A stretch of DNA of 64,000 nt, from NCBI GenBank assembly GCA_031279515.1, contig JAITII010000037.1:1-64000 (forward strand), read 5' to 3'. A program made the position numbers and the translations under genes. This stretch comes from Deltaproteobacteria bacterium (GTDB lineage: Bacteria > Desulfobacterota > Desulfarculia > Adiutricales > Adiutricaceae). This document shows positions 1 to 64,000 of the stretch, one piece after another. The notes under the pieces were generated by a model. The model made no database searches, was not told the origin of the DNA, and saw only the letters and a program-made list of their open reading frames with translations. Every line of letters starts with the position of its first letter. Positions within the stretch are counted from its first letter, which is position 1.

Positions 1-45
1 CACGATCATGACCACGGGCACAAGCATCTCGTGAACGTGCTCTAG

Positions 46-768
46 GTTGTTGAGCCCGGTGATCTTCATCTCGTTCATCAGCACGAGGATCATGACCACG
101 GGCATCATCATCACGATCATGACCACGGGCACAAGCATCATGAGCATGAGCACGGGCATCACCATCACGATCATGACCACGGGCATCATCATCACGAGCA
201 TGAGCACGGGCATCATCATCACGATCATGACCACGATAAGCACGAGCACGGCCACAAGCACCATGACCATGGGCACAAGCATCATGACCATAAGCACGGC
301 GACAAGCATCATGACCATGAGCACGATGACCAGGGCCACAAGCATGAACATGACCACCACGACCATGAACACACCCACCACGAGGATGGCTCTGAGAACG
401 CCTCCATTGTCTCTTTTGAAAGGAACTACAAGATAGTCCCCCCTGAGGGTGTTAAGTCAGAGCTGATAATATCCAGCTTGGAGCTCTTCATGACAGAACT
501 CGCCTTAATCCTGCGGGCCGACAAGTTCATGGTGGGACATATCAAGGGCTATGTGACCTTTGACCACGGTGGCGCTATGGGCCTTTCCATTGTAAAGAGC
601 AAGGTTAATCGCAAGGAAGCAAATTACAATGCGGACCAGGTGACTAATGGCTTTAAGCTTGCTTTAACCAACATCGTATTTAAGGTGGATGAGAACGAAC
701 TCTGGCGCCTTGTGGAACTGGGCTTGAAAATAAGCCTACCCGGAACCCTAGTAGAATTAATCAAATAG
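46..768 (+). CDS. His-rich putative metal-binding protein, 5' end unresolved
   Basis: One frame is open from just after a TAG at 43-45 to the TAG at 766-768. The first half is nearly all His, Asp, Glu, Gly and Lys in HDHDHGH-like runs. The last ~120 residues are an ordinary mixed alpha/beta sequence ending in LPGTLVELIK. His-rich stretches of this kind bind Ni, Zn or Co, but the C-terminal part is not one I recognise, so no function is assigned. The same frame upstream of the TAG (1-27) also reads HDHDHGHKH, so the stop seems to cut one repeat tract. No ATG or GTG precedes the repeat in frame, and the first standard start is a TTG at 478, after it. The gene may be broken, misassembled in the repeat, or start outside the window. 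Confidence 0.5.
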   Translation, partial: VVEPGDLHLVHQHEDHDHGHHHHDHDHGHKHHEHEHGHHHHDHDHGHHHHEHEHGHHHHDHDHDKHEHGHKHHDHGHKHHDHKHGDKHHDHEHDDQGHKHEHDHHDHEHTHHEDGSENASIVSFERNYKIVPPEGVKSELIISSLELFMTELALILRADKFMVGHIKGYVTFDHGGAMGLSIVKSKVNRKEANYNADQVTNGFKLALTNIVFKVDENELWRLVELGLKISLPGTLVELIK

Positions 769-790
769 CTAATTCTCATGGATTTATAGT

Positions 791-820
791 CTAAAAAAGG
801 GCCCTTGGGCCCTTTTTTAG
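791..820 (+). terminator. Rho-independent terminator after the His-rich gene
   Basis: A perfect GGGCCC-based hairpin (CTAAAAAAGGGCCC, then TTGGGCCCTTTTTTAG) lies 22 bases after the His-rich stop. It ends in a run of six T. Its symmetry (A-run before, T-run after) means it could also stop minus-strand transcription coming from nth. Confidence 0.85.
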
Positions 821-946
821 TTATAAAACAAATAGTTAAGCTTACAGATATAGTGCATCTAGCTATGATGTAACTATAATGCCTTAACTTTTATCTCCTA
901 AAATGCGCGCAAAAACCCATTAAACTATTCAAAGAGCCCAAGATTT

Positions 947-1804
947 TTATAGGTTTTTGCCTGGAGCTTTTTTTCTAGCCCCTATCTTTTTTGGAAGCTG
1001 GCTTTTTTTTGGTGATGATTTTTTCTTACTCTCAGCTTGCGCCTTTACAACTTCCGGGTACTTACAAAATTTTAGAGGACAGATGTTGCAGAGCGGCCTT
1101 TGGGAGCGACATAGCGCCCTTCCATGGGCTATGCCCTGGTGCGAGAACTTGCTCCAGCTAACTTTGGGAATAAGTTGTGCCAAATCCGCCTCCACCTTGG
1201 CGGGATCGGTATTTTTAGTGAGCCCTAAGCGCCTTGCAATCCTTCCTAAGTGGGTATCCACTGTGATGCCAGGAAGCCCAAAAGCATTGGCTACTACGCA
1301 GTTGGCTGTCTTGCGCCCTACCCCAGGAAGGCTAATTAACTCGTCTATCTGATTGGGCACCTTTCCTCCAAAGCGTTCCACCAAGGCCCTGGAGCAGTTC
1401 TTGATGTTATTAGCCTTCATGCGGAAAAACCCGCAACTTTTTATAATCTGCTCTATCTTCTCCACAGGTGCCCCGCCCATCTTTTCTGGGGTGGGGTATT
1501 TTTGCATAAGTACCGGGGCAACCTTATTGACCCTGGCATCTGTGCACTGGGCTGACAAGATAGTGGAAACCAAAAGGCCGTAGGGGTCCCTTTCATCCAA
1601 ACTGCAGGCTGCCTGGGGATAAAGCTCGTCAAAGGCCTTTAAGACTTTTTTAGCCAATGCCTTCTCTGTAGCCCCTACTTGAGAAATCTTGCCCTTTTGG
1701 CTTTTAGCTTCTACTTGACGCTTATTTACCTGGCCACCAGAACCCTTAGGGCTTTTACCCACTTTTGAGCTACTACCTATGTTTTTCTTAGCTATGGTGG
1801 ACAT
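947..1804 (-). CDS. nth: Endonuclease III, DNA glycosylase/AP lyase
   Basis: Base-excision repair enzyme that removes oxidised pyrimidines and cuts at the abasic site. The helix-hairpin-helix LPGVGRKTANCVV carries the catalytic Lys, and ITVDTHLGR carries the catalytic Asp. A C-terminal 4Fe-4S loop is present, with Cys spacing C-x6-C-x2-C-x4-C; the last gap is one residue shorter than the usual x5. At 285 residues it is longer than the ~210 typical of the family because of Lys/Ser-rich tails at both ends: about 45 residues before the core and about 30 after it, perhaps for non-specific DNA contact. It sits 42 bases downstream of tkt on the same strand, so co-transcription is likely. Confidence 0.93.
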   Translation of the reverse strand: MSTIAKKNIGSSSKVGKSPKGSGGQVNKRQVEAKSQKGKISQVGATEKALAKKVLKAFDELYPQAACSLDERDPYGLLVSTILSAQCTDARVNKVAPVLMQKYPTPEKMGGAPVEKIEQIIKSCGFFRMKANNIKNCSRALVERFGGKVPNQIDELISLPGVGRKTANCVVANAFGLPGITVDTHLGRIARRLGLTKNTDPAKVEADLAQLIPKVSWSKFSHQGIAHGRALCRSQRPLCNICPLKFCKYPEVVKAQAESKKKSSPKKSQLPKKIGARKKAPGKNL

Positions 1805-1846
1805 AAATAATTGACCTTAAGGGTAAGCTTGTAAAAAAACATGCCC

Positions 1847-3856
1847 TTAAGAAATTATCTCCTCAATGAGCTTGGCTACATTTTCTTTTGTGAAACCCAG
1901 CTCCTTAAAGATGACATCAGCTGGCGCCGAAAAACCAAAATCCTCGTTGGAGAGTATCGTCCCTTTATCCCCGGCATACCTTTCCCAGCCCAAGGAAACT
2001 CCCGCCTCCACCACCAAGCGCTTTTGAACTGCCTCAGGAAGTACGGACTCACGGTACTCCGGGCTCTGTTCGGAAAAGAGCTCGAAAGAAGGCATGGATA
2101 CCAGCCGCACGTCCGTGCGGCTGGGGTTCAAGTCCAGGGCACAAAGGGCCAAGGAGACCTCTGAACCTGAGGCTATGACTATGGCAGAGGGCTGTCCATT
2201 GGGGGCGTCTTTTAAGATATAGCCTCCTTTCTTGGGACCCTCTAGGACTGAAGGATAATCTTTGGGATTTAAAACTTTAAGGTTCTGGCGGGAGAGGATG
2301 AGGGCGGAAGGCCCCTTTCTCTCCAAGGCTACAAGCCATAGGACTAAAGTCTCATAGGCATCGGCCGGCCTAAGGACCAAGAGCCGCGGCATGGCGCGCA
2401 GAGCCGCAATATGTTCCACGGGCTGGTGGGTGGGGCCGTCTTCACCTACGCCAACACTGTCGTGGCTTAAGACATAGATGACCCTTTGACCCATTAGGGC
2501 AGACAAGCGGAGGGCCGGTCTTAAGTAGTCGGAGAACACCAGAAAGGTCCCGCCGTAGGGTATGAAGCCTCCGTGGAGGGCCAGCCCATTCATGATGGCA
2601 CCCATGGCGGATTCCCTAACCCCATAGTGGATGTTGCGACCATTGGGGTTTAAGGACAGAAAGGACCCCAAACCGTTTAAGGTAGTCTTATTGGAGGGCG
2701 CCAAATCCGCGCTGCCCCCAATCAGCTCGGGAACAAGTCCGGCCAAAGCGTTTACTACAATTCCCGAGGCAGCCCTAGTAGCTATTGGTTTGTCCGGCGG
2801 AAATTCAATATCTAGCTTAACATCCAAATCAGTGGGCAAAAGTCCCTCTAAGCGGCGCAAGAGCTCGGCTTTCAGCTCGGGGTACTCCTTTCCGTAATCC
2901 TCCAAAAGCTTGTACCAATTGTCCAGGGCTTCCTGGTTTTTAGAGGCCCTATCCCGGAAGTTTTTGTAGACCCTTTCGTCTACGAAAAAGGGCTCTTTAT
3001 CCCCGTAGCCATAAAACTCGCGGGTTTTGGCCAGGTTTTCCGGACCCAAAGGCTCTCCGTGGGCTTCGGGCCTGTCTGCCTTTGGAGATCCTGCTCCCAA
3101 TTTAGTGCGGCACATAATAAGACTGGGCCTTTCCCTATCCGCCTTGGCATTGGAGAGCGCCAACTCCAAAGCCGGAAGCTCCTCCCCATTGGAGACCACT
3201 ATCACCTGCCAACCGTAGGCTAAAAAGCGCGCCTTTACGTCTTCGGTAAAGGTCAGATCCGTTGTGCCCTCTATGGTCATGTGGTTGTCGTCGTAGAGAA
3301 AGATGAGCTTGGAAAGCCCTAGTGTACCTGCCAGAGACGCAGCCTCAGAGGCAACGCCTTCCATCAGATCCCCATCGGAGACCAGGGCATAGGTATAGTG
3401 GTCAAAGAGGTCGTAGCCTGGCTTGTTATAGGTGGCAGCCAGGGCCCTTTCCGCCATGGCCATGCCCACCGCCATGGCAAAGCCCTGGCCCAAGGGGCCG
3501 GTAGTGGCCTCCACCCCTGGGGTTACGCCGTATTCCGGATGGCCCGGAGTGCGGCTGTGGGCCTGGCGAAAGTCCTTTAAATCGTCCATAGTAAGGTCGC
3601 TGCCGGAAAGGTGCAAAAGGGCATATAAAAGCGCTGACCCGTGTCCCGGGGACAGGATAAATCTATCCCTATTGGGCCAATGGGGTTCCCCGGGGACAGA
3701 GACTAAAAACCTTGTCCACAGGACGTAAAGCAAGGGCGCAGCCCCCAAGGGAAGGCCCGGGTGACCGCTCTTGGCCTTTTCCACCATATCGACGGCAAGG
3801 AGCCTTAAGGTATTTACCGAGGCCGTATCCTTTTTAGTGAAATCGCTTGTGGACAT
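1847..3856 (-). CDS. tkt: Transketolase
   Basis: Thiamine diphosphate enzyme of the non-oxidative pentose phosphate pathway; it moves two-carbon ketol units between sugar phosphates in the cytoplasm. At 669 residues it has normal length. Visible hallmarks in order are [18 protein letters not shown] near the N-terminus, the ThDP/Mg-binding [16 protein letters not shown], the second-domain [21 protein letters not shown] with the catalytic Glu in RESAM, and [21 protein letters not shown]. The ATG is preceded by AGGAGAATCCCT, a good ribosome binding site. nth follows at 42 bases. About 800 bases of AT-rich DNA lie upstream. Confidence 0.97.
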
Positions 3857-4657
3857 AGGGATTCTCCTGTGATGCTAAGGTTTTGGATGCTCCCAATTTC
3901 TGTGCTGGGGACAAAATTAGGCTAATTACCCATGGCCCCTTTTTTTATTTCCGAGCTATCCGCCTCGCGTCTTATATTAATTTAAGCCACCGGCTACTAT
4001 TAAAACTTACAAAAATCATAGGTAAATTTAGATAAAACATTCGATAATAGGCATTTATCTTATCACATGCAACATTTTAAATTCTGCGTACTAGACATCG
4101 CATGCAAGGCTTTAAAAATGGTTTTCTACTTTAAATAAAAATATAGATGCCCTGGTTTTTAATGCGTGAGCCTTAGGGTATCTGATAGCTATAGTTTACA
4201 AAATATTTATAGATGCCTTTCCAAATTCAATAGAGCTTACTAGTAAGGGCTAGCTCCATTTCTAGCTGCTTCATGCTAAAGTTTTAAGTATTTCAAAATT
4301 GCCCGTTTTCTAACCTTTTTTTCTGCTACGACAATGCTTAGTACTTTCCATTAAGTAGGCTTTATTACATCAGAAAAATCTTATTGAAGCTCTTTTTTAT
4401 CCTAAAATGGTTTCAAGCATATTACATCGTTAAAATCAAAGGATGCATGGAGGGCCAAAGAAAATATCGAAGATAATTCAAATGATAAAAAAGTCTTGGA
4501 ATTTTCTTATTGTATTTGTAGCTTTTTGATTTGTCAACAGATATTTAAATACTTCCATCTGCGGCCCTTTCTTCTTTTGGGACAATTTTTGGAAGGCTCT
4601 TTAAATTAAGGTATTGGGGTTTAAAAGATTACCCCGTCCTATTAACCTATCTCCAAT
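3857..4657. other. AT-rich spacer, no gene recognised
   Basis: Eight hundred bases between tkt and the wbp operon, with stops in all frames. I see no tRNA, riboswitch core or strong terminator. It must hold the tkt promoter (minus strand) and the end of the wbpA transcript. Confidence 0.5.
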
Positions 4658-5962
4658 TTATGCTTTCACCACCGTTGGGCCTAGGGGAAAGGCGCCCCTG
4701 GTGTCTATCAAGAGCTTGGAGTTTTTGCCTATGAGGTCGTGGTCAAAGGACTTGTGGTTGGTGAGCATCACCACGGCGTCGTAAGAGGCGATATTGTCCT
4801 GCGTCAAGGGGATGGATTTGAGATTGTAGGTGGCTCTGCGGGTGGGCGGCAATTCAGGGACATGGGGGTCGGAGTAATCTACCTTTGCCTCGGCTTCCAA
4901 GAGGAGCCTTAGGACCTCCAGGGAAGGAGACTCGCGCATATCCTCCACATTCTTTTTATAGGCCATCCCCAAGAGGAGCACCTTAGAGCCCTTTAAAGGG
5001 AGTCCCCTCTCGTTTAAGGCTTTGATGAGCTTATCCACCACATAGCGGGGCATGGAAGAATTTATCTCTCCGGCCAGCTCGATAAAACGGGTGTGGATCC
5101 CAAAGGCCCTGGCCTTCCAGGTGAGGTAGAAGGGATCTATGGGGATGCAGTGGCCCCCTATGCCAGGGCCCGGATAAAAGGGCGTAAAGCCAAAGGGTTT
5201 AGTGGCAGCTGCATTGATGACCTCGTGGATGTCCAGGTTCATGCTGTCAGCTACTAATTTGAGCTCATTTACAAGCCCAATATTGACAGCCCGGTAGATG
5301 TTCTCCAAAAGTTTGGTGAGCTCAGCTGCTTCAGGTGAAGAGACGGGCACCATCTTGGCTACCACCTGGCTGTAAAGGGCCAGACCCACCCGGGTGCAAG
5401 ATGGAGTTACGCCCCCCAGGACCTTTGGGATGGTCTGAGTCTTAAAATCTGGGTTAGCGGGATCCTCCCTTTCAGGGCTGTAGACGAGAAAAAAGTTGCG
5501 GCCTATGTTAAAGCCTTTGGCCTCCAAGGGGGGCTTTAGAACCTCCGAGGTGGTACCGGGATAGGTGGTGCTCTCCAAGGACAAGAGCTGCCCCTCTTTA
5601 AAGTGGGGCAAAAGTGACTCTACTGTCCCTTCCACAAAGCTTAAATCCGGTTCCTGGTGGCGGGTAAGAGGCGTTGGTACGCAGATTATGATGGCATCTG
5701 CTTCCCTGGCCAGTTGAAAATCCGTGGTGGCGGAAAAGAGCGCAGCCGAATTTTTCAGCCTGTCTTTTGAGATATGGCCAATGTAGCTCTCCCTCCTTCC
5801 GATCTTTTTGACCTTCTCCCCGTCCACGTCCATACCTATGACCTGGTAGCCGGCCTCGGCAAAGGAAAGGGCCAGGGGAAGACCCACGTAGCCCAGGCCC
5901 ACTATGGCGACAATGGTCTTTTTCTCAGATACCTTTTCCAAAAAGATCTTTTCATAGTCCAT
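4658..5962 (-). CDS. wbpA: UDP-N-acetylglucosamine 6-dehydrogenase (WbpA/WecC type)
   Basis: NAD-dependent nucleotide-sugar dehydrogenase that oxidises C6 of UDP-GlcNAc (or a close relative) to the uronic acid. The N-terminal Rossmann motif is VAIVGLGYVGLPLALSFAEAGY. The catalytic Cys is in GPGIGGHCIPIDPFYLTWKAR, near residue 270, followed by the C-terminal domain with LLGMAYKKNVEDMRESPS. Length of 434 is normal. It starts 5 bases after the aminotransferase stop on the same strand. The partners argue for WbpA of the UDP-diacetamido-uronic acid pathway rather than WecC of enterobacterial common antigen. Confidence 0.88.
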   Translation of the reverse strand: MDYEKIFLEKVSEKKTIVAIVGLGYVGLPLALSFAEAGYQVIGMDVDGEKVKKIGRRESYIGHISKDRLKNSAALFSATTDFQLAREADAIIICVPTPLTRHQEPDLSFVEGTVESLLPHFKEGQLLSLESTTYPGTTSEVLKPPLEAKGFNIGRNFFLVYSPEREDPANPDFKTQTIPKVLGGVTPSCTRVGLALYSQVVAKMVPVSSPEAAELTKLLENIYRAVNIGLVNELKLVADSMNLDIHEVINAAATKPFGFTPFYPGPGIGGHCIPIDPFYLTWKARAFGIHTRFIELAGEINSSMPRYVVDKLIKALNERGLPLKGSKVLLLGMAYKKNVEDMRESPSLEVLRLLLEAEAKVDYSDPHVPELPPTRRATYNLKSIPLTQDNIASYDAVVMLTNHKSFDHDLIGKNSKLLIDTRGAFPLGPTVVKA

Positions 5963-5967
5963 AATCT

Positions 5968-7104
5968 TTATCCTTTGATTGCCGCCTTCAAAGCGTCCGT
6001 TACCCTATCTATGTCGCTTTCCTCCAGGTAGGGATGCATAGGAAGGGAAAGCACTACTTCAGATAAATTCTCAGCTATAGGGCACTCGCCCACCCTAGCA
6101 GCTCCGTAGGCATAGGCCGGCTGCTTGTGGAGGGGTTTGGGATAATACACCATGGTGGGAATACCTTGGTCCTTTAATTGCGCCTGGACCCTATCCCTTT
6201 GCCCCCTTTTAAGCTTTACCGTGTACTGGGCATAGGCGCTTAGGTAGCCCGGGGGAATTGAAGGAACCTCCACAATATCCGCCAGTCTTTCGTTGTAAAG
6301 GGAAGCGGCCTTTTGCCGCAACTGTAATTCCTGGGGAAATACCTTGAGCTTGGCTAAAAGCACCCCTGCCTGGAGGGTATCCAACCTGGAGTTCATGCCC
6401 ACCCTTTGGTGCTCATACTTGTCCTTTCCCTGCCCATGACTTTTGAGGCTCCTTAAAACTTTTGCCAACTCGCCATCTGAGGTGAAGACGGCTCCCCCGT
6501 CCCCGTAACAGCCCAAGGGTTTGGCAGGGAAAAAACTTGTCCCCGCCACCTGGCCAAAGCTTCCGGCGATTTTTTCCCCTATCCTACTCCCAAAGCCCTG
6601 GGCAGCGTCTTCCAGGATAAAGAGATTGTATTTTTTGGCTATGGCCTCTATGGCAGGGTAGTCCGCCGGTAGCCCGAAGAGATCCACACAAATGATACCC
6701 TTAGGTATGTATTGCCCGCTTTCCCTTAAGAGAACAATCTTTTGCTCCAGGTCTTTTGGGCACATATTAAAGGTCACCGGATCCACGTCCACAAACACCG
6801 GGGCTGCCCCCCTCAAAGAGATAACCTCGGCTGTGGCAATAAAGGTAAAGGTGGGACAAAAGACCGCATCTAGGGGTTTAAGCTCCAAGGCCAAAAGAGG
6901 AAGGGTCAAGGCGTCGGTACCATTGGCACAAGTTATTGCATGGGGCACCCCTACGTAATTGGCCAAGGCCTCTTCCAACTCGGCTACATAAGGGCCCTGG
7001 ATAAAGGCGCAGCTGTCTATGACCTTGTGGAGCCTTTGCGCCAAATCGTCTTTAATTTCATTGTATTGTTTTTTCAGATCGATAAAAGCTAGAGAACTTG
7101 CCAT
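5968..7104 (-). CDS. wbpE: UDP-sugar 3-aminotransferase, DegT/DnrJ family (WbpE-like)
   Basis: PLP-dependent sugar aminotransferase of 378 residues. The PLP Lys lies in FFPAKPLGCYGDGGAVFT near residue 193. The ADAVFCPTFTFIAT-like region and ILEDAAQGFGS (the Asp that contacts the PLP nitrogen) are also visible. With WbpA and the fused WbpB-WbpD protein beside it, the likely job is converting the 3-keto UDP-GlcNAcA to the 3-amino sugar with glutamate as donor. It is tightly linked to wbpA (5 bases) but separated from wbpB-D by a 346-base spacer holding a tandem repeat, which may uncouple their expression. Confidence 0.85.
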   Translation of the reverse strand: MASSLAFIDLKKQYNEIKDDLAQRLHKVIDSCAFIQGPYVAELEEALANYVGVPHAITCANGTDALTLPLLALELKPLDAVFCPTFTFIATAEVISLRGAAPVFVDVDPVTFNMCPKDLEQKIVLLRESGQYIPKGIICVDLFGLPADYPAIEAIAKKYNLFILEDAAQGFGSRIGEKIAGSFGQVAGTSFFPAKPLGCYGDGGAVFTSDGELAKVLRSLKSHGQGKDKYEHQRVGMNSRLDTLQAGVLLAKLKVFPQELQLRQKAASLYNERLADIVEVPSIPPGYLSAYAQYTVKLKRGQRDRVQAQLKDQGIPTMVYYPKPLHKQPAYAYGAARVGECPIAENLSEVVLSLPMHPYLEESDIDRVTDALKAAIKG

Positions 7105-7231
7105 AAATCCTCATAAACTTGCGCGAGATGGCGATTTAAAAATGAACTTTTGGGCCTTTCTTATGCAAGGTGATGATAAAAAATGAAATTGGTCTAAAAA
7201 AGGCAAGGGAAAGAAAAGCCCCAAAAGAACT

Positions 7232-7411
7232 ATATTAGTAGATAACTAGAAAAGTAGAAAAGCAGATAACTATAATAAGTAGAAAAGCAGATAACTATAA
7301 TAAGTAGAAAAGTAGAAAACTATAATAAGTAGAAAAGCAGAAAAGTAGAAAAGTAAAAAAGTAGAAAAGTAGAAAAGTAGAAAAGCAGAAAACTATAATA
7401 AGTAGAAAAGT
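7232..7411. repeat. Two-level tandem repeat inside the wbp operon
   Basis: About 180 bases built from the octamer AAAAGTAG and variants (AAAAGCAG, AAAAGTAA). Some octamers are grouped into a 25-base unit, AAGTAGAAAAGCAGATAAC followed by TATAAT. The 25-mer occurs about three times in a row, then a run of bare octamers, then one more partial 25-mer. There are no spacers, so it is not CRISPR. It lies between wbpB-D and wbpE in the direction of transcription. Confidence 0.85.
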
Positions 7412-7450
7412 TGATTAGTTGATTAATAGCCTATTAGCTTGAGTTTAAGA

Positions 7451-9028
7451 TTACTCAGAAGGGCTAAGCTTCCCTTTGCTTTCCAGGTATTTTTGGCCGC
7501 AGGAGGGGCATTTAAGATCTAAAGGGAGCTTAGTGCCACAGCGGCACATCCAGGCGCTGCGGCGGGCCGGAGTTCCTTTCATGAGGGCATAGGCTGGGAC
7601 GTCGGAGGTGACAGTAGCACCTGCGGCAATAAAGGAATACTCTCCCAAGGTGTGCCCGCAGACTATGGTGGCATTGGCGCCAATGGATGCGCCCCGGCAC
7701 ACCTTGGTGGGCAGCATCTCCTGCATGCGGCGGATAAAAGCCCTGGGATTTATGACATTGGTAAAGACCATGCTGGGGCCGCAGAAGACCTCGTCTTCCA
7801 GTTCCACGCCCTCGTAGACAGAGACATTGTTTTGGATCTTGCAGTTATTTCCTATCTTGACCCTGGGTCCTATTACCACGTTTTGGCCAACATTGCAGCC
7901 GCTTCCCAAAACCGAACCCTCCAGGATATGCGTGAAATGCCAGATGCGGCAGCCGGGACCCAATATGGCCCCGCTATCCACTATGGCCGTGGGGTGGATA
8001 GAGGAGCTGTGCCCTGTTTCTATGGGCTCAGGTACCTGGGGACGGGCCTCCTTATAGGCCCTTTCCAGGGCATCCAGGACTGAAAGCACAGAGAGGGCTT
8101 CCTCCCCGTGGCTATCCGGCGGTCTTTCCCTAGTGCTTATGGCCTTTAAAAAGGCTTGGCACTCTTCCCTTAAAGGCTCGACCGGGGTAAGGGGCACCTT
8201 GATGGGCTCGGAAACTTTCGCATTGGGAACTAGGCCCTTCCACTCTATGCGGTGGGGATAGAGGACCAACTTGTCCTCCCAGGGGGCAAGGTCGTCAAAG
8301 ACCGCCATCTTGTCCAAACCCACCACCACCAAGCGCACTTCTTTAAAGGGATTTAACCAGGAAACGGAGATATGTGCAGTGACCCCGGCGGGAAAGATGA
8401 GATCGCATTGGGCCATATCCGCTATGCCTTCCGTGAGCCAGGCCCCTCCAGAGGCCAATACCTTGAGGGGCATGGCCCCCAAAAGATTCATAATTAGGCT
8501 AATGGAGTGGGGAGCCAAGGACCAGAGGGCGTCCTCCTCCACCCGCAATTTCCCTAAGTTTAGCCTAGTTGACCTGATATGGCACAGGCGCCCAAATTCC
8601 CCGGCGCGTATGAGCTCAGTTAGCTTAGTTATAGCCGGATGGCGGTTTAACAGGTGATCCACCATGAGGATAAGGCCCTTTGAGCGAGCTAAAGAGACCA
8701 CCTTTCTGCCATCTTCCATGGAAAGGGCCAGGGGTTTTTCCACCAAGAGGTCCTTGCCAGCTCCTAAGACCTCTAAGGCGCCTTGAGCGTGCTGTAAGGC
8801 AGGTGTTGCCAAGGCCACGCCCTTTACCTCCGGGTCTTTTAAGATCTCTTCTAAACTGGAGACCCCTATTACCCCTGGATACTCCTCTAGGATGGACCTT
8901 AGGGTATCCGGGTTGGAGTCCGCCACCACCTTGAGGCAGCCGATGTTATAGAAATTCCGCACCAAGTTTTTTCCCCAGTAGCCTGTCCCTGCCACAGCTA
9001 TCTTGGGAAGCGATTTTCTTAAAACCAT
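7451..9028 (-). CDS. Fused UDP-sugar 3-dehydrogenase and N-acetyltransferase (WbpB-WbpD)
   Basis: A 525-residue two-domain protein. Residues 1 to ~335 are a Gfo/Idh/MocA oxidoreductase: the NAD motif VAGTGYWGKNLVRNF at the start and the EKPLALS motif near residue 100. Residues ~340 to 525 are a left-handed beta-helix acetyltransferase with hexapeptide repeats (HPTAIVDSGAILGPGCRIW onward), ending in the CRCG...CPSCGQ tail seen in WbpD. Together these give two steps of UDP-2,3-diacetamido-uronic acid synthesis: oxidation at C3 and, after WbpE, acetylation of the 3-amino group. The fusion sits first in the minus-strand set wbpBD-wbpE-wbpA. The product probably goes to O-antigen, capsule or a protein glycan. 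Confidence 0.87.
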   Translation of the reverse strand: MVLRKSLPKIAVAGTGYWGKNLVRNFYNIGCLKVVADSNPDTLRSILEEYPGVIGVSSLEEILKDPEVKGVALATPALQHAQGALEVLGAGKDLLVEKPLALSMEDGRKVVSLARSKGLILMVDHLLNRHPAITKLTELIRAGEFGRLCHIRSTRLNLGKLRVEEDALWSLAPHSISLIMNLLGAMPLKVLASGGAWLTEGIADMAQCDLIFPAGVTAHISVSWLNPFKEVRLVVVGLDKMAVFDDLAPWEDKLVLYPHRIEWKGLVPNAKVSEPIKVPLTPVEPLREECQAFLKAISTRERPPDSHGEEALSVLSVLDALERAYKEARPQVPEPIETGHSSSIHPTAIVDSGAILGPGCRIWHFTHILEGSVLGSGCNVGQNVVIGPRVKIGNNCKIQNNVSVYEGVELEDEVFCGPSMVFTNVINPRAFIRRMQEMLPTKVCRGASIGANATIVCGHTLGEYSFIAAGATVTSDVPAYALMKGTPARRSAWMCRCGTKLPLDLKCPSCGQKYLESKGKLSPSE

Positions 9029-9235
9029 AATATGACAACTGACCTCTTGGCTTAGACGATTAAATTCTATAGATGAGTAAATAAATAGAGTCCCAAAAAG
9101 GTCTGGAGAGGGCCAATGGGGTAGAACATAGCTCTAAAAAAAAATTAAACCTTAAGTTAACAGATTTCCACAATATTTAGCTTAAATAATTTTTCTTTCC
9201 CCCTTATGTAGTTGAAATTTTGCTCTGCCCTCCAG

Positions 9236-10189
9236 CTAATTTCCGGCCTTTAAGGCTTCTAGAGCCTCACTTTCTTCAGGAAAAAAGGAGTAGGGCTTTT
9301 GCATGTCCAAAACGGCAAACATCAGGTAAAAATCGCTCTGCTCGTCAGTGGATAATAGGATCTTTAGCTTCTGGCCCCAAAAATTATAAAGCCTTTCCAA
9401 AAGCCGCACCTCTGGGGTTGTAAAGCTGGTCATGTGGCGCATGTCTAGGATTAATCCCAAAGGATTGTGGCCGGCTAACTTTTGGGACTCTTCCAAATAG
9501 TTCTCCCCCTTGTCCAAAAGCTCCCCGTTTTCCAAGACTATCTTTTGCACAGCAGAGCTGGGATCGAAGCTTTGGTACTGGGATTCTTTTGGGGGATCCA
9601 TTGGAGGAGTTGGAGGAGTGGGAAGAGCTGTTTGACCCGTAGCAGCTGGGGGGGTGGGAAGGGCTAAGGGAGCAGCGGTAGTGGAAGGGGCCAAGGGAGC
9701 ACTAGGGGCTTGGGTGGTGGGGAGGGCCGTGGGATTCGTAGCGGCCTCCCCTTGGAGGTAAGAGTCCCCGGGATGGACGGCAGCTTCTTGGCCAACTCCC
9801 CATTCTAAAGAGGCCTGGGCCTCGTTTAGGGCGTCCAGGAGGTTGGGTAGCCAGTCCACATCGTCATCTTCGTCATTTTCCAGGCGGCCCATGATGGCCT
9901 CTGCCGTGTCTAAGACCTGGAAGAGGGCTTCTACCACATTGGGTGGACACTTGCGATCTGCAGTATCCCGCACAGTTTGTAATAAGCTCTCAGCTGCGTG
10001 GAGGAGCTCATAGAGGTGCCTCTGGTTGACAAAACCGCTATTGCCTTTAATGGTATGGAGGGTTCCCATCAATGAGTTGAGGCTCTCTAAAGATCCTGGA
10101 TTCTTCTCTAGGGCCAAAAGCTGGCTGGAGGCATTTGACAGATGCTCCCTGGAATCAAAGATAAACTCTTCTAAGAGATCGCTGGACAT
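9236..10189 (-). CDS. HPt-domain phosphotransfer protein with C-terminal STAS-like domain
   Basis: The N-terminal ~110 residues are a histidine phosphotransfer domain of the CheA P1 type, with the phospho-accepting His45 in LHTIKGNSGF. A Pro/Ala/Thr-rich linker (~130-205) follows. The last ~105 residues (LGLILDMRHMTSFTTPEVRLL) resemble a STAS/anti-sigma-antagonist fold. No histidine kinase catalytic domain is present, so it must receive phosphate from another protein. I chose the ATG at 10189 over the GTG at 10201 because GAGGG sits at proper distance before it. With CheZ-like, fliJ and motE genes elsewhere in the window, a chemotaxis or motility role is plausible but not shown. Confidence 0.72.
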   Translation of the reverse strand: MSSDLLEEFIFDSREHLSNASSQLLALEKNPGSLESLNSLMGTLHTIKGNSGFVNQRHLYELLHAAESLLQTVRDTADRKCPPNVVEALFQVLDTAEAIMGRLENDEDDDVDWLPNLLDALNEAQASLEWGVGQEAAVHPGDSYLQGEAATNPTALPTTQAPSAPLAPSTTAAPLALPTPPAATGQTALPTPPTPPMDPPKESQYQSFDPSSAVQKIVLENGELLDKGENYLEESQKLAGHNPLGLILDMRHMTSFTTPEVRLLERLYNFWGQKLKILLSTDEQSDFYLMFAVLDMQKPYSFFPEESEALEALKAGN

Positions 10190-10225
10190 CACTACCCTCA
10201 CTCTTTTTATCAGGCTAACTTTAAT

Positions 10226-10252
10226 GCGGGCCCAAATTGACTTTGGGCCCGC
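10226..10252. other. Perfect 11-base inverted repeat upstream of the HPt gene
   Basis: GCGGGCCCAAA, five bases, TTTGGGCCCGC. It is very stable but neither side has a T-run, so it is not a standard terminator. It lies 37 bases before the HPt start, in the leader or promoter area, and could be a leader structure or a binding site. Confidence 0.6.
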
Positions 10253-10504
10253 ACATCAAGGCAAGATTTTTATTAATTCTAACATATTGAAATGGAAACC
10301 TGAAATTTAATAGGCCAATGGCGCCTCTAGGTTTTGTACTATCAAGATAAGATAAGCCGCTATAGGCCAGGCTTTAAATTTTAAAAGGGCTATCTTGACC
10401 TATGACTAATTCCAACTTTTTCCAAATAGAGCGCCGCATCTTTTGTTGTGGTACAATTGCCGCGATAAGCCCAGAGCTTTACAGCTCTTGCCATTTGGAG
10501 ACTC

Positions 10505-11731
10505 ATGAACGAACCTGTCTTAGAAAATATATCCAACGAGAAACCCACTCTTTGGACAGGTGCCTTTGTCACCTTTCTTTTCATAAACCTATGTATTTTC
10601 ATGGGTTTCAATATGCTTTTACCCACCCTATCACTATATCTAGCAGGAAACGGCTGCTCAGAGCACGAGATAGGGATAATCTTCGGCTCCTTTACCATCT
10701 CAGCCATAGCTGCTAGGCTCTTAGCCAGTCCCATGAGCCAACGCTTTGGGGCCCTGTGGGTGGCCAGAGCCGGACTTTTCATCTGCGCCATAGGAACCCT
10801 TTTCTACTTTCTCTACGAGAACATACCCTCCTATTTAGCTGCTAGGCTCATGCAAGGGGCTGGCTTTGGCCTTACCTCCACCCTACTTGTTTCCTTGGCC
10901 GCCCAATCCATGCCCATTTCTAGGCTAGCTGAGGGCATGGGCTACCTAGGCTTGGGGGCTACAGTATCCCTGGCTCTAGGCCCTTATGCTGGGATCTTCC
11001 TGGCAGAAACCCTGGGCTTTAAGGTAATGTTCATAGCCGTATCCCTCTCTTACCTGGCCGCCACCCTAGTCTCACTCTTACTTCCCAAGATAGTCCTACC
11101 ACTCCAGGAACAAGCCGGTCTAGATGAGGAAAGGCGCTTTCATTTGGAAAAAAGGGCCATACCCCCAGCCATCTTGATGCTCATCTACGGCTGCGGGGTC
11201 TCAGCAATAATAGCCTACCTGGCTATCTATGCCTCCCAGGAGCACCTTCCCAGTGCAGCGGTGTTTTTCATGGTCTCCACAGTGGGTACCATAGCCTCGC
11301 GCCTGTGGGCTGGCAGGATCTATGACCAATATGGCCACAAGTACGTCATACCCCCGGCCCTCCTGTGTTCGGTAATCGCGGTTATTGCTATCATAAGTAA
11401 GCCTTCCGCTCCCATTATGTTCACAGCCGCAGTTTTCTATGGCTTAGGGGCAGGGGCCATGTTTCCCTCCATGCAGACCTTGGCCTTAACTGCAGTGCCT
11501 ATGGAAAAGCGCACCATCTCCTCGGCCTATTTTTTTGTAGCCTTTGACCTAGGTACAGGCGTAGGGGCGGTCTTCATGGGCTTTATGGCCAGGAGCTTCC
11601 ACACCTACAGGGTATGTTTCATCATGGCTGTGATCTTTTTTGTCATACTCTTTGTCACCTACCTCTACTTATTTAAGACGGACAAAGGCTCCCTTCCCCC
11701 TCCTAAAAGCCCTACCCCCTCGGAGGCCTAA
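10505..11731 (+). CDS. Major facilitator superfamily transporter
   Basis: Integral membrane protein of 408 residues with about 12 hydrophobic helices, the normal size for an MFS carrier. The helix 2-3 loop reads LLASPMSQRFGALWVARAG, a weak form of the MFS loop motif, and the matching loop in the second half is AGRIYDQYGHKYV, which supports the internal duplication. The central loop (residues ~203-217) is charged. The ATG has GGAGACTC just before it. The substrate cannot be told from sequence. The next gene begins ~100 bases on, so transcriptional coupling to the Rnf-like pair is possible. Confidence 0.85.
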   Translation: MNEPVLENISNEKPTLWTGAFVTFLFINLCIFMGFNMLLPTLSLYLAGNGCSEHEIGIIFGSFTISAIAARLLASPMSQRFGALWVARAGLFICAIGTLFYFLYENIPSYLAARLMQGAGFGLTSTLLVSLAAQSMPISRLAEGMGYLGLGATVSLALGPYAGIFLAETLGFKVMFIAVSLSYLAATLVSLLLPKIVLPLQEQAGLDEERRFHLEKRAIPPAILMLIYGCGVSAIIAYLAIYASQEHLPSAAVFFMVSTVGTIASRLWAGRIYDQYGHKYVIPPALLCSVIAVIAIISKPSAPIMFTAAVFYGLGAGAMFPSMQTLALTAVPMEKRTISSAYFFVAFDLGTGVGAVFMGFMARSFHTYRVCFIMAVIFFVILFVTYLYLFKTDKGSLPPPKSPTPSEA

Positions 11732-11830
11732 CAAAAGCCTAAATTCGTATTTTTAAACCCCATTTAAGATTTAAGAGGTCTTCCCATCCAAGCCCCTTTA
11801 GTCCTCAAAGCCTTTCCAAACCCCAAAGAT

Positions 11831-12883
11831 TTGGAGCTCCCCATCAAGGGCCTCACCCTCAATAGGGGTATTAAAAAGGGCCAATTGATTGCCCAGGGTC
11901 AGTCCATAGCCAAGGCACCTAACCCTAGGGCACCTGACATGGCCGCCTGTCTACCTGGGCTCATAACCGGCCTCAATAGGGACTGGCTCACCCTGGAAGT
12001 GGAGCTTAACTGCGGGGCAAGTCCAATAGCCCCGATAAGCTTTAGGAACTTGGGGCCTGTGGAGGCCCAGGCATCCTTAAAAAAGATAGGCATAGCCCCA
12101 ATCCTCCCCCCCTCTCCGGGGGATCCCGTTATTATCTCTGGTTTTGACCCTGAACCAGGCTTAAATCTAGCCCCTGTCCTCTGGGAGGACCAAAGGTCCA
12201 CCTTGGAGGCGGGACTCCAATTGGTAACCCGCCTCTTTCCGGGAAAACCTATCCTCTTGGCCCTCCCCCACGGGGTGAGGCCCCTTAGCTCCTGCGATTG
12301 TGCCCCCTTGCACCTGCGCCTCAAATACCCCAAGACCCTGCCAGCATTTTTAAAAAAGAGCCTCATTAAAAGCTACGACCCCTTGGCCAAGGGACTCATC
12401 TCCTCCAGGAAATTACACCTTTTGGGCCAGGCTATGCGCAGCGGCAAGACCCCTGTGGCCTATCCCATGACCATAGGTAGGCTAAGGGCCCAAGTACCCT
12501 CTGGGCTATCACCTAAAAAACTCTTTTCCCTGGTAAACTTAGAAGCCAGGGAAAAATCTAGGGCCCTTCTGGGAGGCCCCATGAGAGGGGTAGTTACAGC
12601 CCAGCTGGAGCGGGGCCTAGCAGGGGAAGTAGAGGCTATCTTTTTAATTAACTCATCGGAGATTGGCATAGGAAGCTGCATCTATTGCGCCAGATGCCGC
12701 TCAAGCTGCCCTTTGGGCCTTCCGGTGGACAAAATAGGTGCCGCCCCCATGCACTTGTGGCAAGATATCTTAAAGGCTAACCCCCTTCTGGCATCCTGCC
12801 CGGCCTGCGGGCTCTGCGCCCTAGCCTGCCCCAGCCATCTACCCCTTTCTTCCCTAAGGTCTGGTTCTGGGTCCAATGAATGA
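11831..12883 (+). CDS. RnfC-like iron-sulfur subunit, divergent
   Basis: The order of elements matches RnfC: an N-terminal barrel-sandwich part (GLTLNRGIKKGQLIAQGQSI), a middle NADH/FMN-type region now much altered, and two 4Fe-4S motifs near the end, CIYCARCRSSCP and CPACGLCALACP. RnfC normally docks NADH chemistry to the membrane Rnf complex. At 350 residues it is shorter than usual RnfC (430 or more), and the usual N-terminal GGVHPP segment is not seen. The first standard start is TTG at 11831. The frame stays open back to the TAA at 11765-11767 and that stretch (QAPLVLKAFPNPKDLELP) looks homologous too, so a non-standard start is possible; AAGAGG lies 7 bases before an ATC at 11786. Its stop overlaps the next ATG by 8 bases. 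Confidence 0.65.
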   Translation: MELPIKGLTLNRGIKKGQLIAQGQSIAKAPNPRAPDMAACLPGLITGLNRDWLTLEVELNCGASPIAPISFRNLGPVEAQASLKKIGIAPILPPSPGDPVIISGFDPEPGLNLAPVLWEDQRSTLEAGLQLVTRLFPGKPILLALPHGVRPLSSCDCAPLHLRLKYPKTLPAFLKKSLIKSYDPLAKGLISSRKLHLLGQAMRSGKTPVAYPMTIGRLRAQVPSGLSPKKLFSLVNLEAREKSRALLGGPMRGVVTAQLERGLAGEVEAIFLINSSEIGIGSCIYCARCRSSCPLGLPVDKIGAAPMHLWQDILKANPLLASCPACGLCALACPSHLPLSSLRSGSGSNE

Positions 12884-14327
12884 ACTATCCCCCCATATAG
12901 AAGTAGAAAAGGGGCAGATGCCCCCCTTGGCACCTGGTCCCTACAAGGCAGGGAGGCCTTTGGTACTCTCTGTCTATTACCTAATAATTGCCGCCCTAAC
13001 CCTTCCATTAATCTTTTACTTTCAAAAAGTGGGCGCTTTAAGCCTCTGGGTCCTGGCCCCATTGCCCCTTTCCGCACTAATTCCTTTTCTATTTTTACCC
13101 AGAAAAATAAAGGCCCCCTTAGCGGAGCTGGGGGCTCTCTGTGGGGCTCTAGTTGCCGACTGCCTTTTGCCAACACTGCCCTCCTATTATCCCAGCCTTA
13201 CAGTATCCCTTTCTTGCGGGGCAGCCACCGCCCTGGGCGGGGCACTGGCCGCCATGTTTCCCAGGTACCTCAAAGCCCTCTATGTGCCTAGTCTAATTTT
13301 GGCCTCTGTGAGCCTGGGCTTTTTTAGCCCCCCGGCCCTTCTCCCCTTGGAGGCAAGTTATGAGCTTCCGCAAGTATTAAAAGAGCTTTACCCCTTTTTC
13401 CTCATGCTCCCACTGTGCCTTGCTGCCTTAATCTTTCATGAGATCCCCCGTCTGCCCTTTGTACTAATCCTGGCTGCCTGGGCGTTCTCCGGGCATTTGG
13501 CAGAGTATTTTGATGGAAGCCTCTATCTCTTGTGGTTAGCCGCCGCCCTCTTCACCCTACCAGAGCTCTGGCGCTCCAGACTTAAATACCTCTACGCCAG
13601 CGTCCTTTTTCTCTCTGGTTTATTGGAGCTCCTGGCCCCCAGCCTAGGTAAAGAGATGGCAAGGGCCCTATTTTTACTCTGCCAGCTTCTCTTATGTGCC
13701 CTAAACACCACTGTCCGCCAGCTAAGCTATAGGGCGGAAAGGCTGCCAAAACCAAATTTAGCCGAGCCCAAGCACGGTGCCCTTATCCCACTTCTATCCT
13801 GCAAGAGGACCCTTAGCTATCCAAAACTCTTAACCAGCGGGGGGCTTGTGCCCTACGAATCTTTGAGCTGCGCCCTTTTAAATAAGCTGGGCGGCGGACC
13901 CTACACCTGCCAGGCCGCCTGCCTAGGAATGGGTGATTGTGTAAATTTATGCCCAGCCGGGGCCATTAGTTTTAATGAGGAAAGGCTACCAGTTGCCCAA
14001 GGGGAAAAGTGCCGGCTCTGCGGGCTCTGCGTACGCTCTTGTCCCAAGGGCCTCTGGAGCCTGGTGCCCAAGGACTTCCAGGTCTTTATCCCCTGCAAGG
14101 GGACAGCCCGCATGAAGGAGATGGATGCCATCTGCCAAGCCGGCTGCCTGGGTTGCGGCCTGTGCCGCAAGGGGTGCCCCTTTGGCGCTATTAGCCGCCC
14201 TACCCTTTCCGCCTTGGCTGTAGTGGACCAGGAGCAATGCGTCGGCAAAAGGGGAAAGTGCCATTGGGAATGCACAGAGGCCTGCCCTCGGGGTATACTC
14301 CAAAAAAATATGGGGGGCGGCCAATAG
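12876..14327 (+). CDS. RnfD-RnfB fusion: membrane domain plus polyferredoxin
   Basis: The protein begins MNELSPHIEV, and SPHI is typical of RnfD. Residues ~28-285 form about ten hydrophobic helices, as in RnfD/NqrB. Residues ~345-475 match the C-terminal part of RnfB: CLGMGDCVNLCPAGAI, CRLCGLCVRSCPKGL, CLGCGLCRKGCPFGAI and CVGKRGKCHWECTEACPRG, enough Cys for three to four 4Fe-4S clusters. I do not see the SGAT-type flavin attachment motif expected in RnfD, nor the RnfB N-terminal helix and its own cluster domain. It overlaps the RnfC-like gene by 8 bases, so the two are translated together. RnfA, RnfE and RnfG are not nearby. The frame is intact over 1.45 kb, which argues for selection. Confidence 0.65.
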   Translation: MNELSPHIEVEKGQMPPLAPGPYKAGRPLVLSVYYLIIAALTLPLIFYFQKVGALSLWVLAPLPLSALIPFLFLPRKIKAPLAELGALCGALVADCLLPTLPSYYPSLTVSLSCGAATALGGALAAMFPRYLKALYVPSLILASVSLGFFSPPALLPLEASYELPQVLKELYPFFLMLPLCLAALIFHEIPRLPFVLILAAWAFSGHLAEYFDGSLYLLWLAAALFTLPELWRSRLKYLYASVLFLSGLLELLAPSLGKEMARALFLLCQLLLCALNTTVRQLSYRAERLPKPNLAEPKHGALIPLLSCKRTLSYPKLLTSGGLVPYESLSCALLNKLGGGPYTCQAACLGMGDCVNLCPAGAISFNEERLPVAQGEKCRLCGLCVRSCPKGLWSLVPKDFQVFIPCKGTARMKEMDAICQAGCLGCGLCRKGCPFGAISRPTLSALAVVDQEQCVGKRGKCHWECTEACPRGILQKNMGGGQ

Positions 14328-14336
14328 AGAGAAATA

Positions 14337-14360
14337 AAAAATTGCAATTATGCAATTTTT
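14337..14360 (+). terminator. AT-only hairpin, possible terminator of the Rnf-like pair
   Basis: AAAAATTGCA, ATTA, TGCAATTTTT starts nine bases after the fusion-gene stop. The stem is 10 bases but only two pairs are G-C, so termination would be weak. It may instead belong to the TTGCAA palindromes that recur downstream. Confidence 0.35.
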
Positions 14361-15325
14361 GTGGTCTTTTGAGGTCTCAAGTTTAAGTTGCTGTAAAATC
14401 TAGTAAAAATAAAATAAGAAAAGAAAAAAATAACAATATTGTTCATTTTTAGTAATTTTTCCTATTTTTTGAGTGAACAATTCTGAGAAAAATATTGCAA
14501 AACTGCAATAAATAACTTTTTTTTCTTTTTCTCATTGCTGGAGACCACAGACAAGAGGGATAAATCATTTTTTGAGCTGGGCTATAAAAATTTTCTCAAA
14601 ATTAATTGTGGAAAAATTTAAACAAAAATAGGAAAAATTAATTTTTTTCGAGTTTATTTCATTTTAAGAAAAAAAATAGATGGGAAAAAATTATAAAATT
14701 GCAATTTTCTAGATTTTTTTTCAATTATTCTGCCTTGAAAATAGGGGGAAATTTAAAAAAAACAAAAGTTCGTTAGTTCAGTTTAGGGGTCCCGAAAGCC
14801 TGCAAATTGGCCATAAAAGCCTTATGTAGCCTAGCTTTTCCCAATTGGGGGGAACCGGAAGAGAAGCTTAGCAGGGCCAAAAATTGGGTCAAACCACAAA
14901 AAAAACTTATAATTGATTTTCTCAAAACAAAGTACTATATTAAAATATGTCTTTACCCTATTGCGCCTCGTAGTCTTTTTAGCCCTTGATTTCCAAGTGC
15001 TCTAAAATTGCCCCGCCTCGTGGGACCAAAAACCTATTTCACTTTAATCCGCTTTATCCCCAAGCTATCTCATCAAACCTTAAGGCCTCTGTCTTAAATC
15101 ACCAAGAGAGGCAAAAAAGCCGCTCTCGAAAACCTAGCTGGCTACAATAACTAAATTTTTTTCTAGCTCATCTTACAAAATCACTAAAATCTTTAAAACA
15201 CCTATTTTTTTCTAGTTTTTGTTGTTTTCTCCCCTAGCACTCCATACTAGGGTTTTAACTACCAAACTAAAAAACCTCCAAAAAAGATGTAGATATATGG
15301 GTCAAGCCCAAAGGGATTATTGACC
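14361..15325. other. Very AT-rich spacer with repeated TTGCAA palindromes
   Basis: Nearly 1 kb without a convincing gene. The first ~400 bases are mostly A and T, with ATTGCAAAACTGCAAT near 14493 and AAAATTGCAATTTT near 14697, plus a TTGTTCA/TGAACAA pair near 14438 and 14475. The second half is closer to normal composition but carries stops in all frames. It marks the left edge of the AT-rich island. Confidence 0.55.
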
Positions 15326-16648
15326 ATGCTCTTAAAAATGACAATTGAAAATTTTCTATCCTTCAGGGATAAGACCATCTTTTCCATGAACGCCAATAGT
15401 GGGCGCAAGTTTACCCAAAGGGTCCAATACCATTCCCACTACAAGAAAAGGGTCCTTCCCATCGTAGGTATCTTCGGAGGTGAACCTACAGGCCATGAAA
15501 GTTTTTGCAAAGCCCTACGCTTTTTCAGGCAATTGGTGAAAGAGACCCCCAACTATGTCAACTCCTTAAATCTCTACACCTTCCAAAACTATTCCGAATC
15601 TGGCAACCTCCCGGTCAAAATGGGAGTGGAGATCCTCTCCAATGATTCGGTGTACCGCTACAGCTTCATGGCTTTAAAGGACATAATCGTAAACGAAAGA
15701 CTGGTGAAGATCACCAAGAGCTCCAAGAGTATACTCTTTGAAAGGAGGAAGAAAAAGATAAAGTTCCACAGGAACAATGAGACCTCCGATGCCCTAAAAG
15801 ATCTGTTTAAAAACATGCCCAAGACCCAGCTCTTTCTGCCCCACTCGGTAAGGCACAAGTTCAAGATCTACGAGGATGTCTACCAGTGGTTCGACGAGAC
15901 CCTCCACGTGGTGGGTCCTGGTACCTACGTGCACCCGCCCATTAGCTCCGATGAGACCGTAAGGGAGTGCCTCTTAATTGACGACTTTATAGAGCGCATG
16001 GACCGCTTGAATATAGGTAGCCATTTGGACGGCGTCCTGGTACCCAAAGGAGAGCATATCCACACCCTGCTAAAGGAAGGCAAGCTAAATGAGCTGGGGG
16101 ACTTTTTGATCCACGTGGACAAAAAGAACCACCAGGTGGGCGTGTATTACAGATACAAAACCTTTAACGAGCAAAAGCTCGTACAGATTTTTCCTTTCGA
16201 AAGGAACGGTATCGGCGAGTACATCCAGTTGCCCAGGCCCTTTTCCACAGAGAAAGAAAAGCACGGTTTTGTGACCCAACTGTGCCTGGCCGATATCCAG
16301 GCCAGCGCGACCCCCAAGCTCTATGTCCTTAACTTTTTAGAGCACTCCTTTGACCTCATCCAGGCTAGGGAGATAATAGCGGAATACCTGGAGCGCTGCT
16401 CCCAGCAAACCCGCTCCCAGATAATCACCACCACAGGCAATGCCCTCCTTTTGGACAAAAAGGTATTGCGCCCGGACGAGATCTGGATCTCCGAGCCTGG
16501 AAACTACGGAAACACCAAACTCCTGTCCTTAGGGGATTTCCGCAAGACCATCAAGGAAAAGCCCGCCTGGAAAGGGGTCAAGAGCAAGTGCATAGGTGGC
16601 ATCTACACTACCCTACTCATGGCTGCCCTGGAAGTAAACCAGGGCTAG
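15326..16648 (+). CDS. ATPase-fold protein of the AAA_15/AAA_21 type with all catalytic motifs lost
   Basis: The start MLLKMTIENFLSF is the classic opening of AAA_15/AAA_21 ATPases, usually of phage-defence or OLD-like type, and the C-terminal LRPDEIWISEP...SLGDF also matches them. The P-loop position, residues 51-58, reads GGEPTGHE, where a functional one has GxxxxGK[ST]. The Walker B position (~330) reads LYVLNFLEHSF in place of hhhhDE, and the switch His (~365, normally TTHN) reads TTTGN. The ABC-like signature is not recognisable either. The frame is complete (441 residues), so this looks like a maintained pseudo-ATPase rather than a decayed gene. I chose ATG 15326 over TTG 15320 for its spacing from AAGGGA. 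No partner gene is adjacent. Confidence 0.7.
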   Translation: MLLKMTIENFLSFRDKTIFSMNANSGRKFTQRVQYHSHYKKRVLPIVGIFGGEPTGHESFCKALRFFRQLVKETPNYVNSLNLYTFQNYSESGNLPVKMGVEILSNDSVYRYSFMALKDIIVNERLVKITKSSKSILFERRKKKIKFHRNNETSDALKDLFKNMPKTQLFLPHSVRHKFKIYEDVYQWFDETLHVVGPGTYVHPPISSDETVRECLLIDDFIERMDRLNIGSHLDGVLVPKGEHIHTLLKEGKLNELGDFLIHVDKKNHQVGVYYRYKTFNEQKLVQIFPFERNGIGEYIQLPRPFSTEKEKHGFVTQLCLADIQASATPKLYVLNFLEHSFDLIQAREIIAEYLERCSQQTRSQIITTTGNALLLDKKVLRPDEIWISEPGNYGNTKLLSLGDFRKTIKEKPAWKGVKSKCIGGIYTTLLMAALEVNQG

Positions 16649-16851
16649 GAAGGGAAATTGTGAAAAGGCCCGCCTCCGGCGCGCCTCCACTGCCGGGATC
16701 AGAAAGCGAAATAGAAGGCCCCTTTCGCCTTAATTAAAACCGCCAAGGCCAAATAGCTAAACAAAGACGGCCAGTCTTTCTGGGGATTAGGGGAAAAAAG
16801 GCTCTAAAGAAGCCAAAAAAAACGAAAAAAGGGAAATTTTTACTGCTGCCC

Positions 16852-17223
16852 TTAAAGTTTAACAAAAAAGCTTACTGTTTTATCGGAACCAACAACGTAT
16901 TGTATTTCCGTTGACTTAGATTTTCCCGCTTCATCTCTTGATGTGACAATTGCGTTACCGCACCAATTGCCAGCTGGTGGAGTATATCCTTCCCGGGTAA
17001 ATATATTAGGCTGGCAAGGTGCAGGCTCACTAGTTATTTCAAGGGATTGCAAATTGTGAATTCCTATAGCTGGTCCATTTTCGGAAATACTGGATTGTAG
17101 ATGCGATTTCCAGTTCCATTGGCTAGGCTCAGCATATCCCCCAGATGATGTTACTGTCACGCATCCAATACAGAAAAGAAACAATAGTGAAATAATAACT
17201 AAGAGTAGAGATAGATTTTTCAA
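16852..17223 (-). CDS. Small predicted lipoprotein
   Basis: A 123-residue protein with a textbook lipoprotein signal: charged start, hydrophobic stretch, then the lipobox LFCIGC with Cys21 as the lipidated residue. The mature part has two further Cys (in PAPCQPN and GNWCGNA) that could form a disulfide. It has no recognised domain. Codon use is more AT-rich than in the neighbouring ATPase gene. Isolated, with spacers on both sides. It is probably anchored in the outer membrane, since residue +2 is Val and not Asp. Confidence 0.65.
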   Translation of the reverse strand: MKNLSLLLVIISLLFLFCIGCVTVTSSGGYAEPSQWNWKSHLQSSISENGPAIGIHNLQSLEITSEPAPCQPNIFTREGYTPPAGNWCGNAIVTSRDEAGKSKSTEIQYVVGSDKTVSFFVKL

Positions 17224-17514
17224 GGTAAACTCCTTTTTAATGATATGGAAGATAATTTAACCCGTGAGTCTATTTTTATTTGAGCTCAAAAACAATTAAC
17301 TTTAAACATGCTGGGTATTTGACTATACCCCTTTTGGGCGTCTTGTCAAGGGCTCATCTTTTTTACTTAAAAAATATTTTTATTAAGGAAACACTATCTT
17401 TATAAGGCGAGCCACAATAAGTCAATGACTAGAAGGAAAATTTTTACTAAAATTCCTTATGGAAAAAAAGAAGAATTAGACGCTAGTTTGGGTGATTGAG
17501 ACATAAAAGTAATT

Positions 17515-18076
17515 TCATAGGCAAAAAATCAAATTTTGACTAGAAACCCTGGGCTCTTTAGAAGAAAAGAGCCAAACGTTTTTTTGAAATTTGAAGGGTT
17601 GTTTAACCCTAGCTAGCTCCAAAATCTTGGCCTTGGCAAAAAGAGTCTGATGATCGTTGTGGTGAAGACGGCCCACCAGTTGAGGGTCACTAAGCCATCC
17701 ATGTTGAAAAAAGCTGGAAAGGGTGGCGAAAGTATCACCAGATACCCTAGGCCCTTTTTGGTCCTTGGGAAAAGAATGAGCCCTTAAGACGCTATAGGCT
17801 CTAAGAGTTCCGCATAGATATCCAGGGTGTGATTCCGCCAAACCTATCCAGGTTGCCGATTGCACTAATCTGGGGAGCATCATCTAAGCCAAATTTGAAA
17901 TAGTCGGCAAAGCTTCTTTTGCAAAAAAGCTCTGCTGATCTTAAGTTGAGAGCCATGAGGACAACTAAACAGGGCAATCCATTATAGGAAGCAGCATTGG
18001 TAATATTTATCTTGGATATACCAGAGTTTAGAAGGGTTTCATTTATTGAATTTAAATAAACCTCTCCCTTAAGTGA
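17515..18076 (-). pseudogene. Frameshifted gene remnant, family unknown
   Basis: Two overlapping minus-strand frames look like one broken gene. The first is open from 18076 to the TAG at 17801-17803 without a start codon, and reads LVVLMALNLRSAELF and FADYFKFGLDDAPQ. The second runs 17883-17515 and reads GYLCGTLRAYSVLRAHSFPK and FFQHGWLSDPQLVGR. Both have protein-like composition, and they swap over near 17830-17880. No start is visible in the first part. I do not recognise the family. The alternative is that only the 122-residue second frame is a real small gene. Confidence 0.4.
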
Positions 18077-18360
18077 CTAAGGGTAGATGGACAACTACCT
18101 TATTGGAACTATTAAAATGGTCAACTACACTACTTTAGTAGTATTCGCCAGCTGGGTCTTTAAGAGAATATTAAAGCTATCAAAGGTCATTGAGGTTCCC
18201 CTTTAGTAATTTGTGTAGCTTTTTACAAGAAATTAAAAGCTGGCTAAGGATTTGATAAAAACTTTGGCAGTCTCAAAGGTTAAATGTAGGTTTTGGTCAC
18301 AAAATTATTTATCTAGAATGAAAGTTGGCGGATTACATTTAAAATATTAGATGATTTTTG

Positions 18361-21300
18361 TTATTGTTCTGAGATTGCCTTGGCAACAAAAGGATCAATG
18401 ACGTAAGCTTTTGGTTGGGCAAATGGATCTATAGGTGTAATTAGTTGAAGATCTGATAAAGTTTTAACCGCTGATGCAACGTAAATATTTCTACCCTCAC
18501 TAATATTTAGATTGATTTTCCATCTGGAAAGCTGAATTCTGTATTGGTGGGTGTTTAAGTCATTCTTATCAGGAAACGGGAGAGGAAAATCCTTACCATA
18601 GCGGTGATAAAACAGTTGCTGGAGTTTTAGGGAGGTAACAGGTCCGTGTAGGGCTACAAGTTTTAAGACTGGAAGGCATATTTTTGTATCAAATTGGAAG
18701 TCCGTGGGGATAATGGAAGTAGTATCATTGGTTTCATCAGTAGTAGAAGCATGAATATCTGAAGAGGCTAAGTCTATATCATGTTGCTCGGCGTAAAGTT
18801 TCATTAGTTTATTTACTACCGATAAATACCATCCACCAGTGCTTTCCATGATTTCTTTGGCATCGACACCCTTTAGCTCATAGTCATCGATTAACAATTT
18901 AAGGGAACTCTCATTGAATTTTTTGACTTGGATTTGCATGATTTGCAGTGATGCTTGGATGATTTTTGGGATTATGCTAAACTCTGGTGTAATCAAAATT
19001 GATAAAATATTTTTGAAGTGGCCAGCTTGATTATTGTGTCCATTTACGTAACCGCATAGATTAAACAGTAAAGGGCATAAATGCTCATATTCTAGTTCTA
19101 ATGGATGAACAATTATATGAAAAATTTGTTCGTTTGAGGAAGTTCTGGATAATTCAAAAATTTGAAAAGCTGAGTCAATAGAAGTGAGCTGCATGGTTAT
19201 AATTTTATTATTAAAAGTGGATTGGACAAGATTAAACAAAGCATCTTTAAGAAGTGTTAACTCTTCCTCCTGGGCACAGGAGATAATACGAACACCGTTA
19301 CCATAGGTATTGTGTATAAGGCCGTATTCTTGTAACATAGTAAGAGGGCTGGGGATGGGAATATTATTATTTTTAGACGGTAAGACATACAGTCGTCGCT
19401 TGTTATTTTTTCCATCAGGTGGAATGATGGGGAGCTTTTTTAAGTCATCTACTGCCTGAAATAATTCATCATTGTTATTCCATAAGATATTAGCTGCAGC
19501 GGGCGAATTCTTAAAATAAAACCCCGAATCATTTACTAGCCCGAAGGATTCCATATCCTTTAGGTAATATTCTAGCTCATAGTCCATAAAGTCAGAAAAG
19601 TTATCAGGACATTCTGCGATAATAGAATGATAGAGATAAGTTAATCCATCTTGTCTAAGTTGCAAATGGGGTGTAGCAAAGGGATTTGCCAAAGCAGTTT
19701 CAAGGCTCATTAAAGTGTAAATGAGCCTATAGAAACTATCTTGACCTAAGATAACTTGGTAAGAATTTTTAAAAGCTCCTGTGATTTTGGATTTAGCCAT
19801 TACCCTAGTTAATATTTCTTCTGTTATTATGAATGGTGGAATGCTGTCGGGGGCCAAATTTTTATTCATTTCTTTTATGAGCTCCCGGCAAATCAGTTGT
19901 ACCAGATGCGGTTGGTTGCTTGAGTTGGATAATAACTTGTAGATTAGCTTTTCGTCTTTGAATTCAAAACCTAAGGATTTCAAGGGATCAATTACAAGGA
20001 GCATAGCTTCGAGGGGCTGAAAGGGTCCCATTATGATGGGAGGTCCCAAGTCAAATAGGTGACTTTCTGGATGTCGGTTTAGTCTCCCGGCCAAAGTATA
20101 TCCTGTAAAGATAATCTCAAAAAATGGGCTCAAGGTCATTGTTTTTAGCAAAAATTCTTTATTTTCTGGATTAGCCATTAATTCGCGAAAAATTTCATCA
20201 CTATTGTCAGCTAATATGGTTATACGTTTTATTATTTTGTCATTATTACTAAGTCTTTGGAGCTGTTCAAGCTTATCCAAAATTTTTTGGGCAGAATCAT
20301 CACTGTCAGCTAATTTCAGGGTAACCATACCGGCGCGGACGAGGCCAACTATATCTCTGTAATCTTGGGCATTTAGTAGGGTGACATACTCTCCATTGGG
20401 CAGATTGCTACTCATTGACTGGAATAGGTATTTTAGGATCGCAGTCTTTCCTTGAAAGGGTCCTCCAAGCAACAGTTTGTGGCCCTTTTGTGTGGATAGC
20501 TTCTTTAACACCTCCATGCGTCCATAAAATAGCGGACGGTTATTGAGGGCACTAAAGATGTATGGATTGAAATTTCCAAGGTGGAAGCCGCTCTTAAAGA
20601 GTACCTGGTGTATTTTTTTCTTGAAAAGCTTGGAGCTTAAAAAGGCAACAAGGTTGGTGTCCACCACCAGGATGTTTTTTTGAGAATTTCTAGCCCATTG
20701 CCATAGAAATTTTCTGTCGGAAGTGGAAAGTTTGGTGAAAGACAAAATGACTGTTGGCTTGTCTTCTATTAAGTATCTGTCTAGAATATTTGTTAGGTCC
20801 TTAGAAGAGAATTTTTCGTCCCAGCACATGATGAGAGTAAGGCGTTCATATGTATCTTTCCAGATGTTTAGGCATGGAGAGGTAGAAGCGTTTATGTCGT
20901 ATATGTGGTAGTGCGGTGAATTTATGTTTTTGTAAATCGGGATGAATTTTGCACTTCGCTCTACAGTAAAACCTAGCCAGGAAAGAAATCTTCTAAGTAA
21001 GCTTGCTCCTTTTTCGTCTGTTTCCTCCAGGCTTTTCATTTGGCTAAGTTGTTCCCAGAGTTTCTTACCATCCTTGTCGATGGAAGAATTTTGCTCTAAA
21101 AGCTTTTGGCCATAATACTGGAAAGGGTCACCGCTTTTATCAAATTCATTTAAAAAGGCGTAAAATTCGGAAGCGTAGTTTAATTCAAAAATGCTTGCCT
21201 CCGTATTCAGTATTCTTGACTTTTGTCTTAAAAAGTCTTTTAATTCTTCAAAACAAGCTCGAATGTCCGAAAAATTATCCTCCACGGTGATCCTGGCGAC

Positions 21301-24300
21301 TTTATCACGCATTTCAGGTGAGATTAATTTTATGGAATCATTGTAAAGTTTAACAATATTGACTAAAATATTGATCTTGAAAGAATAAACTTCCGAATCA
21401 ATATGAGGAATTATACTTGTAGCCATGATGCTTAGATTGGAGAGAATAGAATAATCTTTGTTAGATCGACAAGCTTCAAGTATAGAGAGATGAATTTTGT
21501 TGAAGCTACAGAAAACCGAGTTTGTGTATTCGCTTAAAAAACCAGAATAATAATATAAATCTAGAAGATCTTTGTTAGCATTCAGTGTCGACTCCATCTC
21601 ATCAAGTAAGAGGTCAACAGAACTATCTAAAAACTCTTGGAGGGTATTACTGTGGCCTTTGGGTATATAGTTCCTAGCCGGTCTGTAGGCTTCCAGAAAA
21701 AAAGAAGGAAAGATTATTCTGTTGTCTCTTTTCAAATGAGCTAAAAAGCCCTCAGCAGCATCTTGTAAAGTGTAAGTAGGAATTAAAAAGGAGTTAAGAA
21801 GACTTGGCAAAGGAGGGATGTAAACTCCCAAAATGTTGCTGTGGCTATAGTCTTTTATTACCACTGAATAAGAATGCACATCTACTAGGTAGTTAGTGGC
21901 ATAAAAATCATTTTGCCACCTGTATTCCGACAGATTATCATTGGTGGGAGCCATTTGGTTTTTTCCCACTGTTACAAAATCTAGGAAATCCTGGGATGCT
22001 ATGGAAGATAATACTTTGCGGAACAGCTTCTCTGCGAAGTTCATATGCTCGGGAAAATTTTGCAAAAGCAAGTTGGACTTTTCGATTATATCTTTCAACC
22101 TGTTTGTCCAGAACTCTTTTGTGCTACAAAGGTAGTCCCCTTTGAGAGCTCTGTGATAATCCACCCATTGGGAAGCCAAGGCTAACATTGAGTTGATGTT
22201 TTCTTGTACGATAACTCCGTTGTTATTCCTAAAGGCTTGTTGGGTAAACTTGTCTACATTTTCTTCTATGAATTTTTTGAATGACTCGTCGTCTATGTAT
22301 TTTATCGAGGAAGTTTCCACATCACTAAGGTCTCCTTTGATGGCTGCCTCCAAAATGTCATGTAGTTTCCCTTTTTGCAAGACGGTTTTCCACAAGTGTG
22401 TTGCCAGCGTGTAGTCACAGTAGTGCTTGTCCAGGTATAACTTAAAGTCATCGGTTTTCTCAATTAATTGTGCATGTGCTGTCTTTAAGTTTTGTGCATT
22501 ACAAAATATCCTAAAATCCCTAGAGTAATCTTCACTTGTGTCTATATCACAGAGTTGAACTAGACTATCTAACAAATCAGTTGAATAGCGTTTAGGTAGA
22601 AATTTAGAAAAAAATGTGTAGAAACCTTTATAGAGAGGATTTGGAGCCATGATATTTGGATACAGAAGAGCTGTATACATTAAGATGGCCTCTTCCGGTT
22701 CCAGAGTTGTTTTCCTTAGTCCCTTGTAGCGGTCTATTTCCTCGTTGATGTCTATAAAGGCCTGCTGTAGTGTAAAAGGTGCCGCTTTAAAGTTTAAACC
22801 CAAATGCAGAAGTTTCATTAACCAACTAGCGAAGTAATTATCAACCGTTGCAACTGCAAGAAGATATGCGCTTCTAGTTTGGGATTTGTCCAGGAGTTTT
22901 ATAGTAACACCTCTGACGAGATCGCCCACAACATTATAAGGTAAGTCTTGTCCAGGAAGAGTTCCTTTTAGGGGAATTAAAAATTCTTCAAACTGTTGCA
23001 AATTTCTGTCTGCAAACTCTTGGTCACCTTTTAGCAATCTCAGGTTACTTGTAGATGCGACGAGATTATCATCACTCATATCTGAACGCAACAGAGATAA
23101 AAATTCTTCATTATTATAGTTATTGTCTGTTAAATCTTCATTGGCTAATCTAGTTAGCGTATCTCCCATTTGGTTGACATACATTTTTTGTTTGGGGAAG
23201 TCTGAAGGCCTAGAAAGAAGCTCAATTATATCTGAGCTGGTGATAGCAGCATTTGGAGAGCTGCCGCTTCCATCAAATAATGGTAGAACGTCCTTAGATT
23301 CTACCGGTGTAATAGTGTCATCTCCGTCTACTATGTCTATTTCACTTGTTCTGGTGGCAACTATATCGCTTTCATGATTCAAATCCATTAGTTCTTCACT
23401 TAGAGGTGGTAATTCATCTGTCAATGAGTCTAAAATTGATTCATATGCACCTTCATTGAGTTTAGTTATAAAAGTACTGGAGAATTTATCTTTTAAGTTT
23501 ATTAGTTGCGATTCCTTTAAAGGTTTGGTCATTAACAGGAGCTTTATGAGTTCTTTGCCTAATGGACACTCGGGTTCCCAATTTTTGTCTAATGGAAGTC
23601 TGTTAATTTTATTTATCATTTGGGTCAAAGTATTGTAATCTGTCTTGCCAGGACGCACCAATTTTCGTATCTGAAGAAATATATATGCGGCTGAATTAGA
23701 AACCTGAAATGTTTCCTTTAATCTTTCTAATGGTTCGAATACTTGTTGGAACTGTTCATTCACCATTTCCCAATACGATACTATGTTGTCGGATTTTTTT
23801 GATATATCCTCAGGGGAGACTTTAAATAAGAAATCTAAATTTACGTTGGGCGTACTTTCAAATTTATCAATATTTTGCCAAAATTTGGCAAGTAAATCTT
23901 CGATCAAAGCCATCATTTCTTTTCCGTAAGAGTAGGCTTGTGCGACGATTTTCTTATTGTATTTCCAATGCTTTCCAGACATGATAGAGCATAACTTATT
24001 ATTAATTACTTCAATTTCTTCGTTTAGCTTATTAAAATCTGCTCTTATTATGTGTTCTATCGTTTGTTTGATTTTTAAAATGTCAATATATTTATCCCTA
24101 GCATTTTGAGTTTCTGGAGGTACATATGGTACATTTGATTTGATTTTTGGCAAAAACTTCAATGATTGTAGCAGTTGCAATAGAACAAAGTCAGTTTCTA
24201 GAATTTGCTCATTTTTTTCATCCAGCATATCAAGGAAGATAAACAAAAGCTGTTGCCAATTGGAGAATCTTAGTTTCCTGGCTTTTTCAAAGGGAGGTTT

Positions 24301-24576
24301 AAATATTGCGGTATGCCATAAAAAGATGAGTTCTTGTAACAACTTTTCATTCATGGCGATTTTTTGCATTTCTTCTAAGCGGCTTTTGCTGGTCAAGGCT
24401 ATTTTAGGGTATTTTTTAGCAAAAAAGCTATAATCAAATTTGCAAGCCCTAAAGAAGCGTTCACATTCTTCCGGATACAAGCTAAGATCGCTCAAAAGGG
24501 TCTGGATGCAGTCTTTTTTCATCATTGCTCTAACTAACTCAGTGGGTAAGAGCTGCTTTTTTTCTGTTTTTTTCAT
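18361..24576 (-). CDS. Giant STAND-like P-loop NTPase (2071 residues), function unknown
   Basis: The N-terminal ~1100 residues are charged and mostly helical with no domain I recognise. Residues ~1240-1330 are an alpha/beta segment (TVILSFTKLSTSDRKFLWQW, NILVVDTNLVAFL) leading into RPLFYGRMEVLKKL. A P-loop follows, LLLGGPFQGKTAILKYL, near residue 1370, then a Walker B-like ITILADNSDEIF near 1450. This order (xGR-E-L, GG-x-GKT, helical lid) matches STAND/AAA-type regulators. The last ~110 residues look like a winged helix (KLVALHGPVTSLKLQQLF). There is no signal peptide or membrane segment. Composition is rich in Asn, Lys and Ile, unlike neighbours, which suggests transfer. Large single-gene STAND proteins are common phage sensors, so a defence role is a fair inference but no effector domain is identified. 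Confidence 0.75.
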   Translation of the reverse strand: MKKTEKKQLLPTELVRAMMKKDCIQTLLSDLSLYPEECERFFRACKFDYSFFAKKYPKIALTSKSRLEEMQKIAMNEKLLQELIFLWHTAIFKPPFEKARKLRFSNWQQLLFIFLDMLDEKNEQILETDFVLLQLLQSLKFLPKIKSNVPYVPPETQNARDKYIDILKIKQTIEHIIRADFNKLNEEIEVINNKLCSIMSGKHWKYNKKIVAQAYSYGKEMMALIEDLLAKFWQNIDKFESTPNVNLDFLFKVSPEDISKKSDNIVSYWEMVNEQFQQVFEPLERLKETFQVSNSAAYIFLQIRKLVRPGKTDYNTLTQMINKINRLPLDKNWEPECPLGKELIKLLLMTKPLKESQLINLKDKFSSTFITKLNEGAYESILDSLTDELPPLSEELMDLNHESDIVATRTSEIDIVDGDDTITPVESKDVLPLFDGSGSSPNAAITSSDIIELLSRPSDFPKQKMYVNQMGDTLTRLANEDLTDNNYNNEEFLSLLRSDMSDDNLVASTSNLRLLKGDQEFADRNLQQFEEFLIPLKGTLPGQDLPYNVVGDLVRGVTIKLLDKSQTRSAYLLAVATVDNYFASWLMKLLHLGLNFKAAPFTLQQAFIDINEEIDRYKGLRKTTLEPEEAILMYTALLYPNIMAPNPLYKGFYTFFSKFLPKRYSTDLLDSLVQLCDIDTSEDYSRDFRIFCNAQNLKTAHAQLIEKTDDFKLYLDKHYCDYTLATHLWKTVLQKGKLHDILEAAIKGDLSDVETSSIKYIDDESFKKFIEENVDKFTQQAFRNNNGVIVQENINSMLALASQWVDYHRALKGDYLCSTKEFWTNRLKDIIEKSNLLLQNFPEHMNFAEKLFRKVLSSIASQDFLDFVTVGKNQMAPTNDNLSEYRWQNDFYATNYLVDVHSYSVVIKDYSHSNILGVYIPPLPSLLNSFLIPTYTLQDAAEGFLAHLKRDNRIIFPSFFLEAYRPARNYIPKGHSNTLQEFLDSSVDLLLDEMESTLNANKDLLDLYYYSGFLSEYTNSVFCSFNKIHLSILEACRSNKDYSILSNLSIMATSIIPHIDSEVYSFKINILVNIVKLYNDSIKLISPEMRDKVARITVEDNFSDIRACFEELKDFLRQKSRILNTEASIFELNYASEFYAFLNEFDKSGDPFQYYGQKLLEQNSSIDKDGKKLWEQLSQMKSLEETDEKGASLLRRFLSWLGFTVERSAKFIPIYKNINSPHYHIYDINASTSPCLNIWKDTYERLTLIMCWDEKFSSKDLTNILDRYLIEDKPTVILSFTKLSTSDRKFLWQWARNSQKNILVVDTNLVAFLSSKLFKKKIHQVLFKSGFHLGNFNPYIFSALNNRPLFYGRMEVLKKLSTQKGHKLLLGGPFQGKTAILKYLFQSMSSNLPNGEYVTLLNAQDYRDIVGLVRAGMVTLKLADSDDSAQKILDKLEQLQRLSNNDKIIKRITILADNSDEIFRELMANPENKEFLLKTMTLSPFFEIIFTGYTLAGRLNRHPESHLFDLGPPIIMGPFQPLEAMLLVIDPLKSLGFEFKDEKLIYKLLSNSSNQPHLVQLICRELIKEMNKNLAPDSIPPFIITEEILTRVMAKSKITGAFKNSYQVILGQDSFYRLIYTLMSLETALANPFATPHLQLRQDGLTYLYHSIIAECPDNFSDFMDYELEYYLKDMESFGLVNDSGFYFKNSPAAANILWNNNDELFQAVDDLKKLPIIPPDGKNNKRRLYVLPSKNNNIPIPSPLTMLQEYGLIHNTYGNGVRIISCAQEEELTLLKDALFNLVQSTFNNKIITMQLTSIDSAFQIFELSRTSSNEQIFHIIVHPLELEYEHLCPLLFNLCGYVNGHNNQAGHFKNILSILITPEFSIIPKIIQASLQIMQIQVKKFNESSLKLLIDDYELKGVDAKEIMESTGGWYLSVVNKLMKLYAEQHDIDLASSDIHASTTDETNDTTSIIPTDFQFDTKICLPVLKLVALHGPVTSLKLQQLFYHRYGKDFPLPFPDKNDLNTHQYRIQLSRWKINLNISEGRNIYVASAVKTLSDLQLITPIDPFAQPKAYVIDPFVAKAISEQ

Positions 24577-24783
24577 GTTACATCTCTTTTTGCGGACCTA
24601 TATACAGCGAAATAATCAAAGAACAAAGCTATCCCATGGGGCAAAAAGCTATTTGTGGGAACTTTGTTGGTATTAAAGAAGATGGGTAAGTTAGCTCAGA
24701 ACAGAAAGGTCTCCCTAAAAAACCATAGGTTTTAGTATTTCTTAAGGACTTTCCATTTTATGGAACTCTAACGCCTTGTGATA

Positions 24784-24814
24784 ATTATATCCATACTTGT
24801 ATTCATTTTGTCAA
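24784..24814 (-). promoter_or_regulatory. Candidate sigma-70 promoter for the giant STAND-like gene
   Basis: On the minus strand TTGACA (24809-24814) is followed after 19 bases by TATAAT (24784-24789). Both boxes are perfect, although the spacing is longer than the ideal 17. It sits 208 bases before the start codon, leaving a long leader. Confidence 0.4.
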
Positions 24815-26236
24815 TTAAATTAGAAGGTGCGCTTTAATCTTGTCTTTAATTTTATCCCTCTTTTCTAGAGTGAAATGTCCTTTGCTATTTACTCCCTTAT
24901 AACACAATATTCTTTATAATTCGATGTTGTATTAAAAATAATATTATTACACCATATGTAGCAGGGATTTTTATATCTTTACGCTAAAAGGCCCTTATGA
25001 GTTTTAGGTTCGCCATGCTAATGGGTTCTGCCAGAGTTTTTTTAAGGGCCTTATAATCCCTATTTGTGCCTAGCCAGAATCTACGGAAAGCTACCTAAAT
25101 CTTAGACCTGTGGTTAAATAGCCCCTTTTAGTACTATGGAAGGCTATACCTTAAGCCCCAGGGAGAGCCTTTTATCGTATTGGGATAAAAAGAAAATATC
25201 CACCATATATTGTGGAACAATCGTCTAAAACAGGCTCATCTTGACGAATTTTAAAGCTAGATTACGACGTAAAAAGTCTCAAAAATTTCAGATGAAAAAA
25301 GAGTCAATATTTAGTAGCAATATAATGCAACATCGACACTATATAGTACTAATTCATATCTCTGATTATACGGGTCCCTTTTACGCTGCGATAAATTAAA
25401 AGAAGAGATAGTTTGTTTAAAGATAAACTCCTGTTTAATGATATCCTTATCCGCTTTAGCCCTTTGGCTTATTTTTATCTGCATAAAAATATAGCTTAAT
25501 AGATGCACTATATTTAACTTTACGCCTTTCAGATGGCTTTTCAAATAGCGTGCTTAGGTCAGGTGATTAATCGCTCCCAAGATGACTATCCCCTTAAAAG
25601 CTGCTGTCAATTGGCGGGAGCTTTCTTTGAAGCCATCCTTTCTAACAAATGGCCCCTTAACTTTCTCTGGTTATTAGATTGAGACAATAATGCGCCAGCT
25701 TGGTAGTGACCTTAAGGTGGGTAAGATCCCACAAAGCTACTAAAGGGGGGCAGATTTAAACCCGATGTTAGGCTATAGCTCTAGGTTACCCTATTATAGG
25801 GAGTAATATTTTAACAGGCCTTAGGGCTTAAATCATTTTACCTTAGGCTACTATACTCTTTTAATTTGCAAGACAGATTAAGCCATATCTGGCCCGGTAA
25901 TTATCCTCAAGCTAAGGCCCAAAACTATTGTAAAAACCCACCCCCTCTTGGTGAACTAGAAACCTTTTTCAGGGCGCTGCCAGCTAAAAAGGGCAAAATC
26001 CAACCCTTTATAAGCTGTTTTAAAGCCCACCCTGATGGCAGGAGCAGCACCGCTAACCCAAAAAGAGGGGGGGACCTAGGGTTAGATCTTATAATAAGCT
26101 CCCCTTAGCCCTTGATTTCTTCCTCTAAATTACCTATATTTATTGTTTTTGGGGCCTCCAATAAGCCCGATAATTAGCAAAAGCTCCCCATTATTAACCA
26201 CTTTCTAGGAGCACAGGCTCACCAGACAGATCCTAT
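24815..26236. other. Long spacer without recognisable gene
   Basis: About 1.4 kb between the giant gene and apgM (1.66 kb in all). Short open frames at 25311-25544 (minus) and 25866-26108 (plus) lack a good ribosome site and protein-like character. Composition rises in GC from 25550 on, so this part may be the remains of a gene. I see no tRNA, SRP RNA or RNase P RNA core. Confidence 0.5.
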
Positions 26237-27442
26237 ATGAAATATGTAATCCTAATTGGCGACGGCATGGGAGACTATCCCCTGGAAAGCTTAGGCGGCC
26301 GCAGCCCCCTGGAATACGCCACCACAGCCAACCTGGACAGGCTGGCAAAGGAGGGCATGTTGGCCAGGTGTGCCACCATTCCCGAAGGCATGGCGCCTGG
26401 CTCTGATGTGGCTATTTTTTCTCTCATGGCGTATTGCGCCAAAGGAGTCTTGGAGGGACGCGGCCCCCTGGAGGCTGCAGCCCTAAAAATTCCTTTAAAG
26501 GAGGGGGACCTGGCCTTTCGCATGAACCTTGTAACTGTAGGGCATGATGGGGCCGATACTATTATGCTTAACCACGCCTCCGGGGATATCTCTAACCCCG
26601 AGGCAGGGGAACTAATAAGCGCCTTAAAAGAGAATATGCCCCTGGCGGGGCAAAAGATCTACCAAGGCGTTAGCTATCGCCACATCTTAATTTGGCCAGG
26701 GGCACCTCTGGGGCTGCCCTCCATTCCCCCCCACGATCATTTGGATGAGAAGATTACCAATCTGATAAACGAGCCCAAAAATGCCCCTATTATGGATCTG
26801 GTGAAGGCCTCCTGGCCCATCCTAGAAAACCATCCTGTAAATAAAAAAAGGGTCCAGGCGGGTTTGCCCCCTGCCAACTCCATCTGGCTTTGGGGCCAGG
26901 GCCGCACCCCTATTGTGAAAAGCTACAAGGAGCGCTGGGGCATAACTGGGGCCACAGTCTCGGCAGTGGATATCATAAGGGGACTTGCCATTACCACTGG
27001 ACTTGTACCTTTAACTGTTCCAGGTGCCACAGGTACCTTGGACACCAATTACGAAGGCAAGGTAGAGGCAGCCCTAGCTGCCTTAAAGAGCTACGATCTA
27101 GTGATAGTCCATCTGGAGGCCCCGGACGAGTGCTCCCACCAGGGGGATTTGAAAAGTAAAATAAAAGCCATAGAGAACTTTGATGCCAGGATAGTAGGTC
27201 CTATCTTAAAAGCCCTTCCCTCCTTTGGGGACTATAGGATCCTCTGCTCCTGCGATCACTATACCCCTGTCATGAAAAAGACCCACTCTAGCGATCCAGT
27301 ACCCTTTGTCCTCTACGATAGCCAGAACCCAGCTCAGAGCGGCGGGCAAGGTTACTCGGAAAAGGAAGCTGCAAAAAATCCCACTATAATTCCCGACGGT
27401 CCTAGCCTGGGGCTACTCTTTTTTGGCCCGGAAAGGCAATAG
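26237..27442 (+). CDS. apgM: Cofactor-independent phosphoglycerate mutase, archaeal type
   Basis: Converts 3- to 2-phosphoglycerate in glycolysis and gluconeogenesis using two metal ions. The 401 residues match the ApgM family: MKYVILIGDGMGDYPL at the start with the first metal Asp, NLDRLAKEGM, the catalytic Ser56 in MAPGSDVAIF, HLEAPDECSHQGD and SCDHYTPVMKKTHSSDPVPF with further metal ligands. This is the archaeal-type enzyme rather than GpmA or GpmI, common in anaerobic bacteria. Enolase, the next glycolytic enzyme, is also in this window. The thioesterase gene starts five bases after its stop. Confidence 0.94.
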   Translation: MKYVILIGDGMGDYPLESLGGRSPLEYATTANLDRLAKEGMLARCATIPEGMAPGSDVAIFSLMAYCAKGVLEGRGPLEAAALKIPLKEGDLAFRMNLVTVGHDGADTIMLNHASGDISNPEAGELISALKENMPLAGQKIYQGVSYRHILIWPGAPLGLPSIPPHDHLDEKITNLINEPKNAPIMDLVKASWPILENHPVNKKRVQAGLPPANSIWLWGQGRTPIVKSYKERWGITGATVSAVDIIRGLAITTGLVPLTVPGATGTLDTNYEGKVEAALAALKSYDLVIVHLEAPDECSHQGDLKSKIKAIENFDARIVGPILKALPSFGDYRILCSCDHYTPVMKKTHSSDPVPFVLYDSQNPAQSGGQGYSEKEAAKNPTIIPDGPSLGLLFFGPERQ

Positions 27443-27446
27443 TCTC

Positions 27447-27884
27447 ATGCTCACATTAAAAGAAGACAAAGCCCAATACCTATCCACCAGCTGGTACAGG
27501 GTACTTTACGTCGATACAGACACCATGGGCATAGTAAATAATGCCCACTATTTTCGCTTTTTTGAAAAAGCCCGGGGCGAATATTTGCGTCAGCTAAACT
27601 GCTCTTACGCCTCTATAGAAGAGCGGGGCATCCGCACCCCCCTTACAGAAGCCTTTGCCCATTTTTACCAGCCCTTCCATTACGATGACCTCATCCGCCT
27701 GGAGACGTGGATCTCCCAGTTGAAAAAGGCAAGCTTCCGCTTTGACTACAGGCTCTACAAAGACAAAGAGAACAACTTGAGGGTATCTGGCCATACCCTC
27801 CATGCTACATTGAACTGGGACAATAAGGTAATAAAGATTCCTGACTGGCTCTTAGAATCCCTGTTCCCTAAAAAGGGAAGATAG
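27447..27884 (+). CDS. Acyl-CoA thioesterase, YbgC/4HBT hot-dog family
   Basis: A single hot-dog domain of 145 residues. The motif YVDTDTMGIVNNAHYFRFFE holds the catalytic Asp (second Asp of DTD, residue 25) and the family's NxxY helix. Such enzymes hydrolyse short or aromatic acyl-CoA, or acyl-ACP; in many Gram-negatives YbgC sits with the Tol-Pal genes, which is not the case here. I chose the ATG at 27447, with GAAAGG ten bases before it, over an upstream TTG inside apgM. It lies five bases after apgM, so the two are probably one operon. Confidence 0.85.
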   Translation: MLTLKEDKAQYLSTSWYRVLYVDTDTMGIVNNAHYFRFFEKARGEYLRQLNCSYASIEERGIRTPLTEAFAHFYQPFHYDDLIRLETWISQLKKASFRFDYRLYKDKENNLRVSGHTLHATLNWDNKVIKIPDWLLESLFPKKGR

Positions 27885-27936
27885 ATAGCTTTCTAAGGGT
27901 GCATTTAAAAAAATGAGGTGTTTTTTTTCAAACGGG

Positions 27937-29385
27937 TCAAGGCATAAGATACCTCTTTCCCTCGTCTTGGCCAGGTGCTTCGTCTCCCGCCTCCAAAGGC
28001 CTATTGATATTAAGCGATTTTCCATACGCGTAACCGGCGTTGGCGCTTAAAGCGTCAGAGGGATTAAAACCTTGCCTCCTAGTATTAGTCAACCTAGAAA
28101 ATACAGTATTGACATAATCTTTGAGGCCCGGATCCTTTATTTCCATGAGGGCAGAATAGTTTTCCGCTCCGCCTGTTAAATGCGAGTTTTCGGAGGCCTT
28201 GGCGGCTTGCCTAAGTTTTTGGTCAAATCCTACCAAAAGGCTTCCTTGAAAAGAATAGCGGGCGCTCATCGTCAAGGGTCTAGAAGTTCTGTGATACTCT
28301 TGCCATAATGTTTCAGTCCTTTCCATGAGGAAATGGAAGATGTATTCTGCGAAGACCAGGTTTTCAGGTCGACCGCATATTATAAGATTCTTTTCCATCC
28401 TATCACGAATGGCATTGTAACTAGTCGAATAAATGGGGACTACACAAAAATGGTTATTTAAGATCAATGCAATCTGATTGATCCTATCACTTAACCTGAC
28501 CCGTTTTAACTCAATTGATCTCCTGCCGTAAGAACTCTTTTGGTTTTTCTCTTCAATGGCTTTGATATTGTGTTTGGCCATAATACGTGCCACGGCAGCC
28601 AGTGCTGCTTCTGATTCGGCAGCTACCTTGGAATTGGAAAGCCTTAAGAGCTTTTTTACCTTTGATAAAACATTCTGGGCTTCCGGCTCTACAGGATAGC
28701 TAAAAAATTTTACCTCCGGGTTGGGAGTAAGCACCATATTCTCAACTGTGTCAGTCAAGTAAAATGGATGGATACCAAGCCTTAGGCCAAAGTCTTCAAA
28801 CATTTGCGTATGAAGTCCGGACCTGTCATAACCTCCATTCATGGCTATGCTATACATCATGTGGTGGAGGGCCTCATGCTTGTAAAACTCTTCCACCACA
28901 AACCAGGGAAAATTAAAGACCAGTTCCTCCGAAATGTAGATTTTCTTTTCTCTACGGCTGTAACCAGCCCAGTAGGGTGCCCCGGACATAAAAATAACGC
29001 GCGGTGGGTGTAAATAAAAATCTTCATAGGGTAATTTTGAAGAAGACCATAGGTGAGTACCTCTGTATAACATAGACGCCCAATTTTTCTTCAGTGATTC
29101 GGGCACATTTCCTACTGCAAGAGGCAAAGTTCTATCATAGCCCCCTGTCCTAAAGTTGCCTTTCCAGTTCACCCAGGTCAAAGGAATTTCAGTGGTATTG
29201 GAGTCTCCCGCACCAGGCGGGGTCTGGCTTTTAGGCTCACCTTGGTCAGTTTGGCTAGCACCTGGATCTTTAAAATTATCTTGACTTTCTAGACTAGTTG
29301 CCTTTAATTTTAGCTCTCGCTCAGCTTTAAGCTTGCGCAAGTACTTTTTTTGCGATCTAGACAATCCTTTTTTGTTTTTTTTCAC
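27937..29385 (-). CDS. Putative zinc metallopeptidase with DUF2786 domain
   Basis: A 482-residue protein in three parts. The first ~65 residues are a Lys-rich, low-complexity tail. A peptidase-like domain follows with VEEFYKHEALHHMMYS near residues 165-180, a clear HExxH zinc motif, resembling SprT or VWA-associated peptidases. Then comes KVKKLLRLSNSKVAAESEAA, the start of a DUF2786 domain, with a further domain behind it. No signal peptide is present, so it should act in the cytoplasm, perhaps on DNA-bound or phage-derived proteins; this is inference. It faces the thioesterase gene tail to tail with a 52-base gap. Confidence 0.7.
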   Translation of the reverse strand: MKKNKKGLSRSQKKYLRKLKAERELKLKATSLESQDNFKDPGASQTDQGEPKSQTPPGAGDSNTTEIPLTWVNWKGNFRTGGYDRTLPLAVGNVPESLKKNWASMLYRGTHLWSSSKLPYEDFYLHPPRVIFMSGAPYWAGYSRREKKIYISEELVFNFPWFVVEEFYKHEALHHMMYSIAMNGGYDRSGLHTQMFEDFGLRLGIHPFYLTDTVENMVLTPNPEVKFFSYPVEPEAQNVLSKVKKLLRLSNSKVAAESEAALAAVARIMAKHNIKAIEEKNQKSSYGRRSIELKRVRLSDRINQIALILNNHFCVVPIYSTSYNAIRDRMEKNLIICGRPENLVFAEYIFHFLMERTETLWQEYHRTSRPLTMSARYSFQGSLLVGFDQKLRQAAKASENSHLTGGAENYSALMEIKDPGLKDYVNTVFSRLTNTRRQGFNPSDALSANAGYAYGKSLNINRPLEAGDEAPGQDEGKRYLMP

Positions 29386-30164
29386 CTTTATCCTCCATCT
29401 CTGACGCCCCTTAGGAAAGCTTTAAAACATCATTTAGCTTGAAGTATTCTGTAAAGGCCATGCGGCATTTTCAATTTAGGGGCAATTTTTTAAGGTAGAA
29501 GTCCTGGGAAATAACTAGAAATACACAAAAAACACGAGAACATTTAGGTAAAATTGTTAAAGCCCTGATTTTTGCCAGTGCCTGAAAAAGGCAAGTAACT
29601 ACTCTATATAGGTATACTAAAATATACAATACTGTATATATAAGATGAGGCCTTGAAAGTGAATAAACATACGTATTTAGTGGGTTTTCAATAGGTACCA
29701 TCAAAATCTTGTAGATACCGATAGAAAGGTAGAAATGTTTAAATACCTAGCTTAAATACGACAATATATCTGGTGCTGATCTAAATATAGCAGATTTTTT
29801 TTTGCAAGTAAAATATTTTGTGCCATTTAAAAATATTTTCCCTAAGTTGGCCTACTTGATTTTGTTAACCAACCCCTAGAGGGCTTAAGATAAGATACTA
29901 AAGCTTTATGATTATTTTTGTGGGCTTTAGGCTTTCCAAACAAGAACTTTCCCTTAGATTTCGGCTACAATAGAAACCTCAAAAGACCTCTAGCCCTAAG
30001 CTATCTTTTTGAATACAAGATAATGTACAATATTAGCTTTTAATGCTGTATAATGTATTTCGTTAAGCAACATAAAACCTAGCTTGCCCCATGCCAGCTA
30101 TTAGAATTAAATAATATATAATTAAATATAATTATATATATTAACGATTTTTAAAGGTAATAAG
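29386..30164. other. AT-rich spacer, nothing recognised
   Basis: Nearly 780 bases between two divergent genes. TATAAT occurs near 30048, about 115 bases before the next plus-strand gene, but without a matching -35 box. The stretch 30105-30145 is nearly all A and T. Confidence 0.45.
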
Positions 30165-30488
30165 ATGGCTGATAAAGATGAATTATGGAAAAAGGCGAAA
30201 CGCGTATGTAGGCTCAATTTGGAGGATATTGCACTTGCCAAAAGCCTGGGATTGAATCCTAAAGGCCTTATGAAAAACGTTCCCAATAGTAAAGAGAAGT
30301 GGAAGTTACCAGTAAAAGAGTGGATCCATTACATTGATGAGTCCCGACAACGCAAAGCCCTACAGAAAAAGAAGCGCAAGGAAAAGGCCGAAAAAGATAG
30401 GCTAGAGAAGGAAGAGGCTCTAAAAGATAGGCTAGAGAAGGAAAATATAATAGAGGAGGAAAAAAATAGCGGGCCAATTGGTTCATGA
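30165..30488 (+). CDS. Small charged coiled-coil protein, conserved hypothetical type
   Basis: The 107-residue protein opens MADKDELWKKAKRVCRLNLE and continues with ALAKSLGLNPKGLMKNVPNS and KLPVKEWIHYI. From memory this matches a small conserved family of unknown function in many bacteria. The C-terminal third is almost pure Lys/Glu/Arg coiled coil and contains a 30-base DNA duplication (30392-30413 and 30422-30443 share 22 bases), so that part is expanding or contracting. AAAGG precedes the ATG at good distance. It stands alone, upstream of thrS. Confidence 0.65.
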   Translation: MADKDELWKKAKRVCRLNLEDIALAKSLGLNPKGLMKNVPNSKEKWKLPVKEWIHYIDESRQRKALQKKKRKEKAEKDRLEKEEALKDRLEKENIIEEEKNSGPIGS

Positions 30489-30768
30489 TGCCAGTAGCTA
30501 GGGCTATTTTCTTTGCTTTTTGTGAATATGGAAAATCTTCCCAGCCCTTCTTTTCACCCCCTCCCTGTGCTAAAATCCAAGCCGTCTACTGTGGCCAATC
30601 GGGATGCCAGCTTATCCCCCAAAGGCAAGAAATCGCTCTTGGAAGTGATCTTCATAACAGCTCTTGGCAGTTTTCTTGCTAATATTAAAAATAGTAGGCG
30701 GGCCGGAAAAAATGGCCCTCTTGGTCACCTCATTTTTTGGTGGCATAATTTCACCCCTAGGATAGAAG

Positions 30769-32721
30769 ATGTCTGTTTACCAGGTTTCAGAGCCGGACAA
30801 GATAGTTGAGGTCCCTTGGGACAGGGGGGCACCCCCCAGTGCCAAAGAACTTTTTGAGCTTGCCGGACTTCCCCGAAAAGGACCGAATCGTGCCATAGCT
30901 GCCCGTATTCATGGCAAGATGGTGGATTTAGCAAGGCCTTTAGCCGAAAGCCCTGTCCCTATTGCCCCAGTCACCAAAGACGACAAGGATGCCTTGGATC
31001 TCCTGCGCCACAGCGTAGCCCATATTATGGCTGAGGCTGTGATAAAGCTCTTCCCCGAGGCCAAGGTGGCTATTGGGCCCTCCATTGAAGATGGTTTCTA
31101 CTACGACTTTGATAATCCCCAGACCTTTACAACAGATGACTTGGGCCGTATCTCCGAGGTCATGGCAGAGATGATAGCCGAGGCCCAGCCCTTTACCCGC
31201 CGCGAGCTTCCCATAAGCGAGGCACTGGAGTACTTCAAGAGCCGGGGGGAAGACTACAAGGTGGAAATATTAGACGATTTAATGCTATCTGGTGAAAATG
31301 AGGTGAGTATCTACCAGTGCGGTAACTTTGTGGATTTGTGCCGAGGACCCCATATACCTGACAGCTCCTTTGGGGCAGCCTTTAAGCTCTTATCCGTTGC
31401 CGGAGCTTACTGGAGAGGAGACGAAAGGCGTCCCATGCTCCAGCGCATCTATGGCACTGCCTTTTTTTCCAAACGCGATCTAGATGCCTATTTGGCCCTC
31501 TTAGAAGAAGCCAAACGCCGGGATCATAGGCGTTTGGGGAAAGAGCTGGAACTCTTTTCCGTCCACGATGAGATAGGTGGCGGACTCATTGTCTGGCACC
31601 CCAAAGGGGCACTTTTGCGAGTCCTTTTGGAAAACTTCGAGCGCCAGGAGCATATAAATAGGGGTTACGATGTAGTAATAGGCCCCCAGATCTTAAAATC
31701 CGAGCTCTGGAAAAAAAGCGGGCACTTGGATTACTACAGCGAAAACATGTACTTTACCGAGATAGACGGCCAGGGCTATGCCATAAAACCCATGAATTGC
31801 CTGGGCCATATGTTCATCTACAATTCTAGGCTCAGGTCTTTTAAAGATCTCCCCTTACGCCTTTTCGAACTGGGGACAGTTCAGCGCCACGAAAAAAGCG
31901 GGGTCCTCCACGGTCTTACCCGGGTGCGCCAGTTCACCCAGGACGATGCCCATATCTTTTGCACCCCGGCCCAGGTAAATGATGAAATAAAAGGGGTCCT
32001 AAAACTCGTGCGCGACATGATGGACGCCTTTGGCTTTGATTTCGAGTTAGAATTATCCACTCGTCCGGAAAAGAGCATTGGCTCGGATGAGGACTGGGAA
32101 ATGGCTACTAAAGCCTTAACAGAGGCCCTCATTGAATTGGGTAATCCCTACGAGATAAACGAGGGCGACGGGGCATTCTACGGACCCAAGATAGACGTGA
32201 AGCTCAAAGACGCCCTAGGTAGGCGCTGGCAATGCGCCACTGTGCAGTGCGATTTTACCCTTCCGGAGCGTTTCGATCTGACCTATGTAGACACAGACAA
32301 TGCTAGAAAGAGGCCTGTCATGCTCCACCGCACTATATTTGGTTCTTTGGAGCGCTTCATAGGCATCCTAATAGAGCACTACGGGGGAGCCTTTCCCATG
32401 TGGCTTTCCCCGGTGCAGGTACAGATCCTCACGGTCACCGAAAAGGCTAAGGCAGCAGCCTTAAAATTGGCAGGCGATCTAAAAAAGCTTGGATACCGCG
32501 TTGAAACGGACTTGCGTAATGAGAAACTGGGTTATAAAATACGGGAAGCTAGGATGTCCAAAACTCCCTATATCCTTGTCATCGGCGATAAAGAGGTGGA
32601 AAAGGGCACTGCGTCGGCGCAAAAGCGCGGGGGCAAAGAATTGGGCGAGATGGACCTAGCTTCTTTCGTGAAACTCACGGAAAAAGAAAAAGAGCCTCCC
32701 AGCTGGGACCATTGGGGCTAA
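30769..32721 (+). CDS. thrS: Threonyl-tRNA synthetase
   Basis: Class II synthetase that charges tRNA-Thr, full length at 650 residues: N-terminal TGS domain, editing domain ([19 protein letters not shown] with the editing His residues), the catalytic core and the anticodon-binding domain. Zinc ligands are seen as the Cys of [14 protein letters not shown] and the His of [13 protein letters not shown] and [24 protein letters not shown] precedes the ATG. infC follows 66 bases on, the usual thrS-infC arrangement. No T-box leader or Thr-rich leader peptide was seen in the 280 bases upstream. Confidence 0.97.
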
Positions 32722-32787
32722 GCTAATAAGGTCTTTGGCAATGGCCTTAAAGGCAATTATTAACCACTTACTAAGAGAGGTGCACAG

Positions 32788-33318
32788 ATTAACGGGAAGA
32801 GGAAAGAGTCGGACACCAAGAGGGTGAACGTAAACGAGCTCATAAGGGCTCATGAGGTGAGAGTTATTGGCGACAATGGCGCGCAATTAGGCATTATGCC
32901 CCTAGCCGCAGCCCTTACGGCTGCAAAAGAATCAGGCTTGGATCTGGTGGAGGTGGCCAGCGATGCCGTCCCTCCAGTCTGCCGCATTATGGATTTCGGG
33001 CGTTACAAATACCAGATGAGCAAGAAGCTCTCTGAGTCCCGCAAAAAATCCACCACTATAGATATAAAGGAAGTGAAGTTCCGGCCCAAGACAGGGGATC
33101 ACGACTACCAGTTCAAGCTGCGGAATATCTTAAAATTTTTAGCCGAAAAGAATAAGATAAAGGTCAGTCTCATGTTTAAGGGCAGGGAGATCACCCACAG
33201 CAACCTGGGCTTAGAACTCATGGAAAGGGTCATTAAAGACGTAGCCGAGTATGGCCACCCTGAACAGTTCCCCCGCTTGGAGGGGCGCACCATAGTAATG
33301 GTCCTAGCCCCCAAGTAA
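32788..33318 (+). CDS. infC: Translation initiation factor IF-3, ATT start
   Basis: IF-3 binds the 30S subunit and checks start-codon pairing. The N domain (NELIRAHEVRVIGDNGAQLGI), the linker (GRYKYQMSKKLSESRKK) and the C domain (VKFRPKTGDHDYQFKLRNI, VMVLAPK) are complete. The frame extends before the GTG at 32824 to an ATT at 32788, with AGAGAGGTG six bases in front, giving a 177-residue protein starting NGKRKESDTKR after the first residue. IF-3 genes commonly start at ATT or a similar codon so that IF-3 represses its own translation, so I prefer ATT. rpmI and rplT, which normally follow, lie inverted at 39 kb. Confidence 0.93.
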   Translation: MNGKRKESDTKRVNVNELIRAHEVRVIGDNGAQLGIMPLAAALTAAKESGLDLVEVASDAVPPVCRIMDFGRYKYQMSKKLSESRKKSTTIDIKEVKFRPKTGDHDYQFKLRNILKFLAEKNKIKVSLMFKGREITHSNLGLELMERVIKDVAEYGHPEQFPRLEGRTIVMVLAPK

Positions 33319-33320
33319 CA

Positions 33321-33365
33321 AAAAAGGGCCCTTTTAGACTTCTATAAGCCTAAAAGGGCCCTAAT
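33321..33365 (+). terminator. Rho-independent terminator after infC
   Basis: A 13-pair perfect stem, AGGGCCCTTTTAG (33325-33337) and CTAAAAGGGCCCT (33350-33362), with a 12-base loop, starts six bases after the infC stop. Only AATTAG follows, so the T-run is poor on the plus side, while A-rich DNA before the stem could serve the minus strand (after fmdB). Confidence 0.65.
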
Positions 33366-33447
33366 TAGGTGCTGGCAAAAGGCAGCCAAACTTAAATTTT
33401 TATCCCTTTAAGTTTGGACACTAAAGCTATGCCTTTTTTAGCCTTTT

Positions 33448-33762
33448 TTACATATTATTGGCCACCTTGGTGGTGATCTCTTTAATAGTACTCTTGCGCT
33501 CCTCAGCATTTTGGTCCAGATAGCTCTTTTTCTTCTCCCCCTCCTCGGGGCCTTTCTTAGGGGCTTGGGGGGTATTATCGTCGCGGTTTTTATAGTCCGA
33601 GGCGAACCAGCCCGTTCCTTTGAGCTGGAAAGTGGTGCGGCTAATAAGCTTCTGCAGATGCCCCTGACAGTTGGGGCAGACGGTCAAGGGGGGATCGGTT
33701 ATTTTTTGAGAGGCTTCAGTTATCTTGTGGCAACTTTCGCATTCATATTCGTAGATGGGCAT
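33448..33762 (-). CDS. FmdB-family zinc-ribbon protein
   Basis: The 104-residue protein opens MPIYEYECESCHKITEASQ and has a second pair CPNCQGHLQKLIS, the CxxC...CxxC zinc ribbon of the FmdB/CxxC_CXXC_SSSS family, followed by TTFQLKGTGWFASDYK, which is also typical. The tail is charged and disordered. These regulators are widespread but poorly understood. It is the last gene of the minus-strand set pheS-waaA-lpxK-waaF-fmdB. Confidence 0.85.
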   Translation of the reverse strand: MPIYEYECESCHKITEASQKITDPPLTVCPNCQGHLQKLISRTTFQLKGTGWFASDYKNRDDNTPQAPKKGPEEGEKKKSYLDQNAEERKSTIKEITTKVANNM

Positions 33763-33881
33763 AAAAGCTTTCCTTAAAGGATTATCCTAAATTTGCCAAG
33801 GCGTGCTGCCTTGTGCCCATCAAATCTAATCATGACCGGCCCTTTTGTCAAGAGAATTTGCACTAATGAAAGGCTAAAGGC

Positions 33882-35378
33882 CTAAAAATCCCTAAAATAC
33901 TCCGCCCAGTCTAGGGCCCCCTGGACCGTGGGGGCTACCAGTTTGGGGGTGAAGTTTTCTTGCAGTATTGCTTCACGACTAGGGACTTTCATGCCACTTT
34001 GGAAATAGAGGCAACTTTTGCCCCCGTACTCCTGTGCTGTTTTTAAAAAGCTCAGATCGCTGGCCAGCCAAAAGGAGCGCATGAGGGATAATTTTTGTGC
34101 CTCAGCCAGCTCAGAGTAGATTTGGGGGCTAGTCCCGTCGTAGACGGGAAAGCCCTTATATGAGGCCACTGGTTTTGGCTCTACCCCTAGGGTAAAGCCC
34201 CGTGGCTTTGCTAAAGGGGGCTCCAATAAGGGGCTATTAAGCTCTGTGCCCTTTAAAAGGAGAATTAGCTGTAAAGGGCCGGAGGGCACTTTTAAGTCTT
34301 CTGGGATATTACCCAAAAAGACTGCCCCTCTTAAGTCCGGCGTTCTATCTTTTTTGGGATGCAAGAGGGACCAGGCCGCCTCGGCAGCCAATTGTGGGGT
34401 TAAACCATCAAAGCAAATACGCTTTTTCAAAGGACATTCCCTCTTAAAACAGGGGGCACAAGGGGAAGGTTTTCTTAAGACGCAGGCATTTTTGGCCAAA
34501 GGCCCAGTGGTTAAGGGATTTGTGGACCCAAAGAGCACCACAAGCTTTATTCCCAAGGCCCCTGCCAGGTGGGCTATCCCTGAGTCATTGGCAAGCACCA
34601 AGGTGGTCTCGGAAAGAGTAGCTATTAACTCAGCTAAAGAGGTTTTTCCAGCTAAGTTTTTAACCGGCGGCCCACCTTCTAAAAGCTTTTCCGTCTCATT
34701 GCAGGCCTCAATTTCCCCCTTGCTTCCTAAAATAAGCACTTCCCCTTGGTTCCCCGAGAGGATCTCTTTTGCCGCCTGGGCAAAATTAGCCGGACCCCAT
34801 TGCCTGGCAAGCCCATGCCCATTGCTGGCCCCTGGAACTAAAGCCAAGACTATCTTATCTTGGGCCGGATCCATTGTATCGGAAAGATTAGGGATCTGGG
34901 GTGCTGTGAGGCGGGGAAGGGAAAAGCTTGGGTTAAAACCTGCTGCTTTTACTATCTTTAGATAATAGAAGAGCTCGTGACTTCTAAGATCAGCTGGAAG
35001 CGGCTTTAAGGGGGTGGTTAAAAGTAAACGGCGATAGTGCCTACTGAAGCCTACCCTATCCTTGATGCCGGATAAGGTGCTGGTAAGTGCCGCACCAAAG
35101 GCGTTTTGAAAGAGTACCGCCTTCTGGTAGCTCTTTTGAGAAAGCTTTTTGATAAGCTTTAGCTTATTACATAGCCCCCGATAGTCTTCTATGACAGCCC
35201 CTAAATTGGGCAATTGGCGGTAGAGCTCAGCTCCCGAGGCGCGGGCCAAGACCTCAATAGATCCTGGCGGCTGCCCATGGATGATGGCATGAAGACCAGG
35301 AAGGCTAATTACAGCGTCTCCTAACCAGTTAACCCCCCGCACCAAGATAGGAGAACTCTTGGAGGCTTTAGGCGTCAA
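33882..35378 (-). CDS. waaF: LPS heptosyltransferase (GT9, WaaF-like) fused to a degenerate HAD-like domain
   Basis: Residues 1 to ~345 are a glycosyltransferase family 9 enzyme: ILVRGVNWLGDAVISLPGLH at the start, LVPGASNGHGLARQWGPANF, the nucleotide-sugar site LVLANDSGIAHLAGALGIKLV, and the Cys-rich SPCAPCFKRECPLKKRICFD typical of WaaF. It would add heptose to the inner core of LPS. Another ~150 residues follow, making 498 in all against ~340 normally. They read like a HAD phosphatase of the GmhB type with its catalytic Asp-x-Asp lost: AVFLGNIPEDL where AVFLDRDG is expected, then SFWLASDLSFLKTAQEYGGK for the SxxxGD...DxxxA...G part. Start overlaps the lpxK end by 11 bases. Confidence 0.8.
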   Translation of the reverse strand: MTPKASKSSPILVRGVNWLGDAVISLPGLHAIIHGQPPGSIEVLARASGAELYRQLPNLGAVIEDYRGLCNKLKLIKKLSQKSYQKAVLFQNAFGAALTSTLSGIKDRVGFSRHYRRLLLTTPLKPLPADLRSHELFYYLKIVKAAGFNPSFSLPRLTAPQIPNLSDTMDPAQDKIVLALVPGASNGHGLARQWGPANFAQAAKEILSGNQGEVLILGSKGEIEACNETEKLLEGGPPVKNLAGKTSLAELIATLSETTLVLANDSGIAHLAGALGIKLVVLFGSTNPLTTGPLAKNACVLRKPSPCAPCFKRECPLKKRICFDGLTPQLAAEAAWSLLHPKKDRTPDLRGAVFLGNIPEDLKVPSGPLQLILLLKGTELNSPLLEPPLAKPRGFTLGVEPKPVASYKGFPVYDGTSPQIYSELAEAQKLSLMRSFWLASDLSFLKTAQEYGGKSCLYFQSGMKVPSREAILQENFTPKLVAPTVQGALDWAEYFRDF

Positions 35379-36426
35379 GTTCTGCCTCCCTGTAAATCTT
35401 CTTCAATATCACTTCCAAAAATCCTTGACTGTCCTCTAACTCTAGGGCACTTTCCAGGATCAAAAGTGGGACTTGTAAGTCCTTTAGCTTGATGTAATCC
35501 TTGGCAGTGGTAACTAGGCACAGCGAATGGGTAAAGTCACAAAGCCTTTTTAAGAACTCTTTGTCCTGCGGCTTATAAGGGGCATGGTCAGAAAAAGCCC
35601 GGAAAGCTACGGGCTCAAGATTTAAGGCCTTTAAGGTCTTTTTAAAGTTTAATGGGGAGGCCAGGCCGCAGAAGGCGGCAAAGCGCTTGCCCCTTAAGGC
35701 ATCAAAGTCCCAGCTCTTTTGCTGCCGCGGGTCTGTGAGCCTTAGAGGCTTATTGTGGGCTAAAAATAAAGGCCTTGTGCCAGCCAACCTTTCTAGGGCC
35801 GGGTGGATGCGAGCCCCTACTGCCACTATGATGTCCGCATCCTCATGGGAAGAAGGTCTTTCCCGCAGGGGACCTGCGGGGAAGACCTTACCATTCCCTA
35901 AAAAGTTTTCCGCCTGGAGCATGAGGATATTGGCGTCCCTTTTTATGGCTAGGTGCTGGTAGCCGTCGTCTAGGATAAGGACATCGGCCCCGATGCGAGC
36001 TGCCTCGATGGCTGCCAGGGACCTCTCTTTTGAGACAAAGACAATAGCCCTGGTGAGCCCCGCCATAAGGGCGGGCTCGTCTCCTGAGAGCTGCCAGGGG
36101 AGAAGAGGTCCATCTCCTGCGGAAATTAAGACCGGATCCGGATGGGCGGACTGGCTAGTTCTCCCGTAACCTCTGGAGATTATGGCTGGGTTATAGCCTT
36201 TTTCCATTAAACTGTTGGCTAAAAAGACGCACATGGGCGTCTTGCCATTTCCCCCCATTGTGAGGTTACCCACTGAGATGACAGGAACAGGTGCCTTTTT
36301 GCTAGCAAAGGAGCCTTTCCTGTACATTTTGCGGCGCTTTTCCAATACCAGGCCCCAGAGTGAGGAGATCTTGCGCAGAGGAAAGGCGGGCTCTTTTTCA
36401 CGGCTATAGAAATCGTCTAGATTCAT
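35368..36426 (-). CDS. lpxK: Tetraacyldisaccharide 4'-kinase
   Basis: Phosphorylates the 4' position of the lipid A disaccharide on the inner face of the inner membrane, using ATP. The P-loop GGNGKTP lies at residues 58-64 inside PVISVGNLTMGGNGKTPM, and ADVLILDDGYQHLAIKRDANI is the second conserved block of the family. Length of 352 is normal. The start overlaps the waaA stop by four bases (ATGA), and the end overlaps waaF by 11 bases, so waaA-lpxK-waaF is one translationally coupled unit. Confidence 0.95.
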   Translation of the reverse strand: MNLDDFYSREKEPAFPLRKISSLWGLVLEKRRKMYRKGSFASKKAPVPVISVGNLTMGGNGKTPMCVFLANSLMEKGYNPAIISRGYGRTSQSAHPDPVLISAGDGPLLPWQLSGDEPALMAGLTRAIVFVSKERSLAAIEAARIGADVLILDDGYQHLAIKRDANILMLQAENFLGNGKVFPAGPLRERPSSHEDADIIVAVGARIHPALERLAGTRPLFLAHNKPLRLTDPRQQKSWDFDALRGKRFAAFCGLASPLNFKKTLKALNLEPVAFRAFSDHAPYKPQDKEFLKRLCDFTHSLCLVTTAKDYIKLKDLQVPLLILESALELEDSQGFLEVILKKIYREAELDA

Positions 36427-37703
36427 TGGCCCTTGGGGGGACGGATGAATTCCAGGGTCTTGGCCACAGAACCCCTGTTGGCAAGAACGAAATTGCGTCC
36501 CTTTTCCCCCATCTCCTTAAGTTTAAGTGGATCATTTAATAGTGAGGCCATAAGGCCGGATAATTTTTGGCTATCTGTTACCAGGGCACCGCCAGCCTTG
36601 ACGAGGGCCTTATACACCCATTTGAAATTGTGTACCTGGGGCCCGGTAATGACAGGGCAGCCTGAAATAGCAGCTTCCAGGGGATTGTGGCCCCCTCCCT
36701 CATGGCGCCCGGGAAAACTTTTACCTATGATAGCAAGATCTGCCAAGCTGTAAAAATTAGCCAGCTCCCCCAAGGTATCCAAGAGGAAGACCAGCGCCTC
36801 CTTGTCATCTGTACTGGGCATACTCCGGCGTCCAGCGCGGCCTGGAAAGGACTGGTTGATTAATTCCCACACCTTTTCAAACTTGGGGACATCCCTTGGG
36901 GCAATAATTAACCGCAGCAAAGGATGCACCTCCGCAAGGCCTTTAAAGATGGAAAGGATTAAAGACTCTTCCCCTGGGTGGGAAGAACCCAAGAGGATAT
37001 AGCGCCCATCTGGCCAGCCTGTTTTTTCCAAGAGGGCCTCTCTGGCATTGGGGCCAAAGTCGAAGGGGTCCACGTCAAATTTTAAGTTTCCTGTCACCAG
37101 CATGCGCTCCGGGGCCACCCCCAGGTTTTCAAATTTTTCCAAATCCTCCTGGCTCTGGACTGCGATAGTCTCAAAGTTAGAAAGTACCTTAGACCAAAAG
37201 GGTTTTATCAACTTGTAATTACGGTAGGAGCGAGGAGAGAGGCGGGCAGAGACTAGAGAGGCAGGGATAGAACGTTTTTTTAGTTCTTCTAAGATCCGAG
37301 GCCAGATATCGGTTTCCACCAGAATAAGAAAATCGGGCTCAACTTGCTTTACAAAGTTCCTGGTGGACATCCTGAAATCCAAGGGGCTAGGCAGGACCAC
37401 TAAGGTGGGCCACAGGGAACGGGCTATGGCCAGGCCAGTTTGTGTGGTGGCGGATATTACCACCTCCACTTTAGATTCTAAAAGGGTCGCAACTAGTTTT
37501 CTGGCAGAGAGCACCTCACCTAAGGAAAGGGCCCAGACCCAAATGCGGGGAACTCCACTCATCTTGGGAAGGATGCGCCCTGGACCCAAAATGCGGGCCT
37601 TCATGGTCCTTAAAAAATTCCTATTCACCATCCCCCTTACTAGCCAGTAAGGTGAGCCTAAAAAGAAAGCCAGGGCGTAGAGGATGGAGTAAAGAACGCG
37701 CAT
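36423..37703 (-). CDS. waaA: Kdo transferase (3-deoxy-D-manno-octulosonic acid transferase)
   Basis: Adds Kdo from CMP-Kdo to the lipid A precursor. The protein has 426 residues, a short N-terminal membrane anchor (ILYALAFFLGSPYWL), the GT30 N-terminal domain (IWVWALSLGEVLSARKLVAT) and the C-terminal half with YILLGSSHPGEESLILSIF and SFPGRHEGGGHNPLEAAISG, all typical of WaaA. It lies 183 bases downstream of pheS and overlaps lpxK. The place where pheT would be expected is taken by this gene. Confidence 0.95.
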   Translation of the reverse strand: MRVLYSILYALAFFLGSPYWLVRGMVNRNFLRTMKARILGPGRILPKMSGVPRIWVWALSLGEVLSARKLVATLLESKVEVVISATTQTGLAIARSLWPTLVVLPSPLDFRMSTRNFVKQVEPDFLILVETDIWPRILEELKKRSIPASLVSARLSPRSYRNYKLIKPFWSKVLSNFETIAVQSQEDLEKFENLGVAPERMLVTGNLKFDVDPFDFGPNAREALLEKTGWPDGRYILLGSSHPGEESLILSIFKGLAEVHPLLRLIIAPRDVPKFEKVWELINQSFPGRAGRRSMPSTDDKEALVFLLDTLGELANFYSLADLAIIGKSFPGRHEGGGHNPLEAAISGCPVITGPQVHNFKWVYKALVKAGGALVTDSQKLSGLMASLLNDPLKLKEMGEKGRNFVLANRGSVAKTLEFIRPPKGQ

Positions 37704-37886
37704 GCCTTGTTCCTGGGAGCAGATTAGTTTGGATAAGTTATGATAAGAAGATTATGTGTTCATTTTAGCTGAGCACTAAATAAAAGTCTAATTTAGGCGC
37801 TATATGAATTTAATGGTCCAAATGCTGATTATCAATTCTCTTTTTATAGGCACCCCATCTCAGAGCTTTAAAAAAGGAAAATATTA

Positions 37887-38915
37887 TTATGAAGGGAACT
37901 GGCGCATATAGCGCACATCACCAGCATAGAAGCGAGAAATATTGTCCAGGTGATACTTTAGCATTGCCATTCTGTCAACACCAATACCAAAGGCAAAGCC
38001 CGTAACGGTTTTAGGGTCATAACCCACATTTTTATAGAGGGCCGGGTTTACCATGCCGCAACCTAGGACCTCCAGCCATCCTGAGCCTTTACAGATACGG
38101 CAACCCTTGCCGCCGCAGTTCACGCAGGCAATGTCCACCTCAGCTGAGGGCTCTGTGAAGGGAAAGAAGCTGGGCCTTAACCTTATCTTAGTGTCCTGGC
38201 TAAAAAACTGGCGGGCAAATTCTGCTAGCATCCCTTTTAGATCCGCCATGGTTATACCCTTGTCCACCACTAGGCCTTCCACTTGGTTAAACATTGGTGA
38301 ATGGGTAAGGTCGTCGTCTCTTCTGTAGGTCTTTCCCGGTACCACTATCCACACAGGAGGAGGGGTCTTTTCCATGGTCCTTATCTGGACGCAGGAGGTG
38401 TGGGTACGTAGTAAGAGCTCTTTTCCCACAAACAGGGTCTGCTGCATGTCGCGACTGGGGTGATCCTGGGGGAAGTTAAGGGCCTCGAAGTTATAGTAAT
38501 CGGTCTCCACTTCAGGGCCTTCGGTAATAGTAAGGCCCATCTTTTCGAAGATATGGCAGATCTCTTGGCTAGTGCGGGTAATAAGATGCCTATGGCCCAA
38601 GGGAACCCTGCGACCAGGCAAGGTCACATCAATATAGTCACTTTCACTTACTGGGGCTTTTAGAACCTCTTGGTGTGCCCTTTTATGCTCTAAAGTAATC
38701 TCTTCTTTGGTTTGGTTAAGTGTCTTACCGGCTTCTGGGCGGTCCTGGCGCTCCAAAGTCAACATGGCCTTGGATAATTCACTCAAAAGCCCTTTGGAAC
38801 CCAAATATTTTACCCGGACCCCCTCTAAAGTCTCCTTGTCTTTTGAGGCTTTAATTTCGGAGAAGGCGGCATCTTTTATGCCATTTATCTTATCCAAAAA
38901 CTCCTTTAGGTTCAT
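37887..38915 (-). CDS. pheS: Phenylalanyl-tRNA synthetase alpha subunit
   Basis: Catalytic subunit of the class II PheRS heterotetramer. All three class II motifs are in place: GPEVETDYYNFEALNFPQDH, RRDDDLTHSPMFNQVEGLVV and GFAFGIGVDRMAMLKY. The CVNCGGKGCRICKGSGW segment is normal for bacterial PheS. The N-terminal coiled coil that grips tRNA is complete (residues 1-90). The obligate partner pheT is not adjacent on either side and must lie outside the window. A terminator-like hairpin separates it from rplT upstream. Confidence 0.96.
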   Translation of the reverse strand: MNLKEFLDKINGIKDAAFSEIKASKDKETLEGVRVKYLGSKGLLSELSKAMLTLERQDRPEAGKTLNQTKEEITLEHKRAHQEVLKAPVSESDYIDVTLPGRRVPLGHRHLITRTSQEICHIFEKMGLTITEGPEVETDYYNFEALNFPQDHPSRDMQQTLFVGKELLLRTHTSCVQIRTMEKTPPPVWIVVPGKTYRRDDDLTHSPMFNQVEGLVVDKGITMADLKGMLAEFARQFFSQDTKIRLRPSFFPFTEPSAEVDIACVNCGGKGCRICKGSGWLEVLGCGMVNPALYKNVGYDPKTVTGFAFGIGVDRMAMLKYHLDNISRFYAGDVRYMRQFPS

Positions 38916-38933
38916 TGGGCTTTGTCCTTGACA

Positions 38934-38966
38934 GAAAAATGGCCGCCAAATGTGCTGGCGGCCATA
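38934..38966 (-). terminator. Terminator or attenuator between rplT and pheS
   Basis: On the minus strand ATGGCCGCCA, a seven-base loop, TGGCGGCCAT and then TTTTT, ten perfect pairs with a T-run. It lies 43 bases after rplT and 23 bases before pheS. Since pheS has no other obvious promoter it may be a partial terminator or attenuator; I found no Phe-rich leader peptide. Confidence 0.75.
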
Positions 38967-39008
38967 GTCTTTTTCGAGAAATTTTATAAATTAGGTAGGC
39001 ACCTTAAT

Positions 39009-39377
39009 TTATGCGCCAACTTGGCCTGCCATCTGGTCTTTCACCTTGCCTATCAACAGATTAAAGGCCTGGGGATCGGTGGCCGCCATATTGGAAAGGG
39101 CCTTGCGGTCTATATTGATGTCAGCCTTCTTTAAAAGGTTAATCACCACGGAATAAGAGGAGCCCAAGGCCTTGGAAGCTGCGCTAATACGGGTAATCCA
39201 AAGACTCCGCATCTGCCTTTTGCGGTCCTTGCGGTCCCTGAAGGCAAAGGTAAGTCCCTTTTCCACGCCTTCCCTGGCACTGCGATAAAGGACCCTTCTT
39301 CCGCCCCGAAAGCCCTTGGCAAGTTTTAAATATTTCTTATGGCGCTGTTTAGTATGTTGTCCGCCTTTGATGCGCAT
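39009..39377 (-). CDS. rplT: 50S ribosomal protein L20
   Basis: Assembly protein of the large subunit, 122 residues, with the highly basic start MRIKGGQHTKQRHKKYLKLA, the conserved GFRGGRRVLYRSAREGVEKG and the compact C-terminal RNA-binding domain (LWITRISAASKALGSSYSVV). In many bacteria L20 represses translation of its own operon. It lies 60 bases after rpmI on the minus strand. Confidence 0.97.
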   Translation of the reverse strand: MRIKGGQHTKQRHKKYLKLAKGFRGGRRVLYRSAREGVEKGLTFAFRDRKDRKRQMRSLWITRISAASKALGSSYSVVINLLKKADINIDRKALSNMAATDPQAFNLLIGKVKDQMAGQVGA

Positions 39378-39437
39378 GGTATAGCTCCTAAAAATCCAAA
39401 AGTTTAGAAATCTTCTCTCTATTGGTTTCTGGGTAAA

Positions 39438-39641
39438 TCAAGTTCCCAAGTAGGGGAGTAACCTTCTGACAGCCTTGACATTGGAGGAGTCAACCAGGGC
39501 CTTGGCCCGCAAACCCCTTTTTTGTTTGGTGGTCTTGGTGGTTAAGATATGTCGGGCATAGGCCTTGTTACGGCGGATACCGCCTGTGGCAGTAGCCCTG
39601 AAGCGCTTAAAAGCAGAGCGGTTAGTTTTCATCTTGGGCAT
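39438..39641 (-). CDS. rpmI: 50S ribosomal protein L35
   Basis: A 67-residue very basic ribosomal protein with the family opening [20 protein letters not shown] and the block [20 protein letters not shown]. First gene of rpmI-rplT-pheS on the minus strand, with a strong promoter 74 bases upstream. AAAGGACC before the ATG serves as ribosome binding site. Confidence 0.97.
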
Positions 39642-39714
39642 GATAAGGTCCTTTCGGAGATAAAGCTGCCCTAGGGCGGCTTTATGGGGCTAAAATCCCC
39701 GGTGTAATTTTCGG

Positions 39715-39744
39715 TTTATACCACAAGCTGGCTTTAGCTGTCAA
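39715..39744 (-). promoter_or_regulatory. Sigma-70 promoter of rpmI-rplT-pheS
   Basis: Minus-strand TTGACA (39739-39744), 18-base spacer, TATAAA (39715-39720). The start codon of rpmI is 74 bases downstream, a fit for a ribosomal-protein leader. Confidence 0.7.
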
Positions 39745-40183
39745 GATTTAAATAAGTTTTTCTGGCCTTGGTATTAGCCTAGATTAAAATCCCAGAGGCT
39801 TGTGGGACTTAGAAGTCTTTTAGGGATAAAAAGGGAAATAAAGATAGCCCTTTGCCTAAACCCAGAATTAAAAGAAATAGTATCCTTTTCTCGCCTGACT
39901 GTCTTTTTTGAGGCACCTTTCATATTAAAGAAAAATAGCTAAAAAAACTATATTTATACATAATTAAACTAAATAATTATATTGTTAAAAATAATTCATC
40001 ATTACTATTTTCCCAATAATGTTAAAATGAGCCCTCTTCCCAGCATGGCCTTACAATTAACTAAGTACTTAAGCATATTGAGAGGCTAAAATTTCAAGCT
40101 GGCTTTTAGCTAATTTTATCCTGTCTCACTTTTAGAGCTTGGTTACTTAGCTAATGCTAAAAAAAGTTTATCTCCTTTGCAAC
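39745..40183. other. AT-rich spacer between rpmI and tRNA-Val
   Basis: About 440 bases with no gene or RNA that I recognise. Runs such as 39950-40010 are almost entirely A and T. Confidence 0.45.
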
Positions 40184-40220
40184 AAAAAGGCCGAAAGCCA
40201 ATATTATTGGACTTTCGGCC
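40184..40220 (-). terminator. Rho-independent terminator after tRNA-Val
   Basis: Minus-strand GGCCGAAAG, loop, CTTTCGGCC, then TTTTT, 21 bases after the tRNA 3' end. Confidence 0.88.
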
Positions 40221-40241
40221 ATATTTGGAATTGTATGTTTA

Positions 40242-40316
40242 TGGTAGGCGTGAAGAGATTTGAACTCTTGACCACTACCGTGTCAAGGTAGTGCTCTCCC
40301 CCTGAGCTACACGCCT
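40242..40316 (-). tRNA. tRNA-Val, anticodon GAC
   Basis: 75 bases including an encoded CCA. The acceptor AGGCGTG pairs perfectly with CACGCCT. The D arm is GCTC...GAGC, the anticodon arm CTACC-TTGACAC-GGTAG gives anticodon GAC (Val, GTC/GTT codons), and the T arm is AAGAG-TTCAAAT-CTCTT. A promoter lies upstream and a terminator downstream, so it is a single-gene unit. Confidence 0.96.
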
Positions 40317-40364
40317 GAATTTTAAGCATAGTAGTATGAGCAAAAAAGCTCATAACAGACAAAT

Positions 40365-40393
40365 ATTATCCCATAATAAGCCCCCGTTGTCAA
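40365..40393 (-). promoter_or_regulatory. Sigma-70 promoter of tRNA-Val
   Basis: Minus-strand TTGACA (40388-40393), exactly 17 bases, GATAAT (40365-40370). It ends 48 bases before the tRNA 5' end. Confidence 0.8.
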
Positions 40394-40510
40394 GGGTTTT
40401 CCTTTAGTGGCTCGCTTTTAAGGCCAGGCCCTCTATTTCATGAGCTTAGGCCTTGGTGAATCCGCCTTGGGGGTAATAGGGTAAAATGCCTTCCCCCCTG
40501 GCAAGAGGAT

Positions 40511-40548
40511 AAAAAAAAGCGCCCTAAGGGGGGGACCAAAGGGCGCCT
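40511..40548 (-). terminator. Rho-independent terminator of the pil operon
   Basis: Minus-strand GCGCCCT, loop, AGGGCGC, then eight T, 20 bases after the pilQ stop. Confidence 0.9.
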
Positions 40549-40567
40549 TTACTATTTAGCTTGGATA

Positions 40568-42046
40568 CTAAACAGTTATGGGAATAATGTTAGCTGTTAT
40601 AAAGATGAGCAGCTCTCTCTTTTGGTTGGAGATGCTCCGATCATTAAAGAGCCAGCCCAAAAGGGGTACTGCATGAAGGCCAGGGACCCTGTTGGCTAAG
40701 CTAGTTTGATCGTCAGTAATGATGCCACCTATAACAACTGTTTCTCCGTTACGTACCATGAGCTTGGTTCTGGCTTCCTTGGTCTCAATTAGGACTTCTC
40801 CGTTAGGTGCCAGGCCGCCCAAAGAGTCCTTGGTCAAGGTAATGTCCAAAGTTACTATCTGGCCATTTTCCTCTATGTGGGGCGTTACCCTCAGCTCCAT
40901 AGTGGCATCTTTAAAGGAGGTGGAAGCAGTGGTGCCAGCTGTTGTGCCACCAGTGGTGTAAGGAATCTGCTGACCTTGTTTTATGTAGACTTCTTGGTCA
41001 TTGGCTGCCAAGATACGCGGGGAAGACACTGTCTTAGTATCGTTTACTGTCTCATGGGCATTTAACTCAGCATTGAGCATCAAGGTCCCAGCCCTGTTTA
41101 AAAAGCCGAAACCTAAGTAAGCATTGCCACCAGTCTGGTCAATGAGACCAAACATCTCTCCGGGAACATAGCCGCCAGTTAAGGGGTCGCCTGATTGCAT
41201 ATCAGTTCTCTCGCCCCAGTTGTTGCCACCACCTGGGGTGCGATCAAAGCCTGCCCCCCAACGGATGCCCAGCTGCTGAGCGAAAGTTGTGCTCGCCTCC
41301 ACAATCCTGGCCTCAATTAAGATCTGCTTGGTCACCCTGTCATTGCGCTGGAAAAGAGCGTCCAGGGCCTCTAAGGTGGACTCGTCATCCTCAACGTAAA
41401 TGTCGTTGCCTATTACCCTCACTGAACCCCTGATGCTCCTGGCTTTTTCCATTTCGGCTGCCATGGCAGAAACAGCGGAATACTTCGGGGTATAAATCTT
41501 CTTGGACAAGGGAATCCTAATGGTGGGATCCGAGCTGTCCAAAGTGGCACTCCGAATTGCAGCTAGGGTATCAATCCTTATGACATTGTCATTTCTCTCC
41601 ATGCCCAGGTTCTTGGAAGCCAAAACTATATCTAATGCCTGATCCCAAGGGACGTCTTTGAGCTTCAAGGTGACCTTACCCTGTACCTGGTCAGAGACCA
41701 CTACGTTCATACCGGAGACTTCACCTATGAGACGTAAAATATTGTGGATATCCGCGTTCTGAAAGTCTAGGCTGATGCGCTCTCCAGTGTACACTTTGTT
41801 AGGATTCATCCCCGAATTGGCGCCAGACAAAGAGAGCATAGTCCCCACGTCAGGTGCTGCAGGCTGAGCTGGAGGGGTAGCTGCGCTACCCCCTTGCGGA
41901 GTAGCAGGCGGAGTGGGAGAAGCCGGTGGCGGAGCGAAAGTTTGAGCTGACAAGGGGGAGAAATCAGAAAAAAAGGCAAAAATGGCAATGACCAAAATTG
42001 GCGTCATGAGCCTGGCTAGATTACGACGAGGGCTGATTATTCTCAT
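40568..42046 (-). CDS. pilQ: Type IV pilus secretin PilQ, short form
   Basis: Outer-membrane ring through which the pilus passes. It has a signal peptide (LMTPILVIAIFAFFSDFSPLSAQ, cut after SAQ), a Pro/Ala-rich linker to ~residue 80, then an STN domain (ISLDFQNADIHNILRLIGEV, PWDQALDIVLASKNLGM), a secretin N1-type domain and the secretin core ending VPGLHAVPLLGWLFNDRS and QKRELLIFITANIIP. At 492 residues it is much shorter than the ~700 of classic PilQ and has no AMIN domains for peptidoglycan binding. It is the last gene of pilM-N-O-P-P2-Q, with its own terminator and a 363-base AT-rich spacer upstream. Confidence 0.9.
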   Translation of the reverse strand: MRIISPRRNLARLMTPILVIAIFAFFSDFSPLSAQTFAPPPASPTPPATPQGGSAATPPAQPAAPDVGTMLSLSGANSGMNPNKVYTGERISLDFQNADIHNILRLIGEVSGMNVVVSDQVQGKVTLKLKDVPWDQALDIVLASKNLGMERNDNVIRIDTLAAIRSATLDSSDPTIRIPLSKKIYTPKYSAVSAMAAEMEKARSIRGSVRVIGNDIYVEDDESTLEALDALFQRNDRVTKQILIEARIVEASTTFAQQLGIRWGAGFDRTPGGGNNWGERTDMQSGDPLTGGYVPGEMFGLIDQTGGNAYLGFGFLNRAGTLMLNAELNAHETVNDTKTVSSPRILAANDQEVYIKQGQQIPYTTGGTTAGTTASTSFKDATMELRVTPHIEENGQIVTLDITLTKDSLGGLAPNGEVLIETKEARTKLMVRNGETVVIGGIITDDQTSLANRVPGLHAVPLLGWLFNDRSISNQKRELLIFITANIIPITV

Positions 42047-42409
42047 GGCAAGACTCCTTCAAAGAGGGGCTGAAATATCACGTTTAGTCCTTATGGTCTT
42101 TTTTTGTAAGGTTTAAGGGGTGGCTGATACTTGAGGTTGTGGCAAACCTACCCGAGCCTTTACCCTCACCTTTATAATCGGCATTATGACAGACCCACTT
42201 AAATTAATTTATACGGGTCCATAATAATTTATACTAATTATTTAATTAACTTAACATCAGGTAGCTCTACCAAAACATTTAGCATTCATAAGATAAAACA
42301 AGTATGATTACCTATAAATAAGGCAAGTTGCTTCCCAATGTTTACTATTTATTAACACCCTCTCTAAAAATGATCTGCAGTAAAAGGAAAAGAGCAAATT
42401 AGAAAGTTA
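42047..42409. other. AT-rich spacer between the second pilP-like gene and pilQ
   Basis: Over 360 bases within what should be a tight operon, with no gene or clear terminator. pilQ may have its own promoter here. Confidence 0.45.
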
Positions 42410-42895
42410 CTACTGCGGCATACTCAGCACTATAGTATTTCCTCCATAAGCGCTGCCTGGCGCATTGGAAGTTTCAATGATAACGGAAGTAGGCGTTATC
42501 TCTTTCACTACCCCGCCCTGCACTCGGGAACCCTTGCGCACTGTATAACCTATTCCACCGTATTCCAACATGGCAATATTGTGTTCTGGATTATTGGCCA
42601 CCACTATGGCCGAAAGGCTGAAATCATCTAAAGGAAAGCGCTGCAACACTGAAGGATCGTTCTGCCCCTCTGTTAAATCAGGAGGCGTGGCCGGATCCAT
42701 AGGAACCGGAGCGGCGGCTTCTGTATTGGGTGACCCCGGTGGCAAAGGTGGTAAGACCAATTGAGTCCCTGGGGTCTGAGTATTGGGAAGATTATCCTGG
42801 GCCATAAGTGCCCCTGCCGTTAGAACTAACAAGGAAGTAACAAGTATCAGAGAGAGATAGGTCCCTTTAGTAAGCTTGCATATATGCATATTCAA
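42410..42895 (-). CDS. Short PilP-like protein
   Basis: 161 residues: an N-terminal signal or anchor (LSLILVTSLLVLTAGALMAQ), a Pro-rich linker, and a small beta domain, FPLDDFSLSAIVVANN, GGIGYTVRKGSRVQGGVVKE, ITPTSVIIE. The same pattern appears in the longer PilP at 43536-44627, so this is a second, divergent copy. PilP links the inner-membrane PilN/PilO complex to PilQ. No lipobox is apparent. Confidence 0.72.
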   Translation of the reverse strand: MNMHICKLTKGTYLSLILVTSLLVLTAGALMAQDNLPNTQTPGTQLVLPPLPPGSPNTEAAAPVPMDPATPPDLTEGQNDPSVLQRFPLDDFSLSAIVVANNPEHNIAMLEYGGIGYTVRKGSRVQGGVVKEITPTSVIIETSNAPGSAYGGNTIVLSMPQ

Positions 42896-43535
42896 CTCCT
42901 TCTGAGGCGCAAGTTGGATCCTTCTAAAAGAGTATCCAATTTCCTAAAACCTCTTTAGGAAAAAACTTTGTTGTTCTAGACAACTAAATAAAATCCTATA
43001 TTTTATTTCGGCTTGAATTGAATAAAACCAAAATATATTTATCATAAAAGCGACTTAATTCTACATATGCCAAACCATTGTCACTTACTTTCAATATGTA
43101 CTACACCAATGTACTACATTAAACCTTTGTAAATCTTCACCTTGCATTTAAAAATGTTACATTTTTCTTGAGTTAAACCTAAAGTATTTTTTAAGCTTTT
43201 GTAAAAGAAACATTTTGTAACATCTGCTTGCCTTGAAATCAGAAGCTTAAAATGTCACATACAAAAATACCAAATAAAAATTATCTAAAGCTAAACTAAA
43301 ATATTAGCTTTAAAGAATAGTTCAAGAAAAACACAGATTCAAATGCTAAAATAAGGTGAAAACTAAACTTAATGGTTGCCTTTACATAAAAGCTAAAAAC
43401 TTAAAGCTATAATACATCAATTTTGAAGGCAATGGAATAGATTTTTTAAAAAAATTTTAAACTTAAAGTTGAAAAAATTCTTTAGAAAAACCTCAAGTAA
43501 GATGTTACATTTACTAACATTTTGCTTTTAGAAGA
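42896..43535. other. AT-rich spacer with recurring TGTTACAT-like words
   Basis: A 640-base gap between the two pilP-like genes. TGTTACAT or its reverse-complement type (TGTAACAT, TGTCACAT) occurs near 43156, 43215, 43252 and 43503, and TGTACTACA(C/T) occurs twice near 43095 and 43110. No gene is seen. Confidence 0.4.
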
Positions 43536-44627
43536 TTAGCCCAAGATATCTTCGATGCCTTCCAGGGGATTTAGGGAAAACTCAGTTATCCTGCTGGTGC
43601 GCTCACCTCGGTAATTAACCTCGGGCTCCTCTATAATTACCTTGCTAGAGGTAATTTGGCGCACTGTTCCATTATTGGGCCCTATTTTCGTACCTTCATG
43701 GAGGATATAGCCCACTCCTCCGCTAACCACCAGGGCTGTTGTACTGCCTGGAATAGGCGACTCTATGATGGCCTCTAAGGTGAACTGGTTTAAGGCCAAA
43801 CGCTGGATCATGGGGAGGTTTCTAGAGGCCTGACGAGAGGTATCCGTTTCCGGAGGACGCGCTACGGTCTCTATGGGCATAAAGGGATCGTCCATGCGGG
43901 AAACGTCCACAGCATATGAGGACAAGACTTCTTTATGCCATTTTTCCAGTTTCATAAAGCGCTCTATGGTATCGGCATCCGCATCCTCTGGAATTGATGG
44001 GCCTTCTAATTCCGCAGCCAGGTTACCAGCTGTGGGGTCAGGGACCGGGGCTGGCTCCATTGGCATACCTTCCTGGGGCATACCTTCCTGGGGACTAGAA
44101 AAGCCGTCCTGAGGCTGGGTGCCATCTGGAGAGGTCGGAATCTGTGGTGAAAAGTCCGCCGCGGGCGGGGTGTAGGCAGGGGGCTGTTGATATTGATCTG
44201 GGGAGTAAGCAGGGGGCTGTTGATACTGATCCGGACTTGCTGGGACCTGGGGAACTTGGCCCGGAACCTGGGGTACGTAGCCCTGGGGGGGTTGATACTG
44301 ATCCGGGGCGTAGGCTTGTTGCTGCTGATATTGGTCTGGACTTGCTGGGACCTGGGGCGCTTGGGGCGCTTGGCCAGGAACCTGGGGCACGTAGCCCTGT
44401 GGGGGCTGGTACTGCATAGGCGGCTGGGGAGCTTGAGATGGATCTCCAACCTGGCCGCTGGGCACCGGCGTGTATACCTGACCCTGCGGATTAGGGTTCT
44501 GGCCAGCTGGCGGCTGATTTGTCTGAGCTAAACCTGGTACGGCATATAGAATGATAGCGAGTATAAAAGCCCCCAAAGGGATTATCAACGCCAGGCTAGC
44601 ATATAATCTGAAATGTTTTTTCTGCAT
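43536..44627 (-). CDS. pilP: Type IV pilus assembly protein PilP with Pro/Gln-rich repeat insert
   Basis: 363 residues. An N-terminal hydrophobic segment (ASLALIIPLGAFILAIILYA) is followed by ~150 residues of Pro, Gln, Tyr-rich repeats (PDQYQQPPAYSPDQYQ and QGYVPQVPGQ units). The last ~130 residues are the PilP domain: LALNQFTLEAIIESP, GGVGYILHEGTKIGPNNGTV and ITSSKVIIEEP. Normal PilP is about 170-180 residues, so the repeat linker doubles it; it could span a wider periplasm. It lies 53 bases after pilO, in the expected order. Confidence 0.85.
   Translation of the reverse strand: MQKKHFRLYASLALIIPLGAFILAIILYAVPGLAQTNQPPAGQNPNPQGQVYTPVPSGQVGDPSQAPQPPMQYQPPQGYVPQVPGQAPQAPQVPASPDQYQQQQAYAPDQYQPPQGYVPQVPGQVPQVPASPDQYQQPPAYSPDQYQQPPAYTPPAADFSPQIPTSPDGTQPQDGFSSPQEGMPQEGMPMEPAPVPDPTAGNLAAELEGPSIPEDADADTIERFMKLEKWHKEVLSSYAVDVSRMDDPFMPIETVARPPETDTSRQASRNLPMIQRLALNQFTLEAIIESPIPGSTTALVVSGGVGYILHEGTKIGPNNGTVRQITSSKVIIEEPEVNYRGERTSRITEFSLNPLEGIEDILG
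44150..44420. repeat. Tandem DNA repeats coding the PilP Pro/Gln-rich linker
   Basis: Two ~75-base near-copies centred at 44235-44300 and 44335-44405 share GACTTGCTGGGACCTGGGG and ACCTGGGG(C/T)ACGTAGCCCTG. Shorter TGATACTGATC-like units alternate with GGGGGCTGT at 44180-44240. Confidence 0.75.
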
Positions 44628-44680
44628 AGAGGGTTCTGCTTTTAGGGAATTTAACTAAAGTCCCAGGGACAAAAACTGGC

Positions 44681-45319
44681 CTACTTCTTAGAATCCTTGA
44701 CTTGCTGGGCTTCGTCAGGGGTAAGTAAACGGTAGGTACTCCCCTCACACCTGAAGCTTAAGATCATGAGCATATTATCGCCCATGACAGGATTTTCAAT
44801 CTGTACGGTCCTTATATTGATAATCCTTTGCATCTGGCTTAGGTTATAAAGGAATTTCAGGTTGTTTAAGAACGTGCCTTCCAAGTTCATGGAAAACTCT
44901 ATTTCCGCATAATGATTCTTAAGTGTGGGGGCCTTGGGGGCGAACATGGTGACCCGGGCACCAGACTGGATACCCAAATCCGAGATTATCTGCATAAGCC
45001 TGGGGATCTCGTTTTCCCTGGGGAGATAGCTACTTAAGTAATCAAAAGTATCCTTAACGGGAACCAAGTATTCGGCAATGGGCTTATGTTTATTGATGTT
45101 AGTCTGTTCTGTGGAAATCTGGCTATTTAAGTTATTTATCTCCCCTTGCAGGGAGCTGGCCTTGGCGGTATACGGCTGATAGTACAGAAAATAAAACCCA
45201 ACCCCCACCAGAACGATGGCACCTATTAAGATGCCCATTTTCTGGCCAGACTTCAACTTGGATATCTTAGAAAAGAAATCATTCCCACTCTGGGGCTTCT
45301 TAGGCTGGGCTTTGGCCAT
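44681..45319 (-). CDS. pilO: Type IV pilus inner-membrane protein PilO
   Basis: A 212-residue bitopic protein: a short cytoplasmic Lys-rich start, one membrane helix (MGILIGAIVLVGVGFYFLYY), a coiled coil (ASSLQGEINNLNSQISTEQT) and a periplasmic ferredoxin-like domain (MNLEGTFLNNLKFLYNLSQM). It pairs with PilN to form the alignment complex between motor and secretin. Position between pilN and pilP confirms the call. Confidence 0.92.
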   Translation of the reverse strand: MAKAQPKKPQSGNDFFSKISKLKSGQKMGILIGAIVLVGVGFYFLYYQPYTAKASSLQGEINNLNSQISTEQTNINKHKPIAEYLVPVKDTFDYLSSYLPRENEIPRLMQIISDLGIQSGARVTMFAPKAPTLKNHYAEIEFSMNLEGTFLNNLKFLYNLSQMQRIINIRTVQIENPVMGDNMLMILSFRCEGSTYRLLTPDEAQQVKDSKK

Positions 45320-45374
45320 GTGATTCCCTCACGAAAAAAACATATTATATCTAGAATTATTTATAAAACCATGT

Positions 45375-46064
45375 TTATAGGGTAGAAGGTCCGGCTTGGG
45401 CCTCCTGCAGGATCTTGCCTAGGTCCGGAGACGCTGCTGTCACCATCTGGGCCATGAGCTCCCGAGGCGGAAGATTGGAATCCGGAAGGCCTTCTTCCAA
45501 CAGTAAAGCGCCAGGAAAAACCGTGTTTGCGTGTATCTCAAATGTAACTAAGCGAACATTATTTATAGTGGTGTCCCTTGTGGCCCTGATGAGCTCCACC
45601 TTTGTTAGATAGATATTCTGTTCCAAATTATGTTGAAACTCTGCCACCACCTCAAAGTCCGTAGCCATCCCCTTCAAAATAATAGCGCCTTTATTATGGG
45701 AGACGCTTGTGAGCCAGGAATTGGCGGTGAGGACCTGGCCAGCTATGGCATGCAAGAGCCTAGTCTGGTCCCGGCGCCGTTCTTCTAATTCACTTATGGC
45801 TGAGACTTGTACCAACTGGTTTACAAATTCTGTGGTTTGCTTCAAGGCGTCTTGGCTGGTCGCCTGCAGATCCGCAAGCTTCGAACTGGCTTCGTTTCTG
45901 GTCTTTTCCAAGGATTCTATCTTAGTGTCTAAGACCATGCCCTTGAAGAGGTACAGGGCAACACAGAACCCCACTATCACAAAGGCAAAGATAGTCACTG
46001 ACAGCTGGCCACTGGCAGTTTGGCGGAATGACTCAATGGGGAGAAGATTAATTTTGATCATCAT
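45375..46064 (-). CDS. pilN: Type IV pilus inner-membrane protein PilN
   Basis: 229 residues. The opening MIKINLLPIESFRQ matches the conserved cytoplasmic INLLP motif that binds PilM. A membrane helix (VTIFAFVIVGFCVALYLF) and a periplasmic coiled coil and ferredoxin-like domain follow. The start overlaps the pilM stop by four bases (ATGA), so translation is coupled. Confidence 0.92.
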   Translation of the reverse strand: MMIKINLLPIESFRQTASGQLSVTIFAFVIVGFCVALYLFKGMVLDTKIESLEKTRNEASSKLADLQATSQDALKQTTEFVNQLVQVSAISELEERRRDQTRLLHAIAGQVLTANSWLTSVSHNKGAIILKGMATDFEVVAEFQHNLEQNIYLTKVELIRATRDTTINNVRLVTFEIHANTVFPGALLLEEGLPDSNLPPRELMAQMVTAASPDLGKILQEAQAGPSTL

Positions 46065-47119
46065 GCGAGTTCCACCTTCCGGAGGGCGAGCCCGAAACTC
46101 ACAGCCATTTGTGGTCCCACATATCCTAGGTATTGGGGATCAAACTTTTTCGCATTGTATTTGACATTGTTAAAGGGATTGAAAAGCTCGCAAGGCACCT
46201 GGAAAGAATCCTCAAACTCTTTCACTAATCCCATCAAAAGGGAGCTGCCACCGGCCAAATAGATCTTAGTGGGCTTGAATTCGGGAATCTCCTGGCGAAT
46301 GGCCTCTATGGACCTTTCCAAGACTGCCTTCCAGTTACTTACCACCCGATCCACCACCTCGGCGGCCTCAAGCATGTTGGGCGCTTCGGAAGACCCCAAC
46401 TTAATGGCCTCGGCCTCCTCAGGGGAAACCCCAAAGGTGTCCTCCAGGTCTTCGGTTAGCCTCTGGCCTCCTATGTTTTCCTCCTTGATGGTATGCGGTG
46501 ACCCCTCGTAGAGAATAGTCACGTGCATAATGGAGGCCCCGATATCCACCAAAATGGCATTATCCCTGCTGTCCGGGTGACAGAAGTCATAGGCATTATA
46601 AAGGGCTAAAGAGTCGACATCGATAACTGCTGGCTTCAACTGTTTAGTAAGGGCTAGGGCCTGGATATAATTATATACCACCTCTTTACGGGCGGCAACC
46701 AGGAGCACCGACATCTGGCCATGCCTTTCGTCAGTCCCCAAAATATGGCCGTCAATAATCACCTCATTGATGGGATATGGGATGTACTGCTCCGCTTCCA
46801 TGGCCAATGATTGCCGCAATTCCTTCTGGGTAGTGAGCGGCATGGTGATCTTCTTGATAATCATAGTGTCCCCTGATAGGGACAGGGCCGCGAATTTGCC
46901 CTTGGTGAGCTTGCAAAGCTTCCACAGGGAACGCATAGCAGAACTCATGGCTTGGCGGGCCGGCAGAGGCTGCTCCTCCCATTGGGACATGACCCCCAAG
47001 GGCATCTGCGCCAGACCCAAGCCAAGTAAAGTCACCACTTGGGAAGGACCCTTGCCCTTGATACTCAAAAAGGTTGCTTTTGCGGCGTAGGTGCCTATGT
47101 CAAAGCCAATAACCGACAT
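46061..47119 (-). CDS. pilM: Type IV pilus assembly ATPase-like protein PilM
   Basis: Cytoplasmic actin-like protein of 352 residues that holds the PilN tail. Actin-family motifs: VIGFDIGTYAAKATFL (phosphate 1), AILVDIGASIMHVTILYEG (phosphate 2) and IYLAGGSSLLMGLVKEFE (adenosine). First gene of the pilMNOP(P2)Q cluster. No pilB, pilT, pilC or pilin gene is in the window. Confidence 0.94.
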   Translation of the reverse strand: MSVIGFDIGTYAAKATFLSIKGKGPSQVVTLLGLGLAQMPLGVMSQWEEQPLPARQAMSSAMRSLWKLCKLTKGKFAALSLSGDTMIIKKITMPLTTQKELRQSLAMEAEQYIPYPINEVIIDGHILGTDERHGQMSVLLVAARKEVVYNYIQALALTKQLKPAVIDVDSLALYNAYDFCHPDSRDNAILVDIGASIMHVTILYEGSPHTIKEENIGGQRLTEDLEDTFGVSPEEAEAIKLGSSEAPNMLEAAEVVDRVVSNWKAVLERSIEAIRQEIPEFKPTKIYLAGGSSLLMGLVKEFEDSFQVPCELFNPFNNVKYNAKKFDPQYLGYVGPQMAVSFGLALRKVELA

Positions 47120-47272
47120 CTCTACTGCTTATCCTTTAGAAAAGGCGCCTTTAGCGCCTGATGGGGATTAATCTAAAATATTAAATTAGGTAGATAAATT
47201 GGGTAAAAATAATTCTTAGGCAGGAGTTTGGGAAGCGTTTTGGGGACTCAGAAAAAAAACCGGGGACAAAGC

Positions 47273-47491
47273 TTAGGGCCAATAGGTTTCAGTCAGAGAT
47301 TCAAAAAGCAACCCAACTTTCCTAATATCATACTCTACAAAAAAAGTGAAGTTTTTTAATAATTTAGCTAAAGAAAGTCCATTCTGAACCTGAAATGAAT
47401 GATTGCCCTTATATATTACAATTTTAGATATATCCACTAAATATAGTTTCCATACATTATATGGCAGTATATTTAACCATTCTCCCAACAT
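47273..47491 (-). CDS. Hypothetical small protein, doubtful
   Basis: A 72-residue frame (MLGEWLNILPYNVWKLYLVD...) in AT-rich DNA. GGAGG lies upstream but ~17 bases away, behind a hairpin. The residues are protein-like (KLYLVDISKIVIYKGNHSFQ) but I recognise nothing. It may be spurious. Confidence 0.25.
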   Translation of the reverse strand: MLGEWLNILPYNVWKLYLVDISKIVIYKGNHSFQVQNGLSLAKLLKNFTFFVEYDIRKVGLLFESLTETYWP

Positions 47492-47500
47492 GTGGGTCTC

Positions 47501-47534
47501 AGCCTTTCCACCTCCGGCATGAGGCGGAAAGGCC
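47501..47534. other. Imperfect hairpin upstream of the doubtful small frame
   Basis: GCCTTTCC-A-CCTC, six-base loop, GAGG-C-GGAAAGGC: twelve pairs with one mismatch and no T-run. It may be a protein-binding or RNA-stabilising element. Confidence 0.45.
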
Positions 47535-47616
47535 TGGACTCCTTGTGGTTTGGGGTTAAATAGTTGTGTCCGCGCTGGCCAGGGAGTGGAGTGGCCCCAC
47601 GGTGGGAAAGTAGCTC

Positions 47617-47817
47617 CTATAGGTCTGAAAAGATCTTGTCCTTATCGTCCAGGGAGTAACCCAGAGCAAGTATAATCTTGCGCTTGGTTTCCATTCGACA
47701 CTTTTCGCCGTTTTCGATACGGTCAATGGTCATGGGAGAAACCCCGGCCTTGCGGGCAAGCTCAGCCTTGCTTAGGAGGAGCTGCTCACGTAACAGTTTT
47801 AATGAATTCTCTGCCAA
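47617..47817 (-). CDS. XRE-family helix-turn-helix regulator
   Basis: 66 residues, essentially one Cro/CI-type DNA-binding domain: LREQLLLSKAELARKAGVS is helix 1 to turn and MTIDRIENGEKCRMETKRKI the recognition helix region. There is no effector domain. Upstream, on the minus strand, a perfect TTGACA (47923-47928) could be its -35 box, and direct and inverted repeats at 47941-47975 could be an operator. The target is unknown; it might regulate itself or the SCP2 gene. Confidence 0.85.
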   Translation of the reverse strand: MAENSLKLLREQLLLSKAELARKAGVSPMTIDRIENGEKCRMETKRKIILALGYSLDDKDKIFSDL

Positions 47818-47940
47818 AATAACACCTCTTTTCTAGAACAAATAAAGTGATAGCAAGTGAGACTAAAACAGTCTGAAAATCAGTAATGCTGTTTTCATAA
47901 ATTAAGCGTTTTCACCTAACGATGTCAAGCATTTTTTTTA

Positions 47941-47975
47941 AATGATAACCAATGATAACGAACTATACTTAGTTC
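47941..47975. promoter_or_regulatory. Candidate operator near the XRE regulator
   Basis: Two head-to-tail copies of AATGATAAC(C/G), 47941-47960, followed at once by the inverted repeat GAACTA-TACT-TAGTTC (47960-47975). It lies just upstream of the TTGACA that faces the XRE gene. Confidence 0.4.
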
Positions 47976-48367
47976 TGTAGAGAACATAGTAGAAAACCCT
48001 AGATATTGAAAGAGATAGACCTAATTTTTTCTATCTACCTTCTAATCAGGAAGAGACAAACACGGTTCTAAGAGATATGCCTGATACAAGCCGCAAGTAA
48101 AAATTTTGCTAGTAATTCCGAGAATATAACATTTATTTGGAAGATAATTTGCCATTTTAAACGATAAATTCTGAAATTAGCAAAGTATTTAAGCCCTAAT
48201 AAAAAAATTTTGCTAATGATTTCAAGGGCTTAAATAGATTTCCAAAAAATGTTCCCTCTTTTAGCTTATGGAAGCCATCATGATCTTTTTAGTAAAATTT
48301 AGAAAAATTCATGCGGAAGAGAAAAAGCTTTGAAAATTTTTCTCTTCTGGCCCAGGGCTTAAATCCC
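47976..48367. other. AT-rich spacer, nothing recognised
   Basis: About 390 bases between the SCP2 gene and the XRE upstream region, with stops in all frames and no structure that I can assign. Confidence 0.4.
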
Positions 48368-48724
48368 TTACTCAGGCCAAATTTTTCCCAATTTCGCCAA
48401 GAGATCAAAGTTTCCCTTCACCTTAACTTTCCCTGTCAAAAAGGCGTGGGAAGTTGACATTTTCTTCTCTACCACCTGTAAAAGCGTATCTTCGGAAATT
48501 GAAACCGTGACGTCCGGGGCATCCGGACTGGGTGACTCTGGGCCCAAGGCTTTGACCCCCACCTTACCGTCCTTGTAATTGACCAACCACTGCCTACTAG
48601 GTTTGGCATCAATATTTAGTAGGATACTTGCTGGCTCTCCTTCGGCAGGAAGGCTCAAATTACCTACCTTCTCAATAATCTTTTCGTAAAGTTCATCCAA
48701 AGTCATAAAAGTTTCTCTTTCCAC
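48368..48724 (-). CDS. SCP2 sterol-carrier-type lipid-binding protein
   Basis: A single SCP2 domain of 118 residues: ILLNIDAKPSRQWLVNYKDG, VTVSISEDTLLQVVEKKMST and HAFLTGKVKVKGNFDLLAKL are its successive blocks. Such domains bind lipids or acyl-CoA in a hydrophobic tunnel; the bacterial role is unclear. It stands alone, facing an 850-base spacer upstream. Confidence 0.85.
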   Translation of the reverse strand: MERETFMTLDELYEKIIEKVGNLSLPAEGEPASILLNIDAKPSRQWLVNYKDGKVGVKALGPESPSPDAPDVTVSISEDTLLQVVEKKMSTSHAFLTGKVKVKGNFDLLAKLGKIWPE

Positions 48725-49578
48725 CGGATATTATAAAATTATATATGATAAAGATCAAGTAAATTTGCAATAAAATAAGTGGCAATAAATTGCCAGCCGT
48801 CAGCCATAGTTAACCATATATTTGCAACCTGACATCTTAAATATATGAATATCTTGGGTGAGTTGTATTTTTACTTGTTCCTTCCCACCAGTAATAACAA
48901 AATTTAGGTATATAGTATCTGCTAATTGTATATAATGTTTTGTGGATACCATTTCTACTTATTTATGAAGTTACATAATAATTCTAACTTTAAAATCCAG
49001 TCCCCCACTAAGTGGGAGAAATTTTATTACCTTGAATACTTAACTTTTTACTGCAAATCCTTATTTTTTTCAACAAAACCTTTCCATACATATCTAAGCT
49101 GCTATAGAGAATACCTTTATGGGGTCAATAGTCATTTTTTCTCTAAAAGAAGTAAAAATTTGTTTTGTTTCTCTACATTTAGATATGGACCCCGCTAGAG
49201 GAACCTCAAAATTGATTTTAAAGCTTGACAATCGCTCCCATTTTTTTCTTGAGACTACCCCTGGGGCTTATTTACGCATTTTCTGCCAAATATCCACTAG
49301 TTTTCAGGTTACTAAGAACAGTATAGCACAAATCCTCCACATTTTTCCATAACTTCGTGTAGATTGTTTTGACCAAAGCTTAACTAGTTATTATTTTGCT
49401 GGAGGAAATAAGCAAAACTAAAGGTTTAATCCTTTTTTGAGAATTTAGCACCAAAATTCTATGCCATTGGGGATAAATAGTAGGTAATTTTTGCTTTCGC
49501 CTATATAATTTATTAGGGTACTCAAATCCCCTAGATTTGGGTTGCACATTGTTTTCTAGCCTTTTTTGGGGGGTTCAT
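48725..49578. other. AT-rich spacer upstream of the binding-protein gene
   Basis: Two short frames at 48926-49198 and 49119-49352 look spurious (Phe/Tyr/Ser-rich, no ribosome site). TTGACC, 17 bases, TATTTT near 49368-49396 is a weak promoter candidate for the gene at 49579. Confidence 0.4.
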
Positions 49579-50724
49579 ATGAAATACAAGATGCTAACTT
49601 TACTTCTGGCTTTAGGATTTTTAATGAGCCCGGCCTGGTCCCAAGAAGCCTATAGTACTGAAGGGAAAAAAAGTTGGGAAATTATAAGCTGGGCCTCTCC
49701 CACCGGGGATATGGCGCCTTATTTCAGCACCCTTTATGGCCTCAAGGCCTTTATAGCCTTTATGAAGGAAAGGGGCGGGAGTCAGTATAGGACCATAGAG
49801 CTATCCACCCTGGAAATAGACGATAGTAAGAAAAACTTCCTCTTTAACCTGGACACCTTGTTCATGGAGGTGAAACCCCAGCTCATTGTAGGGGGGGCCT
49901 GCCATCCCCATGCAAAGGAGATAGCCGACTATTTCCGCCGCTTCTCAATACCTTGGTTTGGACCCTGGTCCGACGCCCCAGAACTCTTTAATGGGAGCGA
50001 TACTGACCCCATAGCCCTACTTCCCTCAGAACCTGCCCAGTTCGAGCTCCTTTTGGCCTACGCCAAGCAGTACTCCCCAGAGGGCAGGGAGGTCTATTTA
50101 ATAGTGGAATCCGGGGCCCCTAGTGATGCCAGCGCAGCTCTAGCTAGGGCCAAAGCCCGCTCTTTGGATATTGACCTCAAGGTAGTGACTCTGGCACCTG
50201 ATTTTCGCTTGCAGGCCAATATGGAAAACCTTATCCCCAATGCTGGTACTGTCATACTCTGGCTGAGCCAAGGAAAAGCCGCAGCTTTCCGCAGGTACCT
50301 TGACAAGAGCACAGCTTATGACACCATCTGGATGTCAGGTGCCATTCTGCCGCCCTCCCGAGAGCTAATAAGATTAAGTGGTGGGACCTGGGTAGGCACC
50401 GTATTTCCGGCTATCCTCCACCCTTCCGAAGAGATCCCCTTGGCACACAAGACGGTTTTAGAAAAATACTCCCAACCTGGCTTAAGCCATAACTACTTAA
50501 CTTACCTGGGCTTTGCCCAGGGTCAGCTCATGGCCAAAGCCCTGGCGCAGGTGGCCAAAGATGACATAACCTCTGCCAATGAAATAGCCTTAAGGCTAAA
50601 AGAAATGGACTTTTCAGGGACCATTAAAAGCGGCACAAAGCTCCCCTTTGGCCCCAATGACTATACAAGCAGTTACCTAGCTGTCGTGGGAATGGACGGC
50701 ACCTGGTATCCGGCGGAATTTTAG
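49579..50724 (+). CDS. Periplasmic branched-chain amino-acid-type binding protein
   Basis: 381 residues from the ATG at 49579, which has GGGGGG six bases before it and begins a clean signal peptide, LLLALGFLMSPAWSQEA, cut after AWS. The rest is a type I periplasmic fold (Peripla_BP_6): ISWASPTGDMAPYFSTLYGL at the start, VGGACHPHAKEIADYFRRF and YLTYLGFAQGQLMAKAL near the end. Such proteins feed LivHMGF-like transporters or sense ligands. No permease or ATPase gene lies beside it, so it may act as a sensor or use a distant transporter. Confidence 0.8.
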   Translation: MKYKMLTLLLALGFLMSPAWSQEAYSTEGKKSWEIISWASPTGDMAPYFSTLYGLKAFIAFMKERGGSQYRTIELSTLEIDDSKKNFLFNLDTLFMEVKPQLIVGGACHPHAKEIADYFRRFSIPWFGPWSDAPELFNGSDTDPIALLPSEPAQFELLLAYAKQYSPEGREVYLIVESGAPSDASAALARAKARSLDIDLKVVTLAPDFRLQANMENLIPNAGTVILWLSQGKAAAFRRYLDKSTAYDTIWMSGAILPPSRELIRLSGGTWVGTVFPAILHPSEEIPLAHKTVLEKYSQPGLSHNYLTYLGFAQGQLMAKALAQVAKDDITSANEIALRLKEMDFSGTIKSGTKLPFGPNDYTSSYLAVVGMDGTWYPAEF

Positions 50725-50831
50725 GCTCTTAGGGCCAAAAAGAAAGAGACATAGAGCCCACTTTTTTAGTAAAATTTAAAAGCCCTAGCCCATTTAAGAA
50801 AAGACAAAAAGCCCTTACCCTTTGGTGACCC

Positions 50832-51293
50832 ATGGCAGATAACAATAAACCATCCATCCACTGCCCCAACTGTAATGAAAATGTAACCTTGCCCAACGAA
50901 TCCTGCCCAAAGTGCGGCTACAATTTTAGAACGGGACAGAAGCCAAAATCCGGCCCCAGCCCGCAGCCTGGCATCGAAGCCTTAGCCGCGACTACGGCCC
51001 CCAAAGACCACGGGGCGGCCGATGAGATTCATGACCGCAAAAAGGCCTATTGGCTGGCCGGCGGAGCGGGCCTGGTCATCTTAATCATAGTCCTTGCCAT
51101 CATCTTTTCCGGCGGCTCGGACAAAAAAAATCTTGATCCCACTCCGGCAGTTAGCCAAGGCTCTCTGATGAATGCCCAACAGCATATTGGAGAAGCCCAT
51201 GAAGCAGCTGACCTTGCCAACGAGAGGGTCTCCCAGATGGAACGGCATTACAACGCCGAAGATGGCGCTGAGCCAGAAGAAGCTACCAATTAA
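50832..51293 (+). CDS. Zinc-ribbon membrane protein, unknown function
   Basis: 153 residues with an N-terminal zinc ribbon (CPNCNENVTLPNESCPKCGYN), a disordered linker, one strong membrane helix (YWLAGGAGLVILIIVLAIIF) and an acidic tail. Cytoplasmic ribbon and outer tail is the expected topology. Unknown family. It meets the DUF3786 gene tail to tail with only 15 bases between. Confidence 0.65.
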   Translation: MADNNKPSIHCPNCNENVTLPNESCPKCGYNFRTGQKPKSGPSPQPGIEALAATTAPKDHGAADEIHDRKKAYWLAGGAGLVILIIVLAIIFSGGSDKKNLDPTPAVSQGSLMNAQQHIGEAHEAADLANERVSQMERHYNAEDGAEPEEATN

Positions 51294-51308
51294 AGGCCCT
51301 TTTTGCCT

Positions 51309-51923
51309 CTAGCTGTCCTCCACCACCAGGGCATCGGCCAAACAGCCATTTAAGAAGGCCAGGCATTCGAAACCTAGAAATTCAGGTGCTCTAGAGGGAA
51401 AAAGCACCCTCACTTCCACTGGATATTCTTCGTCCGCCTCGATAAAGATGACCCGCAAGGGGATCTTAGGCAGGGCCTCAAAATGCCACAGCTTGCCTCC
51501 GGCCTCGTGTTCCCCTAGAAAGCTGCCCCCTATTTTCTTGGCTGCCTCGGCAAAAAGCTCATGGCCGCCCTGGCCAAAGGCCCTTTCTATCTTTCCATTT
51601 AAGATGTCCTTGCCAGGATCCCTGCGGCCTCTTAGGACCCCGGGCAACTGGTAGAGGGTCAGATACTCATCTCCTGGCTCCCCTTTCCCTTGGGAAAGGG
51701 AATAATGGATAAGTATGCTCCGGCAATTGGCGTGGGACTCCTCTCCGTCTAGGGGAAAGACCCCATCTTTGCTTATGAGGTAGTCCCTACCTAAAAGCCT
51801 GGCATTGGCCCCTTTCTCAGTCACTTTTAGACCCAATTCCTTGGCATTGGCAGTAAAATCCTGTTCTAGGAGCCATAGCTTCAAGCGCTCATAATTTTTT
51901 TCATAACCTGAACTTTCTTCCAT
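51309..51923 (-). CDS. DUF3786 family protein
   Basis: 204 residues. The pattern of DUF3786 is recognisable: GLKVTEKGANARLLGRDYLI, ILIHYSLSQGKGEPGDEYLT, and FEALPKIPLRVIFIEADEEY followed by the VRVLFPSRAPEFLGFECLAF block. It is a cytoplasmic family of unknown function, found mainly in anaerobic Deltaproteobacteria and Clostridia, which is part of the basis for my organism guess. Confidence 0.75.
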   Translation of the reverse strand: MEESSGYEKNYERLKLWLLEQDFTANAKELGLKVTEKGANARLLGRDYLISKDGVFPLDGEESHANCRSILIHYSLSQGKGEPGDEYLTLYQLPGVLRGRRDPGKDILNGKIERAFGQGGHELFAEAAKKIGGSFLGEHEAGGKLWHFEALPKIPLRVIFIEADEEYPVEVRVLFPSRAPEFLGFECLAFLNGCLADALVVEDS

Positions 51924-52051
51924 ATCTTGACCTCTATCTGTGGTTTTTTGCTAAATTTAAGGGAGTTTGGTAAATTTTCTGGCCCGATACTTGCTAAATT
52001 GCTTAAGACTTTAAAGGCGCAAAGCCTGTTACTTAATATGTGGAAAAAGCT

Positions 52052-52519
52052 ATGGCAACCTTTCGATTCAGACTAGAGTTCCTTTTAGACCTTAAAAAGA
52101 GGCTCGAAGAAGAAGCAGCAGCCCGCCAGGCCAAAAGACTGGCCAGTATCAGGGAGCTGGAAGGAAAGATAGCAGCCATAGAAGACAGAAGAACTAGCCT
52201 TAGTACTGAGCTTACCCGTAAGAGTGAGGTGGGGGAAGTGACCCCGGCCTTGCTTTCCTTGTACAGCGACTACCAGGTAAAGCTCCTTCAGGATCTTAAA
52301 AAAGCCGATGAATTATTGTTGCTTAGCCGGAGAGAACTGGCTAAAGAACAGGCTGCCTTGAGAAAGGCCCTGGTGGAACGCCAGCTCATGGAAAAGATAA
52401 AGGAAAAGAAGGCCGAAGCTTTCAAAGCCGAAGAACTCTATAAGGAACAGAATACCCTGGAAGAGTTAGCTTCCCTCATGAAGGCCCGAAAAATCAGGAT
52501 GAACAGCGATGCCAGTTGA
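52052..52519 (+). CDS. fliJ: FliJ-like flagellar export chaperone
   Basis: 155 residues, a long antiparallel coiled coil. The opening MATFRFRLEFLLDLKKRLEE matches FliJ (F-x-F-R-L-E-x-x-L). FliJ works with the FliI ATPase in the flagellar export gate. I chose ATG 52052 over GTG 52040 because it aligns with the family start. The motE gene overlaps its end by 11 bases; that pair is usual in flagellar operons, though fliI, fliH and fliG are not here. Confidence 0.78.
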   Translation: MATFRFRLEFLLDLKKRLEEEAAARQAKRLASIRELEGKIAAIEDRRTSLSTELTRKSEVGEVTPALLSLYSDYQVKLLQDLKKADELLLLSRRELAKEQAALRKALVERQLMEKIKEKKAEAFKAEELYKEQNTLEELASLMKARKIRMNSDAS

Positions 52520-53615
52520 AACCAAAATCCCTTCTAAAACCCAGGGTGCTAGAGCCCAAGGCCCCAAGGCCCCAAAGCCTTCCCCCTTGTCCCCTAAGGA
52601 CAAGGGGGCAGGTCCCAAGAGCAACCTGCCGGCCCAAAAAAACACTACCAGCTCCAACATCTTTACTAAATTGCGCCTAGTCATCATAGTGGCCCTTATT
52701 GTTTTAATTGTCCGCCTGGCCTTTTCAGGCATCATGTACCTCCATGACTACGATGCCTCTCCCAAGATGAGCACAACTAGCACAGCCGAGGCCTCGCCCT
52801 TAGCCCCTGTTGTAGCCGCGCCAGTAACTGCCGAAACTGCCCAGCTGGTATTGCCCGAGGTGGCAGGCTCAGCCCTGACTGCTATGAGCTCTGGAAGCTC
52901 CATGCTCTCTGGGGCCTCGGTTTTCTTCACCGAAGCAGCAGATCCCTCCCTGGCAGCTGCCGCTGCACCTACCCTTGTGGCAGCTGGCCAAGCAGTACCA
53001 CTACCTCCCAACTCCGAAGACCTCCGCCAGCCCCAGAGGCCTATGAATAATCCCCTGCCCCCTTTACCAGGCAACGGGACCGCAGCTTCCACTGGCGATA
53101 CTGCCACCCCCCAAGTGACTACCTCCACCGGCATGACAGCTGATGCCTTAGCCAGAAGGGAATTTGAGCTAAATCACAGGGAGACTCAGTTAAACACCAG
53201 GGAAGACGCCCTAAGGGAACTGGAGGCCAATGTCAACTTGAGACTCAAAGAGGCACAAGAGAAAGAAGACGAGATCAATCAGCTCATCTTAAGAAATGAC
53301 GCCATCCTGGCCGAGACAAGGTCCGTAAGGGAAGAGCAGCAACAGGCAGACGACGCCTTAAAGGACGAGAGGGTACAGCACCTGGTTGCCGCTTTCAAGA
53401 GCATGAAACCTGAGCAGGCCGCTATGTTGGTAAACAGCATGGAAGACAGCGTAGCAGTTGCACTCCTTACCGCTATGCCAGGCAGGAACGCCGGACTCAT
53501 CTTAGGCCTGGTGGCCCCGGAAAAAGCCGCAAGACTAGTAAAGGCCATTTCTGAGCAGCGCATAGACCCTAGGCTCCTATTAGAAAATACCGAGCTGGAG
53601 ACAGCGGTTCAATAA
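52509..53615 (+). CDS. motE: MotE-like flagellar stator chaperone (MgtE N-terminal-like domain)
   Basis: 368 residues: a Pro/Lys/Ala-rich cytoplasmic start, one membrane helix (LRLVIIVALIVLIVRLAFSG), a long Ala/Thr/Pro-rich linker, a coiled coil (NHRETQLNTREDALRELEAN onward) and a C-terminal MgtE_N-like fold (MKPEQAAMLVNSMEDSVAVA, GLILGLVAPEKAARLVKAIS). This order matches MotE, which helps place stator units in the motor. The linker makes it longer than usual. Its ATG lies inside the fliJ stop region, so the two are coupled. Confidence 0.78.
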   Translation: MPVETKIPSKTQGARAQGPKAPKPSPLSPKDKGAGPKSNLPAQKNTTSSNIFTKLRLVIIVALIVLIVRLAFSGIMYLHDYDASPKMSTTSTAEASPLAPVVAAPVTAETAQLVLPEVAGSALTAMSSGSSMLSGASVFFTEAADPSLAAAAAPTLVAAGQAVPLPPNSEDLRQPQRPMNNPLPPLPGNGTAASTGDTATPQVTTSTGMTADALARREFELNHRETQLNTREDALRELEANVNLRLKEAQEKEDEINQLILRNDAILAETRSVREEQQQADDALKDERVQHLVAAFKSMKPEQAAMLVNSMEDSVAVALLTAMPGRNAGLILGLVAPEKAARLVKAISEQRIDPRLLLENTELETAVQ

Positions 53616-53669
53616 AACAAGGCCCCTCATTTCCTCTAAATCATCTTGAACGCCCTTATGATAGACAAA

Positions 53670-53712
53670 AAAGGGGGTATATGTCAAAAAAATTATGACA
53701 TATACCCCCTTT
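53670..53712. terminator. Bidirectional terminator between motE and the membrane-protein gene
   Basis: Seventeen perfect pairs, AAAGGGGGTATATGTCA (53670-53686) and TGACATATACCCCCTTT (53696-53712), loop of nine. A-rich DNA before and T at the end let it act in both directions between convergent genes. Confidence 0.85.
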
Positions 53713-53726
53713 CCTGTGGCCCAGCT

Positions 53727-54527
53727 TCAAGAGCCAGTTGTTACTCTAGCCGGAGATTTGTTGGGCTGGGGTTCCGGAAACTGCAAAATACGCTTTCGCA
53801 AAAAACCTATGATAAAGTACATAGCCGGCTCTATAAAAGCCAGGGAAAATAAGACCGAGAGGATAACAAGAAGGCGTACGTACAAAGGAGTAAATCCAGC
53901 GCTTATCCTGCTCCAGGCAAGGTCCGCCACATAGCCCTCTTGAAACTCGGCTATTAGGTCCCTTTCCACAATAGCTTTCAGCTCCACAGGGGAATAAGGA
54001 CCGCCCTCCCCCAAGGAGTTTAGTAAGACGCTATACACATGGGCTTCAAAAAAGGTGAAGATCTCGTAGCGCTTGGCCTTGAAAGCAGTAGTTAAGCCCT
54101 CCTGGCCGGTTAAAAACACAAAGGAAAGCTCACTGTGATTGAAGCCAGATATGACGTTGGCGATATCCCCTATAAACTCCTCTCCCAGATTGGCTCCGCC
54201 TGTGGCCAGCTCTATCTCAGACAAGGCGCTATAGGTGGCGTAAACCGAAAGCTCAGTTACCTTACCTCTCACCTTTTCAAAGCCATCTTGGACAGTGGAC
54301 TCTATTCCCCAAACACCAAAAGCTAAAATCGCGATGATTACAAAAATAAAAGAGAAGTAAACATAATATAGTTTGGCAAGGAAATTATAAAATCGGTTCT
54401 TGCGTGTAAATAACCCAAGCCTACCCAAAAACATCGCTATGGCTATGCCAACTATTAAGCCTACTATCCCGCCTAGAATCAGATAAAATGTAATGGACGA
54501 AATACTAAAAGATTCAATATAATTCAC
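53727..54527 (-). CDS. Membrane protein of unknown function
   Basis: 266 residues. Two membrane helices near the start (ITFYLILGGIVGLIVGIAIA and VYFSFIFVIIAILAFGVWGI) and one near the end (LLVILSVLFSLAFIEPAMYFI) flank a ~125-residue soluble region, which is probably periplasmic. No domain recognised. It runs towards motE and is not part of that operon. Confidence 0.65.
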   Translation of the reverse strand: MNYIESFSISSITFYLILGGIVGLIVGIAIAMFLGRLGLFTRKNRFYNFLAKLYYVYFSFIFVIIAILAFGVWGIESTVQDGFEKVRGKVTELSVYATYSALSEIELATGGANLGEEFIGDIANVISGFNHSELSFVFLTGQEGLTTAFKAKRYEIFTFFEAHVYSVLLNSLGEGGPYSPVELKAIVERDLIAEFQEGYVADLAWSRISAGFTPLYVRLLVILSVLFSLAFIEPAMYFIIGFLRKRILQFPEPQPNKSPARVTTGS

Positions 54528-55334
54528 AATAACTCCATTTAGTTCTTTATAAAACTGTGAATAAACGGAGTCGATTTAGGATTATCGTTTTTAACATTTT
54601 TTTAGCCCAGAGTCAAGGGCAAAAAAATTAACTCTGAGGACTTTAATGTAACAAGATAAAATTTAAGAAGGATTTTACTCCACTGCTAATAAGTTTAGGC
54701 TACTTTTTTAGAAGGCTATACTAATTACAAGAAAATGATACAATTTCCCTTGGGCAAACTAACTAACGTTCAGTATCAACTACTTTATCTGACTATTTTG
54801 CAGTTTTTCTTTATCCCCCTTTCCGTTAGGGCTCGGCACCAAGCTTTGCTAGCTTGGAAATATAGTAAATACCATAATAAGTCTAGAATTGACTTATAGC
54901 TACTACTAAATACTTAGCTCTTTTGCAATCGGTTTTTAGCCAGCATTAGCTAACTAAAATATCTTTGATCTATAGCCTTATTGCTTTAAAAAAGCTCCAA
55001 AAGGAAAATAATATTTTCCAAGCTATCCTTCCTTAATTTTTCAAAAAGTTCTCGCACTTTAAACTCTATTATAAAAGGCCATACGATAGGCGCTTTTCTA
55101 GTCAATCGTCCTGGTTTTTTTGCCTTTCATTTTAGTGTTTTTAATAAAATATTCATCTTTCCTGGTTTTTGTCATTTACCTAGTGTTTTCCGATAATATC
55201 CCCATTTACCTAAAGAGCCTCCAAATTCAGCATAGAGAGAAAATCTTAAAAGACCTTTAAAATAAGAGAAACTAATGGGTAGCAAAAAAGTACAAAGCTT
55301 CTTATGAAAGCTTCTAGAGCTAATAAGCATGCAC
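54528..55334. other. AT-rich spacer, nothing recognised
   Basis: About 800 bases with stops in all frames. No RNA gene core or strong promoter was found. Confidence 0.45.
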
Positions 55335-55382
55335 AAAAAAACCCTCTTATTCTTTCACTAATGGAAAGAATAAGAGGGTTTT
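55335..55382 (-). terminator. Rho-independent terminator of eno
   Basis: On the minus strand AAAACCCTCTTATTCTTTC, a seven-base loop, its 19-base perfect complement, then T residues. It begins 23 bases after the enolase stop. Confidence 0.92.
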
Positions 55383-55404
55383 AAAAAAATCTTTCTCTAG
55401 CTAA

Positions 55405-56685
<1,281 letters not shown>

Positions 56686-56942
56686 CTAAAACTAAAGCCT
56701 TTGCGGCCGTAATGCCGGACAGAGCCGACAGCTATGTAAATACTAATTACTAAGGCGGTACAGATAATTATAATACCATTTTTTTCCCTTTACCAAAGGG
56801 TCTATCTTTTTTTTAAAGCTAGATCTAGGCTTTTGTTCAATTTAGCTGGTATTGTTTGACAGTTAAAAGGGATAAATACAGCTCATGCCCCTAAATAATA
56901 GGGAACATATATTTTTTATAACTATATATTGTGCTTATAAAA

Positions 56943-56973
56943 AAAAGTAAAAAGGGTGCCAAAGGCACCCTTT
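56943..56973 (-). terminator. Rho-independent terminator of the LpoA-like gene
   Basis: Minus-strand AAAGGGTGCC, TTT, GGCACCCTTT, then TTACTTTTTTT. Ten pairs, starting ten bases after the stop. Confidence 0.9.
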
Positions 56974-56982
56974 AAATTATTT

Positions 56983-58968
56983 TTATGGGTTACGAAAAGG
57001 GCCTGCCTCTTTCAGAAGGGTAAATTCAGTCCCTTTAACAGTTAAAAATACGGGTTCCACCCTGTATTCCCCCTGGCTATCAAAGGAAAAGGGTCCAGTG
57101 GCACCTGGGAAGCTCGTCTGCAACAAAAGGGCCCTTCCCAGGTTTACGCGGTTGGTACCTCCTGACCCCAATGCCGTCAAAATGGCCACGCCGGCATCAT
57201 AGCCGTAAGCTGCGAACTGGCCAGGATTTTTGCCGGTATTAGCCATATAGGTCTCGCTTAGGGCTAAGGCCTCAGGGCTGCGGCTTAAGGAACTAAAGGG
57301 AACTGGTATTGCAGAGTCCTTTAGATATCTTCCGGAATTCTGGGGGAGATCGGGGGTGACCCACAAAAGGGAGCCTAGGTACTCCATGCGGGTGACATCG
57401 TTATAGGCCATCTGAGCTAAGATTAAAGAGACCACCCTGGCTGAATCCGGCAGATACATGGCAGTATAACTGGTGGGCGCTTGATAGGAAGTGGAAGCCC
57501 TCCGGACGCTTTGTCCGCCTGAGACCCTGTCTACCGCATCCTTCCAGTTGCCAGTCTGAAAGTCGTAAGTGTCTTGGACAAGCACCTGGGCGCCTAAACG
57601 GACAGCCTCAGCCTGGAAATATGCCAGCATATTCTGGCCATAGCTGTCGTTGGGATAGAGGGCGGCAAGGCTTTTGTGCCCTTTATCCAAAACCGCATAA
57701 CGGGCAACGGATTCCGCCTGGTGCTTGGGGGTCAAAAAGATCCTAAAGACATAGTTTCTATCCTGGGTAATTCCCAAACGCTGGGAAATGGCGATAAGAG
57801 GAATGCCCACCTGCTGTGCCGTTTGCGCAGCAGCTAGGGCCTCGGGGCTGTTAATTGGTCCCACCACGGCTATGACAGTGGGATCGTCTGCCGCCTCGCT
57901 CACCAGGCGCACGGCATTTGCGGGCTTACCTTCAGTGTCCAGCTCCCTTATGGAAATGGGTGCCCCTGACTTATTAATGGCAATCCTTAAGCCGGCTAGG
58001 ATTTCCTGGGAAAAGGGAGCGCTATTGTCCTGGCTTAAAGGTAGGATAGCCGCTATCACCATTCCCTGGGGGATGGGCCCGGCTGTTAGCATACCGCCTG
58101 CCCCCTGGACTCCCCCTGCACCAGCCGGCGGCACATACTGGGCCGGATTAAAACTCGCACTTGGCGATGGCACCGAAGCCGGGCTAGTGCCCAAGCTTGC
58201 AAGGGACGCCGCCCAGGGATGGGTGGGGAAATAGTTCAGGAAATACTGTGCCTGGGCCTGGTAAGTGGCCATATCCCCGCTTTTTGCTGACTGAAAGGCC
58301 ATGAACCACACAGCCTCTGGGCCAGGATAGTTAGAGCCATACTGACGGGCTATGTTACTTAGCTCCTCTTGAGAAAGATGCTCTAAAGACGCCGCCAATC
58401 CCTGTATCGCCTGGTTTCTGGTGGTGGTATCTGCGGCACTTTGTACCGCTAAATAGGTCTGACCCGCCTCCGAGTACCTGCCTAACAAATAGAGGGAACC
58501 CGCCTCCACTAGACGCATTGCCGCTTGACCCTCTCCACTTAGTCCGCCTACTGCCGCCCTGGCAGCCTCCAAGGCTTCCTTGGGCCGGTTCATGGCCAGA
58601 TACACTTGGGGTAACCTTTCGGCAGCCTGGCGGGCATAGGACCCGCCGGGATACTCCTTTGCAAGGGTATTGTAAAGGCCCAGGGCAGCCCGGAAATCCC
58701 CCGCCCTTTCCGCCGCCGTACCAGCAGTAGAAAGTACCGCCTCCCTTATTGGGGAGCTGGGATTGGAGGAGAGATAAAGGTTGTAATCCCTCAAGGCCGA
58801 GCTAAAGTCGCCCCTGCGGGCCGCCTCGTCTGCCCGGTTAAGGACTGTGTCTCCAGCAGAATCCCACCCGGTAGACCCGCTTGGGCTGCCGGTAAAAGTT
58901 ATGCAGGAGCTTAAAAAGAGTACTAGTAGTAGGGTAAGGGGCAAGCGCGAGAGTGAGGGCAGGGACAT
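56983..58968 (-). CDS. LpoA-like lipoprotein: TPR plus type I periplasmic binding domain
   Basis: 661 residues. The signal ends in a lipobox, LFLSSC, so the protein is lipid-anchored. TPR-like helical pairs cover ~residues 45-280 (AARRGDFSSALRDYNLYLSS, AERAGDFRAALGLYNTLAKE). A Pro/Gly linker follows, then a Peripla_BP_6 domain (GMVIAAILPLSQDNSAPFSQ, IAVVGPINSPEALAAAQTA, AAYGYDAGVAILTALGSGG). TPR plus this fold is the layout of LpoA, the outer-membrane activator of the peptidoglycan synthase PBP1a. The same layout also occurs in other binding lipoproteins, so the role is inferred. Confidence 0.78.
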   Translation of the reverse strand: MSLPSLSRLPLTLLLVLFLSSCITFTGSPSGSTGWDSAGDTVLNRADEAARRGDFSSALRDYNLYLSSNPSSPIREAVLSTAGTAAERAGDFRAALGLYNTLAKEYPGGSYARQAAERLPQVYLAMNRPKEALEAARAAVGGLSGEGQAAMRLVEAGSLYLLGRYSEAGQTYLAVQSAADTTTRNQAIQGLAASLEHLSQEELSNIARQYGSNYPGPEAVWFMAFQSAKSGDMATYQAQAQYFLNYFPTHPWAASLASLGTSPASVPSPSASFNPAQYVPPAGAGGVQGAGGMLTAGPIPQGMVIAAILPLSQDNSAPFSQEILAGLRIAINKSGAPISIRELDTEGKPANAVRLVSEAADDPTVIAVVGPINSPEALAAAQTAQQVGIPLIAISQRLGITQDRNYVFRIFLTPKHQAESVARYAVLDKGHKSLAALYPNDSYGQNMLAYFQAEAVRLGAQVLVQDTYDFQTGNWKDAVDRVSGGQSVRRASTSYQAPTSYTAMYLPDSARVVSLILAQMAYNDVTRMEYLGSLLWVTPDLPQNSGRYLKDSAIPVPFSSLSRSPEALALSETYMANTGKNPGQFAAYGYDAGVAILTALGSGGTNRVNLGRALLLQTSFPGATGPFSFDSQGEYRVEPVFLTVKGTEFTLLKEAGPFRNP

Positions 58969-59064
58969 AAAGGCTCTTTCCTAAATATTTACTGTTATTT
59001 TCACTTTCTACCAAGGGGAGGCTAAAAGCTCCCCTGGTTTTGGTTTTTTGTTTTTTTGATTTCT

Positions 59065-60666
59065 TTAAAAGCCCAGCTGGGATAGGAGATCGTTTACCGC
59101 CCCCTGATCCAAACGGCTTTCCGCGCCCGGGCCCTTTAATTCCGAAGGTTCCCCTGTGGTGGAGAGCTTTTCCAGCATCTTGTCCACTTCCGCCTGAGCC
59201 ACCTTGTCGGTCTCCTCTTTGGGACGGCGGGCCGCAGGTGCCTCGTGGTGGGCCTTTATCTTGGTATCCACGGATACCAGCATGGAAAGGAGCTGGACCT
59301 GAATCTCCCCTATGAGGGCGACTATCTTTTTAATGCGCTGACCTGAAAGATCCTGGAAGGAAAGCGCCTCCATAATATGTGTGAGATGGTTTGTTGTGTT
59401 TTTTATCAGCTTATCCGAGGCGCCTATGGTCTGGATTATGACGTCCCTATCTTTATTCAAGATGGTAGTAGTGCCCTGTCCGCCTCCGCCAGCAGAGCCC
59501 CCTGAAGCTGTAACTAAAGCACCGCCTGCGATGAGGGAATCCAATTCTCCCACCAGGTGGCCCAAAGACGCGTACTGTCCTGCCCCGCCATTACCAGGTT
59601 GGGCAATAGCAGTGCTAGCTGCCACAGGCACTTCCGCTACCTTGGCCGGCACCTCTTCCACCTGGCCCTCCAGGGGCAAATTGGAGTCCAGAAAGATGCT
59701 CCCCAAGGTCTGGTTCATCTTTTTTAAAATTTCCCGATGCTTTTCAGCCTTGGTGTGGGTATAGATGATCTTCAAAAGTGAGGAGAGGGGAATATTATAC
59801 AGTCCATCGTCTTCTCCGATATTTAAGGCCAGCTCGGAAAGCTCGTGGATGATAGGCTCCTCGTCAAAGTCGCCTAGGGACTCCCGCATCTCTTTGATAT
59901 GGTCCTTTACAGACTCATTGGTGCAGAACTCGTAGAGGGTCTGGAAGATAGTATCTAGACTGAATACTACCATAGTACTGGGAGCAGCAACTGGCGCAGG
60001 CTCTGGGGCCTCCTTTGGGCTCCCATTGCCCCCAGAACCCTGGGAAAGCTTTTCCACAACGCTCTTAAGCTCCCCGAACTTTTCCACAAAGGCCTGGTAA
60101 TCCTTGCCATTGGCCCCGCTTACATCATTGGGGGTAGAGGTAGTATCTTCACCTTTAGGTTCTATGATGAACTCCAGGTTATTTAAGGCGCTCATCTGCT
60201 TATTTAGGTTATCCACATCCGCCTGAATAAGATCGGTTAGATCCATGATCTGGATGGAGGCCTTTTCAGTTATCTCCACCACCTCTTCCAACTGGCCCTT
60301 GGCATCTTCTAGATCCTCTCCGGTACGGGAGAGGCCATCCCCTTCCGCCACTGGGAGCTCATTTACCGAAATGGAGAGCTGGCGAGCCAATTGCCCGATA
60401 CTCCCAAAAAGCTCCTGGGAGATCTCCTGGAAAAACGCCGTTCCAGAACCATCCTTAGACCCATGCACGCTGTCTTCCGGAGCTTGTGGAGCAGCCGCAT
60501 CCTGGGGATGCGACTGCAAGCTAGCTCCCGGGCTTATAACTCCCATCCCAGTATTGGCCTTTACCAATTCTGGGGTGACTTTTATCTGATAAATAGCCTC
60601 GGGAGTCACTATGCGGAATTCACCCACTCCCAGCTCAAAGCCAATTACCGGAGGACTCGTGCTCAT
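59065..60666 (-). CDS. cheZ: Large CheZ-like chemotaxis phosphatase
   Basis: 533 residues from the ATG at 60666, with AAAAGGA five bases ahead. The catalytic helix of CheZ is clear near residue 435: EALSFQDLSGQRIKKIVALI, including the Asp and Gln that attack CheY-P. The last residues, DQGAVNDLLSQLGF, match the CheY-docking tail of CheZ almost exactly. Classic CheZ has ~215 residues. The extra N-terminal half has its own helical segments (FFQEISQELFGSIGQLARQL, ITEKASIQIMDLTDLIQ) and low-complexity linkers, and may be a partial duplication. It would end chemotaxis signals by dephosphorylating CheY in the cytoplasm. Confidence 0.82.
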   Translation of the reverse strand: MSTSPPVIGFELGVGEFRIVTPEAIYQIKVTPELVKANTGMGVISPGASLQSHPQDAAAPQAPEDSVHGSKDGSGTAFFQEISQELFGSIGQLARQLSISVNELPVAEGDGLSRTGEDLEDAKGQLEEVVEITEKASIQIMDLTDLIQADVDNLNKQMSALNNLEFIIEPKGEDTTSTPNDVSGANGKDYQAFVEKFGELKSVVEKLSQGSGGNGSPKEAPEPAPVAAPSTMVVFSLDTIFQTLYEFCTNESVKDHIKEMRESLGDFDEEPIIHELSELALNIGEDDGLYNIPLSSLLKIIYTHTKAEKHREILKKMNQTLGSIFLDSNLPLEGQVEEVPAKVAEVPVAASTAIAQPGNGGAGQYASLGHLVGELDSLIAGGALVTASGGSAGGGGQGTTTILNKDRDVIIQTIGASDKLIKNTTNHLTHIMEALSFQDLSGQRIKKIVALIGEIQVQLLSMLVSVDTKIKAHHEAPAARRPKEETDKVAQAEVDKMLEKLSTTGEPSELKGPGAESRLDQGAVNDLLSQLGF

Positions 60667-60725
60667 GGTAATCCTTTTACTTGCCCAAAAAGGCACACCC
60701 TTACCCGTCAATGGGGAAAATTAAA

Positions 60726-61109
60726 TCAATTGTCCAATAGTCTTATCAAAGTCTTGAAACGCAGAACGAAAAGGCTTTTATCTGTCCAAATTCTAGAAGT
60801 GGCCACTTCACCGGCTAGAAATAGGGGTGCGGAATGTCCAGTGGCAGGGCATAAGCTCCCGTCAACATCCAATTTGTGATTAGGGACTTCCATAGCCAGA
60901 CACAGAAAGGGGTCCTGGCCATGATCCTTCTGGCTGAGCCAGGAAGGCTGCCTATGCCTCCTGATGTGGATATGACCCCAGGGCAGCCTTTCACTATTGT
61001 CTAAAAGACGCCAAACTGGGTATACCCCAGGTTCCAAAAAGGCCCCCAAATCCATTTTACAGGTCCCCGCAGCAAAGTGGTAGCTAGAAGAAGAAAACTT
61101 AAAAGGCAT
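60726..61109 (-). CDS. Hypothetical protein upstream of the CheZ-like gene
   Basis: 127 residues (MPFKFSSSSYHFAAGTCKMD...). No family recognised. Composition is protein-like with Trp, Cys and His, and GC content matches neighbouring genes. There is no strong ribosome site; the ATG follows GGCGGCTAAACCCGCCGGGA. It lies 59 bases before the CheZ-like start and could be its operon partner. Confidence 0.4.
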   Translation of the reverse strand: MPFKFSSSSYHFAAGTCKMDLGAFLEPGVYPVWRLLDNSERLPWGHIHIRRHRQPSWLSQKDHGQDPFLCLAMEVPNHKLDVDGSLCPATGHSAPLFLAGEVATSRIWTDKSLFVLRFKTLIRLLDN

Positions 61110-61400
61110 TTAGATGCTCCCGGCGGGTTTAGCCGCCCGGCGCCGGTTGCCGGCGAAGTTAGATAAAGACAGGCTTTGGGATGGGGACAAAGGCACTCAT
61201 TATGGTACTAAACGCCCAAAATAGTTTAATGCAACTAAATGCCCTTTAGGGCATTTATTCTAGCAAAGGGGCGAAATCTAGTCAATTTAAGCCTAGAGGG
61301 GAAACCCTCTGCCCTTGGCCATCACTATAATTATATAAAATTTATTGTAATTATGCATGATTATTTAGGCCCGTAGTTTGAGAAGGAAAAAAGAGTTTTC

Positions 61401-61589
61401 CTATTTCTCTTTTCGGCAGTCCTGTACTTTTTCTAAAAGGTGCACCATTACTGAAAAATAATGCAATAATGATGCCTTATTTTCGGCATTTTTTGCAGCC
61501 TTTGCCTTTTTGGCCAATTCTTTCATCATCTTTTGGCTTATTTGTCCTTGGATATCAAGGGCAGCAAAAAAGCCTATAATTTCAGACAA
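61401..61589 (-). CDS. Hypothetical small helical protein
   Basis: 62 residues from a TTG start with AAAAGGGG ten bases upstream. The sequence (GQISQKMMKELAKKAKAAKN) is an amphipathic, Lys/Ala-rich helix. No family recognised. It may be real but short, and the start is non-ATG. Confidence 0.35.
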   Translation of the reverse strand: MSEIIGFFAALDIQGQISQKMMKELAKKAKAAKNAENKASLLHYFSVMVHLLEKVQDCRKEK

Positions 61590-61863
61590 ACTTACAAGAA
61601 CCCCTTTTAAAAGGCCCCATTTATTTAATCTTCACCAGCGAAGAAAAAAGTGCCTACAAAGACTCTGGGAGCTAGGCAAAGCCCAAGGCGAAGCCTTGAC
61701 AATGCCTAGAGATAGGTAAAACTTAGGTTCATGGGAAAAAAGGAGGGCGCTCTTAATGATAATTATAATTTAACTAATATATAAAAATATTAATACTACA
61801 TTAATAAATATAATTAACCAATAAATAGATTTGCTTTTTTGTCCAAATCTGCGTTTATAACTG

Positions 61864-61892
61864 TTGACAAACAATGTCCGTTTCGCTATAAA
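61864..61892 (+). promoter_or_regulatory. Sigma-70 promoter of tRNA-Gly
   Basis: TTGACA (61864-61869), exactly 17 bases, TATAAA (61887-61892). The tRNA begins 70 bases on. Confidence 0.85.
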
Positions 61893-61962
61893 GTGTAGAC
61901 CACTTTGAGGCACCTATTGCCCCTTTTTTCGCTTTCAACTCTTGCAAGATAATTTTCTTCTG

Positions 61963-62037
<75 letters not shown>

Positions 62038-62079
62038 ATACTTTTTTTATCGATATCTTTCTAAATTAGCCTCTTTAAA

Positions 62080-62126
62080 AAAAAAAGCCAAATCCTTGAT
62101 ACCTACAAGGCTTTGGCTTTTTTTTT
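62080..62126 (+). terminator. Rho-independent terminator after tRNA-Gly
   Basis: AAAAGCCAAATCCTTG, a seven-base loop, CAAGGCTTTGGCTTTT: about fifteen pairs with one T/C mismatch, then a run of T. It starts 43 bases after the tRNA. Confidence 0.88.
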
Positions 62127-62844
62127 GCTCTATATATATTCCGCCTTTAGCTTTTACAAGAAAATAATTCTTAGAAGTCCAAGATAAAACTTAACTACCT
62201 TTATTTTAAAGAAATATCCTTTGGAATACTAATGCTAAAAATAATAAGCAGAATGCCTTTAAGACAGGTTTTACCGTCTTTTAGGATTTTTCACATTGCA
62301 GAAATTTTAGCTGGCTCTTGGATGGGTTATACTTCCATAAAAGCCTATTTTTGCTTTAAAATTCACTAAAAATGCCCCTTTACGGGAAGCTCCAGGCGGG
62401 AAAAAAGGTTTTTTTAACGTGACTATTATCAAGAGTTTTAGCGTAAAAAATAAAGATACCTTATGCAATAATGTTTCTTTTTAGGAAGGGCACAAAAAAG
62501 TATCTAAAAATTAGTCTGTTCTTATAGTAATTCTTGTAATTCTACTTTTATTGTTTTTCTGTAGTTTCTGCCATGATGGGCTCGAAGCAAAGCTCAAAGC
62601 CTAGTACGGCGCCGACGGTAGAAGCGGGCCGTAAATGGCATATCTAGAATTGCCGTAGAGAGGTTTTAGGGGGCCGCCCTAGGGCAAACTACGCCTTTTT
62701 GCTGTTTTTCAGATAAAAGAGACTAAAAGAGAACAAATATCTGGCTCTTTACAAGAAATATTAAAGGTCTTAAGTGCTTGTCATTTTTACCATAAAAGAT
62801 TTGTCTGGCAAAACACTGGTTCATTTTCTATATCGTGTTCTCTA
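62127..62844. other. Spacer with an isolated GC-rich, structured patch
   Basis: About 720 bases without a gene. Most is AT-rich, but 62575-62705 is clearly richer in GC (GGCGCCGACGG, GGGGGCCGCCCTAGGGC) and is followed by CTTTTTGCTGTTTTT. A 25-codon frame from ATG 62573 ends at TAG in it. It could be a small RNA or the remnant of a gene. Confidence 0.4.
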
Positions 62845-63753
62845 TTAGTGTGATGATAATGAATAATTTTTTCTTTGTATGCTCCAGATGTCATCGCCAG
62901 GCCCTTTGCTAATTTCCCAGCCAATTGCTGGTGACATAAGCTCAAAGAGAGCCTCTTCTATGAACTTCTTTTTATCATCAAATTCAATCAAACCAGGTAC
63001 GAAATGCAAATATTCTTCAAGAGTTGCTTGCGAGACTAATGCTTTATCTCCCGGCGCAATTTTAGAGCTTAGCAAATGGTGCAAAAGTCTAGTAGCGTCA
63101 GATTCTATCGCTATTATTTCATTAAAGACTATTTCTTTCGGTTGATGGAATACCTTACCTTCGGGTACAATTGCTCGTATGGTTGAAAAATCACCTGTCT
63201 TTTGTTCAATAGAAAATCCATGAACGGCCTGATTTACTTCAGTGTATTTTTGCTTATTGTTTAGTTCAATTTTTAAATTATATACTTGATGAACTAATCT
63301 GAATAAAGACATTCCAAAAAGCTTAATTTGTTCAGCTAATGGAAATGTTATTAATGGAGATTTAATTTTTTGAAGAAAATTAACAACATTTTCTTCAACC
63401 ATCATATATTCCAGATTCTTTTTATTTTGCGATGAAATGGCGACTTCTCTAATGTTTGAATGAGACAACACGGGGCCTTCTTCAAACCGAGAATGTTGTG
63501 CAGCATTATAAGGTTTCTCAAAAGAGTAAAGACCTTGCAAAATATGCAAATCATTTGTATCAAGTAGTGATTCGGTATTATGAAATAATACACTGTGATG
63601 CTCTTGTTGGTAAGAGAGCTCATATCCTTTGTCTGTCCCGTGGTATTTTTGATATGCGCTGATAAATTGAGGCAAGACGAATACACCAGAGACAGAGCAC
63701 AAGGGCCAAGGAACTTTTAAAGTTTTGGGTTGAAATTTATAAACATCTTTCAT
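62845..63753 (-). CDS. Hypothetical protein, 302 residues
   Basis: I do not recognise this gene. It has a full-length ATG-to-stop frame with mixed alpha/beta composition (HGFSIEQKTGDFSTIRAIVP, VQ-like and Lys/Glu-rich helices, FVPGLIEFDDKKKFIEEALF near the end). No signal peptide, membrane helix or nucleotide-binding motif is visible. Codon use is more AT-rich than in housekeeping genes, like that of the giant STAND-like gene. The ribosome site is weak. The flanking spacers are AT-rich, and it may be accessory DNA. Confidence 0.6.
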   Translation of the reverse strand: MKDVYKFQPKTLKVPWPLCSVSGVFVLPQFISAYQKYHGTDKGYELSYQQEHHSVLFHNTESLLDTNDLHILQGLYSFEKPYNAAQHSRFEEGPVLSHSNIREVAISSQNKKNLEYMMVEENVVNFLQKIKSPLITFPLAEQIKLFGMSLFRLVHQVYNLKIELNNKQKYTEVNQAVHGFSIEQKTGDFSTIRAIVPEGKVFHQPKEIVFNEIIAIESDATRLLHHLLSSKIAPGDKALVSQATLEEYLHFVPGLIEFDDKKKFIEEALFELMSPAIGWEISKGPGDDIWSIQRKNYSLSSH

Positions 63754-64000
63754 GGAAAAATATTTTTATCTATGTGTTAATTATTTTGGGAACTATTATG
63801 ATTTATGAAATGATGGTAAAAATTTTTTGATGCTTCTATCATCGGTACGTAAAAAGTAGGTAATAACCTGGTAAAATCTCTTTGCAAGCTATATAATCTA
63901 GTGAATGCATTGTATTGTTATTAGATATTGGCTAATTTTTGTCATATAGAATTCTTGTAGACTTTTTACGTTTCATTCTTTTAATATTTGTTAAATGTTC

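Follow-up and report, generated by a model that had tools for sequence, protein, structure and literature searches.

The Rnf complex is usually regarded as an all-or-nothing ion pump, and ApbE is needed for the attachment of FMN to its subunits RnfD and RnfG. PduS is a relative of RnfC that is used outside the pump. In intact Rnf, electrons pass from RnfB through RnfA/E, RnfG, RnfD and RnfC to NAD+, and the clusters of RnfB and RnfC lie more than 30 Å apart (PMC11889175, PMC12174285). NqrA of Na+-NQR is an RnfC relative without redox cofactors (PMC12174285), while RnfC2 of the MetVF-type MTHFR confers NADH use (PMC9430772). In Desulfovibrio alaskensis, the Rnf encoded by Dde_0581-0587, in the order multihaem cytochrome, RnfCDGEAB and ApbE, has been described as a ferredoxin:NADH oxidoreductase (PMC4215793).

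We analyzed a stretch of 64,000 nucleotides (the window; contig JAITII010000037.1, positions 1 to 64,000) from a termite gut bacterium of the Adiutricaceae (Desulfobacterota), relatives of Candidatus Adiutrix. It encodes an RnfC-like protein and, behind it, a fusion of about ten hydrophobic helices, as seen in a low-confidence structure model, to an RnfB-type polyferredoxin (Table 1). On balance we favor the reading that this pair is a membrane-anchored [4Fe-4S] relay, free of NAD and flavins, which descends from a Desulfovibrio-type Rnf and works without ion pumping. With the canonical Rnf of Acetobacterium woodii and Clostridium tetanomorphum (9eri, 7zc6) the module has in common the RnfB polyferredoxin and the RnfC fold with its two [4Fe-4S] clusters; in contrast to it, the FMN/NADH loop of RnfC, the A, E and G subunits, the flavin motifs, and the transmembrane helix and PF04060 domain of RnfB are all missing, and D and B are fused. 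Unlike NqrA, the window protein has retained its two [4Fe-4S] motifs, and NqrB/D/E are absent from the genome as judged by PF03116/PF02508. RnfC2 and PrdC, the latter a weak NCBIfam match of the Desulfovibrio RnfC only, are likewise RnfC-like proteins outside an Rnf pump, whereas the window protein differs from RnfC2 in lacking the NADH loop and in being paired with a membrane-bound polyferredoxin.

Table 1. Coordinates of the reduced Rnf module, its parts and divergent copies (window positions unless a locus is given).
Feature	Position	Strand	Remarks
MFS transporter gene	10505..11731	+	408 aa; leads the gene string MFS - rnfC-like - rnfDB; PF07690 E 2e-50
Putative start region of RnfC-like gene	11773..11788	+	SD-like AAGAGGT at 11773-11779; ATC at 11786-11788; inferred
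RnfC-like gene	11786..12883	+	Barrel-sandwich N-domain, 51K-like domain without GGAGFP, SLBB-like domain, 2x[4Fe-4S] C-terminus
Two CxxCxxCxxxCP motifs of RnfC-like protein	12677..12832	+	8/8 Cys invariant, 24 relatives
RnfDB-type fusion gene	12876..14327	+	ATG start; 483 aa; architecture shared by most Adiutricaceae genomes
xxGP[FY] motif, fusion residues 19-23	12930..12944	+	Sits where RnfD has SxSPH
Membrane domain, fusion residues 33-289	12972..13742	+	~10 helices; RnfD origin probable; without flavin-site motifs
RnfB-type polyferredoxin	13800..14288	+	Four [4Fe-4S] motifs: Cys 345-470 plus Cys 309, 332, 407
Fusion of G026 without membrane domain	L087:8389-9084	-	Also L181; rnfC-like gene and overlap with rnfC kept
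Fusions of genus g8, 661-1655 aa	L070:1305-3974, L071:354-2336, L073:2301-7265, L074:6220-9477		Long hydrophilic repeat-rich inserts before and inside membrane domain

The two open reading frames, 11831-12883 (first TTG) and 12876-14327 (ATG), both on the plus strand, overlap by 8 bp, and their matches to RnfC and RnfB profiles bear out the preliminary description of a gene for an RnfC-like 2x[4Fe-4S] protein overlapping one that joins helices to RnfB. The end given there for the pair, 14327, also stands, whereas its start, 11831, probably has to be moved upstream. The open frame of the RnfC-like gene extends back to 11768 and has no ATG, GTG or TTG before 11831; since the VLKA[WF]P segment conserved in the relatives precedes TTG 11831 in the window, the gene probably starts at the ATC at 11786, behind the AAGAGGT. 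About 1 kb of AT-rich DNA (14330-15319, down to 31% GC), in which we found neither a gene call nor an Rfam match, separates the fusion from the next gene, an ATPase-like open reading frame. Further on, a single frame of 2071 aa occupies 18361-24576 on the minus strand.

The RnfC-like protein matches RnfC model TIGR01945 over its C-terminal part (E 1e-14) and aligns with ordinary RnfC by hhalign over its full length (E 7e-31, 359 columns), with a 13-residue gap at the GGAGFP FMN/NADH loop. It is the RnfC stretch GLGGAGFPTHVKL that is deleted in this otherwise full-length homologue, and the gap coincides with VGLGGAGFPTHVKL, the glycine-rich FMN/NADH loop of RnfC. The RnfC_N model matches 7 of the 24 RnfC-like members and the 51K domain model just one, at E 0.14. 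In a Foldseek search with an AF2 model of the protein (pLDDT 80), the best five matches (E 1e-18 to 5e-17) were the RnfC subunits of solved Rnf complexes, with NqrA ranking after them as the second-best fold. The window gene thus codes for an RnfC homologue with two [4Fe-4S] clusters, from which, by these alignments, the FMN/NADH-binding loop is lost.

The second gene, too, ends in a recognizable Rnf part. The C-terminal 150 residues of the fusion match RnfB (NCBIfam PRK07118.1-2, E 8e-33) at RnfB positions 122-265, and the C-terminal part also matches PDB 9eri_B at E 2e-20; the C-terminal third corresponds to the polyferredoxin half of RnfB. The N-terminal transmembrane helix of RnfB and its PF04060 Fe-S domain are missing: the RnfB profile is matched only from position ~122, PF04060 is reported for 0 of the 22 fusion members, and the membrane domain stands in its place. 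Outside the Adiutricaceae, where the best match was the RnfB of Desulfovibrio piger, ordinary RnfB proteins with transmembrane helix and PF04060 made up the majority of the hits examined, and short soluble forms the remainder. Genome G006 encodes a soluble RnfB-like polyferredoxin of 181 aa between ammonia-lyase-like and xanthine-dehydrogenase-like genes (L094:5961-6506, plus strand), and short forms resembling it are likewise encoded at loci of Coriobacteria and Lachnospiraceae (L150, L157, L158, L163, L164).

As to the membrane domain, the preliminary description had spoken of ten RnfD-like helices. Their number, about ten, holds, but the likeness to RnfD is faint, and the sign on which it had relied, SPHI at residues 5-8, is found in none of the 21 aligned relatives and, judging from this alignment, almost certainly arose by chance. 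SPHI was therefore rejected as proof of RnfD; the conserved motif, xxGP[FY], lies further in (G21-P22-Y23), P22 being invariant and G21 nearly so among the 22 fusion relatives. The N-terminal two thirds of the fusion have no Pfam match, and none of the 22 members is matched by PF03116 (RnfD), even with the E-value limit raised to 10. When compared with RnfD by hhalign, the membrane domain is co-linear over the first ~125 columns (E 2.4e-4 with 14 members, 0.01 with all 22; the best of these E-values has to be discounted because several subsets were tried). The best hhalign probability was 43%, and the real scores exceeded all of the 95-115 nulls, made of reversed and block-shuffled alignments, in three of four subsets and not in the remaining one. 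Circular permutation was dropped as a null, the matching block staying intact under permutation. The second half of the domain fails to align with RnfD, a comparison with Desulfovibrio-type RnfD alone gave no improvement (too few sequences), and a structure model of the fusion built from 8 sequences reached pLDDT 46, its membrane part being uninformative. The PF03116 result, the unaligned second half and the poor model would all suit an unrelated helix bundle that was fused to the polyferredoxin as an anchor. We nevertheless regard such an origin as doubtful, since it leaves unexplained a co-linear similarity above all nulls in three of four subsets, a domain placed between the RnfC and RnfB parts where RnfD is expected, the correspondence of the N-terminal xxGP[FY] and SxSPH motifs, and a helix number of about ten. 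Descent from RnfD is probable, not proven. Whatever its origin, none of the 22 aligned membrane domains has the RnfD flavin-site motifs, in agreement with the absence of the SGAT-type motif first noted in the window protein, and an RnfD with covalent FMN and a riboflavin site is accordingly missing from this module.

The absences extend well beyond the locus. In the window genome, as in all 37 genomes of the family set (11 genera), there are no matches to PF02508 (RnfA/E, with its [2Fe-2S] site), PF03116 (RnfD) or PF04205 (RnfG). The same Pfam models recognize the Desulfovibrio-type subunits at E 1e-15 to 1e-86 (RnfE, E 3e-64) and regularly find full sets when applied to other families of the class. 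The window genome lacks ApbE, as do 27 of the 37 family genomes; the other 10 have it. The lack of RnfA, E and G noted near the pair therefore holds for the whole genome, and a search of that genome for a full Rnf operon elsewhere found none. Of the two readings put forward in the preliminary description, these absences support the first, a simplified electron-transfer complex that does not pump ions, and not the second, a partner of remote subunits; because RnfA/E, RnfG and detectable RnfD are absent family-wide, the pair is neither such a partner nor a decaying copy. A complex-I/group-4-type 49 kDa subunit is present in nearly all family genomes, so that another ion pump would be available to these bacteria.

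The reduced pair is a family-wide trait. The RnfC-like gene was found in 33 of the 37 genomes (E < 1e-49), with the fusion directly behind it wherever both could be read, so a search for the same fusion elsewhere, as had been proposed, was answered by most Adiutricaceae genomes. One of the four gaps, in G001 from the same genus as the window genome, is an assembly break: beyond the upstream MFS gene the contig runs on for just ~100 bp. Within the sets searched, the pair is restricted to the Adiutricaceae. A plasmid search with the RnfC-like protein gave no match, and a literature search found no paper on Rnf in Adiutrix; a first contig scan using a single sequence as query had recovered nothing. 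The eight cluster cysteines of the RnfC-like protein are invariant in 24 relatives that are ~31-49% identical to it, and each of those in the fusion is kept in all or at least 90% of 22 relatives of ~24-35% identity. Retention of these cysteines at such low identity indicates that the iron-sulfur wiring is under strong purifying selection. The [4Fe-4S] ligands are thus conserved across genera, whereas the membrane domain is barely alignable among relatives. In G026 (genus g6, a 3-contig assembly) it has been lost in frame, which leaves the N-terminal DGPF segment joined by a short linker to the polyferredoxin, and in a tree of the RnfB domain this copy is nested among helix-bearing g6 relatives. 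In the same tree the fusions form one clade with 100/99 support. The many missing subunits and the long branch of the window copy might recall an Rnf operon in decay, of which only a non-functional remnant is left; with cluster ligands kept across genera, intact frames, a tight gene overlap and a single clade present in 33 of 37 genomes, such a remnant is scarcely credible. Giant multi-domain fusions (up to 1848 aa) suggested by long open frames were rejected as mostly GC-rich stop-free DNA. The genuinely longer fusions, from genus g8, owe their length to hydrophilic inserts and contain no further Rnf subunits.

A tree of RnfC points to where the module came from. In a sample of 395 genomes of the phylum, the next full-length relatives of the RnfC-like protein came from Desulfovibrio-like genomes (E ~1e-62) and G439 (E 2.5e-47), and the loci read there are complete Rnf operons behind a multihaem cytochrome. 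Such cytochrome-linked operons, with an RnfC devoid of GGAGFP, were seen in D. piger, Desulfovibrio-like genomes and G439 (L103, L182-L186). The Desulfovibrio-type RnfC thus also has no GGAGFP loop. It is the closest RnfC in the tree, where it groups with the Adiutricaceae proteins at 100/99, apart from 34 loop-bearing RnfCs; a 100/100 branch sets all loop-less proteins apart, in a tree rooted at the midpoint and with loop-bearing references chosen by their GGAGFP motif. On this topology, the Adiutricaceae RnfC-like protein is sister to the RnfC of Desulfovibrio-type Rnf. Since the latter is loop-less as well, loss of the NADH loop probably predates the reduction in the Adiutricaceae, and NAD+ may not be the true electron acceptor of Desulfovibrio-type Rnf. 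That system has six subunits, with recognizable RnfD, RnfG and RnfA/E, as well as ApbE and the cytochrome, none of which accompanies the window module.

How could the remaining parts work together? We propose that the fused, probably RnfD-derived helix bundle holds the polyferredoxin, with its four [4Fe-4S] clusters, at the cytoplasmic face of the membrane, and that the RnfC-like protein, with two more, docks on the fusion, probably via the N-terminal GP[FY] that replaces the SPH segment of RnfD. In intact Rnf the N-terminus of RnfD sits in the cavity of RnfC (PMC11889175), so that the invariant GP[FY] at the RnfD SPH position could be the docking segment; it is kept even in G026, which has no helices. 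Reduced ferredoxin or a similar low-potential donor would feed electrons into the RnfB part, from which they would move directly on to the RnfC part and finally reach an acceptor protein, the six remaining [4Fe-4S] clusters all lying on the cytoplasmic side of the membrane anchor. With A/E/G and the flavins lost, only direct or external transfer is left, and direct transfer from RnfB to RnfC would need an arrangement closer than that in the known structures. Since the [2Fe-2S] of RnfA/E, the flavins of RnfG and RnfD and the NADH/FMN site are all gone, we expect the module neither to pump ions nor to reduce NAD+. This argument about pumping proceeds from absent parts, and the missing pump parts could come from an unrelated partner. 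The membrane domain is, moreover, kept in nearly all members although anchoring takes far less, which suggests a role beyond passive anchoring and might speak for a complex that still pumps ions, either with unrelated proteins in place of A/E/G or with the membrane domain itself transporting. We consider this very unlikely: the module has lost the flavin motifs, FMN attachment and the RnfA/E iron site, its membrane domain shows hardly any conservation and is missing from G026, and the complex-I/group-4-type enzyme could be the pump instead.

If the module is indeed such a non-pumping relay, parts of Rnf can persist after the loss of pumping and NADH chemistry, in a family-wide version reduced to [4Fe-4S] wiring. 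It would amount to a natural subtraction experiment on the roles of Rnf parts, which includes a relative without any membrane domain. Annotation by the mere presence of RnfB and RnfC can also falsely assign Rnf-based energy conservation to putative acetogens such as the Adiutricaceae.

An energy-conserving machine seems to be reused as a plain electron relay, whose genes usually follow a transporter gene immediately. Outside genus g6, all 18 loci with enough upstream DNA have an MFS gene on the same strand as the immediate upstream neighbor, and in 16 of the 18 its stop codon is 10-70 bp before the RnfC VLK motif. The conserved neighborhood points to a possible functional link with the relay. 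One could envisage a transporter-coupled redox module, in which the relay works with the MFS protein, for instance by reducing a redox-active compound that this protein exports or imports, or by protecting the cell against such compounds in a way comparable to the action of Rsx on SoxR. The constancy of the MFS gene would fit, as would the resemblance of its product to a drug exporter, NorA, its nearest solved structure, and the loss of the membrane domain in one genome of g6, the very genus whose loci have no linked MFS gene. Yet g6 keeps rnfC-rnfDB, and so the MFS protein is not strictly needed by the relay; a second MFS copy is found elsewhere in most genomes, and neighboring genes often stay together for other reasons. 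We therefore judge this coupling unlikely. Rather improbable, too, is the wider idea that a respiratory ion pump was turned into a non-pumping relay that either serves a secondary transporter or is powered by one (MFS - RnfC-like - RnfDB); were it true, this would be the first Rnf-derived complex partnered with an MFS carrier instead of NAD+ or a cytochrome. In genus g8 (G008, G015, G020:C466, G028:C395, G032:C314), several MFS matches occur per contig, some of them just upstream of the rnfC-like gene, and at least G020 and G028 carry tandem MFS copies (two or more).
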